From Colwellia sp. (GTDB lineage: Bacteria; Pseudomonadota; Gammaproteobacteria; Enterobacterales; Alteromonadaceae), in the NCBI RefSeq assembly GCF_013215345.1, contig NZ_JABSOV010000014.1, positions 13,602 to 54,860 of the forward strand: a stretch of DNA of 41,259 bases. Direction: 5' to 3'. Both the position numbers and the translations under genes were made by a program. The notes beneath the pieces are model-generated. The model was not told the DNA's origin. It made no database searches and saw only the letters and a list, made by a program, of their open reading frames with translations. Position 1 is the stretch's first letter, and every line of letters begins with the position of its first letter. Positions 1-41,259 of this stretch are shown here, one piece after another.

Positions 1-1246
1 GGTTGACCATTCGATACATAGGTACAATTAAATTACGTCGACAATAAATAAAACCGAAAAAAGCCGCAACAATCATGATGGCGAAAAGCAATATTAAGAT
101 CAAATTGGCCACCTCACTGGCGCTATTTATCGCCACTTGCTGAGGTGTGACGACAATTATTTTCCATAAGGTTTTTGGCATGATAAATACCGACACGTTT
201 ACTGGCTCACCGAGTATGAAGTCTTGCTTACTGATCACCGAAATCGTTGTAGAACCAAGCTTGTCATTCTGATCTCGTAGCATCAACATATTAGCGACAA
301 TTAATTGTGCGTCTATGGAAGATATTTGTTTGCTTTGCTCAGCCAGCCCCTCAGCCAGCCCCCTATTTTTCTCTGCAACAGACTGAATCAAAGATTGATT
401 TATTTCAGTTAACACATCCGCAACAGGCTGAAATGAATCAAGTTTTTCTGCTAGCTGATTTACCGTAATATACTCTTGGGTTAAATTATTATTATCTCGA
501 TTGGTTGTTTTAGTTAGCTGGTCATCGGGAAAGGACAAAAATTTATTATTACGATCAACTGCATAAGCGTAACCGCCCAGCTTAGCGCTACCCTCGCGTA
601 ATATACTCTTCAGTTGTTGCAGACTGACATCAACCGTAGCATTACCCGAAAACTGTTGCTGCTCGAACATTGGCACGGTACAGGTTACCATCGGCGCCAA
701 GGTATACGGGTCCATATAAGACTTAGACCAGAGGCACTCCCCTGGCTTGCTATAACGACCTGGCACATACCATTCTTCGTTATGATAACCAGCACTATTG
801 ACATCATTATATTGGTCGAAATACTGTAATTTACCTGAGCTGTCTCGGCCCCAAAAAAAGCTACGTCGCTCTTGCCCTGGAGTAAATTGTCTAGGCTCAG
901 GCCAGACGCCACCGCCAACAATAAAGTCTTGACTTTCTTGCATAGCAAGCATTTGAGGAATAACTTTGTGGAACAGTCTTGGCTCTTTAGGCAAGGTCTC
1001 CCCTACAGCAGCCAAATTTCGAGTTAAGGTTTCGGCAATACTAATGCGTAGTGATATCTCTGATACGATTCGAGAACCCGTCTCACCAATCAACTCCTTA
1101 TTTTTATTAACTAAATATTCCTTAGCGACGAGATCGACCACCATATAAGTTGCCGCGAGCATCACTACAAATAACAGACTCAAGCCAAAGGAAAACTTAA
1201 ATAAAATGGTATGTTTAGGTCTTACTGTCGGTCTAATAGCAGACAT
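1..1246 (-). CDS. dCache/HAMP transmembrane sensor, 3' end beyond window
   Basis: The minus-strand frame is open from an ATG at 1246 to the window edge (415 codons), so the C-terminus is missing. A cytoplasmic N-terminus leads to a first membrane helix at about residues 15-37. A long periplasmic region follows (about 38-378) containing WPEPRQFTPG, EEWYVPGRYS and SKSYMDPYTLAPMVTC, which resemble double-Cache (PDC) ligand-binding domains. A second helix at about 379-402 runs into RRNLIVPMYRMV, the start of a HAMP-like linker. AGGAGA sits just upstream of the ATG. The output module is outside the window, so it could be a chemotaxis receptor, a histidine kinase or a GGDEF protein. The family call is from motif recognition, not a profile search. 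A short duplication (GLAE GLAE) lies late in the periplasmic domain. Confidence 0.85.
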   Translation of the reverse strand, partial: MSAIRPTVRPKHTILFKFSFGLSLLFVVMLAATYMVVDLVAKEYLVNKNKELIGETGSRIVSEISLRISIAETLTRNLAAVGETLPKEPRLFHKVIPQMLAMQESQDFIVGGGVWPEPRQFTPGQERRSFFWGRDSSGKLQYFDQYNDVNSAGYHNEEWYVPGRYSKPGECLWSKSYMDPYTLAPMVTCTVPMFEQQQFSGNATVDVSLQQLKSILREGSAKLGGYAYAVDRNNKFLSFPDDQLTKTTNRDNNNLTQEYITVNQLAEKLDSFQPVADVLTEINQSLIQSVAEKNRGLAEGLAEQSKQISSIDAQLIVANMLMLRDQNDKLGSTTISVISKQDFILGEPVNVSVFIMPKTLWKIIVVTPQQVAINSASEVANLILILLFAIMIVAAFFGFIYCRRNLIVPMYRMVN

Positions 1247-1383
1247 ACCTTCTCCTGAAAGCTAACTATATTAATAATAAAAAATGAATGACGTAGTAAA
1301 TTTTCAACTAGTTTCAGCATAAACTTATGGTAAATGGCGCTGTCGCTCAAAGCATAGCTACCTTTCACCTCATAATCACCACG

Positions 1384-1440
1384 TATGCGTACAACTAAAC
1401 AATGAAAATCAATAAATATTATCGTTTAGTTTTACGCATA
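1384..1440. repeat. Long-armed inverted repeat in the sensor's upstream gap
   Basis: Arms of 17 bp at 1384-1400 and 1424-1440 pair with a single mismatch (TATGCGTA and TACGCATA at the outer ends, AACTAAAC and GTTTAGTT inside) around a 23-nt AT-rich loop. No U-run follows on either strand, so a simple intrinsic terminator is not supported. It could be an operator, a transcript-stabilising hairpin or a worn repeat element. The whole 1247-1676 gap holds no credible gene. It also contains shorter inverted repeats at 1481-1514 (CTAATTTT/AAAATTAG) and 1577-1605. Confidence 0.6.
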
Positions 1441-1576
1441 ATCAACTGAATATCAATAGGTTGTAATGCTGTGTAATGTTCTAATTTTACGAGCTCTTCG
1501 CACTACAAAATTAGCGCAGTTAACCATAAAATGAAGAGCGTCAGCGCAAGGTTATCATGAGAGATTAAGCAAGATG

Positions 1577-1605
1577 ATGGAGTTTACTCTAGGTAAACTC
1601 ACCAT
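1577..1605. repeat. Short inverted repeat downstream of the SnoaL-like gene
   Basis: ATGG-AGTTTAC at 1577-1587 pairs with GTAAACT-CA-CCAT at 1593-1605, with a two-base bulge and a five-base loop. It lies about 70 bp beyond the stop of the minus-strand SnoaL-like gene and could be a weak transcript-end hairpin. No clear T-run accompanies it in that direction, so the role is open. Confidence 0.45.
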
Positions 1606-1676
1606 GCTGTACTAGATTTTTGTTATAGCTTTGACTTGGAAATGGTGGTGATAGCTTGTTTGACTTGATTATTAAG

Positions 1677-2015
1677 CTAGACGGTTAGGTATTCTTCATA
1701 AATAATTTTATTATCTTGCCAAGTTTGAATATGTTTGCCGGTAAATTCGTTTAAGGTTTCATCAGTACCTATCATTTTATAGAAAAAGACCAGCTCGCTA
1801 ATATTACCATTAAGTTGCTGGGAAATAAGTTGAATATCAAAGGATTCAATGGAGGCGACAAAACCTTTTTGTCTTTCATAGGCTTCAGACATTGATTGAG
1901 CAAACAGTTCTCCATCACTGAGCATAGTGACATCATCATGATAGTATTTTTCACATAATGCCAGTACTTGTCCTGCTTGATTCATCCTTATAAAATCATC
2001 GACTAAATATTGCAT
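1677..2015 (-). CDS. SnoaL-like / NTF2-fold small protein
   Basis: A 112-residue protein with no signal peptide or membrane segment. The pattern is a helical N-terminus (LVDDFIRMNQAG), then YYHDDVTMLS, then an amphipathic strand-rich C-terminus (SELVFFYKMIGTDE, GKHIQTWQDNKIIYEEYL). This matches the SnoaL-like branch of the NTF2 superfamily, small cone-shaped proteins that are polyketide cyclases, isomerases or have no known activity. The start is supported by AAGGGA about 7 nt upstream of the ATG. It stands alone: the sensor lies downstream and a repeat element upstream. The fold assignment is fairly good; no substrate can be inferred. Confidence 0.8.
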   Translation of the reverse strand: MQYLVDDFIRMNQAGQVLALCEKYYHDDVTMLSDGELFAQSMSEAYERQKGFVASIESFDIQLISQQLNGNISELVFFYKMIGTDETLNEFTGKHIQTWQDNKIIYEEYLTV

Positions 2016-2048
2016 AAATTAATCCCTTAATTGTTTTTAGACGTTGTT

Positions 2049-2312
2049 ATACCCAAGCGACCTCAATATGCAGGATTCAGCTGGAATTAGAAACGTCTTT
2101 AGGCAAGGCATTGATTGAAGAGAATAGTTATTCTATTGTCGAAACCAATAACGATGGATAAAGCGTTTCTAAGTCAGCCTTTCTGGGACATCTGAGCAAA
2201 TCATGCTCATCGTTGAATATTTCATTAAGGGAACAACCATTAATGAAATACAGGCCTTGATCATGAATCGCTCAGGCGTCCTGAAACGAGCATATTGAAG
2301 TAGCTTGGGTAT
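2049..2312. mobile_element. 264-bp MITE-like element with terminal inverted repeats (copy A)
   Basis: The termini at 2049-2071 and 2290-2312 are 23-bp inverted repeats with two mismatches, beginning ATACCCAAG and ending CTTGGGTAT. The interior has no meaningful ORF, so any transposition would need a transposase in trans. An internal CTTTAGGCAAGG at 2097-2108 is shared with the element at 32946-33209, at nearly the same distance from the tip, and both elements are 264 bp. A solitary ATACCAATTGAAC follows at 2314-2326, resembling the tip of the second small-repeat family in this window. The class (MITE or other palindromic repeat) is inferred from structure. Confidence 0.75.
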
Positions 2313-2413
2313 ATACCAATTGAACACCAACTTAAAAGTATAGTTGATTTTTATCCCTATACTAGGGTCTGTTCTTACTATCCTTTATGTTACTTACCAC
2401 TAAAGTGATTGGC

Positions 2414-2854
2414 TTACTGCACTGTTTGTGTATAAAACTCACTGATGTACTGACCGCCTTTAATATTGGCGATTAAACGCAATTTGTAACTATCGCCTTT
2501 ATTAGCTACCAGCTCACCTATTGGCGTATTACTGTGCCAATAATAAGGACTTTTTTGCATGCCTAGTGGATAAGGCGTCATTTTATCGCTTTTATCGACC
2601 AAAAATAGGGTGGCACTATCTAACGGAAACGTTGAATTAACTTCAGTAACACCGGCATTATCAGAAATGTTTACTTTAAATTCGCCTGAACTCAGCACAC
2701 AATTTTTATTAACAATATCACAATGTCCTTCCGGCGATAATTGAATGATTTTATTATCATCTGCTTGTGATTCTTCATAATAATCCGCGCCGATAAAGCC
2801 GATAATAGCGAGAAAGGGAGCAACCATAAAAGCAAGTTTAGTGTGTTTATTCAT
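2414..2854 (-). CDS. Membrane-anchored periplasmic protein of unknown function
   Basis: A 146-residue protein. Residues 7-23 form one hydrophobic helix after a short basic start (MNKHTK), giving either an uncleaved N-terminal anchor or a signal peptide; an acidic linker (YYEESQADDNK) follows. The remaining ~110 residues are hydrophilic and strand-rich, with two cysteines close together (GHCDIVNKNC) that could form a disulfide in the periplasm. It sits just downstream of the symporter gene on the same strand but past that gene's terminator-like hairpin, so co-transcription is not assured. I do not recognise a named family. Confidence 0.7.
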   Translation of the reverse strand: MNKHTKLAFMVAPFLAIIGFIGADYYEESQADDNKIIQLSPEGHCDIVNKNCVLSSGEFKVNISDNAGVTEVNSTFPLDSATLFLVDKSDKMTPYPLGMQKSPYYWHSNTPIGELVANKGDSYKLRLIANIKGGQYISEFYTQTVQ

Positions 2855-2923
2855 AGGGTATCTTCTTATACTTTTTCTTTAAAAAAAACATTGATTTATC
2901 TAAAGGTATTAAACCAAATTGTG

Positions 2924-2974
2924 GCAAAAAAAGAAAGGCTAGCGACTTTGGGAGCAACAGTCGTCTAGCCTTTT
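2924..2974 (-). terminator. Intrinsic terminator of the symporter operon
   Basis: On the minus strand AAAGGCTA-GACGAC pairs with GTCG-CTAGCCTTT (arms about 2934-2946 and 2960-2973) and is followed by TTTCTTTTTTT. It lies about 45 bp beyond the symporter stop codon. The plus-strand side also has a short T-rich stretch, so it may work weakly in both directions. Confidence 0.75.
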
Positions 2975-3019
2975 AGTTTATCTTAACGTGACCTAAGTCA
3001 CGTCTAATCACTTAATGTT

Positions 3020-4756
3020 CTAGTGATCGTGTGCTGCACTAACATTTCCAGGAATACGCATGTTTTGTACCATTTCTTGGATATGTGCAGGTGCTGGACC
3101 AGTAACTTTAAGCAAAGCGAACGCTACGATAAAGTTAACTAAAGCACCAACTGCACCAAAAGCGTTAGGCGAAATACCGAAGAACCAGTTAGGACCCATA
3201 TCACCTAGGAATGAAGTACCTGGGATGAACATAATGCCTTTGTGTTGGAACACATACAGCATAGTAACACCAATACCTGAACACATACCGGCAACCGCCG
3301 CTGGGCCACTCATTTTCTTAGAGAATATACCCATCATTAGCGCAGGGAAGATACTTGATGCGGCTAAGCCAAAGGCTAAGGCGACCGTTCCTGCGGCAAA
3401 GCCAGGCGGATTTAAACCAAGGTAACCGGAGATGATTATCGCTATGGTCATGACTACTCGACCAGCCAGTAACTCATTTTTCTCCGATAGATCCGGCGTT
3501 AAGATGCCCTTCATTAAATCATGTGAGATGGATGAGGATATTGCCAATAACAAACCTGCGGCAGTTGATAGCGCAGCGGCTAAACCACCCGCGGCAACCA
3601 AGGCAATAACCCAGTTAGGTAAGTTCGCAATAGCAGGGTTAGCTAATACCATAATGTCACGGTCAACTTTCACCATTTCATTGGTAGCAGGGTCTGCTGT
3701 GTATTGAATTTTACCGTCGCCATTTTTGTCTTCATACTTTAATAGACCGGTTTTTTCCCAATCTTTAAACCATTGTGGACGCTCAGCATACTCAAGGTTT
3801 TGACCAGCAACAGGTTCAATAGTATTCATCAAGTTAAGACGAGCCATGGCGCCAACCGCAGGAGCAACAGTGTAAAGCAAGGCGATACATACTAAAGCGT
3901 AACCCGCTGAAGCACGTGCTGCTTGTACTGAAGGTACAGTGAAGAAGCGCATGATTACATGAGGAAGACCCGCAGTACCAATCATCAGAGAAATGGTATA
4001 AGCGAACATGTTAACTGTACCGCCTAGGTTATCTGTGGTGTATTCTTTAAAGCCTAAATCAGTAACAACCATATCTAACTTATCAAGTAAGTAAATGCCA
4101 CTACCATCAGCAAGGGTACTACCTAGACCTAATTGTGGAATTGGATTACCGGTAAGTTGTAATGAAATAAATACCGCAGGAATAGTGTAAGCAAAGATCA
4201 TTACTACATATTGCGCAATTTGTGTATAAGTAATGCCTTTCATGCCACCTAATACTGCATATACCCAAACAACAAACATGCCTATGCCTAAGCCGATACC
4301 ATAATCAACTTCTAAGAAGCGCGAGAAGGCAACACCAACACCTTTCATTTGACCGATAATGTAGGTAAGTGACGCTATGATTAAACAAATTACCGCCACA
4401 ACACGGGCCGTTTTTGAATAATAACGGTCGAAAATAAACTCAGGTACAGTGAACTTACCGTGTTTACGCATATATGGTGCTAACAGCAAAGCCAGTAAGA
4501 CATAACCACCAGTCCAACCCATTAAGAAGACTGAACCACCATAACCCATGAAGGCAATCATACCTGCCATAGAAATGAATGACGCGGCACTCATCCAATC
4601 AGCGCCAATAGCCATGCCGTTTTGTAATGGGGTAATACCGCCGCCCGCTACGTAGAAATCACTGGTTGAACCCGCACGAGCCCACCAAGCAATAGCAAAA
4701 TATAAAGCAAATGTGCCAAATACTGCGATGTAAGTATATAGTTTTAACTCTTCCAT
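3020..4756 (-). CDS. Solute:sodium symporter large subunit (VC_2705/ActP-like)
   Basis: A 578-residue multi-pass inner-membrane protein of the SSS/SLC5 family. The N-terminal half carries typical SSS signatures: ARAGSTSDFYVAGGGITPLQNGMAIGADWMSAASF (residues about 27-61, given here only as the family hallmark), GWTGGYVLLALLLAPY and IIASLTYIIGQMKGVGVAFSR. A soluble insertion rich in charged residues lies between helices at about residues 325-370 and contains DKNGDGKIQYTADP, which resembles a calcium-binding loop. The start is ATG, 3 bp after the stop of the DUF4212 gene, indicating one transcript. Family relatives carry acetate or other short carboxylates with sodium. The exact substrate cannot be read from sequence. 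The gene ends before a good intrinsic terminator. Confidence 0.93.
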   Translation of the reverse strand: MEELKLYTYIAVFGTFALYFAIAWWARAGSTSDFYVAGGGITPLQNGMAIGADWMSAASFISMAGMIAFMGYGGSVFLMGWTGGYVLLALLLAPYMRKHGKFTVPEFIFDRYYSKTARVVAVICLIIASLTYIIGQMKGVGVAFSRFLEVDYGIGLGIGMFVVWVYAVLGGMKGITYTQIAQYVVMIFAYTIPAVFISLQLTGNPIPQLGLGSTLADGSGIYLLDKLDMVVTDLGFKEYTTDNLGGTVNMFAYTISLMIGTAGLPHVIMRFFTVPSVQAARASAGYALVCIALLYTVAPAVGAMARLNLMNTIEPVAGQNLEYAERPQWFKDWEKTGLLKYEDKNGDGKIQYTADPATNEMVKVDRDIMVLANPAIANLPNWVIALVAAGGLAAALSTAAGLLLAISSSISHDLMKGILTPDLSEKNELLAGRVVMTIAIIISGYLGLNPPGFAAGTVALAFGLAASSIFPALMMGIFSKKMSGPAAVAGMCSGIGVTMLYVFQHKGIMFIPGTSFLGDMGPNWFFGISPNAFGAVGALVNFIVAFALLKVTGPAPAHIQEMVQNMRIPGNVSAAHDH

Positions 4757-4759
4757 CCC

Positions 4760-5011
4760 TTAGCCCTCCGCGTGATATTTTTTATCAAGCTTGTTCATTT
4801 TGGCGCCATACCAAAAGATCAAACCTAAAAATGAATAAATTGAACCTTGCTGTGCAAACCAAAAACCAAGTTTGTACCCACCTAGACGGAATTCATTTAG
4901 CGGCTCTACCAGAAGTAAACCTAAACCAAATGAAACAACGAACCAGATTGCAAGACAGATAAAGATCAAGCGCAGATTTTCCTGCCAGTATGCTTCTTTA
5001 TTTTCTTCCAC
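4760..5011 (-). CDS. DUF4212 small subunit of the solute:sodium symporter
   Basis: An 83-residue protein with two membrane helices (about 14-33 and 46-65) joined by a short loop (EPLNEFRLGGYKLG) and ending in a basic tail (KMNKLDKKYH). This is the usual form of DUF4212, the small partner encoded directly before VC_2705-type symporters. The start is a GTG at 5011, preceded by AGGAG about 8 nt upstream; no better ATG exists. It is probably co-translated with the following symporter, since only 3 bp separate them. The role as accessory or stabilising subunit is known for the family only by association. Confidence 0.9.
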   Translation of the reverse strand: MEENKEAYWQENLRLIFICLAIWFVVSFGLGLLLVEPLNEFRLGGYKLGFWFAQQGSIYSFLGLIFWYGAKMNKLDKKYHAEG

Positions 5012-5537
5012 AATAGTCTCCTAGCGACGTAGCGTTTTTTAGCGATTTATTTTTTTATTTCGCTTTATTACGCTTTTACTTAAAGAAAGTTAATAATAAT
5101 TTTATGTATCAATTAGTGAAAGTATGGCTATAGATTTCGGTCAAAACTTACCGATAAATATTAGCGGTAATTTGAAAGCAGTGACAAAAATCTATATGCA
5201 ACTTTAACTGTTAATTACCCTAACAAGCTTTTTTTTGGCGGGGTATTAGCCTTTAGTCTAGATTGATGAAAAGGCTGCAAGCACCATAAAACCTGAGTAA
5301 TTAGTCTAATATTGCGATTGTATATTCACTCGTTCATATAAGCAGTTATTAGCAATGGGATGTGATTAACAGAGCTCAAGATCTACACCCGCCAGTTAAA
5401 ATATTGATTGCCGCACTCAACTTTAGTCTAGGTTTGTCTGATAACACTTGTCTATACGACAACAAAACTCTAGATTAATGCTATCACTAGATAATTGATT
5501 ATTACTGGCTAGTTACTGGCTAAATAGCGGGAAAAAT
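5012..5537. promoter_or_regulatory. 526-bp divergent regulatory region
   Basis: This gap separates the minus-strand symporter operon from the plus-strand cNMP/CBS/DUF294 operon and contains no credible ORF. The direct repeat CTTTAGTCTAGRTT occurs at 5251-5264 and 5421-5434, and a weaker relative (CTCTAGATTAATG) lies near 5468-5480. A near-palindrome lies at 5148-5170 (TTACCG...CGGTAA). These look like binding sites for a regulator controlling one or both operons. The regulator is not identifiable from this window. Promoter hexamers were not assigned because the region is too AT-rich to choose. Confidence 0.5.
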
Positions 5538-7412
5538 ATGGATACTGAACTGTCAGAAATTAGCACTTTTATTCGCAGCATTCCGCCTTTTGATAGCTTG
5601 CCCAAGCAAGTACTTGCCCATCTTGTGCGGGAACTAACTATCAATTATGTGAGAAAAGATGACTATCTTCCGCCAAAAGGCATTAACGAGCCAAGATTAT
5701 ATATTTTGCGAAAAGGCGCTATTAGCTGCCGCTCTGCCGACGGTGAATTAGTCAGCCGCTTGAGTGAAGGAGACTTGTGTGATGCTTTTTACCATACCGA
5801 AACTAATGCACTAAGTAACAGTCAAACTGCTACCGCTAGCCAGCTGCAAGTACATACCGATGAAGACTGCTTAATTTACAGCGTTGAAGCCACTGTTTTA
5901 CAGAATATAGGTGAGCGTTTCCCCAGTATTAGTGACTATTTTAGTCAAAACTCCGCCCAACGCTTAAAAAATAAAATGACTCAGGTGAATGAAGAGGCTA
6001 TTTTATCTTCCACCTTAATGAATACTGCGGTCAGTAACTTTTATCAAAGCCCAGTGGCAAGTATTAATGCAGACCAAACTATTCAGCAAGCCGCCATGCA
6101 AATGAATGAAGAGGGCTATTCTTGCCTAGTGGTGGTCGAAGATGATAATCCGGTTGGCATTGTCACAGATAAAGATATTCGCCGCCGCTGTGTGGCTACG
6201 GGGTTAGTAACCAGTGCCGCTATCAGCGAAATTATGACCCGTGATATGTGCACTATTGATGCAAAAAGTAACGCCTATGACGCCTTGATGATGATGACGG
6301 CTAAACATATCCATCACTTACCGGTCACCAAAAATGATGAGCTTGTCGGTATGGTTACCGTCACAGACTTGATTAATAATGAAGGTCATAATGCTATTAA
6401 TTTATCGAGCATTATCCACAAAGCAAACAACCTCACCGAGCTAAAAGAAATCAGTCAGTTATTGCCTAAGTTGCAAATTCGCCTAGCAAAACTTGGCAGC
6501 AGTGCCGATCACGTCGGCAAAAGCATTAGCGCAATTACCATGGCATTTACTAAACGTTTAATTGAAATGGCCGAATACAAATATGGCCAAGCGCCTGTGC
6601 CTTACGCTTGGCTTGCTGCAGGCTCGCAAGCAAGACAAGAGCAGCTCGCCCATTCAGATCAAGATAATGCCATTATTATCTGTAATTCCATGAAGCCTTA
6701 TGATGATGCTTGGTTTGAAAGTCTGGCGACCTTTGTTTGTGATGGTTTAGCTGAATGTGGCTTTATCTATTGCCCCGGCGATATCATGGCGACTAATCCT
6801 AAGTGGCGACAACCGCAAAAAATCTGGCAAAACTATTTTACTGATTGGGTAGAAACACCTAGCCCGAAGGCCTTACTCAACAGTTGCGTGTTTTTTGATT
6901 TAGAGACCATTTATGGCGATGCATCTTTACTGAATAAAGTAAGAAAACAGCTGTTAATAAAAACACAAAACAGTACGCTATTTATTGCCCATTTAACTAA
7001 AAACGCTTTAAATTTACGCCCGCCACTGGGTTTTTTTCGTGACTTTGTTTTAAAGCAAAATGGTAAACATAGAGCGACGCTAGATTTAAAACATAATGGT
7101 ATTGCGCCAGTGGTAGATTTGGCACGAATTTATGCTTTATCTGAAGGTATTAGTGCAGTAAATACCATTGAGCGCATTCAGCAGGCGGCTGGCACACCTT
7201 CTTTAACCCGAGGCTCTGCAGAAAACTTAATTGATGCTTATGAGTTCTTAGGTATGTTGAGAGTGGAACATCAAGCGAAAGAGTTAATGCGCGGCGAGAG
7301 TGCCGATAATTATTTGTCACCGAAAGAAATATCTAAGTTAGAGCGTGAACACCTTAAAGATGCCTTTAAGGTCATTAAAAGCCTACAAGATGCAAGGCAA
7401 TCGAGCTACTAA
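5538..7412 (+). CDS. cNMP-binding/CBS-pair/DUF294 nucleotidyltransferase-like protein
   Basis: A 624-residue soluble protein. Residues ~15-135 form a cyclic-nucleotide-binding-like domain (DSLPKQVLAHLVREL, LYILRKGAISCR). Residues ~170-285 form a CBS pair (GYSCLVVVEDDNPVGIVTDKD and HIHHLPVTKNDELVGMVTVTD). A DUF294 domain with the GSxAR-E nucleotidyltransferase motif (GSQARQEQLAHSDQDN, from about residue 362) and DUF294_C complete it. Relatives resemble GlnD-type nucleotidyltransferases, but their targets are generally unknown; one inferred role is sensing nucleotides to control the neighbouring symporter. The start is ATG with a weak GGGA upstream. The stop overlaps the next start by one base (TAATG), so the two genes are translationally coupled. 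Confidence 0.9.
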   Translation: MDTELSEISTFIRSIPPFDSLPKQVLAHLVRELTINYVRKDDYLPPKGINEPRLYILRKGAISCRSADGELVSRLSEGDLCDAFYHTETNALSNSQTATASQLQVHTDEDCLIYSVEATVLQNIGERFPSISDYFSQNSAQRLKNKMTQVNEEAILSSTLMNTAVSNFYQSPVASINADQTIQQAAMQMNEEGYSCLVVVEDDNPVGIVTDKDIRRRCVATGLVTSAAISEIMTRDMCTIDAKSNAYDALMMMTAKHIHHLPVTKNDELVGMVTVTDLINNEGHNAINLSSIIHKANNLTELKEISQLLPKLQIRLAKLGSSADHVGKSISAITMAFTKRLIEMAEYKYGQAPVPYAWLAAGSQARQEQLAHSDQDNAIIICNSMKPYDDAWFESLATFVCDGLAECGFIYCPGDIMATNPKWRQPQKIWQNYFTDWVETPSPKALLNSCVFFDLETIYGDASLLNKVRKQLLIKTQNSTLFIAHLTKNALNLRPPLGFFRDFVLKQNGKHRATLDLKHNGIAPVVDLARIYALSEGISAVNTIERIQQAAGTPSLTRGSAENLIDAYEFLGMLRVEHQAKELMRGESADNYLSPKEISKLEREHLKDAFKVIKSLQDARQSSY

Positions 7413-8128
7413 TGCCCAGTACAACCTTGACGAATTCACCATTATTCTCTTGGCTGCTTGGTTATGAAGCTAAGCGTAAGCAATTGTTAAATAAAGCACC
7501 TGCAGGCGCCTTGCGAGACTTCTTATCCGTGCCAATGCCAAGTATGGCAACCCCTATTGATAAAGTAGCTATTTTGGCGGTGGACTTTGAAACAACCGGC
7601 CTGAATGCCAAGCAGGATAAACTGCTTAGTGTTGGCTTTATCACCCTTAGACAGCAACAAATGTCACTCAAAACAAGTTACCATCAAATTATTAAAACCA
7701 AAGCACAACTTGAAGAAAGTAATGTCATTATTCATCACATTACCGACAGCCAAAAAGAACAAGGCCAAGCCTTAGCTACAGTAGTTGAAGCTTTACTTAA
7801 AGCTCTTGCCGGTAAAGTAATGCTGGTACATTTTGCTCGTATTGAAAAACAATTTTTGACTGAAGCTTGTCATCACATTTATGGCATGGCGCCCATTTTT
7901 CCTATGATAGATACCTTGGCACTGGCTAAACGCCGCTTGGATAAACGCGACGTTGCTTATGACCCGTCGGAATTACGCCTTGCCAACTTACGGCATAAAA
8001 TGCAACTGCCAGAGCACCATGGCCATAATGCCCTCAATGATGCGATTGCCACCGCCGAATTATTTATGGCACAAATGAGTAAGGCCAATAAAGACGGAAA
8101 AATCACCCTTAAAGATGTCTTGCTCTAA
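7412..8128 (+). CDS. DnaQ-like 3'-5' exonuclease (DEDDh)
   Basis: A 238-residue protein. The Exo I motif is DFETTG (acidic residues at about 58 and 60). Exo II lies around HFARIEKQFL, and Exo III is HNALNDAIATAEL, with the His and Asp spacing of the DEDDh class also found in the DNA polymerase III epsilon subunit. An N-terminal extension of about 50 residues (FSWLLGYEAKRKQLL) is typical of stand-alone relatives encoded next to DUF294 proteins rather than of true DnaQ. It starts in the TAATG overlap with the upstream gene. The usual activity is metal-dependent 3'-5' hydrolysis of DNA or RNA; the physiological substrate is unknown, though the constant pairing with a DUF294 protein suggests a shared pathway. 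Confidence 0.9.
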   Translation: MPSTTLTNSPLFSWLLGYEAKRKQLLNKAPAGALRDFLSVPMPSMATPIDKVAILAVDFETTGLNAKQDKLLSVGFITLRQQQMSLKTSYHQIIKTKAQLEESNVIIHHITDSQKEQGQALATVVEALLKALAGKVMLVHFARIEKQFLTEACHHIYGMAPIFPMIDTLALAKRRLDKRDVAYDPSELRLANLRHKMQLPEHHGHNALNDAIATAELFMAQMSKANKDGKITLKDVLL

Positions 8129-8293
8129 CATCTCTAAATGACTAAATCTTCTCGCTAAAATACAAAAAAACTTACTACGATTTATTTCGTATATTTATTT
8201 GACTCTACGTAACCCTTCGTACATAGTGAGTCCCGTGTTCGTTTTTCATACAAAGATAAAAGCTGGTAACTCAAATAATTCCAAGGAAGAAAT

Positions 8294-8689
8294 ATGTCTG
8301 CAAGAAAAGCTCGATCTGAAGTTGAAAACTCCGAAGTCGATATGACACCTATGCTCGATATAGTATTTATTTTGTTAATCTTTTTTATCGTCACCACCTC
8401 CTTTGTCAAAGAAGAAGGAATAATGGTTAATCGCCCTAAAATTAATAAACCTCAAAGCCAATCTACGCCAGCGATGGTACTCAGAATCAGTGATTCTGGT
8501 ATGGTGACTTTTAATGGAAAACCTGTCGATATTGAACGTGTTCCGGCCCGTATTGAAAACTTTATCGCAAAAAATGACAGCAGCTCAGCCATAGTTATTC
8601 CAAATTATAATACTCGTCATGAAGATGTGGTTGCTGTCATTGATAAAGTCAGAGAATTTGAGCACTTGACCATCTCAATAGGGAAATAA
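8294..8689 (+). CDS. exbD: ExbD/TolR-family proton-channel subunit, orphan
   Basis: A 131-residue protein with a short basic cytoplasmic start and one membrane helix (about residues 19-38) containing MTPMLDIVFILLIFF; the aspartate at about residue 22 matches the proton-carrying Asp of ExbD and TolR. A periplasmic domain of ~90 residues follows. With ExbB, ExbD turns proton motive force into motion of TonB; TolR does the same with TolQ. Spacing and sequence favour ExbD2-like over TolR. It is unusual that neither exbB nor tonB is adjacent: the flanking genes are an exonuclease and an aminopeptidase. The ATG is preceded by AAGGAAGAA. The gene may supply a second ExbD to a complex encoded elsewhere. 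Confidence 0.9.
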   Translation: MSARKARSEVENSEVDMTPMLDIVFILLIFFIVTTSFVKEEGIMVNRPKINKPQSQSTPAMVLRISDSGMVTFNGKPVDIERVPARIENFIAKNDSSSAIVIPNYNTRHEDVVAVIDKVREFEHLTISIGK

Positions 8690-8867
8690 AACCCGCTTGG
8701 ATAATTTAGCTATTGTACTGTCGGTCACTCTTTAAGCGAACTTAGCCGTTCAATAAAAATTGATAAAAAATCGATAAAGAAATGAGCCAATAGAGCTTCT
8801 TCTATGGTCATCTTGGGTTACAATCTAAGCATTACATCAAGATAGCCATTAGACCTAAAGGAAGCTC

Positions 8868-10229
8868 ATGAATAACTTACTAAACGCTGAAAACCAAGGT
8901 ATTAACCTTTTTGTTATTGAAAAAAGTGCTTACCAAGCTTGGTTTAGTAAACAAGATAAACATAACCAAACTTGGCTAACTAATACTAATTATCAAGGTG
9001 ACGGCCTAGCACTTATGTCCGATGGCCAAGGTGAATTGAGTCAAGCAGTATTTTGTGTGGCTGATGCCAGTGATTATTTTGCTTGTGGCGACCTAATTAA
9101 GCAGCTGCCTCAGAGCCAGTTTTTATTACAAGCAGAGTCAGAGCACGTTGCCGCCATCAGTTTTGGTTGGTTAGTAGGTGCTTATCAATATGATAGATAT
9201 ATTACTAACAAGCCAGAAAAAACCTTAGCAAGTTTAGCGATTAACAATGCCGAGATTGTTGCTAGTGCCATTAAATTTGCCCAAGCAACCGCCTTAACAC
9301 GTGATCTAGTCAATACGCCTGCTGCCGATATGATGCCGGTAGACATAGCCCAAGCCGCGTTAGAGCTAGCTGAACAATTTAATGGTGAAGTTAAGCAAAT
9401 TATTGGTGATGAGCTACTAGTACATAATTATCCAACCATTCATGCCGTTGGTCGCGCCAGTATTAACACGCCTCGTTTAGTCGATTTAACTTGGGGTGAT
9501 AAAAGTCATCCACAAGTAACACTTGTTGGTAAAGGTGTCTGTTTTGACAGTGGCGGTTTAGATATGAAACCCGCTGCAGGTATGCGTAATATGAAAAAAG
9601 ACATGGGCGGTGCTGCCCACGTTTTAGGTTTAGCTCAGTTGATCATGGCGCATAACTTACCTATTAATTTACGTGTGTTAATTCCTGCGGTAGAAAATGC
9701 AGTCTCAAGCAATGCACTTCGTCCAGGAGATGTAGTTACTACGCGTAAAGGTCTTACCGTTGAAATCCATAATACTGATGCCGAAGGTCGTTTAGTATTA
9801 TGTGATGCTTTAGCCGAAGCTGAAAATGATGAACCTGAATTAATCATCGATTTTGCTACGTTAACGGGTGCTATGCGTGTTGCTTTAGGCACTGAATTAG
9901 CGGGCTTCTTCTCAACTAATGATCAAGTAGCTGCCGATATCACCACTGCTGGTCTGAAAAATAGTGATCCAGTATGGCGTATGCCGTTACATAAACCTTA
10001 TGATGATTTATTCAAAAGCACTATAGCCGATATGACTAACTGCCCAACGCAGCCTTTTGGCGGTGCTATTACTGCCGCATTATATTTACAGCGGTTTGTT
10101 GAAAAGACCGATTGGGTACACTTTGATGTTATGGCTTTTAATGTTCGTCACTTACCTGGTCGCCCATTAGGTGGTGAAGCTTTTGGTATTCGTGCAGTGT
10201 TTGATTACTTACAAGCTAGATTTAAGTAG
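8868..10229 (+). CDS. M17 leucyl aminopeptidase family protein
   Basis: A 453-residue cytoplasmic metallopeptidase. The C-terminal catalytic domain shows the M17 metal-binding and active-site motifs: VGKGVCFDSGG (Lys and Asp), MKKDMGGAAHVLG (Asp) and NTDAEGRLVLCDAL (Asp, Glu and Arg). All key residues are present, so the enzyme should be active on N-terminal residues of peptides, using two metal ions in a hexamer. The N-terminal ~150 residues are divergent, as is usual. Its length is nearer to PepB-type proteins than to the ~500-residue PepA. The ATG start is backed by AAGGAAG 6 nt upstream. It appears monocistronic and ends in a strong terminator. Confidence 0.93.
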   Translation: MNNLLNAENQGINLFVIEKSAYQAWFSKQDKHNQTWLTNTNYQGDGLALMSDGQGELSQAVFCVADASDYFACGDLIKQLPQSQFLLQAESEHVAAISFGWLVGAYQYDRYITNKPEKTLASLAINNAEIVASAIKFAQATALTRDLVNTPAADMMPVDIAQAALELAEQFNGEVKQIIGDELLVHNYPTIHAVGRASINTPRLVDLTWGDKSHPQVTLVGKGVCFDSGGLDMKPAAGMRNMKKDMGGAAHVLGLAQLIMAHNLPINLRVLIPAVENAVSSNALRPGDVVTTRKGLTVEIHNTDAEGRLVLCDALAEAENDEPELIIDFATLTGAMRVALGTELAGFFSTNDQVAADITTAGLKNSDPVWRMPLHKPYDDLFKSTIADMTNCPTQPFGGAITAALYLQRFVEKTDWVHFDVMAFNVRHLPGRPLGGEAFGIRAVFDYLQARFK

Positions 10230-10255
10230 CCTAATTAATAGATTAATTATTTTAT

Positions 10256-10296
10256 AAAAAGTCACCTTAACGTAGCTTATATTGGGTGACTTTTTT
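10256..10296. terminator. Bidirectional intrinsic terminator between convergent genes
   Basis: AAAAAGTCACC at 10256-10266 pairs with GGTGACTTTTTT at 10285-10296 around an 18-nt loop. The A-run and T-run flanks let it serve both the plus-strand aminopeptidase gene and the minus-strand binding-protein gene that ends at 10320. Confidence 0.85.
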
Positions 10297-10319
10297 ATGC
10301 TTACTATTTATACGCACGA

Positions 10320-11069
10320 TTAGTGTATTTGGTATTTTGCATAAATTTTTTCAATAGTGCCATCTTGCTTAAGCTGTTTTATCACTTTATTCACAGCATC
10401 CCTTAAGTCAGCATTTTTAAATGCCATGTGAGAATAAACATCAGGCCATAAGCGATGAATGTTAAAGTCACTTTTCTTTATAGGTGTATCACCTTGGTAA
10501 TATTTATTTTGTAGGTCGTGAAAAAATATATGAATATCACCTACCCGAATATCTTTCTGCCCAGCGGCCATTAAATAAGTGGTATCTTTAGGGTGTGAGT
10601 GCTCTGAGTAATTATCATTAGCCAACGCCATTTGCTTATACTGCTCACCCAAAAGATCTTTTGCCCCTTGATAAGCCGCTATAGAATATGCCTGTAAGTC
10701 TTCAATATCATCGATTTCAAGAGCATGTATCTTCTTAGACACTGCCACATCGGTATAACGGAAAAGAGCCTCAGATAAATGACCTTTCACTTTTGAAGCA
10801 GAAAATATATTACAAGCAACGTCAATAATCTTGCCGCTGTTAATTTCATGGAGCAACCTATGATTACTCATAAAAATGAATTTAACTTCATATTCTGGCA
10901 ATTGCTTAAATATTTCTCGGGTTATATCAAGAAATAGGCCCTTGTTTTCCGCCTCTATAAAAAAGGGCGGGAAATTACCGACACCAACACGCAGTTCTTG
11001 TTTGGCTAGCAACAAAGAGGGGAAGACCAGTAAAAGTACAATTAAGACCTGCTGTAACATTTTATACAT
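10320..11069 (-). CDS. Periplasmic amino-acid-type substrate-binding protein (SBP_bac_3-like)
   Basis: A 249-residue protein with a signal peptide (LQQVLIVLLLVFPSLLLAKQ, likely cleavage after LLLA or LAK). The mature start LRVGVGNFPPFFIE and the ending DAVNKVIKQLKQDGTIEKIYAKYQ are hallmarks of family 3 solute-binding proteins. No permease or ATPase genes adjoin it. Many such lone proteins in Alteromonadales lack the strict ligand-binding Arg/Asp set and may act in sensing or stress rather than transport. The start used is MYK; an in-frame ATG at codon 4 is an alternative. The gene converges on the aminopeptidase gene and shares its terminator. Confidence 0.88.
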   Translation of the reverse strand: MYKMLQQVLIVLLLVFPSLLLAKQELRVGVGNFPPFFIEAENKGLFLDITREIFKQLPEYEVKFIFMSNHRLLHEINSGKIIDVACNIFSASKVKGHLSEALFRYTDVAVSKKIHALEIDDIEDLQAYSIAAYQGAKDLLGEQYKQMALANDNYSEHSHPKDTTYLMAAGQKDIRVGDIHIFFHDLQNKYYQGDTPIKKSDFNIHRLWPDVYSHMAFKNADLRDAVNKVIKQLKQDGTIEKIYAKYQIH

Positions 11070-11160
11070 AGACGCACAAATTGTTGAGAATACTTAAATT
11101 TAGTATAAACCAACTTTGTACTAAATTTAAACCAATACATTTACCTCTGATGGTAAATAG

Positions 11161-11188
11161 AGCCGTATAAATACTAACTTATACGGCT
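11161..11188. repeat. Perfect 10-bp inverted repeat in a 368-bp gap
   Basis: AGCCGTATAA at 11161-11170 pairs perfectly with TTATACGGCT at 11179-11188 around an 8-nt loop. No T-run follows on either strand. It lies in the 11098-11465 divergent gap between the binding-protein gene and the S9 peptidase gene. That gap otherwise holds only AT-rich sequence; a 61-codon plus-strand reading frame there (11236-11421) has no ribosome-binding site or protein-like composition. An operator for one of the divergent genes is possible. Confidence 0.5.
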
Positions 11189-11465
11189 GAAGAGCGGTTT
11201 AACAAGCTAGTGAGTACTTGCGTCAGTTCTCCTAATTGTTCTTCTTTTCATTGTCAATACGCTCTATTAACTACATATTGTTACGTAATTTTTATTGTCA
11301 ATTTATGCTAATAGATAAATTTTACAAAATACACAGACACAAACTCTATTTAATCTCGATTTTTCCTCTTTTCATCGAATTTAATGCACTTTCCATTGGT
11401 TTCACGCTCAAAAAAACATAAACTCGGGGGGTTAAAATTTTTCGAATAGACCTCTAGGACTAGAA

Positions 11466-13547
11466 ATGAAACTAAAAATAAACTCGTTAAAACAAGCCTT
11501 AGCGATCAGCTTTGGCTTGCTTACTTGTTCAGTAGCCACAGCTGAACAAACAAGCAAAGTTATTACCGCTGAAAACCTGGTAACTTTGCAATCAGTTAGC
11601 CAAGCACAAGTCAGCCCAAGTGGTGAGTATATTGCTTACACTCGCTCAGTTCCTCGTGAGATCTATGTTGAAAAAGACGGTAAAAATTGGGGTGAGTTAT
11701 ACCTAGTGAATGATAAAGGCGTTGAGCGTCCTTTTATTACCGGTAAAGTAAATATTAGAAATATTCAGTGGTCTGCTGATGGTTCATTAATCTATTTCCT
11801 AGCCAAAATGAATGATGATAAATTCACTAACCTTTATCAAATTCCTGCCAACGGTGGTCAAGCACAAAAAGCCGTAGTATTAAAAGACACTAGCATTAAT
11901 AATTACGCACTTAGCAGTGATAATAAGCAAATTGCAATCTTAGCGAAAAAAGCCAAAGACAAGTCAGTTAAGAAACTACAAGGTTTAGGTTTTAAAGCGG
12001 AAGTTTTTGAAGAACAACTTACTAATCAGCTTTTATATGTAACCAATCTGGCTCAGTCTGATAAAGCAATTACACCGACAGCATGGGACATCAAAGGTTA
12101 TGTTTCTGATGTGCATTTCTCGCCAACAGGTAAAGATTTATTAGTTAAAACTCAACCTACTGCTTTAATTGATGACAAATACATGAAGTCACGATGGCAC
12201 ATTGTTGATATCGCTAAAAAATCAGTTAAAACCTCTTTCGCTACCGAAGGAAAGCTAGGCGCAGCTGAATTTTCATACGATGGTAAATATGTTGCCCTAC
12301 ATGGTGCGCAAGACAAACATGATCCTGCAACAGGTCGTTTATTTATTGCCAACGTTAGCACAGGTAAAGTAGCTAACTGGTTACCCGACTTTAACGGTCA
12401 CGTAAGTGATTTTGAATGGTCTAATAAGCGCAATGAATTATATTTCATCGCCAACATTGGTACTCAGTCAGTTGTTGCCAAAATTAAGCCTGGCTCTAAC
12501 AAATACAAAACAGTGGTTGCCGGTGGCAAGTTCATCGCGGGTAACTTGAGTATTTCTGACTCAGACAAAACCGTTGTGGTAAAAGCAAACACTGCCCAAC
12601 ACCCTAACGAAGTATTTATGCTGCGCGGCAAAATACAAACTCGCTTAACTGATTCAAATACTTGGTTAAATGATGTTGCTTTAGCTAAACAAGAAAGTCT
12701 TACAATTAAAGCCCGTGACGGCGTAGAAATAGGCGGTGTATTAGTTTACCCACTTGATTACAAAAAAGGTCAGCGTTACCCATTAATCATGTCAGTACAT
12801 GGCGGTCCAGAAAGCCATGACAAAGATGGCTGGATTACAGCTTACTCTCGTCCGGGCCAATTAGCAGCAGCACAAGGTTATGCCGTATTTTACCCTAACT
12901 ACCGTGGTAGCACAGGCAAAGGCGTAGACTACTCTAAACTAGGTCAAAACGATTACGCAGGTAAAGAATTTGATGACTTGGTAGACCTTAAAAATCATTT
13001 AGTAAACATTGGTTTAGTGAATGAGAAAAAAGTTGGTATTACTGGTGGTTCATACGGTGGTTATGCTTCAGCTTGGGGTGCAACTAAATTAACTAAACAC
13101 TTTGCAGCTAGCGTAATGTTTGTTGGTATTTCTAACCAGTTATCAAAGTTTGGTACTACTGATATTTCAAACGAAATGAACTTAGTTCATGCTCGTTCAT
13201 ATCCTTGGGACAAATGGCAATGGTATTTAGAACGCAGCCCTATTTATTGGGTAGAACAATCTGAAACGCCATTACTAATTATGCACGGTAAAGCAGATCC
13301 TCGTGTACATCCTGCACAATCTATGGAAATGTACCGCTACATGAAAGTACGTGGTAAAACAGTGCGTTTAGTCTATTACCCAGGTGAAGGCCATGGTAAT
13401 AAACGTGCCGCTGCCAAGTACGATTACAGCTTACGTTTAATGCGTTGGATGGATAACTACTTAAAACATGATAACAAGCCAATGCCTGCTCATGACTTAC
13501 CTCATGCAGCTAACTTAACAGCGCAAAAATCAGCTGATAAGAAGTAA
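11466..13547 (+). CDS. Secreted S9 prolyl-oligopeptidase-family peptidase
   Basis: A 693-residue protein with an N-terminal signal peptide ending near ATAEQ (residues ~25-27), so periplasmic or exported. Residues ~40-400 form a beta-propeller with WD40/TolB-like repeats (SPSGEYIAYTRS, WSADGSLIYFLAK, FSYDGKYVALHG). The C-terminal alpha/beta-hydrolase domain carries the catalytic triad: Ser529 in GGSYGGY, Asp611 in HGKADPRVHP and His643 in GEGHG. These are typical of the acylaminoacyl/dipeptidyl peptidase subfamilies (S9C-like). The role is likely degradation of imported or external peptides. The start is supported by TAGGAC about 8 nt upstream. A terminator follows directly. Confidence 0.93.
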   Translation: MKLKINSLKQALAISFGLLTCSVATAEQTSKVITAENLVTLQSVSQAQVSPSGEYIAYTRSVPREIYVEKDGKNWGELYLVNDKGVERPFITGKVNIRNIQWSADGSLIYFLAKMNDDKFTNLYQIPANGGQAQKAVVLKDTSINNYALSSDNKQIAILAKKAKDKSVKKLQGLGFKAEVFEEQLTNQLLYVTNLAQSDKAITPTAWDIKGYVSDVHFSPTGKDLLVKTQPTALIDDKYMKSRWHIVDIAKKSVKTSFATEGKLGAAEFSYDGKYVALHGAQDKHDPATGRLFIANVSTGKVANWLPDFNGHVSDFEWSNKRNELYFIANIGTQSVVAKIKPGSNKYKTVVAGGKFIAGNLSISDSDKTVVVKANTAQHPNEVFMLRGKIQTRLTDSNTWLNDVALAKQESLTIKARDGVEIGGVLVYPLDYKKGQRYPLIMSVHGGPESHDKDGWITAYSRPGQLAAAQGYAVFYPNYRGSTGKGVDYSKLGQNDYAGKEFDDLVDLKNHLVNIGLVNEKKVGITGGSYGGYASAWGATKLTKHFAASVMFVGISNQLSKFGTTDISNEMNLVHARSYPWDKWQWYLERSPIYWVEQSETPLLIMHGKADPRVHPAQSMEMYRYMKVRGKTVRLVYYPGEGHGNKRAAAKYDYSLRLMRWMDNYLKHDNKPMPAHDLPHAANLTAQKSADKK

Positions 13548-13575
13548 AAGCCTACACTTTTACTACAAAACAAAT

Positions 13576-13605
13576 GAAAAAGGTCAGCTTAGCTGGCCTT
13601 TTTTA
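13576..13605 (+). terminator. Intrinsic terminator of the S9 peptidase gene
   Basis: AAAAAGGTCAGC pairs with GCTGGCCTTTTTT around a 3-nt loop with a single G-T wobble, starting about 30 bp after the stop codon and followed by a T-run. Confidence 0.85.
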
Positions 13606-13704
13606 TTGCCTGATAAACATAATAAACATGTGCTAAATCAAACTATCCTTAAGTAAACACTAGAAATTACAAAGTTGTTACAAAACTATACCTCATAGCC
13701 ATTG

Positions 13705-13727
13705 CTAATGATAATAATTATCATTAG
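13705..13727. promoter_or_regulatory. Fur box upstream of the TonB-dependent receptor
   Basis: Two 11-bp arms, CTAATGATAAT at 13705-13715 and ATTATCATTAG at 13717-13727, form a perfect palindrome around one central base. This closely fits the Fur operator consensus built from GATAAT and ATTATC units. It lies 65-90 bp before the receptor ATG. A candidate -10 (TATACT, 13743-13748) follows, so the site would cover the -35 region and Fur with iron would block transcription. Confidence 0.85.
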
Positions 13728-13792
13728 ACTTCGCGCTATTATTATACTGTACGCTTGTTTTACTCTTATATTCATTAAGGTTTGAGTTATTT

Positions 13793-15949
13793 ATGAAGTT
13801 TTCTCCCCTATTTTTAGCCGTCAGCGCGATACTTTCTTCGACAGCCGTTTCTGCTAATACTGTTGCCAATACAGCTGATAATGCTACTAATACCACTGAC
13901 GCTCCTACAGCAAAGGTTGTCGCTGATTCAACAGAGACTAAAGCACTTAAAGATATTGAAGTGATTCAAGTTAAAGGTAGCTATTTTAATGGCTATAAAG
14001 TTGATAATGCTAACGGTGCTTTGCGCGGTAATATCTCTTTATTAGAAACTGCACAATCGGTCACCGTTATTCCAGCTACGGTAATTAACGAGCAATTAGC
14101 CACCACTTTAGGTGAAGTACTCGTTAATGACGCCAGCTTAACCGCAGGATCTAAGCAACGTAACCGTGAAGTATTTAGTTTACGTGGTTTTGAATTAAGC
14201 TCTTCAAATGGTTATTTACGTGACGGTCATCAACATTGGTCTCATTACCAACAGCCAATTGAAACACTAGAAAGCATTGAAGTTATCAAGGGACCTTCAA
14301 GTATTTTATACGGTCAATCAGGTCCTGGTGGCTTAGTTAATATGGTTACCAAAAAACCAACCACTAACTCTATCTTTAATCTAGGTTTAGATGTTGATCA
14401 AGAAGGTTCATCTCGCCTGACATTGGATGCAGGTGGTGCAATAACTGAAGATGAGTCACTACGTTACCGCGCTAACTTAGTTAAGCAAGATGTCACTTAT
14501 CAACGTGAATACCAAAACGGTGAGCAAAGAGAGCGTGAGCGTTTCCTTGGTGCCTTGGTAGTTGATTATGATATTAATGACGATTTACTCGTGCGTTTTC
14601 ATTATGATAAAACCAATGATAAAGCCGGTTTAGATACTGGTGCTTGGTTAGATGATGACGGTAATGTTATTGGCGATGATAAAACCATTCGTGATATGTC
14701 ATGGGCCTTTACTGATATTACCGTTGAAAACTACGGTGTTGATGCCAGCTATATTATCAATGATGCTTGGCAAGTGAAATTTGGCTATAACGAGCAGACA
14801 TTTGAACGTCAACGTTTTGAATCAGCAGCGAAAAAACCGAGTGATTTTGTCGAAGGAGACAGCTACACCTCAAAACCTTATGACCGCTTTGATGATTGGC
14901 AGTTCACCACCAGCTTTATTGACTTTACTGGTGAATTCGAACTTGCCGGTGTAGAGCATACCTTACTTGTTGGTGCTAACTACCTTGATTATTACTACGG
15001 TCAATTAAAAGTAAAAGGCGAGTCATTTGAGTACTCTGCTGGCCAAGTTGAGCCACCGCGCCCTGATATTAGTTACACCACAGATGACAGCCTTTATACC
15101 AGTGAATACGATTATTACGGTATTTATATTCAAGATTTGATCACCATTAACCAAAAATGGCAAGTAATGATTGGCGGTCGCTACGATAAACAAAGTAAAA
15201 CCGGTGCTGATAATGAATCATTATTACCTAAAGCTGGTGTACTTTATCATCCAAGTGAAAATGCCACTTTCTATGCCAGCTACAGTGAAGGTTTTGAGCC
15301 ACAGAGCAGTGAAACTATTAATGATGACGAAGATTTAAACTATGGCATGGAAATCGATGCCATGACTTCAAAACAATATGAGCTTGGTGCTAAATGGCAA
15401 CTATTGGATGATCGTTTGTTACTAACTACAGCAATATTCGACATCACTAAGTCTGGTGTATTAGTTACTGAGTATAATGAAGATGATAGCTACCGCACTT
15501 CACAAGTAGGTGAACAGCGTCATAAAGGTTTTGAAGTGGCCGCACAAGGTGCAGTAACCGATAAACTTTTTGTTATGGCCTCTATGATGAACCTTGATGC
15601 CACTTATGAAAATGATGAAGAATACACTGGCATGACACCTATTGATGCACCAGAGTGGTCAGCGTCGCTTTGGTCACGTTATGAATTGACTGAAAACCTA
15701 GCTATTAATGCTGGTGCTTTTTATGAAGGTGAGCGCTTTGCTAACCAAGATAACACAGTAGTAAAAGATGCTTATACTCGTATTGATGTCGGTGCTACTT
15801 ATAAAATAGCCCTACAAAATACCGACATTAACTTACGCTTTAATGTGCAAAACTTACTTGATACCGACTACCTAGCCGGTGGTGGTACTTCTAACGTAAC
15901 CGTTGGTGACGGCATTAGCTACCGCCTTGCTGTACAAGTTGCTTTTTAG
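13793..15949 (+). CDS. TonB-dependent siderophore receptor
   Basis: A 718-residue outer-membrane receptor. A signal peptide (residues 1-22, ending STAVSAN) is followed by a low-complexity Ala/Thr/Asn linker. The plug domain (~55-210) contains LLETAQSVTVIP, REVFSLRGFEL and the strongly typical IETLESIEVIKGPSSILYGQ and GPGGLVNMVTKKP. A 22-strand barrel follows, ending in YRLAVQVAF with the terminal Phe needed for BAM assembly. IEVIQVKGS near residue 57 may be the TonB box. The plug motif puts it with the ferric-siderophore (FhuA/FhuE/FpvA-like) class. The nearby Fur box indicates induction under iron limitation. No synthesis or inner-membrane transport genes are adjacent, so the ligand may be a foreign siderophore. 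Confidence 0.93.
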   Translation: MKFSPLFLAVSAILSSTAVSANTVANTADNATNTTDAPTAKVVADSTETKALKDIEVIQVKGSYFNGYKVDNANGALRGNISLLETAQSVTVIPATVINEQLATTLGEVLVNDASLTAGSKQRNREVFSLRGFELSSSNGYLRDGHQHWSHYQQPIETLESIEVIKGPSSILYGQSGPGGLVNMVTKKPTTNSIFNLGLDVDQEGSSRLTLDAGGAITEDESLRYRANLVKQDVTYQREYQNGEQRERERFLGALVVDYDINDDLLVRFHYDKTNDKAGLDTGAWLDDDGNVIGDDKTIRDMSWAFTDITVENYGVDASYIINDAWQVKFGYNEQTFERQRFESAAKKPSDFVEGDSYTSKPYDRFDDWQFTTSFIDFTGEFELAGVEHTLLVGANYLDYYYGQLKVKGESFEYSAGQVEPPRPDISYTTDDSLYTSEYDYYGIYIQDLITINQKWQVMIGGRYDKQSKTGADNESLLPKAGVLYHPSENATFYASYSEGFEPQSSETINDDEDLNYGMEIDAMTSKQYELGAKWQLLDDRLLLTTAIFDITKSGVLVTEYNEDDSYRTSQVGEQRHKGFEVAAQGAVTDKLFVMASMMNLDATYENDEEYTGMTPIDAPEWSASLWSRYELTENLAINAGAFYEGERFANQDNTVVKDAYTRIDVGATYKIALQNTDINLRFNVQNLLDTDYLAGGGTSNVTVGDGISYRLAVQVAF

Positions 15950-16013
15950 TCAACTAGCTAGTAAAAATCAACCTTGAAGTTAAGGTCAAAATTACAGTAA
16001 AAGAACGCAAAAT

Positions 16014-16063
16014 AAGCCTAGGATATTAAGCAATGTAACACTGCTTCATCCTGGGCTTTTTTC
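16014..16063 (+). terminator. Intrinsic terminator of the TonB receptor gene
   Basis: AAGCCTAGGAT at about 16014-16024 pairs with ATCCTGGGCTT at 16048-16058, with one G-T wobble, and is followed by a T-run. It lies about 65 bp after the stop codon. Confidence 0.75.
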
Positions 16064-16064
16064 T

Positions 16065-16471
16065 GCATAACAACCTAATTACTTACCACTAATGTACTGC
16101 CCCTCCCTGTACCGATTTTCTGACTGTCGTTCAAGTATTTAACTGTCAATGATTAACACTATTTTTACGGTTAGCTATATTCAAGACAAACCCTGACGAG
16201 ATGGATAATTGACGACAAAACTAGAGGGAATTTCAAATAGTGGAAGTTATTTGATAAAAATCGACTAAAGTATAAGTACTTTTTCTGGCAATGTAGACTT
16301 AGGTCTAATTCCTTTTGTTCACTTTACACTCTAACTTACTATTAGATAACAAAAAGCCACAATAAAGTAAAATCATAAGAGGCGTATAAGACCTCGTAAA
16401 AGATTAGTAGCTTGAAACAAATAACAGACATTAAGTCTCACAATAATAAGTAAACAAAAATGGGGAATATC
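16065..16471 (+). promoter_or_regulatory. Upstream region of the DcaP-like porin
   Basis: About 400 bp with no credible gene. It contains a 14-bp palindrome-like site TAGACTTAGGTCTA at 16294-16307 and, at 16263-16270, GACTAAAG, which is the reverse complement of the CTTTAGTC core repeated upstream of the DUF294 gene. These may be regulator sites for the porin. The ribosome-binding site GGGGA at 16462-16466 decides the porin start at 16472. Confidence 0.35.
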
Positions 16472-17545
16472 ATGTTTCATAATTCATTATTTAAAGTTAA
16501 GAAATTAATACTAGCAACCAGCTTATTAGCGGTTACCAGCGCAGCTAATTCCGGTTACACCATCAAATTAGACGATGGCGATAGCATAACCTTTGGTGGT
16601 TACATTAAGGTTGATGCGCGCTATACCAGTGGTAATATTGCTGCGAACGATTACTGGTACGGTGGTGGAACTGTTCTAGCAGAAAGCCAATCTAACTTTG
16701 GCATTGCCGTCAATGAAACGCGTTTTAACACTAAATATGTCCATGGTGATGTCACTGGTTTTATTGAAATGGATTTTTACGGTGATGCCGTGTCAGGTGG
16801 TGGTAATGAAATTATCTCCAACTCTTCCAAGCCACGTTTGCGTCATGCCTTTGTTAAGTACAAAAATGTCTTAGTTGGCCAAACATGGACTACTTTCCAA
16901 AACACGAGTTCTCTTGCTGAAGCAGCCGATTTTGGTGGCCCGTTAGTAGCTTCTGCCTTTATTCGTCAAGGTCAGGTTCGATATACCAATGGCGGCTTAC
17001 AACTTTCTATTGAAAATCCTGAAACATACAAAGGTGTTCATGGCAATGATTCCATTCCAGACTTCATAGGTAAATATACCTTTAAAGGCGACTGGGGTAA
17101 TGTTTCTGTGTCTGGTTTAGCTCGACAATTACAAACCCTTGATGGCTCTGAGTCGGCAATAGGTTTCGGTGTTGCCGGTCGTATTAATACCTTTGGTAAA
17201 GATGATTTTCGCTTTCAAGTACACGGTGGTAATGTCGGTCGTTACGTGGGTGTTACCGCTTCTACAGACGTAGCTCAAAATAGTACAGGTAGTTGGGAAG
17301 CAGAAGATACCACCTCGGTCATGGTTGCTTATCGTCATTTCTGGACAGACGATATGCGTAGTTCAGTATTCTATGGTAATACCACAACTGATCTTCGTGA
17401 TACAGATCGCTCTCACTGGGGAGTCAACATCTTTAAAAACGTAACTAAGCAGCTATCTTTTGGTTTAGAAGTAGGTAACTTTGAAATGGCTGAATCAAAT
17501 GCTGATTCTGACTATGTACAATTCTCAACCAAATTCGTCTTATAG
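16472..17545 (+). CDS. DcaP-like outer-membrane porin
   Basis: A protein of 357 residues from the chosen start. An in-frame ATG 12 bp upstream exists, but it lies on top of the GGGGA ribosome-binding site, so the second ATG is preferred. A signal peptide (VKKLILATSLLAVTSAANS) precedes a strand-rich barrel starting with SITFGGYIKVDARYTSG and including RLRHAFVKYKNVLVGQTW and TFQNTSSLAEAADFGGP. The latter pattern is typical of DcaP-family trimeric porins, known in Acinetobacter for dicarboxylate and negatively charged solute uptake. It ends YVQFSTKFVL, a barrel C-terminus with Leu instead of the usual Phe or Tyr. Association with organic-acid uptake is inference from family and context. Confidence 0.85.
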   Translation: MFHNSLFKVKKLILATSLLAVTSAANSGYTIKLDDGDSITFGGYIKVDARYTSGNIAANDYWYGGGTVLAESQSNFGIAVNETRFNTKYVHGDVTGFIEMDFYGDAVSGGGNEIISNSSKPRLRHAFVKYKNVLVGQTWTTFQNTSSLAEAADFGGPLVASAFIRQGQVRYTNGGLQLSIENPETYKGVHGNDSIPDFIGKYTFKGDWGNVSVSGLARQLQTLDGSESAIGFGVAGRINTFGKDDFRFQVHGGNVGRYVGVTASTDVAQNSTGSWEAEDTTSVMVAYRHFWTDDMRSSVFYGNTTTDLRDTDRSHWGVNIFKNVTKQLSFGLEVGNFEMAESNADSDYVQFSTKFVL

Positions 17546-17553
17546 TTTTTATA

Positions 17554-17712
17554 ATACCAACTCAATTAAGTTTGTGACCTTGTTGTGCACAGAAAAAATA
17601 AATCAAAGCAAGGCGCTCGATTGACCAATAGCTGGCTATTGGGATTGAGAGCAACGCCGCCTTGGAGTATTTTAACCAGTACAAGTGGGTAATAATTTAA
17701 TAGAATTGGTAT
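17554..17712. mobile_element. 159-bp MITE-like element (ATACCAA family, copy 1)
   Basis: The tips at 17554-17569 (ATACCAACTCAATTAA) and 17697-17712 form a 16-bp inverted repeat with three mismatches. The centre has its own palindrome (CCAATAGCTGGCTATTGG near 17624). It has no coding capacity. It begins 9 bp after the porin stop codon and separates the gene from the terminator at 17753. A same-sized relative lies at 27791-27952. Confidence 0.7.
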
Positions 17713-17752
17713 AACACCTTGCGTTAGTTAACCTCGTTGAGGTTATTTTATG

Positions 17753-17777
17753 GGGAAGCATTTGCTTCCCTTTTTTT
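17753..17777 (+). terminator. Intrinsic terminator, probably of the porin gene
   Basis: GGGAAGCA at 17753-17760 pairs with TGCTTCCC at 17763-17770 around a tight loop and is followed by TTTTTTT. A smaller hairpin (AACCTCGTTGAGGTT, 17730-17744) precedes it. The distance from the porin stop, over 200 bp, is explained by the inserted repeat element. Confidence 0.8.
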
Positions 17778-17876
17778 ATGGGAAAACATAAGCTTTCCTA
17801 TTCGATGACATAGATTGATAAAAGAAACTTTTTATACCTATACTGAAGTATTATTCCCGCACTATAGGCTGATAAA

Positions 17877-18095
17877 ATGACCCCGAATATAGGTAAACAA
17901 GCCTTCCTAGCGATACTCGCTTTTCTGGCTTTTATCATGCCCCTGGTTCTTGCCGATGAAGTATCTTTGTTAGAAAACTGGTTATTCATTTTTATTAGCT
18001 GGTCATTGGTCATTTTGTTATCGGCATTAAGCCCCGCACAGAACGAGAATAAAAGCGCCAAGAAAACTGATTCAGCGTTAAAGGAATCACAATAA
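17877..18095 (+). CDS. Small two-helix membrane protein before the symporter-kinase
   Basis: A 72-residue protein. Two hydrophobic helices (about 8-26 and 34-51) are joined by a short acidic loop (ADEVSLLEN), and a charged, lysine-rich tail follows. Its TAA abuts the start of the next gene with no spacer, so co-transcription and translational coupling are very likely. The topology and placement mirror the DUF4212 small subunit that precedes the symporter at 3020-5011, though no sequence similarity is obvious by eye. The inferred role is an accessory subunit of the transporter-like sensor. The start is the ATG at 17877; no strong ribosome-binding site is visible. Confidence 0.7.
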   Translation: MTPNIGKQAFLAILAFLAFIMPLVLADEVSLLENWLFIFISWSLVILLSALSPAQNENKSAKKTDSALKESQ

Positions 18096-21032
18096 TTGAT
18101 TTCATTTAGCCAGGTACTCATCTTATTAGCCATTTATATTATTTCGCTATTTTTCTTGGCTCAATGGGGTCAGTCAGACAGTAAAGCAGCTAAACGAATA
18201 CGTAACTCTGCCAATACCTACGCCTTAAGCCTGGCTGTTTTTTGTACTTCCTGGACATTTTTTGGCAATATTGCCGTCTCGACTAAACAAGGACTATTTC
18301 CAGTCGCCTTATACCTAGGTACCACCTTAACCTTCATTTTTATGACGCCACTGTTAAAGAAAATGGTGCTATTAAAAAATGAGTTTCACTCCACCAGTAT
18401 TGCCGATTTTATTTCGGTCCGTTATAAAAGGTCGCAAGGGTTAGCGGCATTAGTTAGCTTATTGTGCGTAATTGGCATCACTCCCTATTTGACCATTCAA
18501 TTAAAATCGGTCATTGATAGTTTTCAAATACTGACCGATAACTCCCAGCAGACCTTAGCGTTTCTTGATTATTTAGATGTTATTATTGTTTTGATGATGG
18601 CATTTTTCACCATTATTTTTGGTGTCCGTCATATAGATCCAACCGAAAAACATCCCGGTATGATGGTCGCGTTGGCGGGAGAGAGTATTCTAAAATTATT
18701 AGCTATGCTCATTGGCTGCCTCTGGATTTGCTACATGATCAAGCCCGGGGTGTTTAGTATATTTGCGGAGTTTGCCCATGAGGCGCAATTAAATCCCAAA
18801 GTGCTGACCATATCTACCCAGCAATGGCTCAGTTTTATGCTCATTGGTGCTTTAGGCATTATCACACTGCCCAGACAATTTCATGTTGGCATTGTTGAAT
18901 GTAGTGATGCAAAATTTTTAGACCGAGCAAAATGGCTTTTTCCACTGTATTTATTACTGATCAATTTGTTCACTTTCCCAGTGGCATTAGCCGGTTTAAT
19001 AACGCCAGGAGCTCTTGAGTCGTCACGTATATTGTTGTTAACTCAGCCGTTAGCAAACCATGCACCTTTTATCGCCCTTATTACCTTTTTAGGTGGCTTT
19101 GCTGCAGCAACAGGAATGATAATGATCAGTGCTATGACGCTATCCACCATGCTGACCAACCATATTTTGATGCCGGTTATCATGCAGACTCCTGCGCTGT
19201 CAGCCTTAAAGCGTCAAATCTTACCTTTACGTTGGTTAATGGTCTTTGCCATTCTTTTCTTAAGCCTATTCTATTATCGCGCTATTGGTGACTCTCAACT
19301 TATTGTCAATATTGGTAGCATAAGTTTTGTTGCCACCGCACAATTTGCGCCAGCATTAATAGGCGGACTAATTTGGCGAAAAGGTAATTTGTCCGGTGCA
19401 TTCAGCGGACTTACTATTGGTGCTTGTGTATGGTTTTATTGCACTTTATTGCCATCTTTAATTCGCTCTGGCTGGCTAGATTGGTCAATATTATCTCAAG
19501 ATAGTGGCTTCTTTTATTGGATTAACCCTGAGCAACTTTTTGCCATTCAAGCAATCAGCCCATTTACCAATGGACTTATATGGAGCTTACTTGCCAATAT
19601 TCTTTGCTACATCGGCGTTTCTTTATTTACTAAAATGTCTGAAGAGGAACAAAAAATATCACACCAATTTGTTGATATTAAAAATATATACCTTAAAGAC
19701 AATTTTGCTGCAGGCACAACCGCCGATATTAACCTGCTCAATAAGAAGCTACTTATCACAGAAGTTTTTCTGCAATATCTACCTGAAGAGTTAGCCGAGT
19801 CAAAACTACAACAATCGTTAGTAAAAGCTGAAATACATGATCAAGAAAATATTAATATCGTTGAATTGTCTTCGTTAAAAAATGCCGCACTTAATGCTTT
19901 AGCCGGCGCCATTGGTATGGCCTCATCCTATAAAGCCTTTAATAACATTAATTTAATCGATGCCGATGAGGAACAGCAATTAGCCACTTATTTTTCCCAC
20001 TTTTTTGCGCAATTACAACTGTCCCCTAAAGAGCTCTTTGAACAAGTTAACTTCCACCAGCAAAAACGTGAATTACTGGAAAGTCATGCCAAACAGCTAC
20101 TAGATACCATTGCCAAATTAGTAACTGAGGTCACGCAGAGATTAAAAGCTGAACAGGTCGTTAATTCACTTAATGAAGGTTTAGAGCTCAGAGTAACAGA
20201 AAGAACCCAAGCATTGAGCCAAAGTAATAGTGAGTTAAATAAAACACTCGAACAATTAAAACTTACCCAAGGCCAGTTACTAGAAAATGAAAAAATGGCT
20301 TCCTTAGGTGGGCTAGTCGCGGGTGTCGCCCATGAAGTTAATACTCCTATAGGCACAGTACTCACCTCAATAAGTTTTATGAAAGAAAAATGTCACACTA
20401 TTATTAAGGCGATGGACGATAAAACATTGAGCTCTCAGCAACTGTCAAAGTTTACCGATGAACTTGAACAAGGTTTTGACCTTTCCTTACGAAATATTAG
20501 CCGGGCTGTTGAGTTAATTGAGGGCTTTAAGCTTATTGCTGTTGATAGCGTTGTTGATGATGCTCGCACCCTTAATGTGCATGATTATTTAGAAGATGTG
20601 CTTAGAACATTAAGGCCAAAAGCAAAGCAAGCTCAGGTGACTATTAAACTTTCCTGCGCGAAGGACATAGTTATTAACTCATATCCCGGAGCCCTTGCAC
20701 AGATCACTAATAACCTAATCATCAATAGCTTAGTGCACGCCTTTACTGAGAAAAACGACATCAAGGGTGAAATCACCATTGATGTTAAGGCCTCACAACA
20801 GAGTCTTGAACTTATCTATGGCGATAATGGCTGCAAGCTTGATGAAAACACTAAAGCGCAATTATTTGAACCCTTTTATACCACGAGGCGAGGCCAAGGG
20901 GGCTCAGGTCTAGGAGCACATATTGTCTACAATCTGGTTACCCAAAAATTAAAAGGCACCATAGAGCTGATCACAGAACAAGCCCAGGGTAAAAGTTTTA
21001 AAATAAACATTCCACTAACGGACAGTAAATAA
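18096..21032 (+). CDS. Sodium:solute symporter-domain sensor histidine kinase
   Basis: A 978-residue fusion. Residues ~5-505 form a multi-helix SSS/SLC5-like domain (NTYALSLAVFCTSWTFFGNIA, IADFISVRYKRSQG). A helical linker and coiled coil follow (~540-735, including VTERTQALSQSNSELNKTLEQLK). The kinase core has phospho-acceptor His746 in GVAHEVNTP, an N box (ITNNLIINSL), DNGCKLDE, LFEPFYTT and GGSGLG ATP-binding motifs. The layout resembles CbrA-type and other transporter-coupled kinases, but there is no PAS or receiver domain. The start appears to be TTG at 18096, directly after the previous TAA, with AAGGA about 10 nt upstream. No response regulator is adjacent. A proposed role is sensing a transported solute and regulating uptake genes. 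Confidence 0.9.
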   Translation: MISFSQVLILLAIYIISLFFLAQWGQSDSKAAKRIRNSANTYALSLAVFCTSWTFFGNIAVSTKQGLFPVALYLGTTLTFIFMTPLLKKMVLLKNEFHSTSIADFISVRYKRSQGLAALVSLLCVIGITPYLTIQLKSVIDSFQILTDNSQQTLAFLDYLDVIIVLMMAFFTIIFGVRHIDPTEKHPGMMVALAGESILKLLAMLIGCLWICYMIKPGVFSIFAEFAHEAQLNPKVLTISTQQWLSFMLIGALGIITLPRQFHVGIVECSDAKFLDRAKWLFPLYLLLINLFTFPVALAGLITPGALESSRILLLTQPLANHAPFIALITFLGGFAAATGMIMISAMTLSTMLTNHILMPVIMQTPALSALKRQILPLRWLMVFAILFLSLFYYRAIGDSQLIVNIGSISFVATAQFAPALIGGLIWRKGNLSGAFSGLTIGACVWFYCTLLPSLIRSGWLDWSILSQDSGFFYWINPEQLFAIQAISPFTNGLIWSLLANILCYIGVSLFTKMSEEEQKISHQFVDIKNIYLKDNFAAGTTADINLLNKKLLITEVFLQYLPEELAESKLQQSLVKAEIHDQENINIVELSSLKNAALNALAGAIGMASSYKAFNNINLIDADEEQQLATYFSHFFAQLQLSPKELFEQVNFHQQKRELLESHAKQLLDTIAKLVTEVTQRLKAEQVVNSLNEGLELRVTERTQALSQSNSELNKTLEQLKLTQGQLLENEKMASLGGLVAGVAHEVNTPIGTVLTSISFMKEKCHTIIKAMDDKTLSSQQLSKFTDELEQGFDLSLRNISRAVELIEGFKLIAVDSVVDDARTLNVHDYLEDVLRTLRPKAKQAQVTIKLSCAKDIVINSYPGALAQITNNLIINSLVHAFTEKNDIKGEITIDVKASQQSLELIYGDNGCKLDENTKAQLFEPFYTTRRGQGGSGLGAHIVYNLVTQKLKGTIELITEQAQGKSFKINIPLTDSK

Positions 21033-21165
21033 CACATAAGTCTCCTGAAAATTCAGTAATTAATTGTCCTTTTTTCAACGCTTTAATTTATATTTTATAT
21101 TTATGATTATGATAAAAATTGAACTAAACTGATAAATACAGCTTGCTAATAGAGAATAGTCATTT

Positions 21166-22800
21166 ATGGATTTTTTACGTAAATTCAGCATACAGCAAAG
21201 GTTAGCCATGCTGGTGGTTTTAATTATTATTGGTATCACTGCGCTAGGTGCCATAAGCTTGTCAGAAGAATACCATTCCTTAATGGCACAAAAAAAATTC
21301 ACCACCAACGAATTAATAGATAGCACTTACGGCATTGTGGAACATCAATATAGCTTGCAGCAAAAAGGGGAGCTTACTGAGGTACAAGCACAAAAACAGG
21401 CTTTAAGTATTATTGCCAGTTTGCGCTACGATACCAACAATTATTTTTGGGTTAACGACTTTACCCCGAACATGATAATGCACCCAATAAAACCACAACT
21501 CAATGGCAAGAATATCGGTGGTGTGAAAGACCCTGATGGCAAAGCTTTATTTATTGATATGGTGAATATAGTCAAGGCTAAGGGGGAAGGTTTTGTTTAC
21601 TACAAATGGACTAAACCTGGCTTTGATGATCCGGTCGACAAAATTGGTTTTGTTAAAGGCTTCACTCCTTGGCAATGGATTATTGGTACAGGCACCTACC
21701 TAGATGATATTGATGCGACCTTTGCCGAGCAACGCAATATGATCATAATAAATAGCGTTGTTATTACCCTTGTGATCATTGGCTTAAGTTATGTTATTGG
21801 TAATAGCATCTTAGTTCCGACCAGATCAGCGGCTGAATTAATGAAAGATATTGCCCAAGGTGATGGTGATCTGACCAAGTCTTTAGATGATAGCGGTCAA
21901 GATGAAATTTCTCGCTTATCTAACTACTTTAATGAGTTCACTGGTAAAATGCGGCAGTTATTACAAGATGTCGCCAATAATACCTCACAAGTTTTAGACC
22001 ATGCCGAAGCTGTTTCTGGCGCTAGTGATACCACTCAATCGTTAATACAAAACCAAAACGACATTACCGTGCAAGTGGCCACTGCAATGGAAGAGATGAC
22101 CTCACAAATTAAGGAAGTGAGTGATAATGCTAGCTCTGCTGAGCAAGCCGCAAATGATGCCAGAAATAACACCTCTGACGGCAAAGAAATCATCTCTCAT
22201 ACCATCAAACAAATGCAATCTCTGTCGAGCAATATTGATGAAGTTAGTCAAGTGGTTGCCAGCCTTGCTTCTGAAAGTGACAATATTGGCTCTGTTCTGG
22301 ATGTGATTAGAGGCATTGCTGAGCAAACAAATTTGTTAGCGCTAAACGCCGCGATAGAAGCTGCACGCGCTGGTGAGCAAGGCCGTGGTTTTGCCGTGGT
22401 AGCCGATGAAGTGCGTACTTTAGCTAATCGTACTGAACAAAGCACCAATGAAATTCAACAAATGATACAAAAATTACAAGCTGGAGCGCAAGAAGCCGTA
22501 GCAGCGGTGAAAGTCAGCCAAGACATTTCTCTGAAAACCGTTGAGCAAACAGCAAAGGCAGATGATTCCCTTTCTGAAATTGACCGTTTGATGGAAGTTA
22601 TTTCTGATATGAATACACAAATAGCCAGAGCGACTGAACAACAAAGCCAAGCTGCTGATGAGGTTAATTTACGTATTAATGATTTAGCGGGAATGACCGA
22701 TGAGTCTCTCGCGACTACCGAACAGCTTAGTGAAACGAGCCAGAAATTGAAGGTCAGCAGTAATGCCATGTCTGAGGTTGTTGGTCGCTTTAAAATTTAG
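21166..22800 (+). CDS. Methyl-accepting chemotaxis protein with single Cache domain
   Basis: A 544-residue receptor. The first membrane helix is at ~12-30, and a periplasmic sCache_2 domain at ~40-185 contains [20 protein letters not shown] and [19 protein letters not shown]. The second helix (~190-212) leads to a HAMP domain and a signalling coiled coil. The hairpin tip ([24 protein letters not shown]) is the nearly invariant CheA/CheW-binding region. No C-terminal CheR pentapeptide is present, since it ends VVGRFKI. sCache_2 receptors often bind small carboxylates such as pyruvate or propionate, which suits the neighbourhood, but the ligand is unproven. The gene follows the symporter-kinase by 130 bp and may have its own promoter. 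Confidence 0.95.
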
Positions 22801-22859
22801 CTGCAATAACAAAGTACTAATACCAACGCCCCTAACGAAGTAATCATTTAAAAAGGGCA

Positions 22860-23058
22860 TAAAAAAACCAGTAATATTTGTCGATTAAGAGAATATTACT
22901 GGCTAAACCATCAAAAATTTAAAGTCGAATTGAACTGAGTAAAACTCGGTAGAATCCTAAAGTAGTCACTTAATGGTTATGTGTCCTGAAGCATAACCAC
23001 TAAGTTCCGTACTTTGCTATTGCTTATTTAGTGAGAGAGCATTCACTGCCTAAGCAAC
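22860..23058 (-). ncRNA. Candidate Fur-regulated small RNA, copy 1 (downstream copy)
   Basis: A minus-strand transcription unit of about 199 nt with no ORF. The -35 is TTGACA (23088-23093), the spacer 17 bp and the -10 TATCAT (23065-23070), giving +1 near 23058. A 5' hairpin (outer arms 23020-23026/23051-23057, inner arms 23030-23034/23043-23047) shows a C/U-rich loop (AUGCUCUC on the RNA). A long hairpin has arms 22969-22981/22992-23004. An intrinsic terminator with U-run ends it at 22861. Copy 2 lies 285 bp away with the same plan, and several substitutions preserve pairing. The architecture resembles iron-starvation RyhB/PrrF sRNAs. I do not see a clear RyhB core sequence, so homology is not claimed. 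Confidence 0.8.
22861..22903 (-). terminator. Terminator of sRNA copy 1
   Basis: On the minus strand CCAGTAATATT pairs perfectly with AATATTACTGG (arms 22892-22902 and 22868-22878) around a 13-nt loop, followed by a run of seven T. Confidence 0.88.
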
Positions 23059-23063
23059 AAGGT

Positions 23064-23093
23064 AATGATAATCATTCTCATTTATATTGTCAA
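23064..23093 (-). promoter_or_regulatory. Fur box overlapping the sRNA copy 1 promoter
   Basis: AATGATAATCATTCTCATT at 23064-23082 matches the Fur operator pattern and covers the -10 and most of the spacer. The -35 TTGACA and -10 TATCAT on the minus strand are separated by exactly 17 bp, a near-consensus sigma-70 promoter. Fur with iron would therefore repress; iron limitation would induce. Confidence 0.82.
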
Positions 23094-23141
23094 CACTATT
23101 TGTTAAATTTTATTAAATATTAATTTTTTGATATTACAGGC

Positions 23142-23187
23142 ATAAAAAAGCCAGTAACACATTTCCATCAAGAAAATGTTACTGGCT
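23142..23187 (-). terminator. Terminator of sRNA copy 2
   Basis: AGCCAGTAA-CATTT pairs with AAATG-TG-TTACTGGCT on the minus strand (outer arms 23179-23187 and 23149-23157), with a two-base bulge, and is followed by TTTTTTATG. Confidence 0.85.
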
Positions 23188-23343
23188 AAACCATCAAAAA
23201 TTTTAAAGTCGAATTGAACTGAGCAGAACTCGGTAGAATCCTAAAGTGGTCACTTAGTGGTTATGTGTCCTGGAGCATAACCACTAAGTTCCATACTTTA
23301 CTGCTGCTTATTTAGTGAGAGAGCATTCACTGCCTAAGCAACT
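23142..23343 (-). ncRNA. Candidate Fur-regulated small RNA, copy 2 (upstream copy)
   Basis: A minus-strand unit of about 202 nt. The -35 is TTGACT (23373-23378), the spacer 17 bp and the -10 TATTAT (23350-23355), with +1 near 23343. The body is nearly identical to copy 1, including the GCTTAGGCAGTGAATGCTC 5' segment. The long hairpin has arms 23253-23265/23276-23288 and is fully Watson-Crick here, where copy 1 has a G-U pair. The terminator stem is different in sequence but equally stable. The promoter begins only about 35 bp after the tex stop codon. No ORF is visible. It may act additively or with distinct targets, as proposed for PrrF1/PrrF2 in Pseudomonas. Confidence 0.8.
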
Positions 23344-23349
23344 AACCAA

Positions 23350-23378
23350 ATAATAATCATTCTCATTACGAGAGTCAA
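23350..23378 (-). promoter_or_regulatory. Fur box overlapping the sRNA copy 2 promoter
   Basis: AATAATAATCATTCTCATT at 23349-23367 is a one-base variant of the copy 1 Fur box and again covers the -10 and spacer of a TTGACT-17-TATTAT promoter on the minus strand. Confidence 0.78.
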
Positions 23379-23412
23379 CACTATTTTAACAATTAATTTA
23401 AAATAGTTGTTT

Positions 23413-25791
23413 TTATTTTTTCAGCTTAGCAAAAGCATCGGCGAAAGCGTTACCCATAGCGGCATTGTCCACTTTTTTACCTTTTGATTTATTTTGATTT
23501 ACTGCAGGTTTTCCTTGATTATTCCTACTGTTCATCTGATTTTTTGCTTTATTGTTATCACCTTTACCATTATCTTTTGTCTGAAAAGGCTTGTTAGTGG
23601 CTGCGTTAACTTGCTCATCTAAGCGCATCGTTAAACTGATACGCTTGCGAGCAACATCAATTTCCAACACTTTCACCTTAACAATATCCCCCGCCTTGAC
23701 AATTTCCCGCGGGTCACTGATAAATTTATTAGTTATTGAAGAAATATGTACTAGCCCATCTTGATGCACACCAATATCAACAAAAGCACCAAAGTTAGCA
23801 ACATTAGAAACCACTCCTTCAAGTATCATACCTAAGGTTAAATCTGCCATGCTAGTTACACCTTCAGCAAAACTAGCTGTTTTAAACTCAGGACGTGGAT
23901 CTCTATTCGGTTTTGTTAGCTCATCAATAATTCCTTTTACCGTGACGGCACCAAAATCATCATTTGTTAACTTGCTTATGTCTAAAGCACTTAATTGTGC
24001 ACTGTTATTTAGCACCTGAGAGATATCAAGTTGTAATGTCTTGATTATCTTCTCTACCAAGGCATAACTTTCCGGGTGCAAAGCAGATTGGTCTAATGGA
24101 TTATCACCACCTGTAATACGTAAAAAACCCGCTGATTGTTCAAAAGCTTTCGGCCCTAAACGGGCAACTTTTTTCAATTGCTTTCTATTAGTAAAGCGCC
24201 CTTCACTATCTCGAAAAGCAACAATGTTATTAGCCATGGTTTTGTTTAACCCTGAAACACGGGTTAATAACGCTGCAGAGGCACTGTTTAAGTCAACACC
24301 AACAGCATTTACACAATCTTCAACGACATCATCAAGGGTTTTACTCAACTGGCTCTGGCTAACGTCATGCTGATATTGACCGACACCTATTGCTTTAGGG
24401 TCAATTTTGACTAACTCAGCTAAGGGATCTTGTAATCGTCGAGCAATGGAAACAGCACCCCGTATTGTCACATCAAGGTCTGGAAATTCATTGGCGGCAA
24501 ATTCAGAGGCAGAATACACAGATGCGCCCGCTTCACTGACAATCATTTTAATAAGTTGAACTTTGCTTTCATCAGCTTTAAAAATTTGCATAACTTCAGC
24601 AACTAATTTATCACTTTCACGAGAGCCGGTGCCATTACCAATAGCCACTAACTCGACTTTATGTTGACGACAAATATTAACTAAGGTTCTTACTGACTTA
24701 TCCCAATGATTTTGCGGCGCATGTGGGAAGATGGTAGCTGTATGTAATAACTTACCGGTGCCATCGACAATAGCAATTTTACAGCCTGTTCTTAAACCAG
24801 GATCTAAACCCAAGGTGACTTGTGGACCAGCAGGAGCAGCCATCAATAAATCGGCAAGGTTATTAGAGAAAACATCTATCGCCTGGGTTTCAGCTTGCTC
24901 ACGTAAGCTAGTTACCAATTCATTAGTTAAACTGATACTTAATTTAGCTTTCCAAGTGAGTTGTACAACCTTAGTTAAAAACTCAGCAGCGGCCTGATTA
25001 GTTAAGCGTAAAGTTAAGTGCTCGCTAATCATTTGCTCAGCACTACTGCATACCCTTGCCTCTTCTCCGGGATCGACATCGATATGAAGTTGTAAAAACC
25101 CTTCATTTCGGCCACGCAACATCGCTAACATACGATGGGAAGGTACGGTTCTTAGTTTTTCACTGTGCGCAAAGTAGTCTCTAAACTTGGCACCAGCTTT
25201 CTCTTGGCCTTTAACTAGTTTGCTGGTTAAGTGTGCTTGCTTTAATAAGTGACGACGTAGCTTTGCTAATAAATTGGCATCTTCGCTAAAACGTTCGGCC
25301 AAAATATAACTCGCGCCATCAAGTACCGACTTTACATCAGTAAATCCTGCCGCCTGATTAATAAAAGCTTTTGCTTCTTGTTCGGGAGAAAGTTGCCAGT
25401 TATTAAATAGTTTGTTCGCTAAAGGCGCTATACCTGCCTCACTGGCAATCTTGCCTTTAGTACGGCGCTTCGGCTTATAGGGTAAATATAAATCTTCTAA
25501 GCGGGTTTTATTATCGGCTTGCAGAATTGATTTTTCCAGCTCAGGGCTGAGTTTATCTTGCTACTAAATACTCGTTAAAATAACTTTTCGGCGATCATTT
25601 AACTCACGTAAATAGCTTAACCGCTGTGCTAAGTGACGAAGATGGTTATCATCTAAACCTTGGGTAACTTCTTTACGGTAACGGGCAATAAATGGCACGG
25701 TAGCACCATCATCAAGCAAGGTAATAGCGGCATTAATTTGTACCGCGTTAACATTGAGTTCTTGAGCGATTTGCTCGGCAATAGTTAACAT
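23413..25791 (-). pseudogene. tex: tex, RNA-binding transcriptional accessory protein, interrupted by two adjacent TAG codons
   Basis: The frame from ATG 25791 to the stop at 23413 equals 792 codons, the usual Tex length. It is broken at 25566-25561 by TAG TAG, directly after RRKVILTSI. Without them the product continues as [13 protein letters not shown] and [19 protein letters not shown], then the YqgF-like domain ([18 protein letters not shown]), helix-hairpin-helix motifs ([16 protein letters not shown]) and a C-terminal S1 domain ([21 protein letters not shown]) with a basic tail. Family members usually have two acidic residues where the stops lie. Everything else is intact, including the 629 codons from ATG 25302. 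It is a recent nonsense allele, a sequence error, or a split gene with internal re-initiation lacking the N-terminal domain. Confidence 0.85.
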
Positions 25792-25881
25792 TGAATTGAG
25801 ATTCCAACAAGATTAAGAGTAGGAGGGCATGATAACAGAAAATTATTCTGACGAAAATTACCTAAGTTATACTCAACGACA

Positions 25882-27171
25882 TTACTCTAAGAAATCGACA
25901 GTATTACCACCCAGCGCCTTTGCTTTATAGACACTTTTATCGGCTAAATTCAACAGTTTTTTAAAAATATAACCACCCGGCTCGGTAGAACTAACACCAA
26001 AACTAGCCGCCACTTTAACCTCTGCTGCACTGCAATTAATATTGCTCACTTCCACGCATATTCTGCTGGCTATTTTCTGCGCTTGCCTTTGCTCGCAATG
26101 AGGTAACACCAATAAAAATTCATCGCCGCCTAGACGAATAGCGACATCTTCTAGCCGACAGTTCTTTTGCAGCACACTAGCAATATTCACTAAAACTTCA
26201 TCACCAACTTCATGACCAAATGTGTCATTGATGTACTTAAATTTATCAAGATCTATCATCACTAAACATAAGGCATAACTGTGTCGCTTGGCTAAATTAA
26301 GTGCTGGCTGTATTGCGGCATTTAAATAATGACGATTATACAAACCCGTTAGCTGATCCGTCATCGCTAGTTGCTCTAATAGTTGTTGCTGGCTGACCAT
26401 TTTTATAAAAAGTTGTCGAGCGACAACAAGGTTTTTTACCCTAGCAATAAGCTCCGCTTGAATCACAGGTTTACTAATAAAGTCATTAGCGCCGACTTGC
26501 AGAGCATGAATCTTTTGACTGAATTTAGTCATGGCTGACATAGCTAGAATAGGCGTTAATTGTTTCTCATCCGTTCTTGCTCTAATTTCCTCAATCATGG
26601 CAATGCCATCTTTATCGCCGGGTAAGAAAATATCTAATAGCACCAAATCATAATTGGCACTTTCAAAGTGAAGCAAACCGGCTTCCGCCGTTTTATGATG
26701 ATCGACCACTAGCCCCATTTGCTGCAAAATATCCTTGGTCATATTTGCTAAGGTCAGGTGGTCCTCAATATATAAGATTTGACCTGTTATTTGCGCTATT
26801 GTTAAATGACCTTTAGTTAATCCCATTAAAATATCTTTAAACTTAGGCAATTCATTACGTTGGCAAACATAATTAACATCAATGGTTTTCATTTTCGCTA
26901 GCTTACTTTGCTCTTGCTCACCAGTGATGACCACAATTTGACTATCCTCCATACCAGAGATAGTTTTTATCTGTTTTGCTAAGGTAAGTGCGGTCATATC
27001 GACTAAATTCATTGCCACAACAACGAGATCAACTTTATTACTGCTTAGCGCTGTTAATGCGGCTGCGCCGGTAGAGACTTCCTCATGACTTATTGAGAAG
27101 CCGTATAAGAATTCATGAAGTAATAATCGGTAAACTCTCGATGGTTCAACAATCAATGCTTTCATTGACAC
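25882..27171 (-). CDS. Two-receiver GGDEF response regulator (diguanylate cyclase, PleD-like)
   Basis: A 429-residue protein. Receiver 1 (~3-120) is degenerate: at the phospho-acceptor position it reads VVVAM, with Ala53 where Asp is expected. Receiver 2 (~131-250) is canonical, with Asp180 in DLVLLDIFLPG and a conserved Lys in FISKPV. The GGDEF domain (~265-429) carries GGDEF at 348-352 and an RxxD inhibitory site at 339-342, exactly five residues upstream, so it should make cyclic di-GMP and be feedback-inhibited. No TM segments. The order REC-REC-GGDEF with one dead receiver is the PleD plan. The start has AGGAAG 7 nt upstream. No partner kinase is adjacent. Confidence 0.92.
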   Translation of the reverse strand: MSMKALIVEPSRVYRLLLHEFLYGFSISHEEVSTGAAALTALSSNKVDLVVVAMNLVDMTALTLAKQIKTISGMEDSQIVVITGEQEQSKLAKMKTIDVNYVCQRNELPKFKDILMGLTKGHLTIAQITGQILYIEDHLTLANMTKDILQQMGLVVDHHKTAEAGLLHFESANYDLVLLDIFLPGDKDGIAMIEEIRARTDEKQLTPILAMSAMTKFSQKIHALQVGANDFISKPVIQAELIARVKNLVVARQLFIKMVSQQQLLEQLAMTDQLTGLYNRHYLNAAIQPALNLAKRHSYALCLVMIDLDKFKYINDTFGHEVGDEVLVNIASVLQKNCRLEDVAIRLGGDEFLLVLPHCEQRQAQKIASRICVEVSNINCSAAEVKVAASFGVSSTEPGGYIFKKLLNLADKSVYKAKALGGNTVDFLE

Positions 27172-27290
27172 TTCCTAGGCAATAGAAAATCTAATTAATA
27201 GTATGGTCGTTGTTTTTTAGTTATACCAATATGCTATACATTTTTGATATTATGTTGATACTTAGTACAGTCATTATTAACAAGTAATCT

Positions 27291-27773
27291 ATGAAGAAAT
27301 CAAACTATATTACTCGCGCAGGCTGGGACCGTTTAGATAAAGAGCTAAAGTTTCTTTGGAAAGACGAGCGCCCTAAAATTACTCGCTCCGTCAGTGAAGC
27401 GGCAGCGCAAGGCGATCGCAGTGAAAATGCTGAGTATATTTATGGAAAACGACGTTTACGTGAGATTGATCGCCGGGTACGATTTTTAATGAAACGTACT
27501 GAAGACTTAAACATAGTGTATCCAGACCATCAGCAAGAAGGTCGAGTATTTTTTGGTGCTTGGGTCACTCTAATTAATGAAGATGATATTGAAGTAGTTT
27601 ACCGCCTAGTTGGTCCGGATGAATGGGACGTTACGCGAGGAGAGATCAGTATTGATTCTCCTATGGCACGAGCATTATTAGGCAAAGCCGTTGATGATGA
27701 AGTGGTAGTAAAAACCCCTGAAGGTGAACGTATTTTTGATATTATTAGTATTAGCTATAAACCAGCCGTATAA
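27291..27773 (+). CDS. greB: Transcription elongation factor GreB
   Basis: 160 residues, close to E. coli GreB (158). The N-terminal coiled coil begins YITRAGWDRLDKELKFLWKDERP and includes the tip GDRSENAEYIYGKRRLREID, whose acidic residues hold the catalytic magnesium in the RNA-polymerase secondary channel. The many basic residues of the coil and the C-terminal FKBP-like domain (FFGAWVTLINEDD) indicate GreB rather than GreA. It stimulates cleavage of backtracked RNA. It lies opposite the GGDEF gene with a ~120-bp divergent region between them. It seems to be monocistronic, followed by a repeat element rather than a clear terminator. Confidence 0.97.
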   Translation: MKKSNYITRAGWDRLDKELKFLWKDERPKITRSVSEAAAQGDRSENAEYIYGKRRLREIDRRVRFLMKRTEDLNIVYPDHQQEGRVFFGAWVTLINEDDIEVVYRLVGPDEWDVTRGEISIDSPMARALLGKAVDDEVVVKTPEGERIFDIISISYKPAV

Positions 27774-27790
27774 AGTACTATTTACTAGTT

Positions 27791-27952
27791 ATACCAGTTC
27801 CATTAATTAGGTGATCTACTTTATACGTAGAGAAAATTGCCAAATACAAGACATTTACTTTAATAACTAGTTGTTCTAATTATTAAATAAATAACGAAGT
27901 AGTTGGTAATTTTAGCAAGTAGAAATGATCACATACTTAGTGGGATTGGTAT
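27791..27952. mobile_element. 162-bp MITE-like element (ATACCAA family, copy 2)
   Basis: The tips at 27791-27816 and 27927-27952 form an inverted repeat: ATACCAGTTCCATTAA outside and GTGATC further in on both sides. The length and tips agree with the 159-bp element at 17554-17712. It has a different central palindrome (TAATAACTAGTTGTTCTAATTA region). It has no coding capacity and lies directly after greB, abutting the stop codon of the outer-membrane protein remnant. Confidence 0.7.
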
Positions 27953-27955
27953 TAG

Positions 27956-28155
27956 CTAGTAATCAAACTGTACACCTAAGCGCAGGTTTACCCGCATTGG
28001 AGAGCGATTTTTGTGAATAATTAAGGCTAGCACTACGTGGTTGAATATCGGCCCAAGCATGGCTACTTAGTGCTGAGATACTCATTAAAGTAGTAACAGC
28101 TAGGGCATTGCGCTTTGCTATTATTTCAAGGAAATATTGTTTGCATAGGTTTAAT
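27956..28155 (-). pseudogene. Remnant of an outer-membrane beta-barrel protein gene
   Basis: One minus-strand frame reads a plausible signal peptide (KRNALAVTTLMSISALSSHAWAD) followed by only ~27 residues. A second frame, ending at 27956, reads MRVNLRLGVQFDY-stop, the classic last beta strand with terminal aromatic residue used for BAM assembly. The two pieces are in different frames and the barrel between them is missing. I interpret this as a deleted, frameshifted gene. There is no clear start codon with a ribosome-binding site for the signal peptide frame. A chance combination is possible. Confidence 0.4.
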
Positions 28156-28203
28156 GAAAAAATCGGCAAGATATCGACTCTAGTTAGCAATTAATTATAG
28201 GTA

Positions 28204-28239
28204 ATACCAATCGGACTAATTAAGTGGTCCGATTGGTAT
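28204..28239. repeat. Compact palindromic element with ATACCAAT tips
   Basis: Perfect 13-bp arms ATACCAATCGGAC (28204-28216) and GTCCGATTGGTAT (28227-28239) flank a 10-nt AT-rich centre. The arm ends equal the tips of the larger ATACCAA-family elements, so this looks like a minimal tip-to-tip derivative. It lies in the gap between the outer-membrane remnant and the cyclophilin gene. Confidence 0.75.
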
Positions 28240-28356
28240 AATATGTACTATTAATAACCTATATTAACATGTCACTAAAATCAGGACACCTGCAAACAAA
28301 CAAAACCACCGAATCGTTACAACTTAATAGCTACAAACTAAAAACCTAACTAAACC

Positions 28357-29229
28357 TTACTTAACTAACCGACTTCTAATAGGAATTTGGCATACATCAA
28401 GTACCGGCGGTGGTTTTTTATAGAAAAAGGCATTGTTCCGTTTGCGGCGTTTCACTATGCGTTCAGCAAAGGCCGTTGATTCTGTATTCTCTACTTCAAG
28501 GTGAATTTGCTCATCTTTTGTCACATCACTCATCAATTGCATACTAATGATTTCAGTAAAATTTCGATGATCGACCGCATAATCCCCTTCCACAACTTCA
28601 GTGCGCTGTATTGCTTGAATATGCTGCATACCGTAAACCACGCGACCAAAGATGGTCATTATACGGTCTAAATAGCGCGGCGCTTGGCCAATAACAAAAT
28701 AGAAATGGCTTGAAGCTGAATCTGCCTCATTATTTCTAGCCATGGCGATGGTACCAGGGCAATGCGTTAACCAAGCTTTACCAGAATTAGCATTTTCATC
28801 CGCTTGATAAGCCAAGGCAAAGCCGTCTTTAAATCCAGTTTTCTCGGCAAATAAATCTTGCTGCTGTACTGGGGTGAAGCGCCATGTCTTATCTGTGTGC
28901 CATTCCGATTCCATTGCTAATAGCGGTACTGATTTATCTTTTTTACTACCATCTTTGGGCCCTGCTTGGGCAACAAAACCGTCGATAACACGGTAAAACT
29001 TAGTGCCATTATAAAAACCTTGCTGGGTTAAATTACTAAATTGTCCGGCATTTTTTGGCGAGAATTGCGGCGCCAGTTCAATAACGACTTTGCCATGGGG
29101 TAAAGTTAACAACACAGTGTTATCAAGTGACAACTTGCGCCACATTGAATCTGCTGAATTATCAGCGCCACAAGCACTAATAAAAAATAATGTCGTTAAG
29201 GTCAGTACAGTTTTTAAGGAAACTTTCAT
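28357..29229 (-). CDS. Cyclophilin-type peptidyl-prolyl isomerase, lipoprotein
   Basis: 290 residues from the chosen ATG at 29229. An upstream in-frame ATG at 29361 would add 44 residues read through a repeat element and is rejected. The N-terminus MKVSLKTVLTLTTLFFISACG has a lipobox (ISAC), so the protein is lipidated on the cysteine and faces the periplasm. The cyclophilin domain shows GKVVIELAPQFSPKNAGQF, YNGTKFYRVIDGFVAQAG, CPGTIAMARNNEADSASSHFYFVIG and IFGRVVYGM, with the catalytic Arg in FYRVIDGF. It should isomerise Xaa-Pro bonds during periplasmic or outer-membrane protein folding. The C-terminal ~60 residues are basic and family-specific. Confidence 0.92.
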   Translation of the reverse strand: MKVSLKTVLTLTTLFFISACGADNSADSMWRKLSLDNTVLLTLPHGKVVIELAPQFSPKNAGQFSNLTQQGFYNGTKFYRVIDGFVAQAGPKDGSKKDKSVPLLAMESEWHTDKTWRFTPVQQQDLFAEKTGFKDGFALAYQADENANSGKAWLTHCPGTIAMARNNEADSASSHFYFVIGQAPRYLDRIMTIFGRVVYGMQHIQAIQRTEVVEGDYAVDHRNFTEIISMQLMSDVTKDEQIHLEVENTESTAFAERIVKRRKRNNAFFYKKPPPVLDVCQIPIRSRLVK

Positions 29230-29257
29230 GGCAGAGCCTTTATCTATTTTTATGGAG

Positions 29258-29334
29258 ATACCAAACCTATTAACAGCGATAAAGTCATTGAATTTAGCAT
29301 AACTAGAGCTGAATAAATTTAATGGAATTGGTAT
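29258..29334. repeat. 77-bp short ATACCAA-tipped inverted repeat element
   Basis: The tips ATACCAAACCTATTAA (29258-29273) and TTAATGGAATTGGTAT (29319-29334) pair with three mismatches. The interior is 45 bp and AT-rich. It lies 29 bp upstream of the cyclophilin start, so it occupies that gene's leader or promoter, and it also lies just before the divergent DUF445 gene. Confidence 0.55.
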
Positions 29335-29396
29335 AAGTAAATTAAATGCTATCATAGCCACTTTTATAATTTAACCAAATCATTGTGGAGTGTTTC

Positions 29397-30107
29397 GTGA
29401 ACAAAAGCCTTATCACCAACCTTATTGCGTTAACTTGTACGTTAGGCGGCTATGTTAGCGAGCAACATTTGCTTTTTACTTTAGGTCTTTTCGCTTTATC
29501 TGGTGCCGTCACTAACTGGCTGGCCGTGCATATGCTCTTTGAAAAAGTACCACTGCTTTATGGCTCTGGCGTTATTCCTGCCCGTTTTGAAGAGTTCAAA
29601 GTCGCTATTCGTCAATTGATGATGGAAGAGTTTTTTACTGAACAAAACATCGACCGCTTTCTTTCTGATAGTTCAGGAAAAGCCAGTACCATTAACTTAT
29701 CGCCGGTTATTGATAAAGTCGACCTTAGTCCTGCGTTCAATAGTTTAGTTGAAGTTATTGAACAATCGTCATTTGGCCCAATGCTCGCCATGGTTGGCGG
29801 CAGCGAAGCAATTCAGCCAATGAGAGACCCCTTTATTGCCAAGATGAAACTCGCAATGCAAGATATCACCCAAAGTGAGCAATTTAATACCCTGTTGCGT
29901 GAAGAATTGGAGCAACCGGATATAATTTCCGGCATGCGGGATAAAGTTAGCGATATTATCGAAAAGCGCCTTAATGAATTAACTCCGCAGTTAGTCAAAG
30001 AGATAATTCAAAAAATGATCAAAAAACATTTAGGCTGGTTAGTGGTTTGGGGCGGCATATTTGGCGGTGTTATTGGCCTTGTTGCCGCACTCACTAATAG
30101 TTTTTAG
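29397..30107 (+). CDS. DUF445 family membrane protein
   Basis: 236 residues from a GTG at 29397, chosen because TGGAG lies 6-7 nt before it; a GTG four codons upstream is the alternative. An N-terminal hydrophobic pair (LITNLIALTCTLGGYVS; LLFTLGLFALSGAVTNWLAVHMLF) contains the GAVTNWLAVHMLF signature of DUF445. GSGVIPARFEEFKVAIRQLM follows, then a helical middle and a C-terminal membrane helix (LGWLVVWGGIFGGVIGLVAAL). The fold is an inner-membrane protein of unknown function. The gene diverges from the cyclophilin gene across the 77-bp repeat. Confidence 0.88.
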   Translation: MNKSLITNLIALTCTLGGYVSEQHLLFTLGLFALSGAVTNWLAVHMLFEKVPLLYGSGVIPARFEEFKVAIRQLMMEEFFTEQNIDRFLSDSSGKASTINLSPVIDKVDLSPAFNSLVEVIEQSSFGPMLAMVGGSEAIQPMRDPFIAKMKLAMQDITQSEQFNTLLREELEQPDIISGMRDKVSDIIEKRLNELTPQLVKEIIQKMIKKHLGWLVVWGGIFGGVIGLVAALTNSF

Positions 30108-30351
30108 TAACTATTATTCACGGATAAATACTCATGGCTTTATTTAACAATTCTAGTGGCACTTATAAAATAAAGACCCATCACCGTACAAATTAATCTT
30201 ATATTTGCCACATTATGGTGTAAAAATCACTTTAATTACGCCTTAATCTTAGGTTATGCTTAGTTAACTAAAAAAATTAGAGCTTTTAAGCTAATAAGCG
30301 CAATGATGCCTTATTACCAAGCTCTCATCTAACATAAGGTAAACTTCTGTC

Positions 30352-31542
30352 ATGTTTGGTAGTTTAAAGGCTTTGCCTGCCGATCCAATTCTTGGATTAT
30401 TAGCTAAATATAGAAAAGATAACAACCCAAATAAAATCGATTTAGGTGTTGGTGTATACAAAAATGAAGCAGGTCACACTGCGATACTTAATTGTGTAAA
30501 AAAAGCTGAACAACATCGCCTAACGACAGAAGACACCAAAGTTTATATTGGTCCTACTGGCTCAGAGTTATTCAATGATGAAATGGCTAAGCTTATTTTT
30601 ACCGCTGAGCATAAAGTATTAAACCAAAATCGTGCTCGTACCGTATCTACCCCTGGTGGTACTGGTGCTTTACGCGTTGCTGCTGAATTTATCAAATCGT
30701 GTAAAGCCGGCGCTACCATTTGGGTAAGTGACCCAACATGGGCAAATCATACCGGTTTATTTAAAGCTGCCGGTTTAAACGTTAAAACTTACCCTTATTA
30801 TGATCATGAAAATAAGAGCTTAGACTTTGACGGCATGTTAAATGCGCTTAAAGATGTCAGCAGTGATGATGTGGTGTTATTACACGCTTGTTGTCATAAT
30901 CCAAGTGGTATGGATTTAAATAAAGAGCAATGGCAACAAGTTGCTGAAGTAGCTAAAAGTGTTGGTTTCACGCCATTAATTGATATGGCTTACCAAGGTT
31001 TCGGTTCTGGTTTAGACGAAGATGCTTACGGTTTACGTTTAATGGCAGAAACAGTTAAAGAAATGATCGTTTGTAGTTCATGTTCTAAAAACTTCGGCTT
31101 GTACCGTGAACGTATTGGTGCTTGTACCATCATTGGCGAATCAAGCACAGCGGTTGATATCGCTAAGTCGGTATTACTTTATGTGGTACGTGTTATTTAC
31201 TCTATGCCTCCAGCACATGGCGCAGCCATTGTAGAAACTATCCTTAGTTCTGATGAATTGCGTAACGAATGGTATGGCGAATTAAAAGAAATGCGTGATC
31301 GTATTAATGGCAACCGTAAATTAATCGTCGATAAGCTTGTAGAAAATGGCGTAACTCGCGACTTTAGCTTTATTCAACGTCAAAATGGTATGTTCTCTTT
31401 CTTAGGTATTACCCCTGAGCAAGTTCAACAACTACAAGATGAATACAGCATTTATATGGTAGGTTCTAGCCGTATGAGTATCGCTGGCATTGCCAATAGT
31501 AATGTTGATTACTTAGCGAAATCTATTGCTAAAGTGCTTTAG
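30352..31542 (+). CDS. Aspartate/aromatic amino-acid aminotransferase
   Basis: 396 residues, the exact length class of AspC/TyrB. It is a PLP fold type I enzyme: NKIDLGVGVYKNEAG near the N-terminus, TPGGTGALRVAAEF, HNPSGMDLNKEQW and the PLP-lysine region SSCSKNFGLYRERIGA, where Lys forms the internal aldimine and the following Arg binds PLP phosphate. RMSIAGI near the C-terminus contains the carboxylate-binding Arg. It transfers amino groups between aspartate or aromatic amino acids and 2-oxoglutarate. Sequence alone does not settle AspC versus TyrB. It is monocistronic with a terminator. The 244-bp region upstream shows no recognisable operator. Confidence 0.95.
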   Translation: MFGSLKALPADPILGLLAKYRKDNNPNKIDLGVGVYKNEAGHTAILNCVKKAEQHRLTTEDTKVYIGPTGSELFNDEMAKLIFTAEHKVLNQNRARTVSTPGGTGALRVAAEFIKSCKAGATIWVSDPTWANHTGLFKAAGLNVKTYPYYDHENKSLDFDGMLNALKDVSSDDVVLLHACCHNPSGMDLNKEQWQQVAEVAKSVGFTPLIDMAYQGFGSGLDEDAYGLRLMAETVKEMIVCSSCSKNFGLYRERIGACTIIGESSTAVDIAKSVLLYVVRVIYSMPPAHGAAIVETILSSDELRNEWYGELKEMRDRINGNRKLIVDKLVENGVTRDFSFIQRQNGMFSFLGITPEQVQQLQDEYSIYMVGSSRMSIAGIANSNVDYLAKSIAKVL

Positions 31543-31581
31543 TACGGCAATAAATCACAGATAGTAAGTATAAATAAAATC

Positions 31582-31633
31582 TGGCTGAGCTTTTTTTATT
31601 CTAATAGAGTAAAATATGTCTCAGCCTTTTTTA
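31582..31633 (+). terminator. Intrinsic terminator of the aminotransferase gene
   Basis: GGCTGAG (31583-31589) pairs with CTCAGCC (31620-31626) around a long loop, followed by TTTTTT. The loop itself contains a T-run directly after the left arm. Confidence 0.7.
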
Positions 31634-31723
31634 TTGGCAAAAATTTATAACTAAATGGAGTAACTAATCACTCAATTTAGTACTACTCATATGTGATTCA
31701 AGTTTGTTTTAAAGGAAAACCCT

Positions 31724-32359
31724 GTGACTGTTCCCGGTAATTTATTTATTCTTTCTGCGCCAAGTGGTGCAGGGAAATCAAGCCTAATCAATGCTTTACT
31801 AAAGCAAGATAACCAAGCATCCGCTAGAGCTATGCAGGTATCGGTTTCTCATACCACTCGAGATGCTCGTCCTGGTGAAAATAATGCTGAACATTACCAC
31901 TTTGTTAGCGTTGAAGAGTTCAAAAAACAAATAAGTAATAATGCCTTCTATGAGTATGCCGAAGTCTTTGGTAACTATTACGGTACCTCTGCAGCGGCAA
32001 TCGATGCACAACTTGCCCAAGGTATTGATGTATTCCTTGATATTGATTGGCAAGGCGCTCAACAAGTTCGTATGAAGAAACCTAGCGTAACCACTATCTT
32101 TATTAGCCCTCCTTCTAAAGAAGAGCTAGAAAGTCGCTTACGTGGTCGTGGTCAAGACAGTGAAGAAGTGATCGCCAGTCGTATGGAACAGGCGCAAGCT
32201 GAATGTTCTCATTATAATGAATTTGATTACATTATCGTTAATGATGACTTTGACCAAGCCCTGCTTGATCTAACCACTATTGTAAATAATCAGCGCCTTA
32301 AATGTCGTCAACAGAGCATTGCTCAGCTAGAATTGTTTAGTAATCTGCTGAATAAGTAA
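31724..32359 (+). CDS. gmk: Guanylate kinase
   Basis: 211 residues from a GTG start (AAAGGA about 8 nt upstream); E. coli Gmk is 207. The P-loop [11 protein letters not shown] is at 11-21. GMP-binding residues lie in [11 protein letters not shown] and [11 protein letters not shown], and [10 protein letters not shown] and [11 protein letters not shown] follow, with a lid region [14 protein letters not shown]. It converts GMP and ATP to GDP and ADP, an essential step upstream of GTP and (p)ppGpp synthesis. It begins the gmk-rpoZ-spoT-ridA-trmH-recG series, although a terminator and a repeat element later split that series. Confidence 0.97.
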
Positions 32360-32480
32360 GATAATAAAATATTTCCTCGGTTGCGTGGCTTAATACACAT
32401 GGTATTACTTGCTTAATTAATGAGTGGGCAGTAAACTACGCAGCTATTTTATAAGTTCGTTTATTAGTTGGAGTGACCAG

Positions 32481-32768
32481 ATGGCTCGCGTAACTGTTGA
32501 AGATGCCGTAGAAAAAGTCGGTAATCGTTTTGATTTGGTGCTAGTTGCATCACGTCGTGCTCGTCAAATTGCAACGGGCGGAAAAGAGCCATTGGTTGAA
32601 GTCGAAAACGACAAACCAACGGTAATTGCTTTGCGTGAAATCGAAGCAGGCTTAATTACTACAGATATTATGAACACTTCTGATCGTGCACAGCAAATCC
32701 AGCAAGATACTGCTGAATTAGATGCAGTTGCAGCGATTGTTGGTGGTCAACAAGACGAATTAAGCTAG
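32481..32768 (+). CDS. rpoZ: RNA polymerase omega subunit
   Basis: 95 residues from ATG 32481, with GGAGTGACCAG just before it. A longer in-frame start at 32424 adds a non-homologous 19-residue extension and is rejected. [31 protein letters not shown] is the almost invariant omega N-terminus (residues 1-31). Omega assists assembly of beta-prime and forms part of the ppGpp site 1 pocket, which fits its place beside spoT. The gene lies ~120 bp after gmk. Confidence 0.97.
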
Positions 32769-32817
32769 AGTTAACTCCTTCTATTTAGAGAAGGACTTAG
32801 TTTTAAGCACTTAAAAG

Positions 32818-32868
32818 CGCGTACCTCATTCTGCTTATGTCAGAAAATAGGTTACGCGTTTTTTTATT
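32818..32868 (+). terminator. Intrinsic terminator after rpoZ
   Basis: GCGTACCT at about 32818-32826 pairs with AGGTTACGC at about 32850-32859 with one bulged base, followed by GTTTTTT. It suggests that gmk-rpoZ transcripts end before spoT, at least in part. Confidence 0.65.
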
Positions 32869-32945
32869 GCTTAAGCTTTATTTTTTCCTTGTAAATAGAG
32901 CGTATTCTTCTAATCAAACCTTCTCTTCGATAAAGGCCTTACCGA

Positions 32946-33209
32946 TATAACCGTTACCATTCAAGATACATGTTTCAGAGTGCTTGAGCAATTTCAATTC
33001 AAGGCATATCAATGTAGCCATGGTTATTCCATTTCAAATTGATGTAACGATGAAGTGATGTTGCTCAAGCGCTTCTGCGATGGGTTTTAAATGACTTTAT
33101 GCGGCGTTAAAGAACAAAAATATAGACTGACTATGTTTACGTTCTTCTCCTTGCCTAAAGTCATTTTAATTCCCACTGAAATCGAGTACTTTGAATGGTA
33201 ACGGGTATA
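32946..33209. mobile_element. 264-bp MITE-like element with terminal inverted repeats (copy B)
   Basis: The tips at 32946-32964 and 33191-33209 are 19-bp inverted repeats with one mismatch (CCGTTACCATTCAA and its complement). Read on the minus strand, the interior resembles the element at 2049-2312: CTTTAGGCAAGG at 33149-33160 lies 49 bp from the tip (48 in the other copy), and CTGAAAC lies about 32 bp from the opposite tip (31 in the other). Both are exactly 264 bp but the outermost tips differ. It occupies most of the rpoZ-spoT gap and has no coding capacity. Confidence 0.75.
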
Positions 33210-33314
33210 AGCCTTTTAATGCTCGCTGAATCGTGCATTTCGATGTAACATGAATTTATTACTAGGGTATATACTCGAATTACCCCCATGTTCCCCCTTA
33301 ATTTGGAGTATTAG

Positions 33315-35423
33315 GTGTACCTATTTGAACCGTTAAAAGAACTTAGCTCTACCTACCTATCAAAAGTACAAGTTGACCTGCTTAAACACGCTTATATAGT
33401 TGCGCGTGATGCCCATGATGGTCAAATGCGCTCAAGTGGTGATCCTTATATTACTCATCCGGTTGCCGTAGCGATTAATTTAGCCCAAATGCACTTAGAC
33501 CATGAAACACTCATGGCGGCTTTATTACACGATGTTATTGAAGATACCGAAGTAACCAAAGATGAATTAGCTGAATTGTTCGGTCATACCGTAGCTGAAC
33601 TCGTTGAAGGGGTTAGTAAACTCGATAAATTAAAGTTTAATAACAAAGAAGAAATGCAAGCGGAAAATTTCCGTAAAATGGTACTTGCCATGGTGCAAGA
33701 CATTCGTGTTATTTTAATTAAACTTGCCGACCGTACACATAATATGCGTACCCTTGGCTCTTTACGACCGGATAAGCGCCGTCGCATTGCCCGTGAAACC
33801 TTAGAGATTTATGCGCCAATAGCGAACCGTTTGGGTATTCATGATATAAAAAATGAATTAGAGCTTTTAGGCTTTGAAGCGCTTTATCCTATGCGTTCAC
33901 GTGCTTTAAAATCTGCAGTAAAAAGTGCCCGCGGTAATCGTAAAGCTATTGTTGATAACATTGAGAAAGAAATTGCCGCACGTTTAGCAGAAAGCGGCAT
34001 TGATGCAAAAATTGTCGGTAGAGAAAAACATCTCTATTCAATTTATAAAAAAATGCTTAATAAAGAATTAATGTTCAATGAAGTCATGGACATTTATGCT
34101 TTCCGTGTAATCGTTAATGAGAAAATTGACAACTGCTACCGTGCTTTAGGTGCCATGCATAACCTGTTCAAACCCATTGAATCACGCTTTAAAGATTACA
34201 TCGCCATTCCTAAAACTAATGGTTACCAATCGCTGCATACTTCGTTAATTGGTCCTCATGGTATTCCGGTAGAAATTCAGATCCGTACCCATGATATGGA
34301 TCAAATGGCGGATAAAGGTGTTGCCGCGCATTGGCTTTACAAACAAGACGGTGAGAACACCGGCACAACAGCGCAAATGAAAGCGCGTCGTTGGATGCAA
34401 AGCCTACTTGAACTGCAACAAAGTGCCGGTAGTTCTTTTGAGTTTATTGAAAACGTTAAGTCTGACTTATTTCCTGAAGAGATTTATGTTTTTACCCCTG
34501 ATGGCCGCATTATTGAGCTACCAATGGGTGCCACGGCAATCGATTTTGCTTATGCAGTGCACACTGATGTTGGCAACTCTTGTGTTGGTGTTAAGGTAGA
34601 CCGTAAACCTTACCCAATGAGCCAGCCGATAGATTCAGGGCAAACCATTGAAGTAATTACTTCTAAGGCAGCCAGACCTAATGCGACTTGGTTAAACTTT
34701 GTTGTTACTGCTAAAGCACGCTTACAAATCAGAACTTACTTAAGAAGTTGTGAAAAAGACGAATCCCATGCGTTAGGCATTCGTTTATTAAGTCACGCCT
34801 TGGGTAAAACCAAGCTTAAAGATTTAGCGCAAGAAAAAATTGATGAAGTAGTGCAACAAAGTGGCAATAAGACCTTTGATGAATTACTGACTAATATCGG
34901 TTTAGGCAATGCCCTCAGTATCGGTATTGCTCGTCAGCTAACCGATGGTTTTACCGAAGATACCGAACTAGATCCTAACAGTACTAAAGCTAAAATGCCG
35001 ATAAGAGGCACCGAAGGCATGTTAGTCAATTACGGTAAATGTTGTCGCCCTATCCCTGGCGATGGCATTGTAGCTTACTTAAGCCCAGGTAAAGGCTTGA
35101 TGGTACATCAGCAAGGTTGCCGTAATATCAAGGGTCATGACCAAGGCAGCTTGTTCCCAGTAAAATGGGACAATGATATCGATAAAGAATTTATTGCTAA
35201 GCTTAGAGTTGAAATAATTAACCATCAAGGTGCCTTAGCATTATTAACTAATGTTATTGCTCGATGTAGCTCTAATGTGCACAGCTTAAACTCAGGTGAA
35301 AAAGAAGCAGGTTTATACGTAATAGACATGGAAATCACCTGTCGTGACCGTATTCATTTAGCTGATATTATTCGCAAGATTAAAGTGATGATTGATGTGC
35401 AACGGGTTATCCGTAATAAATAA
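33315..35423 (+). CDS. spoT: Bifunctional (p)ppGpp synthetase/hydrolase SpoT
   Basis: 702 residues, the same as E. coli SpoT, from GTG 33315 with TTGGAGT upstream. The HD hydrolase domain (~45-150) has HPVAVAINLA and LLHDVIEDTEV, with metal-binding His and Asp. The synthetase domain (~225-345) has RFKDYIAIPKTNGYQSLHTS and EIQIRTHDMD. TGS (~388-448) has VFTPDGRIIELPMGATAIDFAYAVH. A helical/zinc-finger-like region contains YGKCCRPIPGDGIVAY, and a C-terminal ACT domain (~630-702) ends the protein. It degrades and, under starvation, makes the alarmone. Synthetase activity is weak in most SpoT proteins; whether it is here cannot be told by eye. Confidence 0.97.
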   Translation: MYLFEPLKELSSTYLSKVQVDLLKHAYIVARDAHDGQMRSSGDPYITHPVAVAINLAQMHLDHETLMAALLHDVIEDTEVTKDELAELFGHTVAELVEGVSKLDKLKFNNKEEMQAENFRKMVLAMVQDIRVILIKLADRTHNMRTLGSLRPDKRRRIARETLEIYAPIANRLGIHDIKNELELLGFEALYPMRSRALKSAVKSARGNRKAIVDNIEKEIAARLAESGIDAKIVGREKHLYSIYKKMLNKELMFNEVMDIYAFRVIVNEKIDNCYRALGAMHNLFKPIESRFKDYIAIPKTNGYQSLHTSLIGPHGIPVEIQIRTHDMDQMADKGVAAHWLYKQDGENTGTTAQMKARRWMQSLLELQQSAGSSFEFIENVKSDLFPEEIYVFTPDGRIIELPMGATAIDFAYAVHTDVGNSCVGVKVDRKPYPMSQPIDSGQTIEVITSKAARPNATWLNFVVTAKARLQIRTYLRSCEKDESHALGIRLLSHALGKTKLKDLAQEKIDEVVQQSGNKTFDELLTNIGLGNALSIGIARQLTDGFTEDTELDPNSTKAKMPIRGTEGMLVNYGKCCRPIPGDGIVAYLSPGKGLMVHQQGCRNIKGHDQGSLFPVKWDNDIDKEFIAKLRVEIINHQGALALLTNVIARCSSNVHSLNSGEKEAGLYVIDMEITCRDRIHLADIIRKIKVMIDVQRVIRNK

Positions 35424-35511
35424 CCACAGCGGTTATTGCTCATTAGTAAACTAACAAATTACATAACTATTTAGTGGTATGCTAAATAAAACAGTTTAAA
35501 CAGGACGTATT

Positions 35512-35901
35512 ATGAAAAGTATTATCAGTACAGACAAAGCACCAAGTGCCATTGGTACTTATAGCCAAGCGGTAAAAGTAAATAATACGGTTTACTTATC
35601 AGGACAAATTCCTCTTATTGCTGAAACTATGCAAGTTGTTGAAGGTGACTTTGCTGCACAAGCAGAGCAAGTATTTAAAAACCTAGTTGCCGTTTGTGAT
35701 GCAGCCGGTGGTGAAATTAACAATATGGTAAAAGTAAATATCTTCTTAACCGATTTAAGCAATTTTGCTACGGTTAACGAAATTATGAGCCGTTACTTTA
35801 GCCAGCCTTATCCAGCAAGAGCTGCGGTACAAGTTTCAAGATTACCTAAAGATGTGGCCATTGAAATTGACGGTATTATGGAACTTCCTAGCGTCAATTA
35901 A
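35512..35901 (+). CDS. ridA: RidA family 2-iminobutanoate/2-iminopropanoate deaminase
   Basis: 129 residues, the typical length. [23 protein letters not shown] is the family N-terminus, and [22 protein letters not shown] at the C-terminus carries the substrate-binding Arg and the active-site Glu. It hydrolyses reactive enamine/imine products of PLP enzymes such as threonine dehydratase. It lies between spoT and trmH, 88 bp after spoT, with GGAC before the ATG. Its place in this group is common in gammaproteobacteria, though E. coli lacks it there. Confidence 0.95.
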
Positions 35902-36099
35902 AAATAGCCTTCATTAATACTATTTAATCGGCATTGTCTACGCTGTCAGTTCAAGTCACTTATAGATATAAGCTCCATGAACTCACAGCTTGACAGCTTT
36001 GCTTAAATAGCATTTATTTGCCTATTAGGCGCTCCAGACTAAGTTTAAGTAACTAATAAAAGCCACATATTAGTTCAAATCATTTAAAAGATTAAAAGC

Positions 36100-36807
36100 A
36101 TGACTCCAGAAAGATTAGCACGCATTAATACCATGTTAGACAAACGCCAGCCAGACTTAACCGTTTGTATGGAAGGCCTGCATAAAAGCCATAATTTAGC
36201 CGCCGTAGTACGTACTTGTGATGCCATTGGTATTAGTGATGTTCATGCCGTATGGAAGAGTGAAGAGGCGGAAGTACGAGGTGGTAGTGCTGCCGGCAGT
36301 CAGAATTGGATTGACGTGCATAATTACCATAAAACTACCGATGCAATTGCCGCGTTAAAAGCACAGGGCATGCAGGTATTAGTCACCAACTTGTCTGATA
36401 CTGCAGTGAATTTTACCGAGATTGATTATACCAAGCCTACAGCCATTATTTTAGGCCAGGAGAAGTTTGGTACCTCAAAAGAAGCACTAGAACTAGCTGA
36501 CCACCACATTGTTATTCCTATGGTTGGCATGGTGCAATCACTAAATGTTTCGGTTGCTTGTTCGGTAGTTTTATACGAAGCACAGCGCCAGCGTCAATTA
36601 GCCGGTATGTATGATCAACCGCGCTTGAGCCATGAACGTCGTCAACGTACTTTATTTGAAGGTGGTCATCCTATCTTTGCCGAGGCTTGTCAGCGTAAAG
36701 GTTTGCCTTATCCTGAAATTGATGAAGCAGGTCAAATTGTCGCTGATGAAAAATGGTGGCAAAAAATGCAAATGAACAAAAAAGCTTGGCAACACATTGA
36801 TGACTAA
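36100..36807 (+). CDS. trmH: tRNA (guanosine-18-2'-O)-methyltransferase TrmH
   Basis: 235 residues (E. coli 229). A SPOUT-fold enzyme: MEGLHKSHNLAAVVRTCDAIG contains motif 1 with the catalytic Arg. ILGQEKFGTSKEALE and IPMVGMVQSLNVSVACSVVLYEA form motifs 2 and 3 of the SAM-binding trefoil knot. It uses S-adenosylmethionine to methylate G18 in the D-loop of tRNAs. It lies in the classical spoT-trmH-recG order and is 9 bp from recG, so co-transcribed with it. The ribosome-binding site before the ATG is weak (AAAAGATTAAAAGC). Confidence 0.96.
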   Translation: MTPERLARINTMLDKRQPDLTVCMEGLHKSHNLAAVVRTCDAIGISDVHAVWKSEEAEVRGGSAAGSQNWIDVHNYHKTTDAIAALKAQGMQVLVTNLSDTAVNFTEIDYTKPTAIILGQEKFGTSKEALELADHHIVIPMVGMVQSLNVSVACSVVLYEAQRQRQLAGMYDQPRLSHERRQRTLFEGGHPIFAEACQRKGLPYPEIDEAGQIVADEKWWQKMQMNKKAWQHIDD

Positions 36808-36816
36808 ATACTAACA

Positions 36817-38910
36817 ATGGCACTGGAAGCTCTCACTAAGCTATCGCAAATTCCGCTCAGCACTCTTAAGGGTGTTGGGCCTAGTCTAGCTGAAAAACTT
36901 GAGAAAATCGGCTTGCTGTCTGTGCAAGACATGCTCTTTCATTTACCTATGCGTTATGAAGATAAAACCCGTGTCAGCACAGTGCGCGAATTATTAGTGG
37001 GTACCTCAACCAATATTATTGGCGAAATTACCGATAACCAGATCACCCACGGTAAACGACGCATGATGGTGGTTACTCTCCATGATGGCACTGGCAGTAT
37101 TCAACTGTGTTTTTTCAGCTTTTCCGCCAGTCAAAAAAATAGCTTAGCCATTGGTAACAACATTCGCTGTTATGGTGAAATAAAGCGTGGTCCTCGTGGT
37201 TATCAAATAGTTCATCCTGAGTACAAAGCCCTTGATGACGATAGAGCATTAACCTCAGTAGAAGAGACCTTAACACCGGTTTACCCCAGTACCGATGGCT
37301 TAAGACAAGTTTCACTACGCAGTTTAACCGAACAAGCTTTAATTCGCTTACAGCGCGGTCAGGTAGAAGAATTACTGCCAAGTAATATTTTTAATGAGCA
37401 ATACACGCTCAGTGATGCCTTAGCGATTATTCATCGACCACCGCCCGATGTTTCTATTGAGCAATTAGAGCAAGGCCGTCATCCAGCACAGCAACGATTA
37501 ATTAAAGAAGAGTTACTTGCTCACAACCTGAGCATGCTTAAGCTCAGACAAAATAGTGATGTGCATGATGCGTTACCTTTGTTGGGTGATGAAAAAATTA
37601 ATCAAAAATTCCTCAAAGCATTACCATTTACGCCAACCAATGCGCAAACTCGTGTGGTTGATGAAATAAAAACTGACCTGGCTAAAAGTCAGCCTATGAT
37701 GCGCTTGGTTCAAGGTGATGTCGGCTCAGGTAAAACCTTAGTGGCAGCGCTTGCCGCCTTAACGGCCATTAGTGAGGGCTATCAAGTTGCCTTAATGGCA
37801 CCGACGGAAATTCTTGCCGAACAGCACGCGATTAACTTTGCCAACTGGTTTACCCCGCTAGATATTAGTGTCGGTTGGTTGGCCGGAAAAACCAAAGTAA
37901 AGGCGAAAAGAGAAGCCCTTGAGCAAATAGCCAGTGGTAAAATGCAGATGGTTATTGGCACCCATGCGCTCTTTCAAGCCGATGTGATCTTTAAAAACCT
38001 GGTACTGGTTATTATTGATGAGCAACATAAATTTGGTGTTCATCAACGCCTGACCCTGAGGGAAAAAGGTGTCTTTGATAACAAGTATCCACACCAACTG
38101 ATCATGACGGCAACACCTATTCCTCGTACTTTATCGATGACTGCCTATGCGGATTTAGATGCCTCTATTATTGATGAATTACCTCCAGGTCGCACTCCAA
38201 TAAACACTGTGGCATTACCTGATTCACGCCGTGGGGATGTTATTGAACGTATTCGCCAAGGCTGTGTTAATGATGGCAGACAAGCTTATTGGGTATGTAC
38301 CTTAATTGAAGAGTCGGAAGTATTACAGTGCCAAGCTGCCGAAGCAACTGCGCTTTTATTAGCAGCACAACTACCGGAATTAAAAATTGGCTTAGTACAT
38401 GGGCGGATGAAGGCGGTTGAAAAACAACAAGTGATGGATGCTTTTAAAGCCGGTGCTCTTCACTTGCTTATCGCCACTACAGTCATAGAAGTAGGCGTTG
38501 ATGTGCCTAATTCCAGCTTAATGGTCATTGAGAACCCAGAGCGTTTAGGGTTAGCACAACTGCACCAATTACGTGGTCGTGTTGGTCGAGGCTCTGTCGC
38601 CTCTTTTTGTGTATTAATGTATAAAGCACCACTATCAAAAACTGCCGTTAAACGCTTAAAAGTATTACGTGAAAGTAATGACGGTTTTGTTATCGCAGAA
38701 AAAGATCTGGAAATCCGCGGTCCTGGTGAGTTATTAGGCACCAGACAAACCGGTTTAGCCGATCTTAAAATTGCCGATCTGGTACGAGATGGTTACCTAA
38801 TTCCTGAAATACGGCAACAGGCGTATTTATTATCACGCCAGCATCCTGAATGTGCGCAAGCATTGATTCAACGTTGGCTAGGCAATAAAGAGCAATACTC
38901 CAACGCCTAG
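36817..38910 (+). CDS. recG: ATP-dependent DNA helicase RecG
   Basis: 697 residues (E. coli 693). An N-terminal wedge with an OB fold (~60-150) is followed by SF2 helicase motifs: Walker A GDVGSGKT at 300-307, motif II DEQH at 401-404, TATPIPRTL (motif III), TTVIEVGVDVPN (motif V) and QLRGRVGRG (motif VI). It remodels stalled replication forks and branched DNA. It begins 9 bp after trmH. The hairpin downstream at 38958-38983 may end the transcript. Confidence 0.97.
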   Translation: MALEALTKLSQIPLSTLKGVGPSLAEKLEKIGLLSVQDMLFHLPMRYEDKTRVSTVRELLVGTSTNIIGEITDNQITHGKRRMMVVTLHDGTGSIQLCFFSFSASQKNSLAIGNNIRCYGEIKRGPRGYQIVHPEYKALDDDRALTSVEETLTPVYPSTDGLRQVSLRSLTEQALIRLQRGQVEELLPSNIFNEQYTLSDALAIIHRPPPDVSIEQLEQGRHPAQQRLIKEELLAHNLSMLKLRQNSDVHDALPLLGDEKINQKFLKALPFTPTNAQTRVVDEIKTDLAKSQPMMRLVQGDVGSGKTLVAALAALTAISEGYQVALMAPTEILAEQHAINFANWFTPLDISVGWLAGKTKVKAKREALEQIASGKMQMVIGTHALFQADVIFKNLVLVIIDEQHKFGVHQRLTLREKGVFDNKYPHQLIMTATPIPRTLSMTAYADLDASIIDELPPGRTPINTVALPDSRRGDVIERIRQGCVNDGRQAYWVCTLIEESEVLQCQAAEATALLLAAQLPELKIGLVHGRMKAVEKQQVMDAFKAGALHLLIATTVIEVGVDVPNSSLMVIENPERLGLAQLHQLRGRVGRGSVASFCVLMYKAPLSKTAVKRLKVLRESNDGFVIAEKDLEIRGPGELLGTRQTGLADLKIADLVRDGYLIPEIRQQAYLLSRQHPECAQALIQRWLGNKEQYSNA

Positions 38911-38957
38911 CCAAAACTTAACTAATACCTAACTTATACTTAATTAAGCCTTAGCCA

Positions 38958-38983
38958 ACGACAGTAATTAAAAATACTGTCGT
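38958..38983. terminator. Hairpin after recG, possible transcript end
   Basis: ACGACAGTA (38958-38966) pairs perfectly with TACTGTCGT (38975-38983) around an 8-nt A-rich loop. No T-run follows on the plus strand, so it is a weak candidate for intrinsic termination, or it may protect the recG message from 3' decay. Confidence 0.45.
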
Positions 38984-39092
38984 GCCTTCCTGATCACAAT
39001 AAGTTAGCAAAAATTACATTTAAGCAAAATACAGTAGTATTGAGAAAACATATGAATTACCATAAATAACAATGGAATAGATAAGGTAAATC

Positions 39093-41259
39093 ATGTTATT
39101 TAATACGTTTATACAAAACAATAAGAAGTTATTAAAAATAACCTTAATAGCGCTCAGCACCATTGCTCTTTATGCCTTGCTGTTAGGTTTACTGACGCCT
39201 TATTTACTCAAAGAAAAACTTCCGGCCATAGTCAGTGAAAACTCCTCATATACCCTGCAAGTGGCAGATATTGATATCAACCCCTTTTACTTATCCCTTG
39301 AAGTTAAACAATTAAAAATACTCGATAAAAATGGTGACGATTTTACCGGATTTAAGCGCTTATTTGTCAATTTCCAAATGTCCTCACTATTTCGTTGGTT
39401 ATGGACTTTTGATGAATTCAACCTAGAAGCCCCACACTTGCACTACCAGATATACCAAGATAACAGTAGTAACTTTGATGAACTTATTGGCTCGCAAAGC
39501 AGCACAAAAACTAAAAAAAATGCTGAAGAGAGTGCGGAAGAAAGTGCTATTCCAGAGATCCTAATCTCGCGTTTAAATATTGAGCAATTAAATTTACGCT
39601 TTACCGACCATGCTAAACAAGAGCCATTTGATGCCAACGTTGGCCCATTAACTATTGAACTGAATAACTTCACCACACAACGAGAGTTAAATAGTCCCTA
39701 TAAGCTAAAAGCAACCTCTGCCGGTGGTGTTATAGGCTCTAGCCTTGAATGGCAAGGTCATGTCACTATTTTACCATTACGCTCTTCCGGTAAAATTAAA
39801 ATAGACGGTATTGACCTGCCAACACTGTACCAATATTTTCAAGAGGACCTGCCAACGGCACTTAGCTCAGGTGAATTAAATATCAGTGCCGAATATGCCA
39901 TCGATCTGTCTCAACCAGAAATGATACTTAAGGTCAGTAATACTAACCTGCTGTTTACTGATTTATTCATAAAACAAAAATCTGCCAACATTGATGATGT
40001 GCAATTAAGCAGTCTTGCCATCAATGGTCTTAATTATTCATTACCAGAAAACCAAGCCACACTAGAAGAAATTGTGCTTACTGACAGCTTAATAAATGTC
40101 ATTCGTAGTAAAAGCGGAGAGCTGAATTTACTGCAAATGTTACCGCCAAGCACTAACGAAGAAAGCCCTAATGAAAAAGGCGCTAAACCACAAAGTAAAA
40201 CTACTGCACCACAACAACTGCAACTAGCTATTGATAAAATAAGCCTAGTAAATAACCAATTAAAACTAACCGATAACACCACATATGTAGCAACCCAGGT
40301 ACATTTAACGGCTATTAATATGAACTTAGCTAAGTTCAACTTACAAGCAGAGGCTATGTTCCCCTTAGACTTTTCAGCGGTTGTTGAACAAACTGGTAAT
40401 ATTTCCGCCAATGGAGAGCTGTCCTTATATCCGCTAACAGCCGAACTCGACTTTAACGCCGAAACGGTGCCATTACTTAGCATTGAGCCTTATATGCATC
40501 AATTTATTATTTCAGAGCTGATTGCCGGTAATTTTGATGCAAAATTACATATTAATTATGTCGAAGCGCTTGCCGCCAAGATATCAATGGCTGCCAGCCC
40601 GGAAAAACTCCTTATCACTGGCGATATGGCATTAAATAACTGGCGTAGCCGAGTTACAGACAAAGATGAAGATTATATACGTATTAATAAAGTTTCAGTT
40701 CAAGGCCTTAATATTGTTCAGCCAGAAAACACCATAGACATAGACAAGGTCACTATTGATAAGTTATGGCTTAATGCTCAGCGTAATGAACAAGGTGTTA
40801 TGAATGTTGCTAGCATTCGTAAAGAGCGTATGGAGCAACGCCACGAAGCTGCTGAAGCAGGTAATACCGCGGTAATTAACCTTAAACATTTTCAACTGAA
40901 TCCCTCTGCCTTGGTTTATACCGACTATTCAGTAAGTCCGCGTTATAAAATGCGTATAGAGCCTTTACAAGCAACAATTAAGGGCCTTTCGAGTAAAGTG
41001 AATAGCCGAGCAACCATTGATTTACAAGGTAAGATAAATAAATTTGCCCCGCTTAAATTAACCGGTAGTGTCAATTTATTATCTGAGACCTTGTATACCA
41101 ATTTCAACTTGCTATTAAATGATGTGCAAATGAGCGACTTTACTCCTTTCACTGCCACTTATGTTGGCCGCGAGATTGATAAGGGTAAGCTAAACCTTAA
41201 CGTAAAATACCTCATTGAAGATCAAGAGCTTACTGCCGACAACACTATTTTTATCGATA
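39093..41259 (+). CDS. DUF748 / AsmA-like membrane-anchored protein, truncated by window edge
   Basis: The frame is open for 722 codons from ATG 39093 (AAGGTAAATC upstream) to the edge, so the C-terminus is missing. An N-terminal basic segment (IQNNKKLLK) and one membrane helix (~19-38, TLIALSTIALYALLLGLL) anchor a large periplasmic region of repeated amphipathic strands. These include YTLQVADIDINPFYLSLEVKQLKI, EFNLEAPHLHYQIY and RLNIEQLNLRFTD, typical of DUF748, a relative of AsmA. Such proteins are thought to form long lipid-transport-like bridges between membranes; the function of DUF748 is not well established. Acidic, serine-rich and lysine-rich low-complexity linkers occur at ~145-160 and ~350-370. 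Confidence 0.88.
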   Translation, partial: MLFNTFIQNNKKLLKITLIALSTIALYALLLGLLTPYLLKEKLPAIVSENSSYTLQVADIDINPFYLSLEVKQLKILDKNGDDFTGFKRLFVNFQMSSLFRWLWTFDEFNLEAPHLHYQIYQDNSSNFDELIGSQSSTKTKKNAEESAEESAIPEILISRLNIEQLNLRFTDHAKQEPFDANVGPLTIELNNFTTQRELNSPYKLKATSAGGVIGSSLEWQGHVTILPLRSSGKIKIDGIDLPTLYQYFQEDLPTALSSGELNISAEYAIDLSQPEMILKVSNTNLLFTDLFIKQKSANIDDVQLSSLAINGLNYSLPENQATLEEIVLTDSLINVIRSKSGELNLLQMLPPSTNEESPNEKGAKPQSKTTAPQQLQLAIDKISLVNNQLKLTDNTTYVATQVHLTAINMNLAKFNLQAEAMFPLDFSAVVEQTGNISANGELSLYPLTAELDFNAETVPLLSIEPYMHQFIISELIAGNFDAKLHINYVEALAAKISMAASPEKLLITGDMALNNWRSRVTDKDEDYIRINKVSVQGLNIVQPENTIDIDKVTIDKLWLNAQRNEQGVMNVASIRKERMEQRHEAAEAGNTAVINLKHFQLNPSALVYTDYSVSPRYKMRIEPLQATIKGLSSKVNSRATIDLQGKINKFAPLKLTGSVNLLSETLYTNFNLLLNDVQMSDFTPFTATYVGREIDKGKLNLNVKYLIEDQELTADNTIFID

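Follow-up and report, generated by a model that had tools for sequence, protein, structure and literature searches.

The known systems that most resemble the locus described here include the iron-sparing small RNAs (sRNAs) RyhB and PrrF. In P. aeruginosa, PrrF is likewise encoded in tandem, and a longer RNA generated by read-through is known as PrrH (PMC2851614). Besides, iscS is listed with references for regulation by RyhB or PrrF in Table 1 of PMC7377471. The window analysed in this study, i.e., the whole stretch of 41,259 nucleotides from a Colwellia sp. genome, carries two short units that a first-pass annotation had read as an iron-sparing riboregulator of RyhB/PrrF-like architecture and possibly a new family, an interpretation that our sequence-based analyses support. 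Colwellia and its relatives live in the sea, often in cold waters, and much of the ocean is poor in iron. The full-text matches listed by our literature search, drawn mostly from outside the subscription journals, contained no report of an iron-sparing RNA in these bacteria. We consider it probable that a single trans-acting, Fur-repressed iron-sparing sRNA is encoded in tandem by the two units, and that it is equipped with two target-specific loops and belongs to a family separate from RyhB and PrrF.

Tandem units downstream of tex and their distribution

Two minus-strand units of ~200 nt each, 285 bp apart, are located between tex and a chemoreceptor gene. Promoters, Fur boxes, folds and conservation all confirm this layout, which had been proposed from the letters alone. 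The features are as follows.

23413..25302, minus strand: tex, same-strand upstream neighbour
23350..23378, minus strand: promoter of unit A (the tex-proximal unit), TTGACT-17-TATTAT, from the promoter scan
23346..23370, minus strand: Fur box lying over the -10 element of unit A; 14/19 at 23346-23364 and 13/19 at 23352
23144..23343, minus strand: sRNA unit A, ~200 nt; start deduced from the promoter position, end set by the T tail
23303..23342, minus strand: hairpin 1 of unit A; 8-nt loop AUGCUCUC at 23326-23319, predicted seed for the Shine-Dalgarno regions of sodB and acn
23252..23289, minus strand: hairpin 2 of unit A, 14 bp; loop CUCCAGGACA at 23275-23266 with the core CAGGAC, predicted partner sdhC codons 5-7
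23191..23207, minus strand: A/U-rich conserved stretch UUUAAAAUUUUUGAUGG of unit A, 5' of the terminator; putatively Hfq-site-like
23144..23187, minus strand: intrinsic terminator and T6 tail of unit A, from the fold
23065..23093, minus strand: promoter of unit B, TTGACA-17-TATCAT, from the promoter scan
23061..23079, minus strand: Fur box of unit B, 17/19 by consensus scoring
22862..23058, minus strand: sRNA unit B, ~197 nt, from sequence and fold
23019..23058, minus strand: hairpin 1 of unit B; loop AUGCUCUC at 23042-23035
22968..23005, minus strand: hairpin 2 of unit B; core CAGGAC at 22988-22983
22861..22904, minus strand: intrinsic terminator and T7 tail of unit B, from the fold
21166..22800, plus strand: gene for a methyl-accepting chemoreceptor (assigned from its sequence), convergent with the units

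The two bodies share 88% identity over 248 bases. Terminator stems with T6-T7 tails are visible in both folds, in agreement with the strong U-tailed terminators noticed at first; a simple terminator scan listed none. The bodies had been described as free of open reading frames, and the longest frame on the RNA strand is indeed 16 codons, a 16-codon GTG frame being present in both units of this genome. We rejected a protein-coding or dual-function RNA, as MELSGYAPGHITTK occurs in unit A only and its ATG in 7 of the 38 aligned units. A five-codon frame, MLQDT, which was absent by eye from L143 and L145-L147, was set aside as a by-product of stem complementarity.

A scan of 1.3 kb gave 5 promoter-like sites, of which the promoters of units A and B are the best two; the count is uninformative by itself because shuffles contain 4.0 such sites on average. 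By sequence, the units carry Fur-box promoters of the RyhB type, and the Fur-like boxes reported over both promoters reappeared when scored against the 19-mer Fur consensus GATAATGATAATCATTATC. Six sites in the window score at least 14/19 and two at least 16/19; 40 simulated windows held a mean of 1.0 site at the lower level and none at the higher. A double Fur box (17/19 and an overlapping 15/19) was noticed at 13704-13728, just upstream of a gene for a TonB-dependent receptor (13793-15949, plus strand, named from its sequence). Its 17/19 site at 13704 is a natural positive control, and this strong box suggests that the Fur motif is used in this genome.

A DNA search (E < 1e-9) gave matches in 32 of 37 same-genus (Colwellia) genomes, the present one included; the match in G027 covers the tail only, so 31 of 37 were counted as carrying matching DNA. 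The same search found no matching DNA in G005, G007, G017, G030 and G031. Conservation on this scale excludes a chance origin of the units. The loop-1 motif was found in 47 distinct segments of the fetched loci, and a Fur box of at least 13/19 lies upstream of 43 of the 46 units with 75 nt of upstream sequence; of the other three, one scores 12/19 and two are the second bodies within fused units. CAGGAC occupies its usual place in 44 of the 46, the exceptions (L019 and L020) holding an insertion. In these two genomes, an inserted element splits the sRNA unit (positions 1200-1650).

Conservation of the location beside tex had been proposed as a check. A Fur box and then the loop-2 core follow tex within 700 nt in 21 of 41 tex loci (L033-L073; records named Colwellia, Litorilituus, Pseudocolwellia, Cognaticolwellia, Thalassotalea, Thalassomonas and an Alteromonadaceae bacterium), and the 20 loci without a unit include two with only 32 and 125 bases downstream. 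By tblastn, 4 of 20 loci have a relative of the chemoreceptor gene next to the unit. Copy numbers range from one in L039 (C. piezophila) over two to three complete copies and a cut fourth in L008; L055 retains the 3' end of a unit only. In L016 and L073, two bodies are fused behind one promoter; by eye, the fused unit (L016 1560-1900, L073 6120-6460) has one Fur promoter, three CAGGAC hairpin loops and a single terminator.

Divergent relatives of the unit were found in eight further genera. R1, a covariance model of hairpins 1 and 2, matched 35 of 395 family genomes (Infernal with stricter filters, E <= 0.1), 29 of which belong to the genus Colwellia; the six matches outside the genus comprise three in g32 and one each in g50, g64 and g72. 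A Fur box promoter is present in all six and likewise in the tex loci of Thalassomonas and DT_5; all except g50 have the GGAC-loop hairpin. Loop 1 is a different sequence, CACUACUAC, in g32, g65 and g70, for which the corresponding Shine-Dalgarno regions would be GUAGUAGUG-like. In a member from outside the genus Colwellia (G085, L148 1018-1120), loop 1 is kept and the GGAC loop of hairpin 2 is lost.

The Fur box also served as a check on R2, a second covariance model built without the promoter and run on 40 family genomes, 20 with the CGUCC form of sdhC (one of which, G068, actually reads CGUCCAG) and 20 with another form. The genera g32, g64 and probably g38 are represented in R2, and g65, g70 and g57 are not. 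All six hits with E < 0.05 (two in g38 and one each in g64, g65, g70 and g57) have a Fur box in place, five with 14-15/19 by script and L252 by eye; the -35 element of L250 and L252 is TTTACA rather than TTGACA. The four hits with E > 0.1 have no Fur box and were taken as chance. Raw hits fell in 9 of the 20 CGUCC-form genomes versus none of the 20 others. Three of these nine genomes and a second hit in G100 were not accepted because they lack a Fur box, which leaves 14 of the 20 CGUCC-form genomes without an accepted hit. The accepted count of 6 versus 0 is not independent evidence, since the sdhC forms follow clades and shared ancestry may explain it.

Conserved structure, strand and comparison with known RNA families

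Each unit beat 200 of 200 shuffles in folding (z of -5.8 and -6.6). RNAalifold missed hairpin 1 on the untrimmed alignment, in which two clades were offset by one base; the alignment was redone and the units were folded row by row. Alignment A1 comprises 38 units, the empty L032 row, L016 and both L018 rows having been left out of 42 references. Over these units, 98.0% of the 1026 cells of hairpins 1 and 2 are paired, compared with 26-47% for slid structures used as a control, and both sides have changed in 10 of 27 pairs; none of 500 shuffles reached any of the five measures used. The second set of 23 rows, i.e., 16 of the genus, one divergent genus copy and six from other genera, gave both sides changed in 23 of 27 pairs (0 of 500 shuffles), and in its hairpin 2 both sides have changed in 11 of 14 pairs around a constant GGAC, a motif that also served to position these rows. 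CAGGAC is kept in all 38 rows of A1, which were not chosen by loop 2. Thus, the GGAC invariance in A1 is not built in, unlike that of loop 1, by whose motif the rows were found. The GGAC invariance in alignment A4 is partly built in, as RGGACR was used to locate its rows and L148, which lacks GGAC, was left out. Alignment A3 includes one L018 row, with duplicates removed and the ends set with CAGGAC. On the minus-strand reading, we counted 90 G-U cells versus 5 A-C cells, and the minus-strand RNA is therefore the selected molecule.

These data bear on the idea that the units are a cis element or a leftover repeat, such as duplications of the tex terminator or MITE-like copies, with no role in trans. 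Their tandem position just downstream of tex and the insertion inside two relatives (L019 and L020) would agree with it. Nevertheless, nearly all copies read have a Fur promoter of their own, the stems covary, the loops are kept, and members in g32, g50, g57, g65 and g70 have no tex match in the 1.9-3.1 kb examined; for these reasons we regard a cis element or repeat as extremely unlikely. The present genome has two copies, each with a promoter, rather than a scattered promoterless repeat, and no third copy was found in it, the third row of the search being a hairpin that matches its own complement. A plasmid or phage element was also rejected, one search having returned 8 short matches that cover 7-9% of the query and another none.

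The first-pass annotation had proposed a search with the RyhB and PrrF models of Rfam. Neither the window nor any of 15 related loci reached the threshold of a family in Rfam 15, which separates the units from RyhB. None of 23 same-genus genomes scored above the cut-off of the RyhB model (RF00057), compared with 2 of 14 genomes from other families of the order; in one genome of another family of the order (G037:C1:104133-104577), a tandem pair of RyhB-like hits was noticed that stays under the cut-off. The PrrF model (RF00444) gave weak hits of 17.3 and 16.6 bits, where 90 are required, and in these the promoter part alone was aligned; these hits, RUF3 and other weak Rfam hits were rejected. 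The model for CsrB-type sponges (RF00018) had no match in the window, and each unit has one conserved GGA loop. Elsewhere in the same genome (C117; L157 1-420), we noticed a CsrB-like RNA that is rich in GGA motifs and scores under the Rfam cut-off.

A very diverged orthologue of RyhB or PrrF would show the same predicted control and targets, and PrrF is also tandem in P. aeruginosa (PMC2851614). Nevertheless, neither the window nor the 15 related loci gave an Rfam match at the gathering score, the weak PrrF hits cover the promoter only, and both structure and seed differ. We hence give such orthology hardly any weight, and treat the units as a separate family below.

Predicted targets of the two loops

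Pairing of a single 5' hairpin loop with Shine-Dalgarno-like sequences had been suggested at the outset. The complementarity of that loop, AUGCUCUC, to sequences of the GAGAGCAU type held up, and complementary sites were found in all three candidates proposed for checking, i.e., sdh, acn and sodB; the single seed was refined to two seed loops. Loop 1 fits the Shine-Dalgarno region of sodB in 22 of 23 genomes and that of an AcnB-type aconitase in 24 of 24. At sodB (23 of 24 loci were read, L301 being cut by a contig end), GAGAG is present at the Shine-Dalgarno site in 22 of the 23 genomes, extended to GAGAGC in 17 and to GAGAGCAU in 6. Of the six starts without GAGAGC, five have GAGAGU and one has GAGAAC; the latter is from G005, in which no full unit was found. 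In G007 and G017, where no unit was found, sodB still reads GAGAGC.

As a background, we used 285 gene starts picked by a simple rule from 20 evenly spaced stretches of the same-genus genome G032. For 20 of the 23 sodB genes, at most 5 of these 285 starts are as good, and for 22 of the 24 aconitases at most 7 (4 for the aconitase of the present genome). The sodB of the present genome reads GAGAGUACC, and 15 of the 285 starts score equally well. Permuted versions of loop 1 do as well in 1 of 400 cases for sodB and 0 of 400 for the aconitase. The AcnB-type aconitase has GAGAG in all 24 genomes and up to 11 contiguous pairs with loop 1; its open frames span 931-963 codons, and its best match is NCBIfam NF006690, below the curated cut-off (495 residues compared). 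The classical AcnB starts beside it match loop 1 in 2 of 11 cases only. A divergent pair of adjacent AcnB-type aconitase genes is present in 11 of 25 same-genus genomes (L261, L257-L267), with broken matches in a twelfth (G008); of the paired genes, only the longer carries the loop-1 site consistently. Among the 285 sampled starts, iscS ranks fourth for loop 1 without having been selected. The starts above it are those of astA, tgt and a thioredoxin-like gene, and the sample therefore contains ordinary genes as well. Complementarity to the translation-start regions of iron-using enzymes is above background in these comparisons, a predicted property that the units share with the class of Fur-controlled iron-sparing sRNAs. 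A search of 38 same-genus genomes for the exact pattern TGAGAGAGCAT...ATG was discarded, as it gave 8 hits versus 4 for the reversed-pattern control; the eight ATGs are not gene starts, because none opens a frame longer than 15 codons.

Loop 2 (CAGGAC) is complementary to GUCCUG in sdhC codons 5-7 in 30 of 30 same-genus loci, 28 of which were aligned and two read separately, and GUCCUG occurs in 1 of the 285 sampled gene starts. The 28 aligned loci show hardly any variation in codons 1-7 (GUG AAA AAA CAA CGU CCU GUA) or in the leader from about -60 on: codon 4 has changed once, and codons 5-7 are identical in all 28, also at synonymous sites. From codon 8 onward the synonymous sites vary, and Pro codon 18 has four spellings. 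Scored on the first 10 of the 28 sdhC rows, permuted versions of the two loop-2 forms do as well in 1 and 2 of 400 cases. The 10-nt loop 2 alone is matched in its sdhC score by 5 or 0 of the 285 starts, and a longer loop-2 piece ranks sdhC merely 65 or 22 of 285. Most Colwellia loops read CAGGACA and form 6 bp with sdhC instead of 7. The A/U-rich tail was no better than background against the sdhC start region (rank 209 of 285), and pairing of the sRNA 5' end with the sdhC leader was rejected, as it fails by eye in one clade.

The question remains whether these matches could be coincidental to an RNA with another role, for instance in regulating genes for motility or the uptake of iron. Loops rich in C and U can match numerous purine-rich Shine-Dalgarno sequences (GAGAG is present in 16 of the 285 starts), just three candidate gene families were tested by design, and astA, tgt and the thioredoxin-like gene outscore iscS. 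On the other hand, all three candidates scored, the loop permutation controls gave 0-2 of 400, and iscS, a fourth gene of the RyhB type, surfaced unselected. Coincidence appears improbable to us, and pairing of both loops with mRNAs of iron-using proteins is the reading that we prefer.

The sdhC leader is conserved beyond the loop-2 site, and its near-invariance persists even in G005 and G007, two genomes in which the search found no full unit; something else may thus constrain it. In G017 (L176), where no unit was found, the leader has drifted and GUCCUG remains, and G085 has lost the loop-2 GGAC although its sdhC reads CGUCCUG. Across 147 family genomes, the 131 sdhC matches listed comprise 41 with CGUCCUGU, 4 with CGUCCAGU, 3 with CGACCAGU, 1 with AGCCCGGU and the rest with AGACCNGU, in which the third base is free. 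The leader matched no Rfam family and may have a regulatory function of its own. We also noticed that sdhC starts with GUG and is preceded by a small frame, MSNNNKS (e.g., L172 1420-1521).

Alternatively, loop 1 alone would be antisense and loop 2 would be a protein site, most likely for CsrA given the GGA in the loop, tying iron shortage to the Csr system. CAGGAC is kept in all 38 rows of A1 while the surrounding stem covaries, CAGGA resembles the CsrB repeat, GGA-rich CsrB-like candidates (below the Rfam cut-off) exist in the genus, and the fused double unit holds three such loops. Nevertheless, the C after GGA is kept here although CsrA is not known to need it, a titrator would be expected to carry more than one GGA loop per unit, and the sdhC match is rare by chance. 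In addition, the loop changes in g32 and g65 (UUAGGACGUG and UUGGGACGUG) keep or extend the pairing with sdhC ACGUCCUG, by eye via wobble pairs. Most GGA-bearing sRNAs in the CsrA targetomes of Pseudoalteromonas have one GGA, according to PMC11882849, which would agree with CsrA binding. On balance, a protein site in place of pairing seems unlikely. It is somewhat less far-fetched, albeit still speculative, that the two loops divide the work: loop 1 would read Shine-Dalgarno regions (sodB, aconitase and iscS) and be changeable between genera, and loop 2 would have been locked throughout the history of the clade to the ultraconserved leader and start of sdhC under a mutual constraint reaching down to synonymous sites, possibly recruiting CsrA as well and thereby joining iron and carbon control.

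Proposed mode of action and relation to described sRNAs

If the units are genuinely a Fur-repressed sRNA, Fur-Fe2+ would sit on the -10 element and repress both units as long as iron is present. Under iron shortage, Fur would lift and the RNA would be made, probably to be held by Hfq at the A/U-rich stretch and the U tail. The two preformed loops could then nucleate pairing with translation start regions, loop 1 covering the Shine-Dalgarno region of sodB, the AcnB-type aconitase and probably iscS, and loop 2 covering sdhC codons 5-7. Translation of iron-using proteins would be blocked, their mRNAs would probably decay, and iron would be spared. The tandem copies would raise the dose, and read-through of a terminator into a longer, PrrH-like RNA is conceivable. 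The natural variation in copy number (single, double, triple or higher, fused and lost), together with the matching target sites, makes a good system for studying sRNA-mRNA coevolution.

With RyhB, the units share the Fur-box promoter, the U-tailed terminator and the predicted targets sodB, aconitase, sdh and iscS, but they show two hairpin-loop seeds, have no match over threshold, and are about twice as long as RyhB. The family seems to be one more case in which the RyhB function arose independently. CsrB-type sponges have in common with the units a GGA within a hairpin loop; the Csr RNAs of Pseudoalteromonas, however, contain 9-25 GGA motifs (PMC11882849) versus the one conserved GGA loop per unit. 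BrrF of Burkholderia and NrrF of Neisseria have RyhB-like targets, as predicted here, and BrrF, like the units, bears no sequence similarity to known Fur-regulated sRNAs; unlike the units, BrrF is described as having no Fur box directly upstream (PMC7377471; our own comparison with BrrF and NrrF was via Rfam). IsrR of Staphylococcus and FsrA of Bacillus aim C-rich single-stranded regions at the Shine-Dalgarno sequences of mRNAs for iron enzymes, and use several regions with target-specific roles (PMC9410917), as predicted for the two loops here. They differ in that their hosts are unrelated, and in the units loop 1 is CU-rich and loop 2, which is not C-rich, aims at coding sequence. Finally, the units resemble PrrF1/PrrF2 in being tandem near-identical copies with Fur boxes, under predicted Fur control, relatives having from one to at least three complete copies; they differ in length, ~200 nt against 116 and 114 nt for the PrrF RNAs (PMC2851614). 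The units can be proposed as a new Rfam family: as far as seen, and judged from sequence comparison, this is a new RNA family of a known functional kind, neither RyhB nor PrrF.
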